From assembly GCA_030710605.1 (NCBI GenBank), contig CP092865.1:29668190-29732189 (forward strand): a stretch of 64,000 nucleotides of DNA. The letters are read 5' to 3'. Origin of the DNA: Cordylochernes scorpioides. Taxonomy: Eukaryota > Arthropoda > Arachnida > Pseudoscorpiones > Chernetidae. This document shows, one piece after another, positions 1 to 64,000 of this stretch (its first letter is position 1; each line of letters starts with the position of its first letter). The notes under the pieces are model-generated. The model ran no database searches and was not told the origin of the DNA. It saw nothing but the letters and a program-made list of their open reading frames with translations. A program made the translations under genes and the position numbers.

Positions 1-620
1 GCTTCCTTTTCTAGGGTGAAGTCTATCCCTCTGTGTAGGCCTTTTAATTTGGTCAAAATACTATCTATTGCTTCTGTATGGCATAAGCAGAATATGTCAT
101 CTATATACCTGCCCCATATTTGAATTTCTGTCGGAAAGTGGTTAGTAATCTGCCGGTCTATATGTTGCATTACTATTTCTGCTAAGGGAGATGATAGAGG
201 GCTTCCCATTGGAGAGCCTTTGGTTTGTTTGTAATTATTGTTATTGAATGAAAATATGTTGATATGTAAACATATATCTATTAATTTAATTATTTTAGTG
301 TATATATTGGAGGTTATATTATGGTCTGAAAGAAAGTTTTTGTGCATTCTATGACTAATTGGTGTGGAAAGCTAGGGTAAAGGTTAACAACATCAAAATA
401 TACCATACTATGGTTAGGCCTATAGGGGGTGTTTAAAATTTCGTTGATGAATTTTGGTGTGGACACAATAGTTGTTTTGGGGGATTATCTTTGAGTAAGG
501 GGATAAGGAGGTTGGCTAGAAATTTAGCTAAAGGAGCTGCTGGGGATAGATAGTATGTTACTATTGGACGTAATGGGTTACCTGGCTTGTGTAGCTTTGG
601 GAGTCCATATATATATGCAT
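1..620 (-). pseudogene. Penelope-like element reverse transcriptase fragment
   Basis: Read on the minus strand, this stretch gives RT motifs in the right order: [14 protein letters not shown] (about 580-603), a DVVNLYP segment (about 380-400), MGSPLSSPLAE (about 178-211) and the catalytic YIDDIF (about 90-107). The PMGSPLSS and LPKLHKPG wording is typical of Penelope-like element RTs. The reading frame changes at least twice, so it is a relic. Its C-terminal part and GIY-YIG endonuclease would lie beyond the window edge. Penelope-type endonuclease fragments and hammerhead motifs recur elsewhere in the window. Confidence 0.75.
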
Positions 621-931
621 CGGAGTTTATGATAAATACATTAATAAATAGATATAAATATATAAAGTAATTGATAAATGTACATATATATAAAAAATAT
701 ATACAAGGTCTTCATTGGTGGCGCCCACCGCGGGAAAGACTCCGCCACCGGTGGACTGCGAGAGTTCTTTCCCACAGAGTGGGCAGGTCGATAAGATGGC
801 TGGAGTTACCCACCTCAAGACCAAGATGGTACTTATAGATGGTAGCCATCGCCACGCTGGTCAATTTCATTGCCTCGGGATGGAGGCCGACGTCGAAGAG
901 AGAGAGAAAGTTAATCCATCAAAAATATTGT
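621..931. other. unassigned block beside an LTR
   Basis: The first part is AT-rich. From about 715 to 910 the composition turns GC-rich and both strands have short open frames, including a minus-strand CPLC pair. It abuts the LTR-like copy starting near 932, so it may be internal sequence of the same LTR element family. No protein family is recognised. Confidence 0.3.
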
Positions 932-1110
932 AACGTGGAAAATTAGGAAAGACAAACTTCAGGATGACATGGCAATATAATTATTGTAAGCACAAATTAA
1001 AACTATTAAAATAGCAGAGATGCAATGAGAAAATTTTACAGTGTATCAAAATACTAATATCGAAATTAAAAGTATTTTCATAGAATAATAAATAGTCTGC
1101 TACAATATAG
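932..1110 (-). repeat. diverged solo LTR of the TRIM-like family
   Basis: Starts TGTAACGTGGAAAATTAGG and follows the same course as the LTRs at 6468-6653 and 6986-7171 (aggaaagacaaacttcagg, then a fragment matching the acagagtatcaaaatata segment), but is strongly diverged. The far end is not sharp. Orientation is taken from the better copies. Confidence 0.5.
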
Positions 1111-1179
1111 TAAAGAGAGGGATATACATATATATTAGAAATATTTTCACCAATAAAATAAAATTGGGATTGAAATATA

Positions 1180-2673
1180 CACTAGTGTCCAAAAAATAAG
1201 AAACTTAACCAATATTGAAATTTCTCAAAAGCTAATTTATTAACAAATATAAAATTTAGTATACAAATAGTTTACACTATGGAGAATTTGACTAGCTATA
1301 TGAAAATAAATAAAAATATTTGAAATTATGAAATATGCAAATTATTACCAACATACCCGAAGCTAAGGTTCCAGATCTTAAAGAAATAAGTTATCAATAG
1401 GGAATATGATCACTTTTAACAGCTATCAAGGTCTCACAGCGAGCCCTCATACTGTTTACCAGGCTTTGGAGGAGGTCCAGGGGTAGTAAACCCCACTCCT
1501 CCAATAGAGCAGTTCATAGCTCAACGAGGGTTCTGGGAGAGGGGTGACGAGCTCCAATACGCCTCCCTAGAGCATCCCACACATGCTCTATTGGATTCAG
1601 GTCCGGAGATCTTGCTGGCCAATCCATCCTTCGAATATTCTCACTCTGGAGATATTCATTGACTAGCCTAGTCCTATGCGGACGAGCATTATCGTCAATT
1701 AAAATTAAATTGTGACCAATTTGATCTCTATAAGGTCTTAGATAGGGCTCAAGGATCTCGTCCCTGTACCTTTGGGCAGTTAAAGTGCCCCCAGAAAAAA
1801 TGTGGAGGGGTGTGCGTCTGCTAAAACTGATGCCGGCCCAGACTAAGAGACTGCCCCCTCTAAAACTGTCTATTTCCCTGATGTTACTGGGATGATAGCG
1901 GGTTCCAGGCTCCCTCCAGATGAAAACTCGTCGAGAATCTGTGTTTAAACTAAATCTTGACTCGTCACTGAAGAGAACATTGGCCCACTGGTCATGAGTC
2001 CAGGCGTGATGTTCCAAGCACCAATTCAAGCGGGCTCTCCTGTGGGCAGAGGTTAAAGGGATACAGACCAATGGTCGTCTTGCATAAAGAGCACCTTCGT
2101 GAAGCCTTCGGTAAACAGTTTGTCTTGAAATTCTCGTTCCAGTAGCACTTGAGAGTTCATTAGAGAGTTGAATAGCTGTCATCTCCCTATGGCGCTTGGC
2201 AGTTACGACCAGATAACGGTCTTCATAGGTAGCTGTTTTTCTTTTTCTACCAGAACCTTCTTTTCTTTTGATGGTTCCTGTCTCAATGAACTGTTTCCAT
2301 ATTTTGCTGACCACAGATTTATTCACATTTAGCCATTTTGCTACTTCAACTTGTGATTGCCCTGCCTCCATTCTTCCAACAGCTCTCCATTTTAAATCAT
2401 CTGCTAAAATATTTCGTAAACTCATAATTAACTAAGGATTAAATAAAATTAAAATTGGACAATTCTTAGATGGGGTAAACGACACGCCAAATAGCACACT
2501 TATAAAGACAAGCAAAAATTGGCATATTTTCAATTTTACCTAATCGAATGGTTGCGATAAATAAATTCTACGACTTAAAATACCCAATTAAATTACTTTT
2601 TAGCTTTTAGCGTTGTATTATTTTTAACATATCATTAAAAAACAAAAGTTTCTTATTTTTTTGGACACCAGTG
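1180..2673 (-). mobile_element. Tc1-family DNA transposon with TIRs
   Basis: Terminal inverted repeats are visible at both ends: CACTAGTGTCCAAAAAATAA on the left and its near-exact reverse complement on the right (one mismatch, one extra A). The ends are flanked by TA at 1178-1179 and 2674-2675, the expected Tc1/mariner target duplication. Length is 1494 bp. It holds one transposase ORF on the minus strand, filling most of the interior. The near-intact ORF and ends suggest a fairly recent insertion. Confidence 0.9.
1514..2425 (-). pseudogene. Tc1 transposase, DD34E, stop near C-terminus
   Basis: A 303-aa reading frame. The N-terminal ~110 residues hold paired helix-turn-helix DNA-binding regions (QVEVAKWLNVNKSVVSKIWK and a second, TIQLSNELS-type helix set). 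The DDE domain shows FSDESRF, IDDNARPH and SPDLNPIEHVWD; I count 34 residues between the second D and the E, the classic Tc1 spacing. The frame stops at a TGA at 1514-1516, but the same frame continues for about 39 more family-like codons to a second stop near 1395, so the first stop is probably a nonsense mutation. The enzyme would catalyse cut-and-paste transposition at TA sites in the nucleus. Confidence 0.88.
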
Positions 2674-2675
2674 TA

Positions 2676-3825
2676 GTTGAATGAAGCTTTTCAAATATAA
2701 ACATTATGATATCTTTGTTTCAACAATAAGATGTCAAGAAATGTCTAAATCCCAAGTTGATCTTGAGAATAAATGGATGGGTCCCAGACATAAACCCGAC
2801 ATGGTCTAAATGTCGATTGACCAAAACCCCGACATGGTTGAAATCTAACAAATAAAAAATGTATGAACAAGTTTGAATTTGAATGAATAATTTTACTATG
2901 GATAGAATGTTTTTATAAAGTATTATACACACAAAGATACTAAAAATTCTTTAAATTTTCTTTCTAATTTATTTATTTGGATTTTAGCCAGTTGGGATAT
3001 CAACCCATTCGGAATTTTGGGTTGTTTAAACCCAGACCTGGCGTGGAAATCTGAGTGGACGTCTTCGCTGGGACACGATGACCTGATTCTTGTGTTGATC
3101 CAACAGGAAGTGAAGCAGGAAGAGTGACTGATATCTCGTTAAACTGTGCTACCTACTCTCTCCACTGAGATGGGCAAATGAAAGGAGAAGCCATCAGAAC
3201 TGATGTTATTTGATGGATAGAACGATTGGAATTGCAAAGCGTATATCTGTAACAGTTCAAATATTCTTGCACACTAAAATGTCGAGCTTTTCATTCAAAA
3301 CTCTTCCTCGGCTTCTTGCCTAATTACAATACTCCAAGCTGGCATATATTTGTACACTACATATATAACTACAATATTCGCAAAAAGTGATATATATTAA
3401 CAATACAATCAACTGGAGTATTGTAATTTATTTATTTAAATTCTCAATGTATGTTTCATTAAATTTGAATATAGTTTTATTACTATTTATGCGAATATAG
3501 TAGTTATATATGCTGTTGGTGTAAATACATATAGAGAAAATATGGTTTCACGGGCTACTAATCAAAGTGTATGTTTTTCGAGGCCAAAAATTGAAATAGT
3601 AAATAAAATAAAGTAATAAAAATAAAAAAGATGAAAATGCTGGGACAATTACATATATGTTCCAGTTTGTAGTCTTGTAGTTGGCTTGAGACCCGTGAAA
3701 AAGAGTTTTGACGAAAGTTCGCTTTTTTTAAAGTTGCATAAAGAGAAATCACTTATTGCTAAAATCTTTTATACTATTTTATTGTAGGTATAAATATTAA
3801 TATTAAATTTAAACGATTAACAGTA
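2676..3825. other. no gene seen
   Basis: AT-rich sequence. A slightly GC-richer island at about 2990-3200 has no recognisable coding content. Short ORFs here have no family features. Confidence 0.5.
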
Positions 3826-4104
3826 ACATAAAGAGGAGTAGCTTAAACAATCGATTTTCGACACCTACGACCTGGGATCGAATCCCGCATTGGACACTTT
3901 TTTTAAATGAAGAAAAAATTGCTTCAACGGCCTCTGATACTTTCAAAAGTCTGACCCCCACCAGTGAGTTCAAATAACCATACGTGGCTCTAGCACATTC
4001 GTATAAGTGCAAAAGTCGAACTGTTTTCTACATGTGAAGAAATTTGATGTACTTAATGTAAAAGAAGCCGCTAACTACCCACCATGATTATCATGGCTTG
4101 TCTT
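3826..4104 (+). repeat. tRNA-derived SINE, diverged copy
   Basis: Parallels the full SINE at 5994-6308: a degenerate head, a B-box-like gggatcgaatcc, a T-rich run, the cgaactg...ttctacatgtg segment and the atgattatcatggc 3' part. The head has decayed and the 3' end lacks the usual tgtactagggat. Confidence 0.75.
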
Positions 4105-4493
4105 TTATTTCTTCATTTTCGTAGAAAAAAATTTGAAAATTCGCAGAAAACTCATATTCGTAGAACATGTCAATAAATATTCTCCATTTATTCTCAATGT
4201 GGCGACAATATAAATTTTGCCCCGGGATGATATTTATCCATAGAAATAAATGTAACCTCTCCCTTCAAAATAGACGGGGAAACTATTGACCGTCTCCGCA
4301 AACTAGCGGACTTTTGGAATTCCGAACGCTCCAGATTGAGGTTACCTTTATTTTCTAGATCCATATTATCCTGGCAGAATCTTTATTCCATTGGATATGC
4401 CAGGTTAAGGGTATAGAAAGGGCTCTGAAAGGGTGTCTATGTTCTTTTGAAATATAGTTAAATGTCCAGAATATAGTAAAATTTCATGAAGCA

Positions 4494-4530
<37 letters not shown>

Positions 4531-4669
4531 ATTGTTAGAATACAAATCTGCAGATAAGCATAAGAAAAGATGCTCATCGCACCCTATAACTGAAACGATT
4601 AGCAGAAGAACTATAACATAAACTTCGGAAGTTTCCTAATTTAGGGGTTATTTTAGAGATATCAAGCAA
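4105..4669. other. no gene; CT microsatellite
   Basis: Contains a (CT)n run at about 4498-4525. The rest is AT-rich, with a unique-looking segment (4260-4440) that I cannot assign. Confidence 0.5.
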
Positions 4670-4740
4670 GCATCGGTGGTTCAGTGGTAGAATGCTCGCC
4701 TGCCACGCGGGCGGCCCGGGTTCGATTCCCGGCCGATGCA
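4670..4740 (+). tRNA. tRNA-Gly (anticodon GCC)
   Basis: A 71-nt cloverleaf: acceptor stem GCATCGG / CCGATGC with discriminator A, D arm around GGTTCAGTGGTAGAA, anticodon loop CTGCCAC with GCC, T arm CCGGG-TTCGATT-CCCGG. The B box GGTTCGATTCC is perfect. A long T-run follows at once, a Pol III terminator. No CCA is encoded, as expected for a nuclear eukaryotic gene. It is one of four nearly identical copies in about 21 kb. Confidence 0.96.
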
Positions 4741-5019
4741 CTCTTTTTTTTTTTTTCAAATCGATTTTAATTATTAAGGTTCTCTTTGAACTTTATTAAC
4801 ATCCTATAATGTTATGTTAAATTATTTTTCATATTTTTTTTTATATTTATGAAATATAAATTTTCTCAACTCTCTCTACAAATGGATGCTGAGTTTGGAT
4901 CAACATTGGTAAACTAGAGAGAGATTTTAATTTTTACTCATTGGGTGCAATAAGGGCTTTCAAAAAAACTTCTAATTTTTAAAAGTAAAAAAGTTTTTGC
5001 CGAGGATGAATTTAACACT

Positions 5020-5290
5020 TATATTCAACTAGCTTTAACTACCCGTTTCATGATTTTTCAGGAACCTGAATGACCAGTTTTTGGGTCGTTGAGGTACATC
5101 TTGCATCACGCTAATGAGAGCCAACAGACCAAAACGCGTCCGTGGTTAGCTTTTCTTGATTAATCAAAAATGGGTATTTGGCCAATTCTGGAATAATTAA
5201 AAATCAACGATAATAGTTGATATTTATTCCGATAGATGGCGCAAGCCATCAGAAACTTTCAGTTGCACGATAAGGAGATGCCTTTTTTTC
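5020..5290 (+). repeat. diverged hammerhead-bearing repeat (relic)
   Basis: Shares course and key segments with the array at 24657-25820: a caggaacctgaatgacc stretch, the CACG-CTAATGA...CGCGTC-CGTGG core at 5107-5145, ttagcttttcttgatt, then a gatggcgcaagccatcagaaact segment. The ribozyme core is damaged: CTAATGA replaces CTGANGA and AAAA replaces GAAA, and stem II hardly pairs. It is probably an old, inactive relative. Confidence 0.6.
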
Positions 5291-5983
5291 ATAATTCAAC
5301 CAGAGTGATGGCCCGTTCCACGAAGGTACCTGGAAAAAATTGGCGTAACCCAAGAACTTACATAAGTCGCCAGATACCTATGCTTGGCCGATCGGTAAGT
5401 TCCGACCCTATTTAAATAGATAGAGGAAGTATGTATATTCATTCAGTTGGGGTTGATTCCTCTTTGTAGAAATTTTTGATAGCCCTATATTTTTCTCTTA
5501 TAATATAAAGTTACATCTTCTCATTCTAACATATTCTGAACATGGGGGCCTGGAAGTCACAGGACCGTACTAAGGGATGTAACTTTTTATTGGTGCCAGG
5601 GTTGGGGCTGGTCCGGGGATGCATCTTGTCTGTAGCTTCTTGGTACTCGGGTTGGTCCTCTGTAGGGTCGGTCGGTGAGGGTCGGGCCGTCTTCATTTTG
5701 CGTTGATCCAAAAATGGAACTTAAGTCCAAATTCTATACAAAATAAATAGAGAGCAAGCAAGAAAGTTGGTCCGTGGTCAAAGTGCAATTTCTCGCAGAA
5801 CTCTGTTGTTCGATGACTCACAGAGAGAGTTTAAAATTAATTAAAAAAAAAAATTAATAAAAATGAAAAAAAAAAAAAAAAATCAAAATCGTGAGCCTTG
5901 CTATTTAAGATAGCGGGCGTGTGTTAGTCGCGCCCACGTGTCCGGCGTTCAGGGTCGCGCCGTGGTTACACAACAATATTTAT
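5291..5983. other. unassigned; possible LTR-element internal sequence
   Basis: A GC-richer segment (5526-5711) is open on the minus strand for 61 codons, rich in Pro, Thr and charged residues, without a recognisable domain. It is followed by an A-rich run (5847-5885) and a GC-rich tract up to the SINE. I do not claim a gene. Confidence 0.3.
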
Positions 5984-5993
5984 AACAATGAAT

Positions 5994-6308
5994 GGGGGGT
6001 CGGTGGAAGGATGGTCTAAACCGTTGGTTTTCAAACACTACGACCCGGGTTCGATTCCCGCCATGGGCACTTTTTTTCTTATAAAAAAAACGCTCCAATG
6101 GCCCCCGATTCTTGCAAAAGTCCAACCCCACCAGCGAGTGCAAGTAACCAAACGGGGCTCTGGCAAATTTGTAAGTGCAAAGTCGAACTGCTTTTCACAT
6201 GTGTAGACATGTGGTGCACTTACAGTAAAAGCAGTCGCCAACTTCTACCCACAATGATTATCATGGCCTGTACCACGTGTACTAGGGATTAGGAAAAAAA
6301 AAAACAAC
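5994..6308 (+). repeat. full-length tRNA-derived SINE with 10-bp target duplication
   Basis: The head contains a Pol III A-box-like TGGTCTAAACCG (6012-6023) and a perfect B box GGTTCGATTCC (6048-6058). A T-run, a unique body and an A-rich tail follow. The duplication AACAATGAAT occurs on both sides (5984-5993 and 6309-6318), the sign of LINE-driven insertion. Other copies lie at 3826, 18352, 32395 and 35765 (reverse). The source tRNA cannot be assigned by eye. Confidence 0.88.
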
Positions 6309-6467
6309 AACAATGAATAATATATGTGGAGGTTATTCAAATATTAAAACAAAGTGTCTCAAATGCGGGATTCTATTCCGGCTCATGGCTGTCGGAATTC
6401 GAGGAGTTTAACCATTCGTTCACCGACTTCTAGTCCTAAAATATTTAATAATGACTTCTAATAATAG

Positions 6468-6653
6468 TGCCACGTGGAAAATTAGGGAAGACAAAAACTT
6501 CAGGAGGAAACAAAATTTATTTCAGGGAAGGACAAACTATGAAAGGTAAATAAAAGATCAGCCACGAGGGGAATTTACAGAGTAGCAAAATATAAATATG
6601 AAAATGACCACTCTGTTAATAAAAATAATAAAATGAATAAATACTTGGTTACA
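6468..6653 (-). repeat. LTR of TRIM-like element (3' LTR in element orientation)
   Basis: 186 bp, TG...CA. Nearly identical to 6986-7171, implying recent insertion. Confidence 0.88.
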
Positions 6654-6985
6654 TAGCTTCTTCCCTATGGGAGCTGTGACCCACAGCTAGAAATTATTGT
6701 AGATACTGACATGGATCTGACGTGTTTCTGCCAAGGATTCCATCGAAGTCTTGGAACTTTGTCCCTAGTACCTTTGCGTCCTTTTTCTGGCGGCGTGAAG
6801 AGCGGCTTTGTCGTCGTATCGTCTATAGGGACATCGTCATCTTCGAGGGAAGTCTTGGCTTTAGCACGGCGGTGGAATCCTAGAGTCAGTCTCCGAAAAT
6901 GTAGATCACAGCACCCATGGCTTCAAGGTCTTCTCGGCGATCTTCAGTTTTGTCTTCCCTAACTTACCCAGCATCTCCACCAAAA

Positions 6986-7171
6986 TGCCACGTGGAAAAT
7001 TAGGGAAGACAAAAACTTCAGGAGGAAACAAAATTTATTTCAGGGAAGGACAAACTATGAAAGGTAAATAAAAGATCAGCCACGAGGGGAATTTACAGAG
7101 TAGCAAAATATAAATATGAAAATGACCACTCTGTTAATAAAAATGATAAAATGAATAAATACTTGGTTACA
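6986..7171 (-). repeat. LTR of TRIM-like element (5' LTR in element orientation)
   Basis: 186 bp partner of 6468-6653; followed by ATAG, the second half of the target duplication. Confidence 0.88.
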
Positions 7172-7384
7172 ATAGATTATTTTTAGAACGCCTTTCTTTG
7201 CTTTTTTCTTCATTTTGGAATCCATTTGGATTTTTTCTTAAATATCCAATTTGACGCGAATGCAAAAATAATATATTTAATAAAAAAGTATAATGTATAA
7301 AATTCTATATTTTTATACGACAAAAATAAAACCTAAATATACACACAATACCGCTAGATGCATTATTTGAAATCGCTAGCTGTG

Positions 7385-7660
7385 AGTTGAAATTTGCTAA
7401 AAATTTGTTGTTTTAGAAATATTCTATATACAGTTACGAACGTCATCAATTCTTTTTCATCTCTGTCACCGTTTGCTTTTTTTTTTTTTGGAATGGCGCT
7501 CTCCTATTGGTTGGCTACGATCACGCCACCTATGCCCCCCACCCCCATCATGCCCCCCCACTCGCTTTGTTGTTTTTGTAACTATTGTGTTGGAGCGGGT
7601 CGCTCCTTAAATAATCTATTGTTAACAATACCATTATAGTTCCGCAAATATCGAAAGTAT
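7385..7660 (+). repeat. repeat shared in inverse with 14930-15135
   Basis: Contains the same ordered blocks as 14930-15135 on the opposite strand: the cgtcatcaattc/ctctgtcaccgtttgc start, a T-run, ggaatggcgctctcctattggt, C-runs, and ttgtgttggagcgggtcgc. The last block also recurs at 9222-9261. It is probably part of a Helitron-related repeat. No coding content. Confidence 0.65.
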
Positions 7661-7747
7661 AGGTATGTAGCTTTTGTACTATTAAGGTGTATATATATAC
7701 ACATACTTATGTACATATGTAAGTACTATTATCATTAGGGATATATA

Positions 7748-9168
7748 CACTGCGTGACATTGAAAATGGAACACCAAGAAATAGTGGCCAGAAAATTATG
7801 CAAATTTCAGGGTAGACGCGCCTAACCGAGTTATGCAAATGATGTAAAATGCGCAGCTCTCGTGCGCACATGGAGTAAGATATAAGGGAAGGAACTTGCA
7901 GAAAGGACAGTATTCGTGTCGTTATTTCTTCAAGGAAAATCATTGTAGAAATTTTGATCTTGTGTCAAAAGACACGTGTAATAACAGAGAATGCCAGGTC
8001 ATCGTAAACGGAGGCAGTTCAAGCAGACAGACGCTTTTACGAGGGGCATGGTGATCGGACTGAAAAGGGAAAGGTTGGTCTATACGTCAAATCGCAGCTG
8101 ATACACACCTTGGTGCGTCCACGGTGCACCGACTGTGGAATAGATGGTTGGAACAAGGAAATGTGGCAATTTATAGGAATGTCGGTGCAACCAGAGTGAC
8201 GTCAGCACGTGTGGATCGGCGTATCCTTCGACAAGCAGTGGCGGCCCCACAAGCCACTTGTACCGCCATCCTGCAACATGTGCAAGACACCCTAGATCAT
8301 TCCATCTCGACCAGAACCATTTCCCGTCGATTGGTTGCTAATGGCTTGCACTCATGCCGTCCGCTAAGAAGACTGCCATTGACCCCACCGAATAGGCGCC
8401 AACGTTTGGAATGGTGCCGGGCTAGATCGACGTGGATGACGGAATGGCACAGGGTCGTGTTCTCAGATGAGTCGCGTTTCTGCTTGTCCAGTGATAGTCG
8501 CCGTGTACGCGTGTGGCGTCGACGTGGAGAAAGGTCCAATCCGGCAGCAATTGTGGAACGCCCCACCGTGCGGCAACGTGGAATCATGGTTTGGGGCGCA
8601 ATCGCGTATGATTCCAGGTCACCTTTACTTCGTATTCAGGGCACTATGACGGCCCAACGATACGCTGATGATGTGCTGCGACCGGTGACACTCCCCTACC
8701 TTCAGGGGGTACCCAATGCCCTTTATCAGCAGGATAACGCCCGACCGCACACTGCTCGCATTAGCCAACAAGCTCTGCAAGATGTACAGATGCTTCCCTG
8801 GCCACCGTACTCTCCTGATCTCTCACCAATCGAGCACGTCTGGGACATCATTGGACTCAGTTTGCATGCGTTGCCACAGCCGCGTTCAGAAGACGAACTG
8901 TGGCAAATGGTTGAGAGGGAATGGAGAGCCATGCCTCAGGACGCCATCCGTACTCTGATTGACTCTCTACCTAGACGTGTTGCTGCGTGCATCGCCGTCC
9001 ACGGTGGTCCTACTTGCTACTAAGCCGACGCCGTTCTCGCTCTGTATTATGACTATCATTTTGAAATAAAGATCACTTATTGTTCGTCCCTGTCTCTCAC
9101 TGTCTGCCGAGTTTTAATCACTTTCTGGCCACTATTTCTTGGTGTTCCATTTTCAATGTCACGCAGTG
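7748..9168 (+). mobile_element. Tc1-like transposon with 47-bp perfect TIRs
   Basis: The first 47 bases (starting CACTGCGTGACATTG) reappear as exact reverse complement at the right end, flanked by TA at 7746-7747 and 9169-9170. Length is 1421 bp. One transposase frame on the plus strand fills the interior. Identical TIRs and a single frameshift point to recent activity. The GC-rich coding part contrasts with the AT-rich surroundings. Confidence 0.92.
7990..9023 (+). pseudogene. Tc1-like transposase, DD32E spacing, one frameshift
   Basis: From about 8073 a long frame (299 aa from the ATG at 8124) carries HTH (TVHRLWNRW, ISTRTISRRL) and DDE motifs: FSDESRFCL, QQDNARPH, YSPDLSPIEHVWD. I count 32 residues between the second D and the E, two fewer than classic Tc1. 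An upstream ATG at 7990 starts a basic N-terminus (MPGHRKRRQFKQ) in another frame that stops soon; a one-base indel around 8063-8072 explains the break. A form starting at 8124 would lack the first HTH. Similar 32-residue spacing is, from memory, common in spider Tc1-like elements. Confidence 0.88.
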
Positions 9169-9221
9169 TATGTCACATCTACATAAATGTAGATATAATA
9201 CTATATACTCTATTGACTCTA

Positions 9222-9495
9222 TTTCTGTAACTATTGTGTTGGAGCGGGTCGCTCCTTAAATAAATGCATATATTAGTTAATAACCAAATGGAATCCTCTC
9301 TTTCTTTTTCCCAGTAAGAGACGCCTACGGAAGCCAACAGTACATAGACAGATAAAGCACATAGGCTATAGTTATCAACTAACATATGCATTTATTTAAG
9401 GCGCCAATTTATAATTGTAACAAATAGTATTTGAATCAAAACATTCACACACACAATCGGGTAAAACACGGGCGTTGCCCGGGTCATTCGGCTAG
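9222..9495 (+). mobile_element. Helitron 3'-terminal region
   Basis: Ends with a GC-rich hairpin CGGGCGTTGCCCG, a short spacer and CTAG followed by T (CTAG at 9492-9495), the hallmark of a Helitron 3' end. The same end occurs at 26700 and 54832 and in reverse near 14700 and 58887. Between 9252 and 9402 lies a palindromic insert with ~24-bp arms (aaatgcatatattagttaat), also found at 14786-14925. The 5' end is not identified. Confidence 0.7.
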
Positions 9496-10039
9496 TATTA
9501 ATTACAATTTTGAGTTCGGTATATGCCTAGTATTTTAAACAGAGTTTATTATTTTGAGACTTAAAATTAGGTTCATTATATGGGTATTTGCCCATGTGCC
9601 TATTTTAAAAATCGCAAAGTTCGTTATAACAATGGTGTGGAATAATGGAGATCCATTATTCCGGACGCCGTCCGGACGGCTCGGGTGACAGCAAACAAAA
9701 CAAGCCCGAACAAGGACGAGAACACGGCTTGGTCTGCTACCGACCAGTTGGGTGTTTTCCTCTGTCCTCTTAAGTTGTATTAAATAAAGTTAGTTAGAAG
9801 GAGACTTTTACCCTCTCCTTTATGCTATTTAGTGATCTTATTTAAATCCTTGCAACAGCCCACAGAGAATCATCACTGCGAATTCTTCTACCGAATTTCG
9901 CATCAGTGTTTTGTGAATCGACTACCCGACATTTCTTCACAAATGGTATTTTCGATGGAATGGAATGAGGATTATCTTAGGTTTGTTATAAGGGAAGGCT
10001 CGCTACATATTGTAACATAGTATTTATTAATTTTATTTA
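9496..10039. other. LTR-like fragment in unassigned sequence
   Basis: About 9640-9835 is GC-richer, with a short inverted repeat (AATGGAGATCCATT) and an AATAAA signal near 9783, reminiscent of LTR R/U5 sequence. No partner repeat is seen in the window. A 62-codon ORF at 9832-10020 has no recognisable features. Confidence 0.3.
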
Positions 10040-10227
10040 TGTAACAATGTATTTATTAATTTTATTATTTTTTATTAACAGAGTGGTCATTTTTATGTTT
10101 ATATCTTGCGACTCTGTAAATTTCCCTCGTGGCTTATCTTTTGTTTACAATTTATAGTTTGTCCTTCCCTGAAATAAATTGTTGTCTCTTCCTGAAGTTT
10201 TTGTCTTCCCTAATTTTCCACGTGGCA
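10040..10227 (+). repeat. solo LTR of the TRIM-like family
   Basis: Reverse-complement copy of the 6468/6986 LTR, running from TGTAACAATGTATTTATT to TTTTCCACGTGGCA (TG...CA). No second LTR or internal part is nearby, so it is probably solo. A partial duplicate of its start lies just before it (10011-10039). Confidence 0.8.
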
Positions 10228-11928
10228 ATATACATTAGCGGGGTTTTCCGGTATATTGTTACATCATGGTTGATTGCGCACCATCCATTTATTCAAAATA
10301 ATCTATGATATTTTAAATATATTTTAAACAGACTATCTACCATTTATTACAATTTTATACCTTTTTATACAATTATACATTTATACTATCATACCTTTTG
10401 TAATAAAGTCCCAGGTAGTTGGCGTTCTGCGCTCCTGGAACCTGGGTTATAAATATCTCTCTATAATGTCATCTGTAATATATATAATATTAATTATTGA
10501 TTGGAGAGAGAGGACCCGCGGACACGTGGACTCAAGATCTCCAACTACGAGGAAGTCAACAAATAAACAAAGTAACTTTAAAATATAATTTATTTATTAT
10601 TCTTACTTTTATTATTTACTTTGATTATGGAAACCTGCTCGGGAAACGTGTACGACACAGAGGATGGAATCAAGGTGGATGATTGTACAAAGTTGCAACA
10701 CAATGCAACAATATATATATGTTATAAATAAAGATGAATGAGATTTCTGTTGTTTGTAGATTATTTTGATTTTGGTTATCTTGAGGATTAAGCTATTGTG
10801 GTGCAGTCGTGATTGAATAATAATCTTGAAAATATAAAGTCTTGATCAGAGATTTATTTATTTGATCTGAGGAATATATATGAAAAACATAATTTGATTA
10901 AAGTACTGCCTGGCTTAAGGCGTAAGAATAAAAAAATGAAATACTTGTTTACATAATTTACAAAAGTTTTGAGCCGGCAAATGGTAAACAACAAAAACGA
11001 GTTTTTATAGGTGAAGTGTGACCTCTTGCGGTCGATTTAACAGAGTATTAGAATCTATGAAATATAATTTTAAAAAATAATATTTTAATATAACATACAT
11101 ATACTATTTTCGCGACATGCGTCACAGCAGCTAAACGATCAAACAACCTATCAATATTCTAAATTTCCCAGTTAGCAAGTTAAGGTGAAATTTCCGGCCC
11201 TACAGGAGAGGACGTGTCTCAGGGGAGCAGGAAATTTGCACAATTTACAGATACACAAATTACCCGCGGGTCATGGAATGAGAAATTCTTACAGATCTTA
11301 TAGGAAAATCCATGATAGATATACTTTATTATTCGCGTTTTGTTTATTTGTATTGTTTGTATTCTTACAAAATGTTACACCAAAACCTTGTCCGGAGTCT
11401 TTTTTTTTTAATACAGGTACTTGTACTTTGGCTTTTGAAAATCTATTGTATCGGCTTATAATTTCTTCCTTTATATCAGGTTTATTTGTTTCGGCAGTTC
11501 TTTAAAAACTCTTGATATGAGTTAACCATATGTCAAACTTTAATAAATCTTGACAGGCGAATGTCTTTAGGAGTATAAATCTATAGCGTAGGTTGAATGA
11601 ATCTTTATTTCGAAGATTTATAATGTTGCGTTTAATAATGTAAAGATTAATAATAGCTGATGATTTATTTTTATCTTTATTATCTTCAAAATTATAGCTT
11701 CTTAGAGTTAGAGTGATTTCTAGGTATCAGTGATTATTAACAACTCTAGGTTTATAAGTTGTCCGCGTTAAAACGGTAACAGCGTTGTCACCGAAACGTC
11801 ACACACTATTTATTTAGTTATATTTGATCTTATTTTACGTTTTATTTCTAATATATACTCCAAATTGTACCTAATCATAAAAGTATTTCGAAATTCCTCT
11901 ACGTTTAATGCCTTGATTTTATAAAATA
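10228..11928. other. no gene seen
   Basis: AT-rich. A 106-codon ORF at 11185-11505 includes one hydrophobic stretch (LFAFCLFVLFVFL) but resembles no family known to me and has AT-driven composition. Around 10400-10560 a TATAAATA and GC-richer sequence look LTR-like, without proof. Confidence 0.4.
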
Positions 11929-12376
11929 CTAGCGGACGTACCCGGCTTCGCCCGGTTTTACCCGAGTAAAGGTTTGTCTAACGAATCTCTCGATAAAGTG
12001 AACATTTTTCCCGGTCCCTTGAAAAATACTCGATAAGTTGAATAAAATCAATTGTATCATTATTCTTGTCTCAAATAAATTGCCGTGTCATCCTGAATTT
12101 TGTCTTTCCTAATTTTCTACATTACAAAATCATCGTATCATCATGATAATATTTAAAGCAGATTGTTGGATTATAACATATAAATTAGAATATTTAGGCA
12201 AAATAATTTAGAATTTTTAGGCGAAAAGTTATTTCAAAAGTTTTATTTGCTAGAAACCTTCCCAGTACTATACTAAATAACTTCCCAAAGTTTCATGGCG
12301 TTCCAATGAGTGGTTTGGTCAGGCATAAAAGACAGACAGACACACACACATACATTCATTTTTATATATATATAGA
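11929..12376 (-). mobile_element. short non-autonomous Helitron
   Basis: On the minus strand it begins TCTATATATATATAAAAATG (12376 down), follows with a GTGTGTCTGTCTGTC stretch typical of Helitron 5' ends, and ends with hairpin CCGGGCGAAGCCGGG, spacer TACGTCCG and CTAG (11932-11929). Flanks are A at the 5' side and T at the 3' side, the Helitron target rule. 448 bp, no coding. Confidence 0.82.
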
Positions 12377-12579
12377 TTATAAATTGATTATATAAAAATA
12401 AAATTCACCTCTTGTTTGATAGTTCTTCAATACCTAGTAAAGTTTTGGTTAAACTAAGCACCAGTTCAAAAAATATTTTTTCAAATTTTCCTAATATCTG
12501 AAGGTAAAACAGTTTAGGTGGTGGCTTATGAGGTGCTTTCAGGTCGTATTTACTTCTATTTTATTGTTGAAATTATTGT

Positions 12580-12935
12580 ATTCGTTGGGCCGGCATCCAA
12601 TAAAGCAAAACCACAAATAAACTTTCAATTAGTGTCAAATTATATTGACAAACATTTGCAGTTTTATTTTATCAGTTTTTATTGGTAAGAAGGTTGTTTT
12701 CGCTTGTTAGTGAACCAATCTCACGCCTTCTCTTTGGACGAATGTGGCCATGTTTGTATATAAGGGGTCTGTGGTAATGCGAGAGGAGTGTGGTGGATTA
12801 TTGTGTGGAGACGCTTAAAGTGTTCTCTGCGTGCTTTATCCGTGTCTGGCTATCTCCTCGCATATCTGTGTAACCCCGGTCCGATCCCTACCAACGCTAC
12901 AATAAAAAAGTACTGTTTCTATTTTACAAATCGTG
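12580..12935 (+). promoter_or_regulatory. promoter-like / LTR-like segment
   Basis: TATATAAGG near 12755 is followed by GC-richer sequence and an AATAAA at about 12900, the TATA-to-polyA arrangement of an LTR. Repeat partner and borders are not visible, so the LTR call is inference. Confidence 0.35.
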
Positions 12936-12988
12936 AGTTTTTATTTACATCCTTTTTATTCATGGTAAACGGATTGCGGATTTCGACA

Positions 12989-13166
12989 ATTTAGAAAGAG
13001 GGAATCATATATCGCCGCAACTCTTTTTATTAACGCGATTAAAGAAGCTTTCGGGCAAGCCCTTCTTCAGCTAACTATAGTGTACTGAAGAAGGGCTTGC
13101 CCGAAAGCTTCCTTAATCGCGTTAATAAAAAGAGTTGCGGCGATATATGATTCCCTCTTTCTAAAT
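12989..13166. repeat. near-perfect palindrome with hammerhead-like core
   Basis: Arms of about 80 bp (12989-13068 and about 13085-13166) are almost exact reverse complements around a spacer of ~16 bp. The inner part of each arm reads CTGAAGA, then GGGC/GCCC, then GAAA, resembling the CUGANGA-stem II-GAAA core of a hammerhead ribozyme on both strands. Stem I and the cleavage side are not convincing. Confidence 0.8.
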
Positions 13167-13397
13167 CCTTTTTGTTGGTGGTGTTGTACTCTTGAGTGTA
13201 CGCTTTTCTGTGTATTAAGTTACTCCTACTTTAGGCCCTAGTATATTACATTTTTGTGTGATAACCCATGAAAGATTACATTTGTCATTTAGAAAATTAG
13301 AATCCCTCTTATTAAATTGCTCTTAAATTTGACAAAAAACCCTTTCAACCGTGATAATAAATGATAAAAAAAATTTTAACCCCCCAAAAAAAATAAG

Positions 13398-13468
13398 TGC
13401 ATCGGCCGGGAATCGAACCCGGGCCGCCCGCGTGGCAGGCGAGCATTCTACCACTGAACCACCGATGC
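13398..13468 (-). tRNA. tRNA-Gly (anticodon GCC)
   Basis: Reverse strand, same 71-nt sequence as the gene at 4670-4740, with all arms, GCC anticodon and both internal promoter boxes. A run of Ts follows after about 4 nt, a Pol III terminator. Confidence 0.96.
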
Positions 13469-13659
13469 TTGGCTTATTTAATAAATATAACACTTAAATG
13501 AGGCTTGTTTAGGAAATATTTTTTAGGCCGTATTTATTTCTATTTTATTGTTGAACCAAAATTCTTCGGGTGAGCAACGACTAAGAGCATGACCAAGGAG
13601 AAACTTTTAAATATATTTTCAGAAAAAGCTAAATTATACTGGGTTCAGGTTGATAAATT

Positions 13660-13890
13660 AAGAGTAAAGTCTCCCCAGTAATCGTGCAACTATAAGTTGC
13701 TGACGGCTTGCGCCATCTGTCGGAATAAATATAGTAAAATGAATATAAATCAAGCCTAAATTTGACCAATTCTGTAATAATCATAAATCAAAGATTAAAT
13801 AATATTCATTTCGACACAGATAGTGCAAGCCATTAGAAACTTATAGTTGAAAGTTCAGGAGATACCTTTGCCTTTCTCTCTTGATATAAT
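13660..13890. repeat. inverted repeat related to the 5.2-kb ribozyme relic
   Basis: Two arms (about 13691-13733 and 13808-13852) are imperfect reverse complements built round ggcttgcgccatctgtcgg. The same segment occurs at 5225-5262. No ribozyme core is visible here. Confidence 0.55.
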
Positions 13891-13937
13891 AATAATATAA
13901 TTTAAAAAAAGAAACTCCATCTAAAAAAAATAATAAT

Positions 13938-13965
13938 GCATCGGCCGGGAATTGAACCTGGGGTC
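13938..13965 (-). pseudogene. tRNA-Gly 3' fragment
   Basis: Matches the last ~28 nt of the tRNA-Gly genes (T arm and acceptor 3' strand) with two or three changes, then diverges. It lacks D and anticodon arms, so it is not functional. A B-box-like sequence persists. An unrelated palindromic CCATCTTAGATGG adjoins it. Confidence 0.8.
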
Positions 13966-13977
13966 GCCATCTTAGAT

Positions 13978-14165
13978 GGAGATGACCCTAAAAATGGACG
14001 ACGGCTATTCAGTCCGGGTATATAAAGCCAGCAAAAATTCCACCAAAATCTAATAACTAGTCAATGTAGGCCTCATTTTTGGAGCATTTTCCTGTACTTT
14101 TTCTAACCCTGGATTTGATCGGAATATCCATGCCGAACTTCATAACTTGTAGGAAAACCTTTATT
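13978..14165 (-). repeat. block shared with upstream flank of the tRNA-Gly at 18853
   Basis: Homologous in order to 18960-19140: a ggctattcagtcc..gtatataaagc segment followed by ~130 bp of diverged but alignable sequence. In tRNA (minus) orientation it lies upstream of the tRNA sequence and contains a TATA motif. Confidence 0.6.
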
Positions 14166-14695
14166 CACAAACTTCTGCAATCCTAGAGGCTTATGTCCAT
14201 GGATAAGATATATATAATCACCCATAATAAATCTATATAAGAACATGTGTGTTCAATACAATAGTAGAGCGGTTTGGAGATTAATCCAGAAGCCATCAAA
14301 AACTAGCGTCCAGGACTTCAGTCTTCCGGAGTAGAAATTTTGCATGACAACCTTTGAAACCGAACGGCTGCAATTACAATACAAGATATTCCTTGGTTTG
14401 ATTGAGAACTACAACTATACAGCGTCTTAGAAAAGGAATTTCATGACTGTTTTATTGAACTTTAAAATATATGGAGTAAAATGAAAGGAAGGGGATTTAT
14501 CATATAAATATGAAAATAATTAAAATTATATATTTGCTATATAATAATTATTTTATTTTAAAATTATATATTTCTAAGATCAGGCACTACTCTGTAAAGT
14601 CGACCGTCACGTGTCGCGGCTTTCCCTATAATAAACCTATTGTTGTTGTTTCCCGTTGGCCGGCTCAAATCATTTTGTACATATGTAAATATGTA
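14166..14695. other. no gene seen
   Basis: AT-rich, no recognisable coding content. A 98-codon ORF (14510-14806) runs into the Helitron repeat and is judged fortuitous. Confidence 0.5.
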
Positions 14696-15135
14696 ATCCG
14701 AATGACCCGGGCAACGCCCGTGTTTTACCCGATTGAATGTTTTTATTCAAATACTATTTGTTACAATTTTAAATTGGCGCCTTATATAAATGCATATATT
14801 AGTTAATAACTATAGCCTATGTGCTTTATCTGTCTATGTACTGTTGGCTTCCGTAGGCGTCTCTTACTGGGATAAAAAAAGAGAGGATTCCATTTAGTTA
14901 TTAACTAATATATGCATTTATTTAAGGTGCGACCCGCTCCAACACAATAGTTACAAAAACCAAAAAGCGAGTTGGGGGGCAAGATGGGGGGGGGGGGGGG
15001 GGGGGGGGGGGCAAAGGTGGGGTGATCGTAGCCAACCAATAGGAGAGCGCCATTCCAAAAAAAAAAAGCAAACGGTGACAGAGATGAAAACTGAAGAATT
15101 AAGAACGCATGACGCTCGTAACTGTATATAGAATG
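14696..15135 (-). mobile_element. Helitron 3'-end region with nested palindrome and poly-G run
   Basis: The hairpin GACCCGGGCAACGCCCG at about 14702-14720 matches the reverse of the Helitron 3' ends elsewhere, but CTAG has decayed. Further in are the 24-bp-arm palindrome (14786-14925), the gcgacccgctccaacac block and a 26-G run (14986-15011). The inverse copy at 7385-7660 has only short C-runs at the same place. Confidence 0.65.
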
Positions 15136-15534
15136 TAATCCTTTATTTCCTTTACTCTACTCGCCTTGAGTCAGGTAGTACTTTCTTTATATTATCTATT
15201 CTATACTTCATCAGCACAATTAAAGCACAGATTGTGATTTAAATTAATTTTAATGTATTTTTTTTTTAAGTTCAGGACTGCAATAATACCAATACCATAA
15301 TATTCATGTATTCCGAAATAAAGCAAATAATTCCTCTTATCTTAACAATTATAATATAAAATATATATGTTATGAATATTTTGTTTTGTTGTTGAAAAGA
15401 TAGAATTGGAGGTGCAGTCGTGAAAATAGATAGTTCATTTACCTTTCAAGTAGTTTTTATATCCAATTACTTAAAAAGAATTGTACACATTAAATATTTA
15501 TCAGTTATATAGATGTATTACGAATCAAAAGTTT
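15136..15534. other. no gene seen
   Basis: AT-rich sequence without recognisable features. Confidence 0.5.
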
Positions 15535-15740
15535 TTACGAAGGAGTATCTTTTATTATATTTGTGCAAGCTTTCGAACTTTGCAGTTCTTCGACAGGCAC
15601 GGATAGCACAGAAATACTACCTATAGGGTACCTAAGGGTAGTATTTCTGTGCTATCCATGCCTGTCGAAGAACTGCAAAGTTCGAAAGCTTGCACAAATA
15701 TAATAAAAGATACTCCTTCGTAAAAACCTTTGATTCGTTA
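15535..15740. repeat. near-perfect palindrome, ~95-bp arms
   Basis: Arms about 15537-15630 and 15641-15735 are near-perfect reverse complements (one or two mismatches). The right arm reads CTGTCGA, then GAAC...GTTC, then GAAA, again hammerhead-core-like but with the invariant A of CUGANGA changed. Confidence 0.8.
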
Positions 15741-15972
15741 TACACTTATACCAATTGTACGGAGGTTTACCTGTAGAAACAGTTATATAGAATTTATAAA
15801 ATGAATCCTATATAAGTGAATTAAAAAATAATAGGTAGGTTAACTATACATATTTACAACAAATATTCAAAAAGTGGTATCTTCTAAATCTATGGTCAAA
15901 AAATGTAGAACAGTCAATGAATAAAAATAAAATATATGTTTTTTGAAAAATAAAATAATTGCATTTTAGATT

Positions 15973-16003
<31 letters not shown>

Positions 16004-16129
16004 ATGTAGTATATTTTGAGTTAGATAGATCACAACCTTCTTCTAATATTTATTATAACCCCATATCTATATAAAATATGTATCGACCTTGTATAACAAT
16101 GGAAGTGACAAATAAAACAAAGAGGTAAA
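15741..16129. other. no gene; TA microsatellite
   Basis: AT-rich; contains (TA)n at about 15982-16005. Confidence 0.5.
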
Positions 16130-16560
16130 GGTAGACCAGACGACGCCATAACCCAGACGAACAGGTGTTCATGATAATGAGTTCAATCACCCCGTCAACA
16201 GGTGGCCGGACAGGTGGCGTGATTATGGGAGCCAATCAGAACTCGCCACCATATGTGGGCGTCCCATATAAAAGCCCCCCAAGATGGGACAAAGGTAGTT
16301 GTTTTCAGAGCGACGCCGTTATACGGTCGGACGGATCTCTCACCCCCCCCCCCCTTCTATCCGCGTAGGCTAGGGCATCCGTGACGCCCGTGGTTCGACT
16401 GCCTTCGTCCGTGGTCTACCTCTACCTTCTTGGAGTTACCATCTAGACCTGCCTCTGTCTCTTGCTGTCCCCGTGCGGGAATCCCGTCACGCACCCACTA
16501 CCACGACTGCCCAGTACATTCCACATCGGGATTACTACATATATATATATATGTGATAAA
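16130..16560 (+). promoter_or_regulatory. CCAAT/TATA-bearing LTR-like segment
   Basis: A CCAAT box (in GCCAATCAG, 16231-16239) lies about 35 bp before TATAAAAG (16267-16274), and a TTTTCAGAG initiator-like site lies ~30 bp downstream. GC-rich sequence with a C12 run follows. This suits a Pol II promoter of an LTR retrotransposon. No second copy is seen in the window, so its identity is open. Confidence 0.45.
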
Positions 16561-16628
16561 GTGTGGTCTGGTAAGCCTTGTAGAATCCTGTCGACTTAGA
16601 TGTGATAAAAAGTTGCTGTCGACCTATC

Positions 16629-17406
16629 TGTGATGAGATCCTTTCGACTCTCGCTATAAGCTGTGGTAACCGGTGGTCAAACCTGTAGTAGCCGAGAGGG
16701 ACAGTCAGGGCGTGAGAGTTTTCCAGTACCTCTCTGCACTTTGGAAGACCTTTAACAGTTTTCACAGAGTACAGGCAGTCGTGGTCGAGGCAGAGCGGAA
16801 AGCTTGGGAAAGTCCACACACACAAAACGAAGAGACACAGCTGTAGTAGGAAAGTTCCATGAACAGATAGGAGTTGAGCTAAGCAAGATGGAGTTAGAAG
16901 GGTTCTTACTGTTTACATGACGATGAGGTATTCCTGGCTAAGATTGACAAGGGCTCACGCTGACGGTGAAAGGGGTAACTGCTGACTAACTACGGACTAA
17001 CTGTGGACTAACTGTGGACTAACTGCGGACTAACTGCGCTCGGCTAAAACCGAGGTTTATATACCATTCCTGAGGAGGGGGGGGGGAGTTGGACTTTAAA
17101 CGTCTGCGGCATTCCGCACCCTTTGGACCAGATGGCAACGGGCTGCCGAATTCCTTTTCAGGGTTGTTGGATTTCTCTCTCGATTTTAGACGTTTTTGAA
17201 CTTATCAATCTTGCTTTAACTCAGCTCTTAATCTATTACATAGTTTTATTTATTTGTCTTTAGTTTGTACAAAGTACATTACATATGGTGATGCAATGAC
17301 ACAGATTAATCATGCATATAATTATTTATAGATGTGTTTCTATATACAACATGACAATCTTGTTATAAGTAATTATACAATATAGGGTTGTTGGTTTAAA
17401 TTACCA
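16629..17406 (-). repeat. solo LTR-like repeat, copy 1
   Basis: Shares its whole length with 58128-58854. Both copies run TGTGATG...ACCA on the plus strand, that is TGG...CATCACA on the minus strand, giving TG/CA ends. A TATATAAA promoter motif (minus, near 17055-17066) precedes five 11-bp repeats of the actaactgtgg type (about 16985-17040). No internal retroelement sequence is attached. The LTR interpretation is inferred from ends, TATA and repetition. Confidence 0.6.
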
Positions 17407-18337
17407 TATATATATATATTTTTTTTTCTATTTTTGTTTACACGAAAAAATCTCAAATTATCTTGGATTCAGCCCAAACCAGGCTCTTATTTCCAGGAGA
17501 ACACAAACCCTGATTCCTATTCATAAAAACTTGTTAAAACCAGAAGTTCAACTTAATGTTTATGAGAAAATAGAAACATTTTAAACGTGTAGATGCAACT
17601 CTCTAAAAAGGAAGAACAACCTTTAAGAAAATCTACCTACATAATTGTTGACCAACCATTCCATTTTTGTAAGAGGGAGAATTTTACAACAATTCGATTC
17701 TTCTCTTTGACTGCCCCTGCAACAACCTTCTCTTCTATTGGAACCATTTTTACCATTATTTCCATGCTGTAAATAATAAATATAAATTCATTAATTTTAT
17801 TTTTTAAAATTATATATACTTTGTGGAAATACGATATATTTTATCTCATATATATAAAATGTTCATTTATAAAATATTCCGTGAATAAACACAAGTACTT
17901 GTATTAGCCTTTTTTCTCCTTTCTCTTTCTAGGATATTTTCGGAAGGATTTTGGTAAAATATTCGAATATTTTAATGTGAAATCTGCTTGTTGATGAGTC
18001 TCAAATAATATCTGAGCCTCAAAAATTAAAAATAAACATTTCCATATAATTATTTCCATCAAATTTATTTATTTATCCTCGATCCATAAGTTGGTGTGAA
18101 TTTTTTTCTCTCTCAGAGATTTCTTTTTATGGCTAGTCGTTTGTGATAATATTGTAATGTCTTCTGCTGATATTACCCAAGAATTCCATTCTCGACCTTT
18201 CCGGTCTTCTATACATCTCCCAAGCAAAACTTTTATCCTCTCCTAGTGTTGGAAAAGATGCCAAAAGATGCCCCCTCCTCGGTCATCTTCATTACATGGT
18301 CAGTTACTCAATAGTGTTTTCATCTTACCGCGCCAGC
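17407..18337. other. no gene seen
   Basis: AT-rich sequence; short ORFs only. Confidence 0.5.
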
Positions 18338-18351
18338 ACCATATCTCGAAA

Positions 18352-18477
18352 ATTAAAAGTCGAACTGCTTTTCACATGTGTAGACATGTGGTGCACTTAC
18401 AGTAAAAGCAGTCACCTACTTCTATCCACTACGATTATCATGGCCTGTACCACGTGTACTAGGGATAAGCAGAAAGA
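18352..18477 (+). repeat. 5'-truncated SINE with 14-bp target duplication
   Basis: Only the 3' third of the SINE is present (from aaaagtcgaactg to tgtactagggat, then a short A/G tail). It is flanked by a perfect duplication ACCATATCTCGAAA (18338-18351 and 18478-18491), the outcome of target-primed reverse transcription that stopped early. Confidence 0.9.
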
Positions 18478-18852
18478 ACCATATCTCGAAATCCTGTAGT
18501 TTTACCATTTATTTCTCTTTCTAAAAGTCCAGGTATCGGAAGCACTTAAAATGATCTTTTTTTTTTGTTTTAAGCAATATGTTGGTTTTTAAAATCTTTT
18601 CTCTTATTGAATGTCACTTTCTCATCGATTATTCTTGACATTGTCTTAATTTTTCCATCTAATTAGATTAGGTTGCCAAGGGGTACGAATGATATAATTG
18701 AGTTCGTTTACATTGTTGCAAGACGCGTCTGAGGAGAGAATCAAGACTGAAGAATATGCCAAACCGCAGCCCGGTGCAACAATATGAATTGTTTGGAAAA
18801 ATAAAGTTTACATATTCTTTTATAAAATCTAAAAATAAACAATAAGAAAAAT

Positions 18853-18923
18853 TGCATCGGCCGGGAATCGAACCCGGGCCGCCCGCGTGGCAGGCGAGCA
18901 TTCTACCACTGAACCACCGATGC
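18853..18923 (-). tRNA. tRNA-Gly (anticodon GCC)
   Basis: Identical in sequence to the genes at 4670 and 13398. Short T-run after the 3' end. About 100 bp upstream (minus strand) is a TATATA motif in a block shared with 13978-14165. Confidence 0.96.
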
Positions 18924-18959
18924 TTGTGTTATTTACTAAATATAGTCTTTAAATCATCT

Positions 18960-19140
18960 CTATAAACCTCTAAAATGGACGTGGGCTATTCAGTCCAGGT
19001 ATATATAAAGCCCGAAATAATTACATTGAGATCTTTTATCAAATATCTACGTCAACCTACTTTTTGAACATTTTAATTTTATATTTCTAACCTTGGAATT
19101 GAAGGAAATCCATGCAGAACTTCTTATTGCATAGAAGATA
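18960..19140 (-). repeat. tRNA-Gly upstream block, second copy
   Basis: Diverged copy of 13978-14165; see there. Confidence 0.55.
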
Positions 19141-19309
19141 ACTCATTGTCTCTGAAGGATCCTTCACTCCTCTACATAGGTTTCAATGTAATGTTTAATT
19201 TTTATTTGGTATTTAGTTACTAATGTAGGCATTTTATATTTAGAATATATTGATGAAATAATATATATAGAAGCTGCCTGGCCGGAATTCATAGTTCTTT
19301 AAAAAATAC

Positions 19310-19590
19310 ACTTTGGCCAGTTAAAATTTTATTTTCTCAACGTTTAAACAATTCCTTTTTCGTCTTCGTCAGGAGAAATAAATAAAAATAAAGCATTTGG
19401 CAAGACGTTATTAATTTTTGGTCTAAAAATTATTTGTCTTCGTCAAAAGAAATAAATAAAAATTGTTTCAACAATTTTTAACGCCTTAACAAATGATTTA
19501 TTTTTATTCGTTTCTCCTGACGAAGACAAAATATTTTTATTGAAACTTTGACAAAATAAAATTTTAATTAGCCGAAGTGTCTTTTTTTTA
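19310..19590. repeat. inverted-repeat element with CCTGACGAAGAC core
   Basis: Outer arms (about 19312-19395 and 19505-19585) are imperfect reverse complements; a shorter third piece lies between. Each carries CTGACGA, part of the hammerhead consensus, but no proper stem II. Preceded by a gctgcctggccggaattcat block that recurs at 23753. Confidence 0.6.
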
Positions 19591-21300
19591 AAGAAAATAG
19601 TATAGAGTCTAATTACATATAACTAAACCTTTCTGATGGAATAGTGCCTTCTTATGGAATAAATATCGATGAGTGTTAACATATTGACTTAACAAGAAAA
19701 CCAATCACGAACCATCACTACGTGTCAGGCTGTTGGCCCTCGTCAGCCTGTTACAGACTGTGACTCACCAAAGTGGCCCTAGCAGCTTCCTTCAAAATAG
19801 TGAAATTATCTCTGGTTAAATGAAGAAAATAAAAAATGACATTGTGATATGATATTTAACCATAGTTTAACTACCAGCAACACTCGGTTACACGATCAGG
19901 AATTTTTATATCATTAGGCTACCAACCTGATCTGACTATCATTTACCTCTTGAGAAATGTCTCGTTTGTCTAGTAAATCAGTGACCTGTTCAAAAATGTT
20001 TAATGTAATGTTTTGAAATATTTTTCTTCTTAATTTTCATCAAATATTTTAAGGAAATGCTTTTGTTGTCCTTAATGAAAACCTCCACTTTGACTAATGC
20101 GTTATTTCTCATTTAAAAACTCTATAAAAGATATATTTTAAACGATAAAATCTTAATGAAATTTATACCTTTGCAATAACTGTGCGTGGTCATATAACCC
20201 GATCTAATATTGATATTTCGAACTATTGTTACGTCGTACCCAGACGCTGTTCGTGTTCTTTGTCTAATCAGGATGCCAAAAAGATACACATGTGAGTTCG
20301 AAGGGATGCAGCTAAAATTATCGCTTTATTATATGTGGCACTGAACAGAAGGAGTACAAGGAGTGGGACTCGCCTTCAACCTCCCCGTCAAAAAACTCAT
20401 TGGGGCCGTGGATGTCATTCTTGTGATACCTTCCGCTCCACACTATAAACGTCCAGACTGGACTACACCGGCTTGTAGACCGCTCTGATGTCAGGCTCTC
20501 CTGGCACTGTCTTGAAGGATCATATACACACCCGGAGGCAAATTCCCACGTCTTCCTTTGCCACAGATGTCACCAGACCGCCCTTTGTCCTCCCCCTCAC
20601 ACGACTGCTGTTTTTGGCGCCAGTCACATGGCAGCTGGAGTCCACCCATCTTTCCTCAACTTTACTCTAGAATCTCGGTTTCTCGGATAGCTTGTCCTCC
20701 ATTTTACACTATTGTATAACAGAAATATTTATTATTTATATTAAAATATTATATCAATATAGTGGTGATGTATTGCCAGTACAATCAAGCGCGACAATCT
20801 ATTATCGAAAATCAATCTACAGCGACCATTATAGAATATACAACCAATACCATATTGGAATAAAGAAAAGTATGAAATTCCGCGGCTCGCACACAAGCCG
20901 TCCGTCTTAGACTTGACCATCCAGAAAGTCGGTATGTTCTCGGTCACGTGTGTCCAACGATGGAACATCACTCCATTACTGAATGCCAGAGTAGATTAGA
21001 CCAACTTACCCATTTCAGAAATACCTTTTAGATACAAGGTGAAATTTTGAATATTGCTCAACATGATCTTCTCTTTAGTAATTTTCTGAATGGTATTGTA
21101 AACAATGAAGGAACAATACGAAAACACATGCTGCTATATTTCTACCAGTATGTTCTATAATACAGAAATCTAAATTATAAGAAGAGAGAGAGTTTTAAAA
21201 CTGACTATTTTGAAATATATATTGTGGTTAATGCAGTCTACAGTCGAATTTTTCAAGAGAGATCAGAGCTTGAAAACATGGATAAGCTTGGTATCTAATT
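19591..21300. other. no gene; possible LTR-like GC-rich block
   Basis: About 20225-20690 is GC-richer and free of a recognisable domain; it may be an old LTR. The rest is AT-rich. ORFs near 20488-20971 lie in both frames of this block and look fortuitous. Confidence 0.35.
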
Positions 21301-21304
21301 GTAA

Positions 21305-21600
21305 TTTAGATTAGAACAGGTTAAGTCATTTTTAATTTTACAAAAGTGGTCGCAAAGTGAGTTGGTCTTTCGTTGGTAGTTGGATAAGATCAGGTTAGGC
21401 CATTTTCGACTTTACGAAAGTGGTCGCTAAAGGATTTATCCCTCGTTGGAAGTAGGATTAGATCAAGTTCAATAATTATATTTTTATTTTACACAAGAGT
21501 GGTCTCTAAGGTAGTTAGTTGTTCCTTCGTTGGAAGTTGGATTAGATTAAGTTGGATAATTTTTGACTCTACAAAAGTGGCGGCTAAAGGACGTGGTAAT
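21305..21600. repeat. diverged tandem repeat, ~75-85 bp unit
   Basis: Three to four units sharing ttacaaaagtggtcgctaa and cgttggaagttggattaga, strongly diverged. Confidence 0.65.
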
Positions 21601-22020
21601 TCATGGGAGATTTGACTTATTATTTTCAGCCGATATTAGTAGAAAAAGTCGGCGTTTGTACTTGAATATTATTTTTTCTTTGTAAAACCTATGGATAATG
21701 TTAAAAACACATCACTGACATATTTTAATATACGTACTTCAAAATATTTCTTTAGAATTTCATTTGAATGTGTATTTATATAGCTATGAATAAACTTTAA
21801 TTATGCTAAAATTTGTCTGAAATAAAATGAAATCAATCATTAGTCGATATTTATTCTAATAAACGAAGCTTTGCAATCAATAATCCTCATTTGAACTGTC
21901 AGGGTAGGTTTTTGTCCAGATGTTCATTACCTTGATAGACTCGAGGTTTCAGAGCTGGTTTTCCACTAGTGCAGTTACAATGACACCTCTTCTCTTTATT
22001 TCCCACTATTCTTCTTCTTA

Positions 22021-22280
22021 ATGGTCTCCTGAGTCTTCTCATTTCAAGTCTTTGCCCTGGGATCTTCCCATCTCACTGATGGTCTCCCGATATTTCTCAC
22101 TACAAGTCTTGGTCCTGGGATCTTCCCATCTCACTGATGGTCTCCCAAGATTTCTCACTACAAGTCTTGGTCCTGGGATCTTCCCATCTCACTGATGGTC
22201 TCCCAATATTTCTCACTACAAGTCTTGGTCCTGGGATCTTCCCATCTCACTGATGGTCTCCCGAGACTTCTCACAACATA
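22021..22280. repeat. 58-bp tandem repeat, ~4.5 copies
   Basis: ATGGTCTCC recurs at 22021, 22079, 22137, 22195 and 22253, spacing exactly 58 bp, with few differences among the central units. Confidence 0.92.
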
Positions 22281-24656
22281 TATATATTGGAAATCATTTA
22301 GTGACTCTGATGGCTCAGCGGTTCTCCTCATTCATTCTATATATCCGGCTCGTCTCATTTATCATACTTTGATTTATTAAGGAAGCAACATCCATAATAT
22401 CAGAACATTTTGTTATCTCAGGTAGTCTTGACATATGTTCAAGTTTACATTTATCCTTTTTGTTTCTCAATTGAGTCAATTTTAGGGTTTTCTTCTTTTA
22501 TTGGCGGTGTTTCAAGTTTCTCCTCAATACATTAGTGAAGGTGAAATATAACTGTCTCTTTCTTGTAAATTATCTTTATCAATGCCATTTATTTAGTTAA
22601 ATGCCTACTATATGCCGCTATTGGTCTTCTTTACACTTCTGAGAAGTCCATATATACTCAAATACCATCCCCAAGATTCTCATTGCGATAATATAGGATA
22701 TATAAAGACAAATGTTCAATGCTGATTGAACTTCTTATTAATCAAGCTGGTCAAATATGTCTAAATGTCTCATCACTGATGAGAACCAGATCTTTCTAAT
22801 AAAATTATACAATAATAAAATTATAAGACAATGAAAAACTATAGAATAATGAAATTATAGAATTATGTATATATGATTGTGTTAAACAATAAAATTAAAC
22901 GTCTATTATTACTAGATGTTAAGTAGATAGTTTAGAACGTGTCAGTAATGTTTTTACATCAGAAAAAAAAAGAAATAGCCTCATGTTGTAAATAATTCTT
23001 TTATGTCTTCTGAAATGGCTGCAAATTCCGTCTACAGACTATTATATACTTCCGACTATAGTCCTTGGTGAGAAATGATGGAAGAAATAAACGAATTCAA
23101 CAACAAATTGTCCCGACCTTGATGCAATTGGTAATTTCTCCATGTTTTTCAAGTCTACTTTGGAAATTTTCCTTATAAGGTTTATTTCCCTTCAATCCGT
23201 ATAGTTATCGTCCATACGTTTGATATAGTTGTTAAATAGAAACTTTTTTGGTAGTTTTTAAACGATTTCCACAATCCTGAAAAAACAACTTTTATTTAAG
23301 AAATAATTCTAATTTGAATTTAAGTCAATATGATAGTCATACAAAACAGAAATATTAGAATAAAATTGAAAACAATTCCAAATTTACAAATAGAAGCTTC
23401 CATTTTACCAGTATGGACATGTCATTTGAAAATGCTACAGGATCATAGACCTTTTTTTTAACCATACAACGGCACATATAGCTGATTCTGTAAATATTCT
23501 AAATATATAATACACAATATATATAAAATAAATTTCAATATAAAATATTTACACACCTTTCTATATTTAAATCTTTAATATATTATAAAACCTCATGGCA
23601 ATTTGGCTAGAAGACTTAAAAGTATATATGAAAATATAACCAAAACTGGTTGATATCGTTTTGATATCAGAATATGCAAATATATCACAATTATTTTGTT
23701 AGATATTTTGCTTATGTATATAACTTAACGAAAGATATTTCCGTAAAGATTGAGGCTGCCTGGCCGGAATTCATAGTTCTTCAAATTACACACAAAGCCC
23801 TTATTAAGACGTTAGTCTTATACAGATTCTCCGTACAAGGTGCAATAACAGGAAAGAGCAGCACAGGAAACCAGTAGTTCCGCAACTGTATACAATTATT
23901 AGTAATAAGGAAAAGTAAGATTTAATATGAAAGGTCGACGCCATCGCCTCAAGTCTTCAATTCCATAAGCGCGGAGCAGAAATAGGAACTAAGTTATTTA
24001 GTTCGCCATAAATATCGCATCCAGACACAAAAAGGAGGTAGTTCTTCAAATTAAGATACTTAAAAAATATTATTGTTTAATTATTGTGTTCCTCTTTACA
24101 CCTCTGGAAAGCATATATGACGATCTATCTGCCCACCTGAGAAATTTAGAATGTCTGGGTCTGAATACTGAGATGGCAGGCATGTTTCTATGCCCATTGG
24201 TTGAACTCAGTCTGCTCTTGGACGCACAGATAAAGTAATAAATCGTGACAATTTAGCTAGAAAATTCTAATATATAAATGTAAATATTTCAATTATTTTG
24301 TTAGCTTTCTTCTGTTACATGTATTTATATAACTCTTAGCGAAAAATATTTTTAGTGTGTATTTATTGTGTTACTCTTTACACCGCCTTATTTCTCAAAT
24401 TCTTGATTAAAGTTAATAATTGTATTATTGTACATATAAATTAATTTTGAAATTTTTAATCATTTAATTTAATTTATATTCTGGAAATGTCTTTCAGAGA
24501 TAGCTATCGTAAAATTGCGGAAAACATGCTCCACCAAGAATATTGATTGGTAAATCATCTACATTGGTATTGAACAAGATTTTAGCGCATATAATATATT
24601 TTAAGTAATCAAATTATTCAATGAATTTGTATTCAAATAATATATATATATATATA
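22281..24656. other. no gene seen
   Basis: Long AT-rich stretch with short ORFs only. 23753-23790 repeats the block found at 19270. A (TA)n run ends the stretch at 24640. Confidence 0.5.
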
Positions 24657-24767
24657 AAATGGCATATCCTGACCAGGAGCACATCTGGTGGAACAGAAAT
24701 CAACTAAACATTGATTTAGCCTGTTCCCTGATATTTGGCCAACCCAATTTCTTGATAAATCAAGAAA

Positions 24768-24822
24768 AGCCATCCACGAACGCGTTTCGCGCTTTTTGGC
24801 GCTCGTCAGCGTGGAGTAGGCT
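24768..24822 (-). ncRNA. type I hammerhead ribozyme, copy 1
   Basis: Minus-strand copy, identical to 25119-25173 and to the plus-strand copy at 25570-25624, where the structure is described. Confidence 0.82.
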
Positions 24823-25118
24823 GAACCATTGAGACCAAAAAATATTTTTTGATCCCAATGGCCTCCTTAAAAACCAAGAAATGGGTATTTAAGGCCAAAC
24901 TTGCGTAAATACGCTTAGCACATTAAAAAACGAAATAAAAAAATAAAAGATAAAAAGATCAGGTGTTGAAATCAATATAAAAAATGGCATATCCTGACCA
25001 GGAGCACATGTGCTTTACAGAAGGCAGAGCGCCATCTGGTGGAACAGAAATCAACTAAACATTGATTTAGCCTGTTCCCTGATATTTGGCCAACCCAATT
25101 TCTTGATAAATCAAGAAA

Positions 25119-25173
25119 AGCCATCCACGAACGCGTTTCGCGCTTTTTGGCGCTCGTCAGCGTGGAGTAGGCT
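25119..25173 (-). ncRNA. type I hammerhead ribozyme, copy 2
   Basis: Minus-strand copy, 351 nt from copy 1. Cleavage at both on one transcript would release a 351-nt RNA. Confidence 0.82.
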
Positions 25174-25569
25174 GAACCATTGAGACCAAAAAATATGTTT
25201 TGATCCCAATGGCCTCCTGAAAAACCAAGAAATGGGTATTTAAGGCCAAACTTGCGTAAATACACTTAGCACATTAAAAAATTATCAAGAAATTGGGTTG
25301 GCCAAATATCAGGGAACAGGCTAAATCAATGTTTAGTTGATTTCTGTTCCACCAGATGGCGCTCTGCCTTCTGTAAAGCACATGTGCTCCTGGTCAGGAT
25401 ATGCCATTTTTTATATTGATTTCAACACCTGATCTTTTTATCTTTTATTTTTTTATTTCGTTTTTTTAATGTGCTAAGCGTATTTACGCAAGTTTGGCCT
25501 TAAATACCCATTTCTTGGTTTTTCAGGAGGCCATTGGGATCAAAAAATATTTTTTGGTCTCAATGGTTC

Positions 25570-25624
25570 AGCCTACTCCACGCTGACGAGCGCCAAAAAG
25601 CGCGAAACGCGTTCGTGGATGGCT
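25570..25624 (+). ncRNA. type I hammerhead ribozyme, copy 3
   Basis: In order: outer stem I AGCC (25570-25573), internal loop TACT, inner stem I CCACG (25578-25582), core CTGACGA (25583-25589), stem II GCGC-CAAAAA-GCGC (25590-25603), core GAAA (25604-25607), very short stem III in CGCGT, U at 25613 as the cleavage-site base, inner stem I CGTGG (25614-25618), internal loop AT, outer stem I GGCT (25621-25624). All invariant bases are present. An internal loop in stem I facing the stem II loop suits the known tertiary contact. The minimal stem III is as reported for Penelope-like and retrozyme hammerheads, which are thought to act as dimers. Confidence 0.85.
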
Positions 25625-25820
25625 TTTCTTGATTTATCAAGAAATTGGGTTGGCCAAATATCAGGGAACAGGCTAAATCAATGTTTAGTTGATTTCTGTT
25701 CCACCAGATGGCGCTCTGCCTTCTGTAAAGCACATGTGCTCCTGGTCAGGATATGCCATTTTTTATATTGATTTCAACACCTGATCTTTTTATCTTTTAT
25801 TTTTTTATTTCGTTTTTTAA

Positions 25821-26050
25821 TATATATATATATAAAAGTCAATTTCTGTCTGTCTGTTTCGCGATAAACTCAAAAACTACTGAACCAATTGGTACCAAAT
25901 TTTGCATGTCGCTTTTTATAAACCTGAGGAAATTTTTCGGCTGCATTTTGATTAGTATTTTTGGCTATTTATTTTTTTCATTTGAAGAACTTTTTTTTAC
26001 GCGGACTAATCCGGAATGGAATGAATACCTAAATATGGCCTTTTTTTTAA
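25821..26050 (+). mobile_element. Helitron 5'-end-like fragment
   Basis: TATATATATAAAAGTC followed by a tctgtctgtctg run and gcgataaactcaaaaactac has the look of Helitron 5' ends (compare 26163 and 54121). No TC start is visible because the ribozyme array abuts it. It breaks off before the tRNA-Gly. Confidence 0.5.
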
Positions 26051-26121
26051 GCATCGGTGGTTCAATGGTAGAATGCTCGCCTGCCACGCGGGCGGCCCGG
26101 GTTCGATTCCCGACCGATGCA
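26051..26121 (+). tRNA. tRNA-Gly (anticodon GCC), two substitutions
   Basis: Same 71-nt gene as the other three but with CAATGGTAG in the D arm and a G-to-A change at the base of the T stem (CCCGA in place of CCCGG), which breaks one pair. Followed by T7. It may be a functional variant or a decaying copy. Confidence 0.88.
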
Positions 26122-26162
26122 TTTTTTTAAAACAATTTTTAAAATTCTTTTATATTATATCT

Positions 26163-26700
26163 TCTATATATATAAAAATGAATGTTTGTATGTTTGTCTG
26201 TTTGTTTGTTTGTTTGTTTGTTGGTTTGTATGTCCGGTATACAAATTCGCAGTAGTTCACTAATTCAAACCAAAATTTCCATACATAGGTAAAAAAAATA
26301 CGGGAAAGACGATAGGCTATTTAAAAAAATATATATAAATCAATTATTAAAACTATATATTTTTAGTCAGAAAATGATAAGGACGATATTGCTGTATCAT
26401 GTTTGATTATCAGATACAAAATTATATCGGGAAATATTCCAAAAAGCAGAGACCACGGGTGAAACCAGTTCATTATTTTGTAGGCAGGAACAAAATTTTA
26501 ACAGAAAAACATTCATTCGAGCAGAAAACAAAAGCCAGATCATCTTTCTATAAAAATATCGCTTCTCAGACACAGAGTTTGGAGCGGGACGTTTCACAAG
26601 AGTGACATCCACGGCGCCAATTTATAATTGTAACGAATAGTATTTGAATAAAAACATTTAATCGGGTAAAACCCGGGCGTTGCCCGGGTCATTCGGCTAG
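26163..26700 (+). mobile_element. non-autonomous Helitron, 538 bp
   Basis: Starts TCTATATATATAAAAATG, has a gtttgtttg run at the 5' side, and ends with hairpin CCCGGGCGTTGCCCGGG, spacer TCATTCGG and CTAG (26697-26700), followed by T. The body shares over 200 bp with 54540-54832. Short ORFs inside are not transposase. Confidence 0.8.
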
Positions 26701-27959
26701 TATATATATATATATAATATGTGTGTACTAATATCTGTATTTGATAAATACATATGTAGTTCTGATAATTTTTGCCCTAACCTAAATATCCGGACACACT
26801 CCATATAAACAACCTAAAAACTCTGGGAATGATGATGCGGTCGACTAGTTGGTCACTAATGCATGTCACTAATGTGTCGCCATGAATATTTGACCGCGGT
26901 AACAAAACGAGGTCGTTAACTCTGCTCCAATAGAATGCAGGACTTGACCTGGATGACCGCCATGGAACCTCCTAGAACGTTGTCTTCTTTCACAAAGATC
27001 TATCGCCCTCTGGAGAACGTTTTTACATTGCCCTCGAGATGGCATTGGAATATGGTGGAGAGTCATTTCTTTAAAACAATCATAACAATTAATACCATCA
27101 CTCTATCCTTGTCTATAGTTTGTTTTCTTTATTTACACATTTAAGTGCTCTCACGTACATTTTCTCTGAAATACCATTTTAGTGATCAATCAAGAGATTT
27201 CAATGACTATATTGTTTGTTGATGTACAATTTTCATCACGCTAACGAAGGGAGAACTTTTCGAAACGAACACGTGTTTGACTTTTCTGGTTTTATTAAGA
27301 AAACGTGCTCAATATTTGGTAATTAAACCGAAGTTTATTTTTATATGTATATCAATTGCAGCATTCAAATACATGATTAGGGAATGCTATTTTGAGATGA
27401 TAAATACTTGTTTATATTTCATTATCCTTACTTATAGCTTTTAAAAAAGATTCTGCCTTTTCCTCTCTTACCAAAACAATGCAAATGACTCCGAAAACAC
27501 AAGGTTTTACTAACGTGAATGTGGGCCTAACTTAATTGTTTCATCAAAGGTACATGATTATTATTTATGGCGATAATAATTATATAGAAGAGTGGCGTTT
27601 ATTCATTGATACTTTAGAAGTTGGTTTGAAAGCTGTTATCCACAACGGTAATAAGTCTCCATCAGTGTCAGTATCCCATGCATACATGTATCAACATGAA
27701 ATAAACTTTAAAATGATAAAAATCCTTTTGAAAAAAATATAGAATACAACAGATATGGTCGAGAATATTCAACGATTTGAAAGTCATTGCTCTCTTGAGT
27801 GGATTACAGCTTGGATATACAAATTATTGTGGTTTTCAGTCTGAGTGGAATAGTAGAATTAGATAAAGGCATTACATAAAAAAGAGCTCACCAAACCGTG
27901 AAATATTTACCCCGGGATATAAAAATATTGTAAATCCTTCCCAAATTGATTAAGAAAAT
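26701..27959. other. no gene; contains a ribozyme relic
   Basis: AT-rich; the only notable object is the hammerhead relic at 27237-27275. Short ORFs have no recognisable features. Confidence 0.5.
27237..27275 (+). ncRNA. degenerate hammerhead ribozyme relic
   Basis: CACG, CTAACGA (G of CTGANGA lost), a weak stem II, GAAA, and CGTG pairing back to CACG. The cacgctaacga and ttgacttttct flanks parallel the retrozyme unit. Probably inactive. Confidence 0.5.
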
Positions 27960-28395
27960 ATTTACCTACCACCATTACTTATTAAACTGGGTAAAACGAA
28001 GCACTTAGTCAAGGCAATGGATCGAAACACCAGTGGATTTGCCTATCTAAAACGAAAATTTCCTAGCATAAGTAATACGAAAATTAAAGAAGGCATTTTC
28101 GTTGGACCTCATATTCTAGAATTGCTGCAGGACGAAAATTTTCAAAATAGCCTGAATGAAGTTGAAGCCGCAGTGGGAAATTCCTTTAGTAAAATTTACA
28201 AGAACTTAAGAAGTGTCCAGGCCGAATATTACAGTGACATATTTGGTAATCTGTTGCTTTCCTACTAAGCACTGGGATGTAACATGTCGCTCAAAATCCA
28301 TTTTCCTTGATTTAAAATTTGGATATACTTCCAGGCAATCTTGGTGCAGTTAGTGATGAGCATGATGAGAGGTTTCATAAAGATCGGTAAAAGGA
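27960..28395 (+). pseudogene. fragment of a repetitive arthropod ORF of unknown function
   Basis: An open frame from about 27960 (LPPLLIKLGKTKHLVKAMD) continues through the ATG at 28017 to a stop at 28268. Past the stop, LGCNMSLKIHF and, in a shifted frame, NLGAVSDEHDERFHKD follow. From memory, these phrases in this order belong to a protein family found in many copies in arthropod genomes, often annotated as hypothetical; its role is unknown to me and it may derive from a transposon. The in-frame stop and shift mark it as broken. Confidence 0.6.
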
Positions 28396-28737
28396 CAAAT
28401 AGAATCCCAGTATACTTGCTGACAAACTGCTTGACACTCAATAGGTATGTACCATATGAAAAATATAGAAGAAAATTCTCTGTCACGCATGATATTTTTT
28501 TAAGAATTGCAAAATAATATGTACACAAAATATATTTATAAAATATAAATTAAAAATATAATTAATAAAAATAACTTTTTTCATGTGTAGGCCGCTCTCT
28601 ATGTATTAAAATGAACATTGTCCTCAAATTTTAAGAGGGAGTCATTCTGACACCTTGCGTGATATGCAACTAATCAAATTAATTTATTCAAAAATGTTAA
28701 CGTCACTTGAATACAGTATATTCGTTTACAAAAATGT

Positions 28738-28896
28738 AAGAAAATTCGAAACTATTTTAGGCGCGTAAGATTCTTTTTGAAATTAAACAATTTCTACTGC
28801 CCTTACTGCAATGGAGAATTATATGCAGTAAGGGCAGTAGAAATTGTTTAATTTCAAAAAGAATCTTACGCGTCTAAAATAGTTTCGAATTTTCAT
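28738..28896. repeat. foldback element, ~66-bp arms
   Basis: Arms 28738-28803 and 28830-28896 are near-perfect reverse complements, with a ~26-bp loop. The same arm sequence (GCGT..gattctttttgaaattaaacaa) forms the outer arms of the larger foldback at 55082-55556. Confidence 0.85.
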
Positions 28897-29890
28897 AACA
28901 TATGGCGCGCTAGTGCATCATAACAAAAATATATAATGAAAAAATGTTGTCAGGAAAATACCATGGGCGATACAAAATTTCAGACACAATTTCCGAATTC
29001 AGCACGAAAAGTTACGTTAGAAACACTATCAATGTTTCTTGTGAAAAGATTGTGTTGACCAGTGTAATTAATTAATAAATATAAATAAATTTCATATTAT
29101 CAAACTTAAATATTATTTTAAAGAGGTTGAAAATTTTGTTTAAAATATAATTAGCTATTTAAAACCACGAGGAAATGAATAAAATAATAAAAGAGAAAAT
29201 TAATATGGAAGATAATCAATATATAAAATAACAAGAAGGAATTTTCTTTGAGATCATCTACGAATTAAGATGGAACTGATTTGTTAGCTCAATTCTATGT
29301 CTTATAGGATTACTATGAGTATATTCGGATATCAAGACCTTCAGGATGAATATTTTCTGCTATGAAACTATGTTGCGAAAGTAGAATGCGATTTCTTGCA
29401 TATTGGATATTTTTGTTTACTTCAGAAAATAAAATAATTGCGTCCTTTTGTTTCAAGCCGCTATCAAAGCCACCGTATCCCAGTTTCCAGGAATTTCCCA
29501 AGGAAGCGGAACATAGGGACTGATTAAGACAAATTGTTGATAGCTTAAAAATAAGTGGCCTAAAAAGAATTCCTTCACTCTCTAAACACATATGTGATAT
29601 GTCAAAGCGCATAATTATGAAAAGCAGCGACATTTTCAGAGACATAGCACTTGAAAGAACGCAAACAAACATATTTCCAAGCGAGATTTCAGGCACCAAG
29701 CATGAAATTCAACAAAATTGTCGTTGCTATTATAAATATACATACAATATAGAATATAATATAATATTTTTTCAAAATTTTAATATTTATAATATATATC
29801 CCTCTACTTATATCTGTAAAATTTAATTATTCAAATTTTAAAATGTTGACAGAAACCTGACTCTCTGTTTCCATCTGTGCAAGGAACTGC
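28897..29890. other. no recognised gene; 128-codon minus ORF
   Basis: The frame at 29313-29699 (minus) is the longest here but matches no family I know. Its composition and lack of a conserved motif make it a weak candidate. Confidence 0.3.
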
Positions 29891-29898
29891 TATCACTG

Positions 29899-30755
29899 AA
29901 TGAGATTTTATTGATAACTTCTATATAAAATGTATTCGAAGGGATGCTGAATTTTATTGATGACTTCTATATAAAGCGTATCCACAGGAATGCTAGATTT
30001 TATATAAACTTCTATATAGGATGTATCTCTAGAGATTCTAAATTTTTACTGGTGCTTTCTTTAATGAATATATCTTCAGGGATGCTAGATTTTATTGGTG
30101 ACTTCTATATATAATTTATATTTAGGGATGCTAGATTTTATTGATAACTTCTGTATAGAATGTATCTTCAGGGATGCTAGATTTTATTGGTGACTTCTGT
30201 ATAGAATTTATCTTCAGGGATGCTAGATTTTATTGATAACTTCGATATTGAATGTATCTTCAGGGATGCTAGATTTTATTGGTGACTTCTGTATAGAATT
30301 TATCTTCAGAGATGCTAGATTTTATTGATAACTTCTATATTGAATGTATCTCCAGAGATGCTAGAATTTATTGGTGACTTCTATATTGAATATATCTCTA
30401 GAGATGCTAGATTTTATTGATGATTTCTAGATAGAATTATCTCTTCAGGGATACTAGATTTTATTGGTGACTTCTATAAAGAATGTATCTTCAGGGATGC
30501 TAGATTTTATTGGTGACATTCTGTATAGAATGTATTTATAGAGATGCTAGATTTTATTGATGATTTCTATATAGAATGCATCTCTAGAGATTCGAGATTT
30601 TATTGGTGACTTTTATATAGATTGTATCTATAGAGATGCTAGATTTTATTGATGACTTCAATATATAATGTATCTTCAGGGATGCTAGAATTTTATTGGT
30701 GAATTCTATATAAAATATATCTCCAAAGATGATATATATATTTTGATGACTTCTA
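29899..30755. repeat. 46-bp minisatellite, ~18 copies
   Basis: Unit gathers GATGCTAGATTTTATTG, ATAACTTCTATATAG and AATGTATCTTCAGG. Units alternate between ttgataactt and ttggtgactt in part, hinting at a two-unit higher order. Divergence grows toward both ends. Confidence 0.9.
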
Positions 30756-31219
30756 TATATGTAATGTACGCTGCAATATGCCTATATCTCAGTTGTTGTG
30801 AAAGTCAGAACATCGGCGCTAATATTATGGAAAAAGGTTATTTTGTCATTATGAAGATCCATTGCTCAACGGATAAGGCTCCATTTTCTGTGAGTTATTT
30901 CGAGGATTTACTTCTGCATTACTTTCTCTTAACTTTACTGCTCGCTGATTCTCAGTCAGAGTGGTTCTCAAGCGATCAAACGATGGCAATGTTAAAATAG
31001 AACTGGCAGGTTTAAATTAAGAAATACACACCTACGTTAAAAACCGTAGTTTTTCAGATAAGTTAAATTTGATAAAAGGTTGATGAAAGAAAGAAAATAA
31101 CAGGACAAAGATATGTCAAATAAAATATAAAAATTATACATTTTTCGAGGATTAACGATGCTTCATATTGGGTTCTGGACGCTTCTGCATTTTGGAAGAC
31201 CATTGAAACTATAAGACAC
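30756..31219. other. no gene seen
   Basis: AT-rich; an 85-codon ORF (30743-31000) overlaps the end of the minisatellite and is judged fortuitous. Confidence 0.45.
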
Positions 31220-31730
31220 AGGATAAACAAGCTGTAAAGATATCATTCCCCGATTTAAATAATTCTTATATCGAATTTATTTACACTTCACAAACTAGAG
31301 AACTGAATTTTTCTCCCATTTCATTAAACCATGAACATGAATTAGGTAGAGAAATTTCACTTACTGAAATCGATGTGAAAATTTCTATGTTAAAAGAGAT
31401 TAAAGAGTCAGACGTTGATAATATAATTGATGAAACAACAAGAGGGAATTACCAAACCAATACCGTTCAATTTTGAGAAATATTTCTTTGACAAGATCTT
31501 AGAACTCGGCACAATTCCCTCCAGTGGTTCCAGACAGTGATCAACCTTATCTTCGAAAACGGTGCCCCAAAGAATCCCTCTAATTATACTGATTTGCAAT
31601 AATTATTAATATCACAAAACTCTCTTCTAATCTTGCTGGATGTTATATTAAACAGATAGATCCAACATAGATGGATTATTACTGAAAATAAGGTTTGATT
31701 CATGAAGGTATACACTCAGCCTTTCCTCGT

Positions 31731-31945
31731 CCTTCAATGCCTTCCTCTACTGAGGGTGGGCCACATGGTCTCTCCATATCTCCCTCCTTCAATGCCTTCC
31801 TCTACTGAGGGTGGGCCACATGGTCTCTCCATATCTCCCTCCTTCAATGCCTTCCTCTACTGAGGGTGAGCCACATGGTCTCTCCATATCTCCCTCCTCC
31901 AATGCCTTCCTCTACTGAGGGTGGGCCACATGGTCTCTCCATACT
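31731..31945. repeat. 55-bp tandem repeat, ~4 copies
   Basis: CTTCAATGCCTTCCTCTACT, GAGGGTGGGCCACATGG and TCTCTCCATATCTCC recur every 55 bp with few changes. Lies inside the LINE relic. Confidence 0.92.
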
Positions 31946-32394
31946 TCCTCCGTCATCCTCTTCATCTCCTCGTAGGAGTGTCGTTCAGTCCAATGTTTTA
32001 GATCGTCTGTGTATTCCTGTCGTTTTTTCCCTTCGATCTCTTCCCCTGGAGCTTTCCTTTCAACACTGTCAGCAATGTCAATGTGCTCTTTCCTTCATCG
32101 CATTTTAAAACTTATATGCAACTCTTTTCCAATTGACACATAATGGGAAGGAGAAACCTGTTTGTAATTTTAGTGATATATAAAATGCCTTCGAATTTGT
32201 ATCTTTAGGCACCAACCAGCCGATCTCGGATTAAATAGCCGATTCATTAATCTTGTTCAAAATTACTGTAGGGACAATTTTATACTTAGATGGAATGGCA
32301 GGCAGAATCACAGAATTATAGAAATTCAAACGCAGAGGTATTACGAGGCAAACCTCTCTAACGTACTTATTTATCCTTTTTAAAATGATATCTA

Positions 32395-32702
32395 TGGGGT
32401 CGGTGGAAGGATGATCTAAACCGTTGGTTTTCGACCGCTACGACCCGGGATCGAATCCTGCACTGGACACTTTTTTCTTATCAAAATTTTCTAATTAAAA
32501 AAATGCTCCAATGACCCCGATTCTTGCTGAAGACCAACCCTACCAGCGATTGCAAGTAACCAAACGGAATCTGGCACATTTTTATAAGTGCAAAAGTCGA
32601 ACTGCTTTTCACATATGCAGACATATGGTGCACTTACAGTAAAAGTAGTCACCAACTTCTACCCACCATGATAATCATGGCCTGTACCACGTGTACTAGG
32701 GA
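32395..32702 (+). repeat. full-length SINE nested in LINE relic
   Basis: Head with ggtctaaaccgttggttttcg and B-box-like gggatcgaatcct, T-run, body, and the tgtactagggat end. Same family as 5994-6308. Target duplication unclear. Confidence 0.88.
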
Positions 32703-33400
32703 TAATATCCAGCATCGATATGTGATTTATTTGATTTGCTAGGCATTTAAATGCCGAACTTTGGAACTACACATCTGCTTCTCAACGCAGATGATAATGT
32801 ACTTCTGGAAGAATCAATGTTAAAAGATTCTACTGAATAAAATTGAATTACTAGGGAAATGTTTTGAGTAAAACTGTCCAAAAGGGGACCCAGAATAAAA
32901 CTAAGGTATTGCTGCTTTGAAATGGGGTTTATGGAAAACATCCTCTGACAGTCTTAACTAATATTTGACCTGCCCTCATACTCTTCGTATAACTCTATTA
33001 GTTATAAGAAATGTAAGCATTAAATCACGTTATCGTCTTATTATAAATCAGTTATGTTGTTAATACTTTCAATATAAATCACTAACTTTATAAATTTGGC
33101 TTGTGGTAAATAGTGAATAGATAAAATACGAACACACCTGCCTTTTATAGTAACTCAATTTGTTATATCACACGTAAAACTCCATAAATACTTGAATACA
33201 AGTGGTCTATCAGAAACACCAAATTGTTCCTGCGGAGAAACTGAACAAACTGTTCTTCACCTTATCTACGACTGTCCGAACTTTACAGAAGTGAAACATC
33301 GATTGTTCCCTGATCTAAATCATTTAACTTTCTTACATCAGCCACTTTATCTATATAAATTTTATGAAATCTGTCGATTAATACATGTAAATTTGTAAAT

Positions 33401-34569
33401 ATTTAATTTTAAGGTTTAATTTGTTTGATGTTTTATTTGTTTCCTCTGTAATATGCGCAAATATTTCAATATCTCGCTTGGTTTTGATTAATAAATAATA
33501 ATAATAAAACTTCCTTGAAAATCGTGGATTCGACAGTACTGTATGCCTTGATATATGTGGAACCAATCTAGGCAAATAACCAAATGGTATTAGCCTCATA
33601 AACTCAGGATATTTTCCTCCACTTAAACAAATTTTAAACCTAGAGTAACACCAGCCTTTCTACTGAGAACAGGATACAGCTTTTCGACCGTGGTCAAATC
33701 AACTTTACTGCTCTAGCACAAATATTCGCGGATTTATTAATTTTTGAAGTTGTGCTAGACTTTTGCATCACCCTGTATATAGGAAGGTAGCAGTAACCTA
33801 CAAAACATCGCGGGATTAAAAGAACATTTAAGAATAAATTATCAAACTTTAGGTTATGAAATATTCAGAGGACAGTAATAATAATAACAAAATAAATATA
33901 TTTTGAAAATATTTTTTTAAATGCACTAAAAAGGAAAAATGAAATATGTTTTATCTTCTGCCATGAGCAATTAGATGTATCTGAGTGAAAATAAAAGCGG
34001 CGGGGACAAACATCATGAATTTCTAACTTAATGTGATTTAATATGTAGCAACTGTGATTAGCGATTTTTATATGTTACTATATTTTTATTTGTTTACTAA
34101 ATTTTTACTTCTTCTCTAAATATGATCGTCCCCCGCGGCTTTTATTTAAACACAAATATATCTAATTACTCAATGGCAGAAGATAAAATTTATTTATTTT
34201 CTCCTCTTTAATGTATATTAATTAAAGTTTTTTTTTAATTTTATTTTTATTTATTAATTATTTAAAGTTATTTTTAGTAGTGAATTTACAAAACAGAATT
34301 AAAAGTTACAATATATACGAAATCTCTTCAAAATATTTGAATATGAGCATCAATATTAAGCTCACTATTATTATCTATATAAAACCCCATTCACAGATTA
34401 TGATATATTAGAATATAGATTTTATAAATAATACATATGTGTGTAATATGAATTCAGGTTTTCTTAAACCTTCAAAAGATCTCTCAACTACTCGTGTTGT
34501 CAGTCTTAAGTGTAAGACTCAAGTCTTTTTGATTATATTTACCATGGCTGTAGAAGAACAAGGTATTAG
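33401..34569. other. no gene; one transposon end
   Basis: 33710-33773 matches 50149-50216: a Tc1/mariner-like terminal repeat ending ttgcatcaccctgta. The rest is AT-rich; no ORF of note. Confidence 0.5.
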
Positions 34570-35310
34570 GTAATGTCAAGTAGATATTTTACTAGAGAGA
34601 TTTTTCATTGATGCCAGAGGTTGAGATTTATAATTCATAGGAGAGTGGCAATTCGAAATCTTTGTCATCAGAAAGCTGAGCAGATAAAAAGGAGATGATC
34701 TACTGTTTGGATTTAATTCTGTCAGTTGGGTTAAATAGGGTCCTGTTTCAAAATATCGCGTATTATGCTTTGCTTGGCCATGGCCAGTTAGGAAGGTTTT
34801 TATGTGCACTCATGTTAGATTCCTTGAAGGATGGAGATCAAAATTCTTGACGTGGCTGTGAATCTTCTAACATTGTTGGTTGTATAACCCATAATGCATA
34901 GGTCTATCCATAGATTCTGAGTTAGCGGATTTCTTTTATTGTGGACAAATCTTTATGGAAAGATTTTGAAAGAGCGTTTATAAGTTAGAAAGTTCCATAG
35001 GCATAGTTCTTTGGTTTGCTAGTTCATTTCCTGGAATACTGCTGTATGAAGAAGAATTCAAGTCGCTACTCCCACCAGTTTTTGAGTTGATATCGTGCAA
35101 AACAATCCATATGTCTGGTAATTCGTAGATGCATGGGGACATCTGATGCTCTTCATTAGACACGACAACAAAAACATAAAACTATAAGGCACGGTTTTTA
35201 AATTTTTAAAATATAAAACAAAAATACTACTGTCCTTACTCTTGCGAGATAATATTGGGAGGGTTTGCTTATCAGTTGGGAACCCTCTTAGCAGTTTCAC
35301 CAATATAATC
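34570..35310 (-). pseudogene. possible LINE RNase H / C-terminal relic
   Basis: Minus-strand frames give SSIPGNELAN (like the HSGIPGNExAD region of LINE RNase H) and further on HIKTFLTGHG (like the LLTGHG before the zinc-knuckle tail). Spacing and order fit, but the sequence is badly decayed and no catalytic residues are certain. Confidence 0.42.
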
Positions 35311-35764
35311 CCCCAGACCGCGTTTTAAGAGATCTAACACTGTATTGGACGATTCTGCCCTTACTTGTGAAACTTATGTAAACAAAAAAATAGGAAAGGA
35401 CTTCAACTAGTCTACAGGTGACGCTTCCTAAAGGAATTGAGTACAAATAAATTTACACCACAACAGACATATACGACGAGATTACAAAATATAGGTCTAC
35501 CGGGTATTCGAGGCATTTTGGATATTTTACAGGTCTTAAAACTATGACTACACAAATTTCAATATAGAGAAATGCCTAAATACGTCAAGTGATGAAGAAC
35601 GACTTCACCATCGAAAGTAACAAAGAAATGTCATATGAGGTAGGGACACAATATTATAACAGAACATCTATTGTTTAGTAACTGAAGAACAATTTATTAG
35701 TCAATTCATCACTATTTTATTCTTAGTTGCTTCACCGCTATTTTATAATTCGATTTATCAAATG

Positions 35765-35905
35765 TTCATTTGGCCATGATAACCATGATGATATGAGTGA
35801 ACTGTTTAACTGTAAGTGAATTATATGTTTACACGTTGCCAGAGCCCTGTTTGGTAACTTGTACTTACTGTTGAGTTGTTGGGCCAGTACAAGGAACGTA
35901 GGCCC
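35765..35905 (-). repeat. 5'-truncated, diverged SINE
   Basis: Reverse strand matches SINE body parts: gtaccaaacagggctctggca, cacttacagtt, and atcatggttatcatggcc. Confidence 0.65.
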
Positions 35906-36299
35906 TGGAAGCAATTTTTAAAACTTTATTCTTGAATATTCTAAAGTTCAATAGTACACATAAACATCTAGATTGTGACATACTAATAATAAAAATAAAT
36001 TTTGCTACTTCATATAAATTGAAATAATATTCAACACAAAAAAATCAATCTCCATGAAATTTCAAATAAAAAGTGTAAAGATAGTTCTAAATATCACAAT
36101 GTGTGGAATAGGTATGATTTAGAATTGAAAATATAGAGAGTGAAGAATATATTTTTATTTAAAAATGTTTATTTCTCATTACTTTCAACATTCAGCTCCA
36201 AACGAGTTGAATCAATAATCGAGTCTTAGGCTCCAAACGTAGTTATGACTATCTTCAATGATAGACACTGGAAAATCTACCCAGGAGGTAGGAGACAAT
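35906..36299. other. no gene seen
   Basis: AT-rich sequence leading into the minisatellite; nothing recognised. Confidence 0.5.
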
Positions 36300-38162
36300 A
36301 GAAAGAAGAATTGTCAGAGGGAGGAAGGGTAAGAAGACTTTGGCCTAGTAGGAGAAAGAGGTGTTGGGGCCAAGGGAGTAGGGCGAAAGGCCCTGGTGGT
36401 TTGGGGCCAAAAGAGAATAAGAAAGGGCCCAGGTGGTGGAGTCAAGGGAGGAAAAGGAAGGGCCCAGGTGGTGTGGGCCAAGGGAGGAGGAGGAAGGACT
36501 CTAGTAGTATGGGGCCAAAGAGTAATGAAAAAAAGGCCCAGGAGGTGGGGGCCAAAGGAGGAGAAGGAAGAGCCCTAGGGTTTTGAGGCCAAGGGAGAAT
36601 GAGAAAATGCCCAGGTGGTGTGGGGCCAAGGGAAGAGGAAGAAGAGTCCTAGTGGTTTGGGGCCAGAAGAGAATGAGAAAAGGCCTAGGTGATGTGGGGC
36701 CAAGGGAGGCGAAATAGAGCCCTAGTGGCTTGGGGCTGAGGAAAAATGAGAAAGAGCCCAGGTGGTGGGGGCCAAGGTGGAGGAGGAAGGGCTCTAGTGG
36801 TTTGGGGTTATGAAGAATGAGAAAAGGCCCAGGTGGTGAGGGCCAAGGGAAAAGGAGGATGAGCCCTAGTGGTTTGGGGTCGAGGAAGAATAAGTAAAGA
36901 GCCCAGGTAGTGGGGGCCAAGGGAGAAGGAGGAAGAGCCCTAGTGGTTTGGGGCCAAAGGAGAATGAGAAAAGACCCAGGTAGAGGGGGCCAAGAAAGGA
37001 GGAAGAAGGGCCCAAGTGGTTTAGGGTTGAGAAAAAATAAGTAAAGAGCCCAGGTGGTTAGGCCAAGGGAAAAGGAAGGAAGTGCGCTAGTGGTTTAACG
37101 CTGAGGAAGAATGAGAAAAGGCCCAGGTGGTGTGGGGCCAAGGGAGAAGGAGGAAGAGCCCTAGTGGTTTGGGGCCAAAGGAGAATGAGAAAAAGCACAG
37201 GTGGTGTGGGACAAGGGAGGAGGAGGAAGAACCCTAGTGGTTTGGGGTCAAAAGAGAATGAGAAAAGGCCCAGGTGCTGGGGGCCAAGGGAGGAGGAGGA
37301 AAAGCCCTATTGGTTTAGGGCTGAGGAAGAATGAGAAAAGGCCCAGGTGGATAGGCTAAGGGAGAAGGAGGAAGAACCCTAGTGGTTTGGGGTCAAAAGA
37401 GAATGAGAAAAGGCCCAGGTGATGTGGGGCCAAGGGAGGAGGAGGAAAAGCCCTAGTGGTTTGGGGCTGAGGAAGAATGAGAAAAGGCCCAGGGGGTATG
37501 GGGCCAAGGGAGGAGGAGGAAGAGCCCTATTGTGTTGAGGCCAAAGGAGAATGAGTAAAGGCCCAAGTGGTGTGGGGCCAAGGGAAGAGGAGGAAGAGCC
37601 CTAGTGGTTTGGGGCCAAAGGAGAATGAGAAAAAGGCCAAGTGGTGTGGGGCCAAGGGAGGAGGAGGAAGAACCCTAGTGGTTCGAGTCAAAAGAGAAGG
37701 AGAAAAGGCCCAGGTGGTGTGGGGCCAAGTAAGAAGGAGGAATGGCCCTAGTGGTTTGGGGCTGAGGAAGAATGAGAAAAGGCCCAGGGGGCATGGGGCC
37801 AAGGGAGGAGGAGGAAGAGCCCTATTGTGTTGAGGCCAAAGGAGAATGAGAAACATCCTAGGTGGTGTGGGACCAATGGAGGAAGAGGAAGAGCCCTAGT
37901 GGTTTGCGGCCAAAGGAGAATGGGAAAATGCCCAGGTGGTGTGAGGCTATGGTCGGGAGGAAGAGCCCTAGTGGTTTGCGGCCAAAGGAGAATGAGAAAA
38001 AGCTCAGGTGGTGTGAAACCAAGGGAGGAAGAGGAATGGTTCTAGTGGTTTGAGGCAAAGGGAAATGAAAAAAGGCCCAGATGGTGTGGGGCCAAGGGAG
38101 GTGAAGGAAAAGCCCAAGTGGTTTGAGGCTGAATAAAAATGAGAAAAGGGCCAGGTGGTGTG
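36300..38162. repeat. purine-rich minisatellite, 74-bp unit (2 x 37 bp), left block
   Basis: The consensus unit of ~74 bp consists of two similar 37-bp halves: one with ggggccaagggaggagg and ccctagtggttt, the other with ggggccaaaggagaatgag and gcccaggtggtgt. The halves share the frame GGGGCCAA...GAG...GCCC..GTGGT.T, so the array is a two-part higher-order repeat of a 37-bp ancestor. The plus strand is about three-quarters purine. Because stops are rare in G/A repeats, many ORFs cross the block on both strands; they shift with unit length and are not genes. Continues at 42591. Confidence 0.95.
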
Positions 38163-38457
38163 TGATGTAAATGAACTTATAAAAATAATTAAATATTAGT
38201 GGTTGAATATTAAATAATAATTGAATATTAATTAATTTATTTAATTATTGGTTTTTGACGAAGAAAAAGTAAAGTCATTCAGTCAAGAGATATGTAAATT
38301 TTGTTCGTTCAATGTTTAGTTTAATTTTGATTGTTAGTTTGTTTGCATGTAAATATCCTTAAAGAAGAGAAATAAACTTCTTTTATTTATAAGTGCAGAT
38401 ATCTTTCATTTTGTTTAATATAAGTTTCAAGTAAATTATTTAATTAGAAAAATAACA
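38163..38457 (+). repeat. gypsy 5' LTR
   Basis: 295 bp, TGATGTAAATG...AATAACA. AATAAA occurs near its 3' part. Confidence 0.93.
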
Positions 38458-40262
38458 ATGGCGACGAGGCTTTCGTTCGAACCATATGTAATGAAAGAAG
38501 AACCTTTTGAAAATTATATTCAACGATTCAAACAGTATATTTTTGTGAATGAAATCGAAGGTAAGAAGATTGTTCCTTTTTTATTATGTCTATTGGTGCA
38601 AATACTTATAGTATTCTAAAAGAATCAATCTCACCTAGAGATGTTTGTGCATTAGAATTCGAAGAAATTGTTAGTGTTTTACTTACTCATTTTACACCTA
38701 AGTTAAATATCATTTTTGAAAGATATGAATTCAGCCAATTGATTCAGGAACATGGCGAAAAAATAGAAGACTATGTCCTCAAATTAAAAAAACAAGGTAA
38801 TAAATGTAATTTTGGCTTAAATATTGAAGAACACCTAAGGGATAAGTTAATTGCAGGAGTTTATAATCAAGTTATTTTGAAAAGATTACTGCAAGAGCCT
38901 GAGCTCACTTTTGATATGGCAGTACATATGGCTACCACAATAGAATCGGTAGATTGTAATGTGCTGAAAATGAAGTCTTATGCTGAAACTAAAGAAATAA
39001 ACAAATTACATTCTAAATGCAAACATTGTGGAAAGATGAATCATCATTCGGACAAATGTTTTTTTAAAAATTCTTTCTGCTATTCTTGTAAACAATTGGG
39101 ACATATATCAACTGTTTGTCATTCAAAATCTAAGAATGGATATTTTCAACCAAGAAAGAGAGGAATATCTAGTGAAGCGTCTGCCCACGGAGAATCATTT
39201 TTGGGAAAGAATGGTGAGTCCATCAATAATGTAGAATATTTGACTAATAAATTTGAGAGTATTTTGTATGTCTTCGACATAAAATTCTTAGCAGAAATTG
39301 ACACTGGTGCGGCTTTAACAACTATGTCAAAAGATATATTTTTAAAATATTTTGAACATATTAAATTGTTTCCATCTAAATGTTATTTAACTGATTATCA
39401 AGGAAATGGCATTTCCTCTATTGGAGAATGTAAAGTAGAAGTAAGATTTAAAAATAAAATAGGCCATTTAAACTTAATAGTAACAAATATTAAAAATAAT
39501 AAATTTCTCATAGGAAAAGACTGGATAGTATATTTTGATATGGTACAAATTAATGTCCAACAAAATAATAATTTTGATACTAATTTAATTTTTAATAAAT
39601 ATTATAAACTTTTCGAAGATATAGTCTTGCCAATAAAAGATATTTCCGTACACATTAATGTAAAAAATAATTTTGCGCCAAAGTTTTATAAATTTAGACC
39701 TGCTCCCTTTGCTATTAGGAATTTAATTGAAGAAGAACTATTATTTTTATTGAATAATGATATTATTGAAAATGTAGTGGATAGCCTAATAGCTTCACCG
39801 CTAGTATGCGTCCCTAAGAAAAACGGCAAAATTAGAATTTGTGCAGACTTTAAGAGAATCTTAAATCCATTTATCGAAGATGTTAAATATCCGATACCGA
39901 ACATCGATAATGTTTTACATTCTTTTTTTGGTAAAAGTATATTTAGTAAAATTGATATTTCAAGCGCATATCATCAGATACTTCTAGACGAGGAATCTCA
40001 AAAATTGACAGTTATTTCTACCCATAAAGGCCTTTTTAAATATAAAAGGCTGCCCTTCGGTATCAAGTCCGGAGCGACTATTTTCCAAAGAACTATGGAC
40101 AATATTTTTTCCGGTCTTAAAAATGTAATAATATATTTAGACGATATTCTTATAGCATCGTCTGATATAAATGAGCATATTTCAGATATTGAAACAGTCA
40201 TGAATAAATTATCTGATTTTAATTTTTCAATTAATAAAGAAAAATCTTTGTTTTTTTGTTGA
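38458..40262 (+). pseudogene. gypsy gag-protease-RT frame (broken)
   Basis: An ATG at 38458, overlapping the primer site, opens the gag N-terminus (MATRLSFEPYVMKEEPFENY) in one frame; a shift near 38590 moves to the 558-codon frame 38586-40262. In the latter: gag capsid-like part, two zinc knuckles CKHCGKMNHHSDKC (145-158) and CYSCKQLGHISTVC (165-178), aspartic protease IDTGA (238-242), and RT with ICADFKRIL, IDISSAYHQI, RLPFGIKSG and active-site YLDD (517-520). The frame ends at a T-rich run at 40250-40262, where a shift separates it from the rest of RT. Confidence 0.9.
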
Positions 40263-41208
40263 TGAAATCAATTATTTGGGACATAGAATAAATAAAAATG
40301 GAATCTATCCCCTTGATGATAAATTGGACAGTATAAAAAAATGTCCTAAACCGAGTAACATTTCAGAATTGAAATCTTTCTTGGGCATGTTGTCATTCTA
40401 CAGTAAATTCGTTAGAAATTTATCCATACATGCAAATCCTTTATTCTCGCTATTGAAAAGAAGTTTTAATTGGAATTGGAAAAAGAACATGATCAGGCTT
40501 TCGAAAAATGTAAAAATTTGATTAGTACAAAAACTTGTTTGACGCATTATTCGCAAGATTTACCTCTTTATGTTACTTGTGATGCATCAAATTATGGTAT
40601 TGGAGGATATATTTCCCATATTGTAAACGGCATTGAGAAACCAATTACTTTTGTTTCAAGAACACTAAATGACACAGAAAAGAAATATTCCCAGATAGAA
40701 AAAGAAGGCTTTATCAATATTCTTTACCTTAAACAGGCTAAAACAATTTCTTTACTGAAGAAAATTTATTATTAATACAGATCACGAACCATTACTAGCC
40801 ATTTTTGACGATAAAAATAATTTACCAGCCTTAGTGGCAAATAGATTACATAGATGGTCACTCTCAATATCAAATTTTAATTTTGAAATTAAATATACTA
40901 GGGGAACTGAAATACCTCTTGCAGATTTTCTTTCAAGATTTCCAAATCCTGAAAAAGGGGAGAAGGAAGATGAAATGGGAGAAATATTATTAATAGAAAA
41001 TTCGATATTAGATTACGTCTTGGTACCGTACAAAACCCAAGAAGATCCAACTCTTAGAAAACTATATAAATTAGTCAAGTATGATAAGTATGATATTGAC
41101 TCAGAGGTAGATATAAAACCTTATAATAGAATTAAAAACGAGATAACAATAGTAAGAAATTGCTTATTTTTCGGAAATAGAATGATCATCCCCGATTCCT
41201 TAAGATAA
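40263..41208 (+). pseudogene. gypsy RT thumb and RNase H (frameshifted)
   Basis: 40276-40521 continues RT with GHRINKNGIYP and LKSFLGMLSFYSKFVRN. 40470-40775 gives RNase H CDASNYGIGGYIS and FVSRTLNDTEKKYSQIEKE. 40834-41208 gives HRWSLSISNFNFEIKYTRG and DFLSRFPNP. At least two frameshifts (near 40490 and 40760) and a stop at 41206-41208 break it. Confidence 0.88.
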
Positions 41209-41214
41209 TATGTT

Positions 41215-42264
41215 TTGAAAATCATTCATGAAAATCATATTGGAATAAATAAAATGAAGACTCTGGCCAGAAGTTCTGTCTATTGGCCGGGAATGGATGA
41301 GCAAATTGAAAAACTGTCTAAAAGCTGTAGCATTTGTATGGAAAACACATCAAAGCTGCCAAACCAGGAATTTACTGAGTGGACTCCACCAAACAAAGTT
41401 TGGAAGATGATTCATCTTGACTATTTCTATTTTGCGGGAAAAACTTTTTTGATATTAGTGGATGCGCATTCTAATTGGATAGAATGTCAAATGGTTCCAA
41501 ATACATCGGCGGGATTCTGCATAGACTTTTTGAGAGAATGTTTAGCGAGATATGGTATCCTGGAGGTGGCGGTAATGGATAATGGGCCCCCGTTTAGAAG
41601 TTATGAAATAAAGACATTTTTCGAAAGAAATGGCATACATGCGATGTTTAGCCCCGCTTACCATCCGGAGAGCAACGGACTAGCGGAAGTGTCTGTAAGA
41701 GAGATAAAAAAAGCTATGAAAAGAATTATTTCGGAGGAAAGAGAATTACCCCTTGAGTTTGCTTTGATAAAGGCATTATATGCATATAGATTGAGTCCTT
41801 TGACTAGAACGGAAAAATCCCCTGCTGGAATATTTTTAAATCGCGAGATTAGAACGAAGATTTCCTTGTTGAGCAAGAAATCAGTAAGAGTGGGGAGATT
41901 GAAAAATAAAAAACAGAGCAATAGCTACAAAATTAATGATAGAGTAAGATACAGATGGATGGAAAGAGGAAAACCGAAATGGATGTTTGGGATTGTAAAG
42001 AGAATAGTGGGAAGCAACAGCTGTATGATAGAAACTGATGGAATTGAAAAGAAAGTACACACTAACTATATGAGGAGAAGTATGGAGAGTAAGGATGTTT
42101 CGTCATCAGAAGAAGGAATAAGCTACCCAAGGCCTCAGACGTCAAGTCCCCTGACTCCTGCTACAATAGTAGCAGAATCTACACCTGGACCACCGGCTGA
42201 ATCTACACCTTCCCGGAGATATCCACTACGAGAGAGGAGACCACCGGATAGATATGTACCTTAA
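41215..42264 (+). CDS. gypsy integrase part of pol
   Basis: 349 codons open. HHCC zinc part HENHIG...CSIC (residues 5-41). Catalytic core D69 (HLDYF), D122 (VMDNGPP), E158 (SNGLAEVS) with 35 residues between the last two, the DD35E rule. The C-terminus has a basic stretch and a Ser/Pro-rich tail ending RYPLRERRPPDRYVP. It is in the same frame as the preceding fragment, separated by one TAA, so it would normally be cut from Gag-Pol rather than start here. It would join element cDNA to host DNA. Confidence 0.85.
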   Translation: MKIIHENHIGINKMKTLARSSVYWPGMDEQIEKLSKSCSICMENTSKLPNQEFTEWTPPNKVWKMIHLDYFYFAGKTFLILVDAHSNWIECQMVPNTSAGFCIDFLRECLARYGILEVAVMDNGPPFRSYEIKTFFERNGIHAMFSPAYHPESNGLAEVSVREIKKAMKRIISEERELPLEFALIKALYAYRLSPLTRTEKSPAGIFLNREIRTKISLLSKKSVRVGRLKNKKQSNSYKINDRVRYRWMERGKPKWMFGIVKRIVGSNSCMIETDGIEKKVHTNYMRRSMESKDVSSSEEGISYPRPQTSSPLTPATIVAESTPGPPAESTPSRRYPLRERRPPDRYVP

Positions 42265-42294
42265 TAAGTATTGCTATCTTAAAAACGGGGGAGT

Positions 42295-42590
42295 TGATGT
42301 AAATGAACTTATAAAAATAATTAAATATTAGTGGTTGAATATTAAATAATAATTGAATATTAATTAATTAATTTAATTATTTGTTTTTGACGAAGAAAAA
42401 GTAAAGTCATTCTGTCAAGAGATATGTAAATTTTGTTCCTTCAATGTTTAGTTCAATTTTGATTGTTAGTTTGTTTGCATGTAAATATTCTTAAAGAAGA
42501 GAAATAAACTTCTTTTATTTTATAAGTGCAGATATCTTTCATTTTGTTTAATATAAGTTTCAAGTAAATTATTTAATTAGCAAAATAACA
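42295..42590 (+). repeat. gypsy 3' LTR
   Basis: 296 bp; differs from the 5' LTR at only a handful of positions, so insertion is moderately recent. Confidence 0.93.
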
Positions 42591-42595
42591 GTGTG

Positions 42596-45075
42596 TATCT
42601 AAAGGAGGAGGAGGAAGGGCCTTAGTGGTTTGGGGCCAAAAGAGAATGAGAAAACACCCAGGTGGTAAGGGGCCAAGAGAGGAGGAGGAAAACCCTAGTG
42701 GTTTGGGTCCAAAGGAGAATGAGAAAAGGCCCAGGTGGTGTGGGGCCAAGGGAGGAGGAGAAAGAGTCCTAGTGGTTTGGGGCCAAAGGAGAATGAGAAA
42801 AGGCCCAGTTGGCCGGGGCCAAGGAAGGAGGAAGAAGGGCCTCAGTGGTTTGGCGCTGAGGAAGAATGAGAAAGGACCAAGTTGGTTTGGGGCCAAAGGA
42901 GGAGTAGGGAGAGCCCTAGAGGTTTGGGGCCAAAAGAGAATGAGAAAGGGCCCAGGTAATCGGGGCCAAAAAATTAAGAGGAAGGGCCTCAGTGGTTTGG
43001 CGCTGAGGAAGAATGAGAAAGGACCAGGGTGGTGTGGGGCCAAGGGAGGAGGAGGAAGGGCCCTAGTGGTTTGGGGCCAAAGAAGAATGAGAAAGGGCCC
43101 AGGTGGTGGGGGCCATGTGGAGGAGGAATATCCCTAGTAGTTTGGGGCTGAGGAAGAATGAGAAAAGGCCCTGGTGGTGGGGGCCAAGGGAGAATGAGAA
43201 AAGGCCCAGGTGGTGTGGGGCCAAGGGAGGAGGAGGAAGAACCCTTGTGGTTTGAGGCCAAAGGAGAATGAGGAATGACCCAGGTGATTGGGGCCAAGAA
43301 AGGAGGAGGAAGAGCCTCAGTGGTTTGGCGCTGAGGAAGAATGAGAAAGGACCAAGGTGGTTTGTGGCCAAAGGAGGAGGAGAAAGGGCCCTATTGGTTT
43401 GGGGCCAAAAGAGAATAAGAAAAGGCCCAGGTGGTGTTACAGCTAAGGGAGGAGGAGATAGAGCCCTAGAGGTTTGGGGCCAAAAGAGAATGAGAAAAGG
43501 CCCAAGTGATGTGAGGCCAAGATGGAGGAGGAAGAGCCTTAGTGGTTTGGAGCTGAGGAAGAATGAGAGAAGGCCCAGGTGGTGTTACGACTAAGGGAGG
43601 AGGAGATAGAGCCCTAGTAGTTTTGCGCCAAAGGAGAATGAGAAAAAGCCCAAGAGGTGTTGGGCCAAGGGAGAAGTAGGAAGGGCCCTAGTGGTTTAGG
43701 CCAAAAGAGAATGAGAAAAGGCTCAGGTGGTTGTGGTCCAAGGAAGAAGGAGGAATGGTTCTAGTGGTTTGACGCCAAAAGAGAATTAGAAAAGGCCCAG
43801 GTGGTTGTGGTCCAAGGTGGAATAGGAAGAGCTCAAGTGGTTTAGAGGTGAGGAAGAATGAGAAAAGGCCCAGGTGGTGGAGGCCAAGAGAGAAGGAGGA
43901 AGGGCTCTAGTGTTTCGGGGCCAAAAGAGAATGAGAAAAGGCCCAGGTGGTCTGGGGCCAAGGTGGAAGAGGAAGAGCTCTAGTGGTTTGGAGCTGAGGA
44001 AGAATGAGAAAAGGCCCAGGTGGTGGAGGCCAAGGGAGAAAGAGGAAGAGCCCTATTGGTTTGACGCCAAAGGAGAATGAGAAAATCCCCAGGTGGTGTG
44101 GGGCCATGGAAGAAGGAGGAATGGATATTGTGGTTTGAGGCCAAAAGAGAATAAGAAAAGGCCCAGGTGGTGTGGGGTCAAGGTGGAGGAGGAAGAGCCC
44201 TAGTGTTTTGGGGCCAAAGGAGAATGAGAAAAAGCCCAGATGGCGTGGGGCCAAGGGAGGAGGAAGATCCCTAGTGGTTTGGGGCCAAAAGAGAATGAGA
44301 AAAGGCCCAGGTGATTTGGGGCCAAGGAAAAAGGAGGAATGGTTCTAGTGGTTTGAGGCCAAAGGAGAATAAGAAAAGGCCCAGGTGGTATGGGGTCAAG
44401 GGAGGAGGAGGAAGAGCCCTAGTGGTTTGGGGCCAGAGGAAATGAGAAAAGGCCCAGGTGGTGTGTGGCCAAGGGAGGAGGAGGAAGAGCCCTATTGGTT
44501 TGGGGCCAAAGGAGATTGAGAAAAGGCCCAGGTGGTGTTACGGCCAAGGGAGGAGGAGGAAGAGCCTTAGTGGTTTGAGGTCAAAGGAGAATGAGAATGA
44601 GCCCAGGTGGTGGGGGCCAAGGGAAAATGAGGAAGGGCCCTAGTGGTTTAGGGCCAAATGAGAATGAGAAAGGGCCTAGGTGGTGGGGGCCAAGGTGGAG
44701 GAGGAAGAGCCCTAGATGGTTTGGGGCTGAGGAAGAATGAGAAAAGGCCCAGGTGGTCGGGACCAAGAAAGGAGGAGGAAGGGCTCTAGTGGTTTGGCGC
44801 TGAGGATGAATGATAAAGGACCAAGGTGGTGAGGGGCCAAGGAGATGGAAGAAGAGCCCTAGTGTTTTGGGGCCAAAGCAGAATGAGAAAAGGCCCAGGT
44901 GGTCGAAGCCAAGAAAGGAGGCGGAAGGGCCTCAGTGGTTTGGCGCTGAGGAAGAATTAGAAAGGACCAAGGTGATGTGGGGCCAAGGGAGGAGGAGGAA
45001 GAGCCCTAGTGGTTTGGTGCCAAAGGAGATTGAGAAAGAGCCCAGGGCTAAGGAAGGAGGATAAAGAGCTCAGTT
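42596..45075. repeat. purine-rich minisatellite, right block
   Basis: Same 74/37-bp repeat as the left block, about 33 units, interrupted from it only by the gypsy element. Variant units occur here (ggcgctgaggaagaatgag; ggtgttacggctaaggg). Confidence 0.95.
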
Positions 45076-45363
45076 GGAGTGGGGTATTATGTTGGAGATA
45101 GGCAATAAAAACCTACAGCCTATTTGGTTATGGCATAGGTAGGGCAAAGAGGGCACGTGGTGAGTGGCCTTGAGCACTTCAAGCGGAATAAAAGCTCGCT
45201 TTTTATGGGCAACAATTTGCCATAATGTTGAGGCCTACATATTTGACCAGAGGATGTGCTCTAAAAGAAAAGGAGGACTACCCTACTCGGCCCTCGGATT
45301 GATCACTTGAAGAAGTGAGGACCTCTACCAAAACTTCTTTGACGCCCTCAGTTTCTTGACAGC
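45076..45363. other. end of minisatellite and unassigned single-copy-looking DNA
   Basis: GC content is near 45-50 percent and no repeat of the window is found here. No complete frame. Confidence 0.4.
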
Positions 45364-45534
45364 CTACTTCGACATTTTCTTGAAGATGGGCTCTTCGTTA
45401 AGCTTGGTCTTTGCTTCCTCCATTTCCGCGTCCAGCGCGTCCAGTAGCAGCTGGTTGCTGACCATTTCTCGGTACAGCTTCCTGAAGTCGTCATTCAGAC
45501 TTCTGATGAGGGCATCCTCGAAATAATTATCCAT
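45364..45534 (-). CDS. small 56-codon ORF, function unknown
   Basis: Minus strand, ATG at 45534, stop TAG at 45364-45366. Begins MDNYFEDALIRSLNDDFRKL, then an amphipathic, charged helix pattern with LLLDALDAEMEEAKTKLNEE, suggesting a coiled coil. Codon use (many CTG, GCG, GAC) differs from the AT-rich neighbourhood and from the minisatellite. No family recognised; it could be an exon of a host gene, a processed fragment, or chance. Confidence 0.35.
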   Translation of the reverse strand: MDNYFEDALIRSLNDDFRKLYREMVSNQLLLDALDAEMEEAKTKLNEEPIFKKMSK

Positions 45535-45904
45535 TGCGATATATTTGTCTTTAATTCGTAGTTAAGCGTCAAGCCTTATCGCTCTCTAACAATTGAATGA
45601 AAACTTGTCTCTATAGAAACTTGAATAGAGAGATATTTAAATTAAGTTACATTTCAAGCCTCACAAATACGTGATCAATTATATTGACACAAATAAAATA
45701 TAAATGAAGGCGTGTGTATAAATAAATCTAATATATTTCTCTTATGGTTAACATATAAACAATTAATATATCTAACACAAGGTTAACCAAAAGTGTCTTC
45801 ATTTTTAAGTGAGGAAACCTTTCGATATTTAAATTCAATATCTATTCACTTTTATCAGGATTTATAATATAACAAAAACACTACCCTGTGTTAAATGTAT
45901 AATG
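45535..45904. other. no gene seen
   Basis: AT-rich sequence up to the hAT element's duplication (45897-45904). Confidence 0.5.
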
Positions 45905-46257
45905 CAGTGATTCTCAACCTTTTTTTTTTGTTGCGGCATTATTTTAAAGATTTGAAAATTTGGCGGCACAATTTTAAAATTTCGCGGCACAATTTTAAAA
46001 TTTCGCGGCACACTTTTGCTAACTTGAATGCAAGAAAATTCAAATTATGTATCAATATTTCTATGCAAAATATAAGTAATATACATCTCTAACATTCAAT
46101 TTGCTAATTTCGTTATTTTAAAAAGTAAAAAAATGAAAAAGAAAAAAAGGAAAACCAATACAAACGTGAACATAATCATATGACTAAAATTCGGCGGCAC
46201 ATTTTTAGAATTTCGCGGCACACAAAATTACCGCGGCACATTGGTTGAGAATCACTG
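45905..46257. mobile_element. hAT MITE with 8-bp target duplication
   Basis: Ends CAGTGATTCTCAACC and GGTTGAGAATCACTG are exact 15-bp inverted repeats, flanked by GTATAATG on both sides (45897-45904, 46258-46265). An 8-bp duplication and CAG-type ends define hAT. Subterminal ggcggcaca/cgcggcaca motifs occur several times on both sides, possible transposase-binding repeats. 353 bp, no transposase. Confidence 0.93.
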
Positions 46258-46470
46258 GTATAATGAATGGAGAGTAATTTCACTTAGGTGGCCCCCATCA
46301 CAAATGCAGGCTCTTACACTAACACTATTTATTAAAAGTTTTTATTTAACTTTCTCCCAAGTTTGCCAGTTCACAAATCTGCTAACCAATGTTTAATATT
46401 CTTCTAGAGAAATTGAAATCTGAGATATTTTATGCCCTTTGAAACCCGATAAACATGCAAATTGAAATAT
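46258..46470. other. no gene seen
   Basis: Short AT-rich spacer between the hAT MITE and the gypsy LTR. Confidence 0.5.
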
Positions 46471-46730
46471 TGTCGCGGAGATAAATAAAGCAAGGGCAAA
46501 TTTGGAAATAATTATTTTATTATAAAGGCTATTCACCTTTCAGTTCTCCAATAAAATTATATACAATTGGTATTTATAGGGAGAGAGATAATATCACAAC
46601 TTATCCCAAGGGAAAGATAATAATAATGAGCGTCGTCAGCCACCGAGGCGTCCCATTTTCCTTATTTGCCGATAAGATTCCGAGATGGTTGACAGGTGTC
46701 CCATGGAGCTTCTTGTGGCCGGAGTTGACA
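46471..46730 (-). repeat. gypsy 3' LTR
   Basis: TG...CA ends on the minus strand, adjoining the purine tract at 46731-46745. AATAAA is seen near 46545 in reverse. No partner LTR. Confidence 0.75.
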
Positions 46731-46765
46731 TTACTCCCTCTTTAGAGAAAACAGCGAGCCGCTGA

Positions 46766-48673
46766 TTAGCTTGCATCAGCCCTTGTTCTGGAAGAAAATC
46801 TATTACGGCTGGTGTTCCCTAGCAGAATGGAATGTTGTTCTTCATGGTCCAGGTAGGGCTTCATCCGAATGACATGGACGATATCCTTGGCTTTCCGTGA
46901 TCGGGGAGAGGGGTCCACGGGCTCTACTTCATACCTAACTTCTGAAAGCTTCTTGGTCACCTTGTAGAGACCTATGTTTCTCTTCAGTAGCTTTTTGAGA
47001 GTCCTACTTTTCGGATGTGAGTAAAAACCCACACAAGATCATCCTTCTGGTAATAGACTGGAGTATGTTTCTGGTCGTGAAGTCTACGGTCTTTAGCCTG
47101 TGATTGTAGAAGGCGTGATCGGGATAGTTGACGCGCTTCCTCAGCTCTGGTCACAAGTTCTCCAACGTAGTCGTCAGAGATCTCATCGGGTTGGTAAGGT
47201 AGTACGGCATCGATGTAGGTCTCGGCCTCGCGGGCGTGGACAAGAAAGAACGGAGTGTAGCCGGTCGCTTCCTGTTTAGAAGTGATGTAAGCAAAGGTCA
47301 CGTAGGGTAAAACTTGGTCCCAGTCCTTCTACTCAACACCTGTGTACATGGACAAATATCTTCCAGAGTTTTGTTGAACCTTTCAGTCAGGCCGTTGGTC
47401 TGGGGATGGTAGGCCGTTGTAAATCTGTGCACAATTCCGCACAGAGAATTGGTCTTTTTTATTACTTGAAATATGAAATTTCTTACACCATCTGTTATCA
47501 TCTCTCTAGGAGCTCCATGCTTCAGGAAACATTTTCAACCAGGAACATATCTGTTTCAATTGCTCCTCCGTCTGGGATCGCTTTCGTTATGGCATACCTT
47601 GTCATATAATCGGTGCCCGCAATGATCCAACGGTTTCCTTCTTTAAATACTGGAAATCTTCCAAGGAGATCAACCCCGAACTTTTAGAATGGCTTTTCTA
47701 CAGGTGGTATGGATACAAGTTGTCCAGCCGGACGTCGAGGTAAGTTATTCCTTCGTTGACGCTCCCGACAATGGCTTACATATTGGCGAACAGTTCTATA
47801 AAGGCCAGGCCAATAGAATTGTTTCTTCACTTTGTCATACGTTCGGGCGAAACCCAAATGCTCAACTGTATGAGGATCATGTAAATCTTCCATAACTTCC
47901 GATCTTAAGTGCTTAGGAATCATCATAAGCCAGGGTCTTCCAGTTGTGCTATAGTTTTTCTTGTATAATATGCTTTCGATAATGCTGTATTCCTTTTTGG
48001 TGTATCCCGAGTTTAAATTATCGATTATTTAAGCTAAATCCGGGTCTTTACTCTGCTCTATAACGACGTTGGTTAGTGACGTCACAGCACTTGGTTGATT
48101 GTTCTCAAGCGGGCTCCTTGACAGACAATCGGCATCCTTATGATTGCGTCCGCTCTTGTAGATAACGGTCACCTAACATTCTTGCAACTTCAGCGCCCAT
48201 CTTGCCAAACGGCCAGAAGGATCTTTCTGTCCTACCAACCAACATAGATAATGATGGTCAGTTACAACCGTGAATGGTCGACCAAACAAATATGGACGGA
48301 ATTTGTTAATAGACCAGACTACAGCAAGGCATTCTCTTTCTGTTGTATAATAGTTATTTTCAACCTTTGTCAAGCTTCTAGTTGCATAAGCTATAGACCG
48401 CTCCTTTTCACCTTGTATTTGTAGAATAACAGCTCCAATACCGTGTCTGCTTGCATCCGTGTGTAGATGGGTATTAGCGGATTCATCAAAGTGTCCCAAG
48501 ACAGGCTCTGAAATTAGAGCTGTTTTAAGAACTTCAAACTTCTCTTGAGCTGCATCCCAATAGAATTGTTTTTCAGTCTTCAGTAGGTCATGCAAAGATC
48601 TAGATTTGTCGGCATAGTTTTCAATAAATCTTCGGCAATAGGAACATAATCCAAGAAGGCTCCTCAGTTGAGC
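46766..48673 (-). pseudogene. gypsy pol: RNase H and integrase (broken)
   Basis: RNase H: HTDASRHGIGAVI, YATRSLTKVENNYYTTEREC, TVVTDHHYLCWL (48173-48595). Integrase zinc part: HTVEHLGFARTYDKVKKQFYW with CRERQRR in place of the usual Cxx C pair (47684-47926). Core: ITDGVRNF and YHPQTNGLTERFNKTL (47298-47501). C-terminus: GYTPFFLVHAREAE, then a KVTKKLSEVRYEVEP segment (46766-47301). Frame changes at several joins; a stop lies before the integrase. Confidence 0.88.
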
Positions 48674-48675
48674 TA

Positions 48676-49999
48676 CGAGGTGTGTTCAAAAAGTATCGCG
48701 AATTTTGAATTTTCGCGGGTTACGTATATTCGAATTTTGATCTTTTTGTGGCTTTATGTTGGTACTCATGTCTCTCACTTATGCCGACAAGCTCGGCCTT
48801 TTTGAATGTTCACTTAATTGTTGACAGCTGCTTTGCTTGCAGGTGTTTTGGATCGTCTTCGATTTTTAATTATTAAAAAAAAAATGGATCAAAGAACCTG
48901 TATCAAATTTTGTGTGAAAAAAGAAATTAAGTGCGCGGATGCATTCCGAATGTTGACTGTGGCATACGGAGAAGCTACATTGGACCGAAGCAACGTTTAT
49001 CGGAGGTACAAAATGTTCTCAGAAGGCCGAGAAGATGTGAACGACGAAGAGCGTGCCGGACGCCCGAGCAATTCAACAACAGACGAAAAAATTAATGAAG
49101 TGGAGAAAATGATATTGGCCAATCGTCGAATCACCGTTAGAGAAGTTGCTGAGCACCTACACATATCGATTGGCTCGTGCCATTCGATTTTTATCAATGA
49201 TTTGGGCATGAGACGGGTCGCCGCGAAATTCGTACCAAAATTGCTCAATTACGACCAAAAAGAGCATCGCATGAACATTGCTAATGAGATGTTGGACTCT
49301 GTCCGCGACGACCCAAATTTGCTCCAGAGGGTCATAACTGGTGACGAAGCGTGGGTTTATGGTTATGACGTGGATACCAAAGCTCAATCATCTCAATGGA
49401 AGCTGCAGCACGAACCAAGACCGAAAAAAGCGCGCCAAGTTCGGTCGAATGTGAAAGTTTGCTGACGGTTTTCTTCGATTGCAGGGGCGTGGTGCATCAT
49501 GAGTTCTTGTCACAGGGTAGAACGGTCAATAAGGAATATTACCTGCAAGTTATGCGCAATTTGCGCGAAGCAATCCGCCAGAAGCGCCCGGATTTGTGGA
49601 AGAACAAAAATTGGCTTTTGCACCACGATAACGCCCCTACTCACACATCGTTGCTTGTGCGCGACTTTCTGGCCAAAAACAACACACTAATGATGCCGCA
49701 GCCACCGTATTTCCCAGATCTGCCCCCCTGTGACATTTTCTTGTTCCCTAAACTTAAGAAACCCATGAAAGGACGATGTTACACTACGCTTGACGAGATA
49801 AACACGGCATCGAAGGAGGAGCTAAAAATATTTTTTTTTAAATGATTTTTTGAAGTGCTTCGAAGATTGGAAAAACCGTTGGCCCAAGTGTATAATATCT
49901 CATGGGGATTACTTTGAAGGGGATAAAATAGGTATTCACGAATAAATAAATAATTTTTGAAAAAACACAAAAGTCGCGATACCTTCTGAACACACCTCG
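48676..49999 (+). mobile_element. mariner-family transposon
   Basis: Imperfect TIRs CGAGGTGTGTTCAAAAAGTA and the reverse complement of CGAGGTGTGTTCAGAAGGTA, flanked by TA (48674-48675, 50000-50001). 1324 bp, one transposase. The left flank is gypsy pol, the right flank another transposon fragment. Confidence 0.93.
48884..49845 (+). pseudogene. mariner transposase, DD34D, one frameshift
   Basis: Preferred start is the ATG at 48884 (MDQRTCIKF), not 48818. First frame to 49465: HTH regions (ATLDRSNVYRRYKMF; ITVREVAEHLHISIGSCHSI) and the first catalytic D in ITGDEAWVYGYD. A shift at about 49460-49465, in a GTTTG run, leads to the frame 49396-49845 with HHDNAPTH and PDLPPCDIFLFPKLK; 34 residues separate those two Ds, as in mariners. 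The usual YSPDLAP reads YFPDLPP. Broken by the one shift. Confidence 0.9.
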
Positions 50000-50002
50000 T
50001 AT

Positions 50003-50216
50003 TTATCAAACTATTTGGCCACTGAATCTCTGATTCTGATAGAGGGCCATCTAGCGAATAAAATTGTAACTAAAATGAATTTCGAATTTTTCATTATTTG
50101 CCCTAAAATCTCATTGCATCCTGAACACAATGGTGTTTATCGCATTGCTCTAGCGCAAATATTCGCGGAGTTATTAATTTTTAAAGTTGTGCAAGACTTT
50201 TGGATCACCCTGTACT
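50003..50216 (-). mobile_element. terminal fragment of a Tc1/mariner-like transposon
   Basis: The right end, on the minus strand, reads CAGGGTGATCCAAAAGTC followed by caactttaaaaattaataac, ending in TA at 50215-50216. The same terminal repeat is at 33710-33773. No transposase is left. Confidence 0.6.
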
Positions 50217-50221
50217 TTATA

Positions 50222-50728
50222 ACATAGCTCCTTCCCTATGGGAGCTGTGACCCACAGCTAGAAATTATTGTAGTTACTGACATGGATCTGACGTGCTTCT
50301 GCCAAGGATTCCATCGAAGTCTTGACACTTTGTCCCTAGTACCTTTGCGTCTGTTTCTTGCGGCGTGAAGAGCAAGTTTGTCGTCGTATCGTCTATACGG
50401 ACATCGTCATCTTGGAGGGAAGTCTTGGATTTGACACGGCGGTGGAATCCTGGAGCCAGTTTCTGACAATGTAGATCACAGCACCCATGGCCTTGAGGTC
50501 TTCACGGTGATCTTCAGTTTGTCTTTCTATTTTACCCAGAATCTCCACCAAAATGCCACGTGGAAAATTAGGGAAGACCAACTTCGGGAAGGGACAACAT
50601 TTCTTTTCTGGTGAGAACAAATTGAGAATGATAAACAAAAGATGAGCAAAAGAGGGAAGTGTACAGAGTATAGCAAAATAAAAACATACAAAATAATACT
50701 CTGATAAAATAATAAATACTTTGTTACA
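50222..50728 (-). mobile_element. second TRIM-like copy, one LTR missing
   Basis: Internal part 50227-50553 matches 6654-6985 throughout, followed by LTR 50554-50728. The LTR at the other side is reduced to its last few bases. The LTR is more diverged than those at 6.5-7.2 kb. Confidence 0.85.
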
Positions 50729-52560
50729 ATATCAAATATATATATATTTTGCGTGACACAAAATACTTGGTCAATCTTAATGATAGAAATTGAAATATAA
50801 TTACACATAAAACTAATATTATAAAAATTGCAACAATTATTTAAAACATTTTTTTTTAAATTCTTTTCATGGTTAGAAAAATTGTAATGCTTATGTTTTT
50901 TTTCAAACTACGAGAAGTTTTTTATTGATGAAAATATTGATGATTTTAAATATTATTAAAATTTACGGTAAAAGCAATATTCTTTCTAATATTCCTATTG
51001 GAGTTCATCATTAAGAGAGAGAGAGAGAGAAAATTTTTGAAATAGACAAAGTATTCATTTTTAATGCTATAAGCATTTTATTCCTAAATATTTTTGTTAA
51101 TTTTTTTCAAAAAATATATTTTCTGAGATATTGTTATCACATGCAACAAATTTGGGAATAATTAAAAAAAAAAATAATTTGAGTATTGTGAATGAGGGAT
51201 GATCGAACTTAGGCCTTGAAAATGCTTGAAATCTCAATGAGATAGAGATAGGGAATAAAAAGAAAAATAATTTAAAACATAGATTTGAAAACCCATTTTT
51301 ACTTTTATTTAAAGATATAAATAGAGAATATTCCAAATAAAACGAAGAACAATTATAAAAATACACAATATTGAGGTTTTGTGTATTTAGAAATATTTAT
51401 AATAAGAGTAATTTGAAATTCATTAACATGTTTTCCAACTTGATACACGTACCGCCATCTATATATCGCAAAAGGAAACATTTTTGGAGATACTGCAACA
51501 CACACACGACGCTATGTTTATATTGAATAATATTCTAAAATGAGAGAGTTTTGACAAACTTCTAAACCTAAAATTTTATTTTAATATTAAAATAAAAATT
51601 TATATAAATAAATTGAATTCACTCTAAATTTAAATGTATATCAGATTAAACGACATCTTATAATTGTGAACGCCGTTTTGCCTATATTCCAATAATCATA
51701 AACAATTCTAAACTAAAATCATATAATATGATTTGAAAATATCATCATCAGAACTATTTTGAAATATGTATTAAATATAAAATGGCTATATTACAGAATA
51801 TGACAAATTATATATTTCGGCTATTTTTGCTAAAACCTTCTCAAAATATTTAGACCAATCATTACCTACAAGGTTTATTACCAATCAAGAAATATTTTGA
51901 AAATAATTTTGAAATAATTCAAGTGGTGGATGCTTCAAGATGCTTCTGTGACTTTGATCTCAAGTCATGTGTTGTTGGAGTTTCCAGCATTTCAAGAATA
52001 CACGCACAAACTTCAAAATATGGAATAATAATTTCAAACTAAAGCTTGTTCTTTTTGTTATTAGCCTGTTTGATGCTTATAATTGTGGTTATGCAACTCA
52101 ATCGTAATTACTATTTTTGTAAATATTCAAATATTTATATGTTGTAATGTGTTTTATCCTGTTGGATGACTGTAGTGTGGTATATTAGTTTCAGTCCCAG
52201 TGGCCACAATGTTCAGAGTGGTTTCAGGCGTGAATTAAATTACACAAAAGGACAAGGCATGTTGGATGTCACCACAGAGATGGCGAGAGAGTAAGTGAAG
52301 AGACACCAGTCAGGGCAGATATATCTAGAGGGGTCTGTCAATCATCGTGTCGCAAAGCGGACTGATCTGTTTGAGCAAGAAGGGGGCACATCTGGTATCC
52401 CAACATGTTTTTCAGACCTTCTCCTGTCCTGGCGCTGGTTGTCACTCACTCGAAATTTAATTTTTGTCGTTTAAGTAATTACACTATAACTATATAACAC
52501 ATGGGGATATGAGTATATATTGGAATATATTACAACATATATATATATTAAAATGAAGGC
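50729..52560. other. no gene seen
   Basis: AT-rich; (GA)n at 51015-51030. A GC-richer segment at 52180-52440 could be an old LTR but has no partner. Confidence 0.45.
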
Positions 52561-52780
52561 ATATTTTGTATCAAATATATTTATTAAAAACAAAATTCGA
52601 TATTTCGATGAGGCCGTTCGCCTATCTTCTTCAAGAAAATCAAATTCCTTGTAGGAAAATCATCCGCGTAATGCACGAGAAGGGTTATGTGTATAACATA
52701 TTTGACACACATGTGACCAAATCATTTGATTTTTGAATAAATTATTGTATATTCAGTAATGAATTGCTATATATATTTGA

Positions 52781-52978
52781 CTATTTTTGTTTTAACTGTA
52801 GGTATGATTGTGGTATTTTTATCTTCCTATTGATACTATTTCTGTCTTCTATAGATGACCAGCTCTCCAGAAATAATATTGTGTGCTTTTCCTGTACATT
52901 TTTGTAGGAAACTATTGTATTATCAAAATATGGTATGTGCCCTTGCTCAATTGCATGGTCTACAAGTAATGATAAAGG
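52781..52978 (-). pseudogene. Penelope-like GIY-YIG endonuclease C-terminus, copy 1
   Basis: Minus frame LSLLVDHAIEQGHIPYFDN, then TIVSYKNVQEKHTILFLESW, then NSINRKIKIPQSYLQL. Histidines, the Gly-His and the late E...N residues agree with the C-terminal half of Penelope endonucleases. The GIY-YIG motif itself is absent. Confidence 0.6.
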
Positions 52979-52981
52979 GCT

Positions 52982-53182
52982 ATGGTTTTTAAAGGCGGTA
53001 TTAACCATGCAATTAAGCAAGGGCACATATCAGATGTTGATAATACAATAGTTCTATACAACAATGTACAGGAAAAGCACACAAGATTATTTCTGGAGAG
53101 CTGGTCGTCTATAGATGATAAAAATAGCATCAATAGGAAGATAGAAATACCACAATCATACCTACAGTTAAAACAAAAATAG
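52982..53182 (+). pseudogene. Penelope-like endonuclease C-terminus, copy 2 (inverted)
   Basis: Inverted partner of copy 1 (HAIKQGHISDVDNTIVLYNN, then HTRLFLESWSS). The two form a ~190-bp inverted repeat with only a short spacer, a head-to-head pair of truncated element ends. Confidence 0.6.
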
Positions 53183-53229
53183 GCAAATATATATATAGCA
53201 ATTCTTTACTGTAGATACAATAATTTATT

Positions 53230-53545
53230 CAATAATCAAATGATTTGGTCACACACCAGCATATGTTATAAAAACAACCCTAGTAAAGATATTGGGAGTT
53301 ATTTTTCGCAACCACAGACAAAGAAAAAAAAAAGATTTTGGACCACCTGTTGACAATATAATTGACAGGGCTATGGAATTTAAGAATGCGTTATTTTCAT
53401 TATGTGCACGTAATTGGGGGATTGATTCAATGCGCAGATTGATTTTACACAAGGCGGTGATACGTCCTATGTTAAGCTATGCATCAAATATCTGGTTCCT
53501 TTTTATCAATACAGCAAAGCGTTCAAAGTTAAATTCTATATAGTA
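53230..53545 (+). pseudogene. LINE reverse transcriptase C-terminal fragment
   Basis: Frame gives VKILGVIFRNHRQ, VDNIIDRAMEFKNALFSLCA and a RRLILHKAVIRPMLSYASNI segment, the well-known RT-thumb region of Jockey/I-type LINEs (LGvxfD...R...i...ll..YgspiW). No catalytic motif is included. Confidence 0.72.
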
Positions 53546-54120
53546 CAAAATTTTAATTAGGTGCATTCAAACTTATATATATAAGCTTATCAAGCATATT
53601 GTGAACTTATTAATTATTGTATGCGTTTCTACTGTCCTTAAAAGCTTATGTTCATAGTTCTTTCAAGATACCCATTCCAAGAGTCCAGCATCAGTATCAG
53701 TAATAAAAGAAACACCAAATAGGGTTATATAACAGCGGAATGGTAGATTAAACTGGCGAAACCGCTGGGAGGGTTCACAACTGATGAGCCATGATCAGGG
53801 AGCCCAGTGAAAGCACTAAGTCCTCGCTTTGGTTGCGATGTGAGGTCTGCTATGAGCACTCCTTATTCGGCTTGTATGGAAGTTGGCGAAAGTATTTTTC
53901 CTAGTATGATATAGTTTCAACAGGTTCTAACAGCCCTAAAATGGTGGTTGGGATAGGCGAGTCTCACTTCTTGTTACTCCTCACCATTAGGCTGACTTTT
54001 GATAAGGCACAAACGCAGGATGCATCTTTATGCAAACTCACATACCTTTATTTGGGTCATCCACCCTTTTGAATAACCAGAGTGCCTCTGGGCCCGCTCA
54101 ACAATGCCTATCTCTTTGAA
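53546..54120. repeat. block with a copy at 55278-55480
   Basis: 53580-53790 and 55278-55480 share about 200 bp in order (tatcaagcatattgtg, cccattccaagagtccagc, ggtagattaaactggcgaaa). Beyond 53790, part of the sequence (tttcaacaggttctaacagc) is found inverted at about 56735-56775. No coding. Confidence 0.65.
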
Positions 54121-54832
54121 TCCCTATATATATAAAAGTCAGTGTATGTATGTATGTGTGTTTGTTCCCATGTCGGCTATACACGTCCACAATACGTAAC
54201 TAATCTGACTGAAATTTTAACGGTATATAGAGTAGAATCTGGTAAAACTTATAGTGGAAATTTCAGGTCTCTATCCCGAATATATTTCGAGTTATTTGCA
54301 AATTGCGTTGCGAATTTGCCCTTTCGCTCGCAAGCAGCGCCTCTAGCGGTGAAAATGGGAGGTAATATCAGCTGACCTAATGTACATGTAAAACGTGTTT
54401 CAACAGGACATAGAGAAAAATCTGGAAAATATATATATCGGATTTTTAGCCAAGAAAATTTGAATTTGAAAGATGCTGGACAAAAATAGCTGTTTTATTC
54501 AGAAAATGATCATGACAAAATAGCTGTATCATGTTTGATTATCAGATACAAAATTATAACGGGAACATTTTCAAAATGCAGAGACCACGGGTGAAGCCAG
54601 TTCATTTTTAGTATGCAAGAACAAAATTCTAACAGAAAAACATTCATTCGAGCAGAAGATACAAAGCCAGATCATCTTTCTATAAAATGATCGCTTCTCA
54701 GACACAAAGTTTGGAGCGGGACGTTTCACAAGAGTGGCATCCACGGCGCCAATTTATAATTGTAACGAATAGTATTTGAATAAAAACATTTAATCGGGTA
54801 AAACCCGGGCGTTGCCCGGGTCATTCGGCTAG
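54121..54832 (+). mobile_element. non-autonomous Helitron, 712 bp
   Basis: Starts TCCCTATATATATAAAAGTC after A (54120) and ends CCCGGGCGTTGCCCGGG-TCATTCGG-CTAG before T (54833). Shares its last ~290 bp with the Helitron at 26163-26700 but not its 5' half, so the two are different members of one family. Confidence 0.82.
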
Positions 54833-55081
54833 TAATATATACAAATTAATCCTTATATGAACCCTCTTTTTTCAAACTAAATGTATGGAATAGAGATAAC
54901 GACAAAGATGAACTTTTATATGTCGCAATGGATAAAAATAATTTATTGAACTTTAGATTATCTGGCCGGCTGGTTTCTATCGAAAAGAAATAACGAAGGT
55001 GCAAACAGAGCGCAGCATTGATGAGCTTTTGAGTTGACCCTAAACATCTGACAACCTGTTTACAAAAGTCCATAACTATCA

Positions 55082-55556
55082 TAGACGCGCATGATTCTTT
55101 TTTCTTTAATTAAACAATTTCTACTTGCCTCATCGCAATGAAAAATTCACGGGAAGGCTTGGCTCATCAACGCATAGCGGTTTCGCCAGTTTAATCTACC
55201 AATGTTATATTACATTTCTTGGTGTTCCTTATATAGACTCTTGGAATGGGAATTCTGAATGGACTATGTACATAAGGTTATCAAGCATATTGTGTACTTA
55301 TTATTGTATGTGTTTCTACTGTCCTTAAAAGCTTATGTCCATAGTTCATTCAAAATACCCATTCCAAGAGTCCAGCATCAGTAATAAAAGGAACATCAAA
55401 TAGGGCAATATAACAGCGGTATGGTAGATTAAACTGGCGAAACCGCTGGGATGGTTTACCACTAATGAGCCAGGCCTTCCCATTAATTTTTCTTAGCGGT
55501 AAGGGTAGTAGATAAATTGTTTAATTATCAAAAAGAATCATCCGCGTCTATAATAA
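55082..55556. repeat. large foldback element
   Basis: Outer arms start TAGACGCG and end CGCGTCTA; arm pieces match in inverted order: attctttttt..attaaacaa, gggaaggc..ggctcat, gcggtttcgccagtttaatctacc, and ccaagagtc. Total ~475 bp. The outer arm is the arm of the small foldback at 28738-28896. Confidence 0.75.
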
Positions 55557-55970
55557 TTTTGAGTTTTCATAACAGAAGGCGCACTGATGCATCATGATGC
55601 GCAGATGTAAAGTTCCTGTTTGGATGTTATGAAATTTAAGAATATTTTTCCGCATTTTTGTGCTGTACTTATCAGCACAGAAAGGAAGTTATTTATTAGC
55701 TTCTCAGATGGCGAAATACATCCTACTTTAATTATAGATTAGCTCTGATACTTGAAATTGGAAAGCGTAAACTTATGGCTCATCAGTTTGCGAAGCTAAT
55801 TTGAGTTATGAATAAGACGTCTGGTGATAAGTCGTTCATTAACAATTGAACGAATACGTTGTAACCATCACAAAGATTGGTTTTCACAACAGCACTGATA
55901 TTAGAATAGCCAGATTGAAATATGATATTGTGTCCAAGTCAGTTCATCTATTCATTAGTCTATTGTTGCT
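55557..55970. other. no gene seen
   Basis: AT-rich, contains a short palindrome gatgcatcatgatgcgc at about 55582. Confidence 0.45.
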
Positions 55971-56745
55971 CTATCCGATGGTTCTAGCCACGACAACATA
56001 GACATTCTATATCTAGAGTTATAGAACGGGTTTTAAACAATTCCCAACGTCATCTCGTTGAATACAGATAAATGGAAGATTAGGTTCAAATGGCCATGTG
56101 CGTCTTTTCATGCTCTATCCGAAGGTTCTAGCCACGACAACATAGACCTCATATATATCTCGAGTTATAGACCGAGGTTAAAATAATTCCCAACGTCATA
56201 TTTCGTGGAATACAAATAAATTGAAGATGAGGTTCATATGTCAATTTTGTCTTTTTCAGCTCTATCCGAAGGTCCTAGCTACGTCCTAGAGACATGTTGA
56301 AAGTTATTTTTAAAGATATACAACGTGGAATACAATTAAATGGAAGTAGTGGTTAATATGGTCATGTGCATGTTTTCTTGCTCTATCCCATTGTTCTAGC
56401 TACGACAACATAGACCCCATATATATCGAGTTATAGACCGAGGTTAAAATAATTCTTAACGTCATATCTCGTGGAATACAAATAATTGGAAGATGAGGTT
56501 CATATGGCCATGTGAGTCTTTTCCTGCTCTATATGAAGGATCTAGCTATGAGAACATAGATTTCCTATTTCTCGAATTAAAGAGACATGTTGAAAGTTAT
56601 TTCCCAAAGATATACAACGTGGAATACAAATAATTGGAAGTAGTGGTTCAAATGTTCATGTACATCCTATCTTGCTCTATCCGATGGTTCTAGCTACGAC
56701 AACATAGACCTCCTATATCTCGAGTCGCCATTTTAGGGCTGTTAG
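55971..56745. repeat. ~145-bp tandem repeat, ~5 copies
   Basis: CTCTATCCGA(T/A)GG starts recur at about 55971, 56112, 56260, 56380, 56526 and 56674. Units share ctagccacgacaacatagac, aattcccaacgtcat and gaatacaaataaatggaag. Moderately diverged with indels. Confidence 0.85.
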
Positions 56746-57414
56746 AACCCGTTGAAACCCATTATATTAGGAAAAAGCCTTTCGCAACTGCTGTTTAAAC
56801 CCTCGTGAAAATCTTCCGCGACACGAAGGAATACTGCTAATGGGAGCAGGAACTGAGTTGCGTCCTTGGGTGCAGGTAAAAGTAATGGATGCATACAGCG
56901 TTATCCAGAGCCTCTAAAAGGGTCCCGCGCTAGCTTCTATTCTCATGTTTAAGACTTTCGTCGGCATTTTTGATGTGTACTAGACATAAATAGGACTATT
57001 CAATCGCAGCTCGGCGAATATTCGACCGAGCCTAGAGAGGAAGGTCGAAAGTTTAGCCAGTTCAAGAATTAGAAACTTCCGAGACGCGCGAGGGTCGGCG
57101 ATAAAATTCCTTGGAACCGGGCCATTAATGTTAGCGTCCAAGTCCATCTACAGATTTGCTGGGTGTTCTAGCGCGTATCAATTCTCACAAGATGAGTTTA
57201 TAAATACAGAGTCGTAGTCGAAAACCTGTTATGGTCGTTGAAGAGGGTGTTTTTTCTTATGCTTTTATATTTCTTTGAAAAATAGCGCTGCAAGAAGCCT
57301 CTTAAGGTCATGTTCGCTTAAAAAGATTATAATAAAAAAAGGGTTCGTCAAAAAGGAATTTTGTTTTTAATAAAAATAAATAAAAAGTATATTGAAAATT
57401 AAAATAAAAAAAAA
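56746..57414. other. unassigned, GC-richer
   Basis: 56746-57240 is richer in GC than its neighbours, with no open frame of note. Its start resembles, in inverse, 53880-53945. I cannot name it. Confidence 0.35.
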
Positions 57415-57416
57415 AG

Positions 57417-57480
57417 TGACCAACGCGGGATTTGAATCCAGGTCTTGGCGGTTGAAAATCAATATACACTCGCTTTTACA
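57417..57480 (-). repeat. tRNA-like SINE head
   Basis: Minus strand: aaaagcgagtgtat, a possible stem-loop, GGATTCAAATCC (B box) and CGCGTTGGTCACTTTTTT. Like the head of the SINE at 5994 but a different subfamily. The body was not found. Confidence 0.5.
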
Positions 57481-57603
57481 TTAAAGATGTCCTTTAGGTT
57501 AACTAATGGTTAAAATAGGGGCCATTTAAAATGTTCTTATTTATATAAAAATATATAAAATTATATGAATTTATAAAATATAAAATATATCATTTTTAAA
57601 AAG

Positions 57604-57667
57604 GGTCCAACGCGGGATTCGTACCTGGGTGGTGGCTGTAGAAAACCATAGGACACTCGCATTTACA
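57604..57667 (-). repeat. tRNA-like SINE head, second copy
   Basis: Minus strand parallels 57417-57480 (gcgagtgtcct..., GGTACGAATCCCGCGTTGGACCC). The B box is altered. Confidence 0.5.
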
Positions 57668-58127
57668 TTTTTGAAAATATACTATATTATTTAATAGCAA
57701 GAATATTATTTCAGTTAATAAATTAAAAATATAAGAGCGTATTAGGACATATATTTACTAATTAAAATATATTGTTATTATATATTTATATGTGCTATTT
57801 TAAATATAATTTACTGGAAAGAAAAATAAAAGCCCTCCCAATTTTGCTTTTATAGATATTAAATTTTGTTCAAAAATGAAAAATAGAAGTTAATTTCATG
57901 ATTATTCATTTGTAGCTTACTTTATAAATAGAAATAATATAAATATACCTATAATTTGTAAAATATGTCGTTTTTAGGCGTTTAAATAATTTATTTTGAG
58001 TGATTTTTTTTTAAATGGAGTTATATCGATTTAAAAATGGCATATTATTTTATTTTTGAGAGTTTAAAATGTAAATATGAAAAAATATATATATGGAGTG
58101 CGCGAGGTATCCAGTTGACCTAAACTA
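57668..58127. other. no gene seen
   Basis: Very AT-rich. Confidence 0.5.
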
Positions 58128-58854
58128 TGTGATGGGATCCTGTCGACTCTCGCTATACTGTGTTACCGAGAGGAACAGTCAGGATAAGGAGATTTCCAGT
58201 ACCTCTCTGCACCTTGGAAGACCTTTTACATTTCTCACAAAGTACAGGCAGTCGTGGTCGAAGCAGAGTGGAAAGCTTGGGAATGTCCACACAAAAAACG
58301 AAGACACAGTTGCACTAAGAAAGTTCCGTGAACAGATAAAAGATGAGCTAGGAGCGAAAGATGAAGATGGAAGAGTTCTTACTGGTCTACATGGTGGATG
58401 AGGTGGACCTGGGGTACAACCGACGAGTGCTCACGCAGATGGTGAAGTGACTGTCAAGTGATTGTATTTTTGGCTAAGACGGGGTCTTATATATTTTTTT
58501 TTCCGAGAAAATAAGTATTGCATTACAGCAGATGCGAGAGGGGCGTGGATTGTCTGGCGAAATTCTAAACTGGCGCCGTGGCAGTTTCCATCTTTAGACC
58601 TTGTTGTTTTGTGGCTGCTACATCTATCTCGAATTTAGACGTTTTTGACTTCTATCTCTTGCTTCAACTCAACTCTTAATCTATTACAGAGTTTTATTTA
58701 TTTATCCTCAGTTTGTACAGGGTTAATTACATATGATGATGTAATGACACAGTTCAATCATGCGTATAATCATTTACAGATGTGTTTCTATTATACAACA
58801 TGAAAATCTTGTTATAAGTTATATACAATATGGGGTTGTTGGTTTAAAACACCA
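58128..58854 (-). repeat. solo LTR-like repeat, copy 2
   Basis: Homologous over its length to 16629-17406; shares both ends and a TATATAAGA at the same place (about 58483-58491, minus). It lacks the 11-bp repeats. A plus-strand ORF over it is fortuitous. Confidence 0.6.
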
Positions 58855-58886
58855 TATATATACTTGATTTAATTTATATTACAATA

Positions 58887-59900
58887 CTAGCCGAGTGACC
58901 CGGGCAACGCCCAGGGTTTACCCAAAGGGCCTGCAGAGACTTTAAAAGTATAGATTGACCATGTTTTGATGTCCTGAACTATAGCCTATCATATAACAAA
59001 CTGTAATTCGACACTATCAATAATTCGACACTTCCGATAATTCGACCGTTTTAAAAATCAAATTTACACAGTCGATTGTTTTTTAAATACAACCTTACCG
59101 GTAAAAAGGTATTACAGAGGCGATGACAGCCACTGAAAATGTACAAAATTTATGTATAGAGAAATGGGAGAATTTAGTGTATAAAGAAAAGTCCAAAATC
59201 TAAATAATTGATAATAGTGTATTAACAAACAACTAATACAAAGAAATTCCTTTGAGGTAAGAAACTATAGACATTAGTAAAAAGTTTATGAAAAAAAAAA
59301 AAAAAAGAGGTTGTCAACTATATTGCAGAGGAGACTACTTATAAAAGGAATTAATCTAAAGGACTCATTAAAAATTAATTTCTATTTTTATTCATACATG
59401 GGTTCAACTTTATATGTATTTTGTCTAAAGTTCAAACACGTGAAAAAGCCGCATAGAGCTGTCCATGCGTATGTAGCAAGAACCCAAATATTATTTATAG
59501 TCATAGCAAAAGCCAACTTTAGTGAAAACTGATGCCTCTTAAGAATGAAGGGAAGGCTGATATCTGAAGGAGCAAAATATATTTTTGGCACCAATACAGT
59601 GTGTCCAACATTGGTCCCGGTCAGTATTTGTGCTTCAACTTTACTTGTATGCCATCCAAAGTTCACACACGTGAAAAAGCCACATAGAGCTGTCCATGCA
59701 TAAATGCAGGCTCTTGTAGCAAGAAACTCACTCTAGCAAAGGTTTGGCCTTAAGCCTTATTTATAGTCATAGGAAAAGCCAACCCTATTGGAAACTCTTG
59801 CCTCTTCAGAATGAAGGGAATGTTGATATCTGAAGGAGCCAAAGATGTTTTGACACCAATACAGTGTGTCCAACATTGGCCCCTGTCAGTATTTGTACCT
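58887..59900 (-). pseudogene. Helitron 3' end with helicase C-terminus relics
   Basis: On the minus strand a hairpin of GGGCGTTGCCCGGG type, spacer and CTAG end at 58887. Upstream, 59388-59666 reads AQILTGTNVGHTVLVPKIYF, then SDISLPFILKRHQFSLKLAF and AMTIN, the C-terminal part of Helitron PIF1-like helicases. 59690-59895 is a second, more decayed copy (QILTGANVGHTVLV; HGQLYVAFSRV-like tail). Both are broken. A Rep (HUH) domain is not in the window. Confidence 0.7.
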
Positions 59901-60068
59901 CAAGGACATGAGAGCACATGCACTGTATCACCATACATGTACCATTGTAAAGACCCTGCTTAAGATTAAAATTTCTCAGAAGCATAACAATAGCACCAAC
60001 CTAGAGTATAACTGGTGTGGAGGCATTCATCTGGGAGTAAGGCTATTGAAAAAAAAGACACAAATCAG
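59901..60068. other. junction into the gypsy insertion site
   Basis: Ends aaaagacacaaATCAG, the satellite sequence that resumes after the gypsy element at 63207. Confidence 0.6.
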
Positions 60069-60286
60069 TGTTGTAATGTGTATGAGTTGTCTGAACAAAC
60101 TCGCTACGACTTACAAGCTGAACTGAATGTTTATTCAATCTAGCAATCTTCTTATATACAAGATAGAGATAAAAAGGAAATAATTTACATAAGTTTAAAA
60201 CAATTGACAAATGGAATAATTTTGCATAGCCAACAATAGGTAACAATTATATAACACTTAACAAAGGTTATTTACATATCACAACA
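60069..60286 (-). repeat. gypsy 3' LTR (element orientation)
   Basis: 218 bp; TGTTGT...ACAACA, short inverted termini; same as 62989-63206. Confidence 0.95.
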
Positions 60287-60358
60287 TGTTTCCCCTCTGG
60301 TACAACAATTAAAGAATGTCACGAATCTAGACAACCATCAACAATCAGATCAGGCAAA

Positions 60359-61531
60359 TCAAAAGGCATTTTTTTTTACATGTTTTTCGTCCATGGGGTG
60401 AGTATCCCTGGATAGGGTATGAGCCACAATCAGGTATTTTCCTGGTTTGTACTGCAATTTGAAGTCAAATGCTATAAGCTTCATTACTAATCTTTGTAGA
60501 CGCGGTGATATATCACTCAGCGGTTTTTTGACTAGAGGCAATAAGGGCTGGTGATCCGTCTGGACAACGAAAGTGTGTCCTGACAATAGATATTCGAACT
60601 TTTTGCATCCATAATAAACACTCAATAACTCCTTCTCAATCTGAGAGTACTGTTTCTGCGAGTCGCTAAATGACGCGGATGCGAATGCTAGAGGTCGATC
60701 TTCCTGTAGCAGAGCAGCTCCCATTGCATCTTTGCTGGCATCACACTGCAAAATCAGCATCTTGCTTTTGTCAAAATGTGCCAACGAAGGAGCATTCCTC
60801 ACGCATTCCTTAATATGATCGAATTCCCCATCCTGTTTAGGCCCCCAATGCCAGACAACATTCTTTCTTAAGATTCCTCTTATATTGGATGTGGACGCAG
60901 CTAAGTTTGGAATGAATTTTCCTAAGTAATTATAAAGACCCATGATTCTTTGCAGCGACTTTTTATCCTCTGGCCTTTTAAAGGTAATTAATTTATCAAT
61001 CTTATTTGGCTCTGGATCAATTCCATTTTGTGATATCACATGGCCCAAGAAACGAACTTTCGTTAGACATATTTGAGCCTTTGTTAAATCAAATTTGATA
61101 TTTTTTTCTTTTGCTTTTTCTAGAATTCCCTTTAATTTTTTATTGTGCTCTTGAATGGTATCCGCATATATCAGCAAATCGTCTACATATGTAATATTTT
61201 GAAAGCTATCCCTAAAGATATTCGTCATTTTCTCAACAAAAATTTGTGCCGATATTTTCAAACCAAATGGCAATCGGTTATATCTGAATTTGCCAAATGG
61301 CGTGGTCATCACCAACAGATCTCTGCATTCCTTTGCAACCGGAATATGCCAATAGGCTGATTTCACGTCTAACACGGTATAATACTTAGCTTTGGGTATC
61401 TCGTGCAATAGTTCAGCTGGAGCCGGAGTCTGGAAATGTCTTCCCACAAGAGCCTCATTTAATTTCCGAGGATCCAGGCATATTCTGATTTGACCAGATT
61501 TTTTTTTACAACGACCATAGGATGAGACCAC
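60359..61531 (-). CDS. gypsy reverse transcriptase-RNase H
   Basis: 390 codons from the first ATG, but its true N-terminus is the end of the preceding frame. RT: IRICLDPRKLN, VLDVKSAYWHI, NRLPFGLKIS, active-site YVDD (115-118), FLGHVISQNGI. RNase H: QCDASKDAMGAALLQ, FASASFSDSQKQYSQIEKEL, TDHQPLLPL, ending with the short DTHPMDEKHVKKNAF. The frame stops right after RNase H, 70 bp before the 3' LTR, with no HHCC or DDE domain. The enzyme would copy element RNA to DNA in cytoplasmic particles. Confidence 0.92.
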   Translation of the reverse strand: MVSSYGRCKKKSGQIRICLDPRKLNEALVGRHFQTPAPAELLHEIPKAKYYTVLDVKSAYWHIPVAKECRDLLVMTTPFGKFRYNRLPFGLKISAQIFVEKMTNIFRDSFQNITYVDDLLIYADTIQEHNKKLKGILEKAKEKNIKFDLTKAQICLTKVRFLGHVISQNGIDPEPNKIDKLITFKRPEDKKSLQRIMGLYNYLGKFIPNLAASTSNIRGILRKNVVWHWGPKQDGEFDHIKECVRNAPSLAHFDKSKMLILQCDASKDAMGAALLQEDRPLAFASASFSDSQKQYSQIEKELLSVYYGCKKFEYLLSGHTFVVQTDHQPLLPLVKKPLSDISPRLQRLVMKLIAFDFKLQYKPGKYLIVAHTLSRDTHPMDEKHVKKNAF

Positions 61532-62823
61532 TCTGTTTCATGATATATTTTTGTTACGATTCCTTGCTTCACCATCTTTTCCAATTCAGACTGAACTTCG
61601 GCTCCGAGGCTTGTTGGGATGCGCCTGGGAGGGACTTGCACAGGAGAATATTCAGGCTTTGTGTAAATCTTACATTCCGAATTGATTAATCCTACTCCTT
61701 GAAATACTTCGTGGTATTGTTCGAGGATTTTTTGAGTTTCAGAACACAATTTCATTTCATCCGTGTTTATATGATTGATTCGCCTCAAGATTTCAAGCTT
61801 CTCGCAAGTATCGCCCGTGATAAGTGTCTGCGCTTCTACATCGGCTACGATAAATTCAAACATTCCTTTCTTTTCACCATATTGGCATAGCACATTGCAT
61901 TTGCCGACGATAGGTAATTCTGTATTTCCATATGCGAACGCCTTTAATGACGTGGGTCTGATTTCTGGTCTTGATGGCCATTGGTTTATTACTTTATGAG
62001 GAAGCACATTTATCTGTGCGCCAGTGTCCAAATGTACCGTGGTCTTCTTGCCATTAATTATTATTACCGCGGACCACTTGTCCGACCGAACAGTCTTTAC
62101 AGCAACCTCATTAAGATTCATCTCGTCACAGGATTCTTCAGCTTCACTTTCCGCTAAGAGATTTCTTATACGTTTTGTTCGGCAAACTACTGAGAAATGA
62201 TTGGTTTTTCCGCATGCATTACATTTCTTCCCATATGCTGGACACTTTCCATACTTGTGTCGTTGTCCACACCACTTACATGGTTCTATTATTCTTTCTC
62301 TTCTCGGGTTTATACCGCTTGGTCCTGCTTCTGCATTTTCCATTCGAATTGTATCTTTCACCCAATTACGTTTTTCAATTTTTTCAATCATTTTTTGCTC
62401 ATTCAACGATGCTACTTGTGAACATGTTGACTCGGAGATCACAGCTATCGAAATTGCCCTTGGTAGTGTCAACTGTGGATCTTCTAACAATTTTCTTTTC
62501 ACTTCTCGGTCAAGTATTCCAATTATAAGGCGATCCCTTATGAGAGATTCTGTTAAATTCTCGAATTCACATTCTTGTGCCAGATGCTTTAATTCTGTGA
62601 CGAATTCCATGATTCCCTGCTTTTCCTTTTGTACACAGGTAAAAAATGCATTTCTCCTTTGAATCGTATTTTTGAAGGGCTTAAAATGGTTCGTAAGCAT
62701 ATCAAGCATTTCCTTTACATTTGGGTAGGTATCATTTTCACTTATGTGAAATGTTTTGTATATCATCACTGTTTTCTCACCAGCAATATGCTTCAAAATT
62801 GCTCGCTGACGCACCAGCGGCAT
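61459..62823 (-). pseudogene. gypsy gag-protease-RT N-terminus
   Basis: 454 codons from the first ATG; the frame is open further up (EKKWETWRESFEIFAIAVN), with a shift near 62890 between it and a start at about 62935. Gag capsid part (1-140), zinc knuckles CKWCGQRHKYGKC (182-194) and CNACGKTNHFSVVC (201-214), protease HLDTGAQINVL (264-274), RT start PPRRIPTSLGAEVQSELEKM. It breaks at a run of nine As (61501-61509), where a one-base difference leads into the RT frame. Whether that is a mutation, a sequencing slip or programmed frameshifting cannot be told here. Confidence 0.9.
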
Positions 62824-62988
62824 GCTTTCTAAATTTACCGCTATTGCAAAAATTTCAAACGACTCTCTCCAGGTTTCCCATTTTTTCTCGTTGCTGTACG
62901 GGACAATTCCGCCGGCGGCTTGATTCCTTCCATTCTACTCAATGTTGAATTAATCTGTTTTAATTCGATACTTTTGTCGGCTGCGCCA

Positions 62989-63206
62989 TGTTGTAATGTG
63001 TATGAGTTGTCTGAACAAACTCGCTACGACTTACAAGCTGAACTGAATGTTTATTCAATCTAGCAATCTTCTTATATACAAGATAGAGATAAAAAGGAAA
63101 TAATTTACATAAGTTTAAAACAATTGACAAATGGAATAATTTTGCATAGCCAACAATAGGTAACAATTATATAACACTTAACAAAGGTTATTTACATATC
63201 ACAACA
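62989..63206 (-). repeat. gypsy 5' LTR (element orientation)
   Basis: 218 bp, pair of 60069-60286. Confidence 0.95.
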
Positions 63207-64000
63207 ATCAGCAAATAAAATTGCAAACAATACTACTATATCACAGATAAGACAACATATAAAAGGAATGAATTCATTTAAATGACCTCATTAAAACTAC
63301 ATTTATAGTTTTATATATAAAATATAACCTCGATAATTCGACCATGTTTTGTTGTCCTTACCTACAGCCTATTATATAACAAATTTAATTTGACACTATT
63401 GATAATTCGACCATGTTTTGTTGTCCTGACCTACAGCCTATCATATAAAAAACTTTAATTAGACACTCTCGATAATTCGACCATGTTTTGTTGTCCTGAC
63501 CTACAGCCTATCATATAAAAAAACTGTAATTCGACACTCTCGATAATTCGACCATGTTTTGTTGTCCTGACCTACAGCCTATCATATAAAAAACTGTAAT
63601 TCAAGAGTTTAAAAATATTTATTTTGAGTGAAAAAAAAAGACACAAATCAGCAAATAAAATTGCAAACAATACTACTATATCACAGATAAGACTACATAT
63701 AAAAGGAATGAATTCATTTAAATAACCTCATTAAAACTACATTTATAGTTTTATATATACAATATAACCTCGATAATTCGACCATGTTTTGATGTCCTTA
63801 CCTACAAACTGTAATTCAAGAGTTTAAAAATATATATTTTGAGTGGAAAAAAAAGACACAAATCAGCAAATAAAATTGCAAACAATACTACTATATCACA
63901 GATAAGACAACATATAAAAGGAATGAATTCATTTAAATGACCTCATTAAAATTACATTTATAGTTTTATATATACAATATAACCTCGATAATTCGACCAT
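63207..64000. repeat. satellite with ~70-bp units in a longer repeat
   Basis: Units with GATAATTCGACCATGTTTTG, TTGTCCTGACCTACAGCC and TATCATATAAAAAACTG recur every 69-72 bp between 63330 and 63605. A longer period (acacaaatcagcaaataaaa ... tatataacctcgataattcg) begins at about 63205, 63650 and 63855. Related units occur at 58960-59060. It runs off the window end. Confidence 0.88.

Follow-up and report, generated by a model that had tools for sequence, protein, structure and literature searches.

The window analyzed here, a stretch of 64,000 nt from the pseudoscorpion Cordylochernes scorpioides, carries a non-coding insertion built of ~351-nt units, the parts of which are given below (unit positions refer to reference unit U).

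24658..25818: whole insertion, two arms of ~351-nt units head to head, 5′ ends together and 3′ ends outward
24658..25281, sense strand minus: left arm, with two hammerheads, ending at A; unit positions 54-352, then 1-302, then about 326-352
24654..24660, minus strand: A end, unit position 352, abutting the (TA)n flank
24768..24822, minus strand: hammerhead copy 1, predicted cut 24779/24778
25119..25173, minus strand: hammerhead copy 2, predicted cut 25130/25129
25281..25282: head-to-head turn, read as the meeting point of two cDNA 5′ ends, unit positions 54 and 226
25282..25818, plus strand: right arm, with one hammerhead, ending at B; unit positions 226-352, 1-352, 1-58
25392..25434, plus strand (also 25744-25786, plus, and 24957-24999, minus): predicted hairpin GGUCAGG/CCUGAUC around start site A
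25409..25760, plus strand: reference unit U, 352 nt, numbering set to finish at GGATATGCCATT
25570..25624, plus strand: hammerhead copy 3, predicted cut 25613/25614 (unit 205/206)
25811..25820, plus strand: B end, unit position 58, CGTTTTTT, abutting AA and the (TA)n flank
24639..24654 (left copy) and 25819..25834 (right copy): possible 16-bp target duplication, (TA)n

Unit U is 352 nt long, most other copies being 351 nt, and its GC content is 39.2%, i.e., below 50%. Approximately 24-26 nt of the unit are absent from the left arm near 24684-24687, the A run at the window's A end is two shorter than in most copies, and the stretch from A to B forms a 58-nt "tail." Repeat finding returned two pairs (249 nt, 99%, at a spacing of 351; 185 nt, 100%, at a spacing of 352) and inverted arms of 360 nt (99%), with no LTR-like pair flanking the arms. 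An earlier note on this DNA had described a retrozyme-like array, and its non-coding tandem units with type I hammerheads were confirmed: no letter differs among the three 55-nt segments, the two minus-strand copies are 351 nt apart, and the longest stop-free frame within 24658-25818 spans 97 codons, in agreement with the claim of no ORF. No long frame for a reverse transcriptase (RT) or GIY-YIG endonuclease was found in the insertion (24658-25818).

Elsewhere in the 64 kb, four tRNA matches were found at 4670-4740 (+), 13398-13468 (-), 18853-18923 (-) and 26051-26121 (+), three scoring 66.7 bits and one 61.4 bits; the last reads by eye as glycine GCC. A mir-16 family match at 15592-15666 (-) scored 41.7 bits (cutoff 36.5) and is possibly a chance hairpin. 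Frames of Tc1/mariner-type transposases lie at 1514-2425 (-), 8124-9023 (+) and 48818-49845 (+), and retroelement frames at 38586-42264 (+; RVT_1 and integrase domains) and 60359-62823 (-; RVT_1 and RNase H, plus a gag-like match under its cutoff).

Each 55-nt copy carries GAAACGCGTT^CGTGG at the predicted cut. At gathering level, Rfam returned no hammerhead in the whole 64-kb window; a permissive search placed Hammerhead_HH9 (RF02275) at all three places with a score of 38 bits, the cutoff being 52 bits (E = 9.8e-8 in a search of 1301 bases), so that the Rfam check proposed earlier recovered every copy as HH9, but only below the curated cutoff. A genome search with RF00163 gave 0 matches, as did its control genomes. 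In the predicted fold, a single motif forms stems I and II (z = -1.03; 32 of 200 shuffles were as good). Stem III consists of the palindrome AACGCGUU alone; as ACGCGU, it is the sole content between GAA and the cut and is unable to close on itself. The earlier description of a "perfect" type I hammerhead was thus right as to type and too strong as to "perfect," because no closed stem III is available in one copy. The predicted double hammerhead of two copies reaches -46.3 kcal/mol vs. twice -20.0 kcal/mol. A bare palindromic stem III makes dimeric cleavage likelier than monomeric cleavage, and cleavage here is probably dimeric, as is that of the minimal hammerheads of Penelope-like elements (PLEs), according to the accessible part of PMC7761336.

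Covariation among relatives is better support for the predicted hammerhead structure than the single-motif fold. In a relative at locus L058 (72% identity), CTGANGA and GAAA are preserved, and every one of the three helices shows a single compensatory pair change. When five related hammerheads were aligned (n = 5 sequences; the partial ones in L040 and L042 were excluded), 98.6% of cells paired, and 3 of 500 shuffles reached the covariation seen; three pairs were altered on both sides, one per helix, all in the L058 relative. Among the four aligned relatives, L055 3270-3408 lacks one core base (CTGACTA) and L055 2795-3130 has one unpaired stem I cell.

A search of the genome (2.62 Gb, 24 contigs) with the unit gave at least 202 matches, with 31 places among the matches listed. 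Forty of 341 candidates were scored in this search, and the 31 loci drawn from them therefore favor young copies. Many units match the query over all 355 bases, an identity that indicates a young family. Up to 16 full units were found in one arm (L033). The A-end pattern (an A end beside TATAT, as opposed to the interior of an array) had at least 336 exact hits and none in the reversed control; this is a lower count, because the window's own A end, two A shorter, misses the pattern. A search with the L058 relative yielded a subfamily of at least 49 matches (40 of 380 candidates scored), in which all nine inverted pairs among the matches listed were head to head.

The outer ends were nearly constant. 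In the first set (31 loci among the matches listed: the window and 30 others), 23 loci ended at unit 352 (A) on one side and unit 58 (B) on the other, and none of the 31 had two A ends. L033 is close to this arrangement, ending at B and at 346; in L037, both ends are B and 147 nt of foreign filler are present; L044, L049 and L054 each combine B with one odd end; L041 has one arm only; and L056 and L060 were counted within the 31 without assigned outer ends. The L037 filler (2662-2808) resembles, by eye, a repeat flanking the window insertion at about 25849-25990. For the second set, A ends were taken in the order of their listing on contig C1 up to a total of 20, and an exact B end was found in 10 of these 20 loci (L080, L081, L082, L085, L087, L090, L091, L092, L093 and L097). 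The B end of L095 is diverged, L083 leaves its stretch at unit 51, L096 ends at unit 40, five loci are one-armed (L079, L084, L089, L094 and L098), and L086 and L088 were too long for end reading. Twelve loci of the subfamily were fetched, of which eight were resolvable; read by eye from BLAST coordinates, seven of the eight had A and B ends, the exception being L070, which reads as A+A.

The head-to-head turn, called unusual in the earlier note, is thus the common product of insertion in this family. Snap-back copying was rejected as its source, since it would yield two equal ends and most loci have A and B. A long double-stranded RNA could possibly arise from the inverted arms, although none of the results obtained speaks for such an RNA having a role. 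The arms were also considered as a miRNA precursor, a candidate that was rejected because the miRNA matches of the permissive search lay far below their cutoffs.

Duplications of 11-17 bp were found at seven loci with a target that is not pure (TA)n, of 23 loci examined (L033 was left out of this test). In the control with swapped flanks, 32 of 154 combinations reached at least 10 bp; because TA repeats often produce such lengths, (TA)n sites alone are not convincing, and in the window itself neither the length nor even the presence of a duplication is readable. Convincing target duplications were those of L046 and L048. An AT-rich target with a short duplication is the pattern of PLE-type insertion, and duplications longer than 4 bp are those of metazoan non-LTR retrozymes.

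The same genome is rich in PLE-type sequences. Of 17015 GIY-YIG candidates, 150 were scored, and these gave matches in at least 146 places, several of them arranged head to head in pairs; six PLE loci were fetched (L061-L066; tails, duplications and the L064 stem were read by eye). L062 and L063 encode RVT_1 with a C-terminal GIY-YIG domain and consist of near-perfect head-to-head pairs (2402 nt, 100%, and 2455 nt, 98.9%, respectively), with one end approximately 30-40 nt longer (the tail); L065 and L066 are similar to them at the DNA level. A CTGACGA...GAAACGT motif was seen in all four by pattern and by eye; in L061-L066, Rfam gave no hammerhead at E of 1 or better. L064 (251-4021) is a near-palindrome of 3771 nt, for which a tail of 22 nt and a duplication of 10 bp were read by eye; its CTGAAGA...GAAAG motif is hammerhead-like but uncertain. 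In L061 (1-5410), a frame with only an N-terminal GIY-YIG domain is enclosed by inverted arms of 2139 nt (99.5%); the frame is interrupted by the edge of the stretch, and we take the layout to be like the permuted Naiad type. Comparison of the unit with the six fetched PLE loci gave AT-rich noise only and no PLE with a matching pLTR, and a GIY-YIG pattern search in the window and the loci fetched to that point found nothing.

L062 and the unit share ATTTTTTATAT at the A start (L062, CTATTTTTTATAT; unit, CCATTTTTTATAT), and for each of them a stem of 7 bp spanning the start is predicted. The stability of the predicted hairpins was not above that of shuffles (z = -0.37, -1.65 and -1.17). The start-A stem occurs in five variants among the retrozyme copies, all fully paired; across its four distinct stem sequences, two pairs are altered on both sides, and 48 of 500 shuffles reached this score.

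Given the fixed A and B ends, the target duplications and the similar layout of PLEs in the same genome, which support the hint at Penelope-like elements in the earlier note, we consider it likely that the insertion is a young non-autonomous non-LTR retrozyme moved in trans by a PLE. We infer the ribozyme activity, the PLE as the enzyme and the order of steps, which would be as follows. Transcripts of the tandem copies would be cut into monomers of ~351 nt by neighboring minimal hammerheads paired through their stem III palindromes, and the monomers would then be circularized. Cleavage of AT-rich DNA on both strands by the PLE protein (RT and GIY-YIG endonuclease) would create 3′ overhangs approximately 11-17 nt long. 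Reverse transcription would be primed by each overhang, one starting at site A in the hairpin and the other at B, 58 nt further 3′. Circling of the RNA by the RT would produce tandem units on each side, and the joining of the two cDNA ends by short microhomology or filler would produce the head-to-head turn.

Several of these steps have counterparts in an Anolis PLE. As described in the available part of PMC11167929, that element cuts and extends both strands at AT-rich targets; its RT starts at two adjacent internal sites that bound the tail, and the start lies in a stem-loop. According to the same source, RT start sites are equal between strands, and the strict A/B split observed here is therefore unexplained by it. 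Head-to-head is the most frequent form of PLEs in the portion of PMC3846280 that was covered, which describes inverted pLTRs, 8-10-bp duplications and a 31-bp tail on one of them.

Units within a locus were far more alike than units of different loci. At four marker sites, chosen after viewing the variant data, 599 of 620 within-locus unit pairs agreed vs. 3153 of 11470 pairs between loci (0 of 500 label shuffles reached the observed agreement), and cross-arm pairs agreed in 164 of 170 cases (14 loci). Variants were counted in the 19 loci holding three or more full units: 12 were shared by every unit, 48 occurred in a single unit and 13 were of intermediate frequency, the last confined to L054, L056 and L060 (gaps at unit 35-60 were masked in variant calls). 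C51A was present in 6 of 6 full units of L047, on both sides of the turn, and confined to that locus. Both arms carried G149A in L082 (2 of 2 covering units) and T53A and C66T in L083 (4 of 4 covering units); within one arm, all four covering units of L097 had A139T and T152G, and all five of L088 had an insertion. All five full units of L086 were 343 nt long. Site 141 was mixed within L081 (2/3) and L083 (3/5); this position (window 25549) lies in an A/T run, and its A/C variant, which some loci carry in mixed form, is perhaps recurrent.

Variants uniform across both arms suggest that one monomer was copied repeatedly, perhaps as a circle, and unit variants are thus the basis on which 351-nt circles are inferred; a transcript of an already uniform linear array would leave the same unit pattern. 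We give about an even chance to the more specific reading that one self-cut circular 351-nt RNA templates both overhangs, i.e., two-sided rolling-circle target-primed reverse transcription, with one overhang starting at A and the other at B.

The inner joins differ in place between loci and contain short overlaps or fillers. In the first set, 34 of 55 5′ joins lay in unit 204-320 (expected, 18.3); the fullest 117-nt window of joins starts at 203-204, and 0 of 2000 random sets reached it. The Rayleigh test of these first 55 joins was moderate (P about 0.009). With both sets and six one-armed loci combined, 36 of 83 5′ ends were in unit 204-270 (expected, 15.8) and 4 of 83 in unit 137-203. The sharpest edge was a tie between 204 and 188, the predicted cut being at 205/206. 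Joins at unit 204-208 numbered 5 of 83 (expected, 1.18), and exact templating from the cut 5′ end alone was rejected on this count. With the palindrome at unit 217-236 left out, 21 of 68 joins were still in 204-270 (expected, 9.6); this palindrome may draw joins. Left out of the test were L037 and the left end of L035, as well as L041 and L060, which have no such join; the right end of L034 was re-read by eye as 337, and L093 and L097, whose joins overlap the palindrome at 123-158, were left out of the second join set. The crowding is consistent with an RT that halts where the self-cut RNA begins, or where a circle has been closed, and with some trimming of the ends. Part of it would also be produced if the RT paused at the ribozyme fold or if the palindrome at 217-236 aided joining.

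A circle is dispensable if a PLE-type insertion started from a long linear transcript of a uniform array, with the hammerhead trimming it or idle. In vitro, uncut RNA was the main substrate of the Anolis PLE and hammerhead mutants inserted equally well, as stated in the part of PMC11167929 covered here; some PLE in vitro data thus speak against a need for cleavage. The variants of intermediate frequency in L054, L056 and L060 and those at site 141 in L081 and L083 also favor a linear template. Against it stand the locus-specific variants in all covering units of L047, L082 and L083 and the uniform 343-nt units of L086, since a separate uniform source array would be needed for each such locus, and the crowding of joins just 3′ of the predicted cut. 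We regard the linear template as rather unlikely, albeit the strongest competitor.

Mobilization by another enzyme, e.g., a LINE with twin priming that favors (TA)n, appears improbable. Twin priming also yields inverted arms, and duplications of 11-17 bp are usual for LINEs; however, a fixed second end, given the A/B ends among the matches listed, fits two PLE starts better, and the same layout is seen in PLEs of the same genome. LINEs are named beside PLEs as candidates in the accessible text of PMC7229834. That the family is a satellite spread by recombination, with inverted joins produced by assembly error and a hammerhead by chance, is highly implausible: tandem units with near-perfect inverted arms are hard to assemble and the curated Rfam cutoff was not reached, but the loci are many and dispersed, with differing joins, target duplications, constant outer ends and compensatory changes in each hammerhead helix.

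Metazoan non-LTR retrozymes, as characterized in the part of PMC7229834 (Cervera and de la Pena 2020) available to us, resemble the family in several ways: their tandem units lack coding capacity and measure 150-450 bp, the hammerhead is of type I, the GC content is below 50% and duplications exceed 4 bp; circular RNA and PLE mobilization are proposed there. The family differs in its minimal palindromic stem III, which resembles the PLE form. The words "inverted" and "head-to-head" have 0 occurrences in the main text of that article, and A/B ends were likewise not met in the parts covered. The likeness to PLEs, within the portions of the PLE sources covered, comprises head-to-head ends, a one-sided tail, an AT-rich target, a short duplication, a minimal hammerhead and perhaps the predicted stem-loop at the RT start, whereas the lack of an RT/endonuclease ORF, a tail of 58 nt vs. 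30-40 nt and arms of up to 16 full units are unlike PLEs. Plant LTR retrozymes are likewise non-autonomous retroelements with hammerheads and a circular RNA step, a step that is proposed here; they have LTRs, PBS, PPT, type III hammerheads and 4-bp duplications (PMC7229834, same portion), in contrast to the type I hammerheads and longer duplications of this family. Newt satellite and other dimeric hammerheads, likened by description in the accessible parts of PMC7229834 and PMC7761336, have a stem III too short for one copy, and dimers are expected. The family has the testable features of a retrozyme and is not an autonomous PLE, there being no ORF; judged by analogy from its insertions, the retrozyme appears to work like a PLE passenger.

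Both the enzyme that moves animal retrozymes and the role of the RNA circle as template were left as proposals in the text of PMC7229834 that was available, with PLEs "a strong candidate." A literature search, mainly of titles and abstracts with little subscription content and thus weak evidence, found no retrozyme with A/B ends or head-to-head arms. To the PLE proposal, the present analysis adds an insertion structure that points to PLEs and the uniformity of both arms. A PLE-like signature, together with the record of a mostly uniform template in both arms, provides exact start sites, a candidate hairpin and many loci, which makes the proposal directly testable. Under the two-sided rolling-circle reading, if true, the retrozyme would be a parasite of PLEs pared down to a ribozyme and a hairpin for RT start, with the hammerhead serving to supply an endless template. 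Insertions with such PLE-like marks may help to explain the spread of ribozyme repeats.
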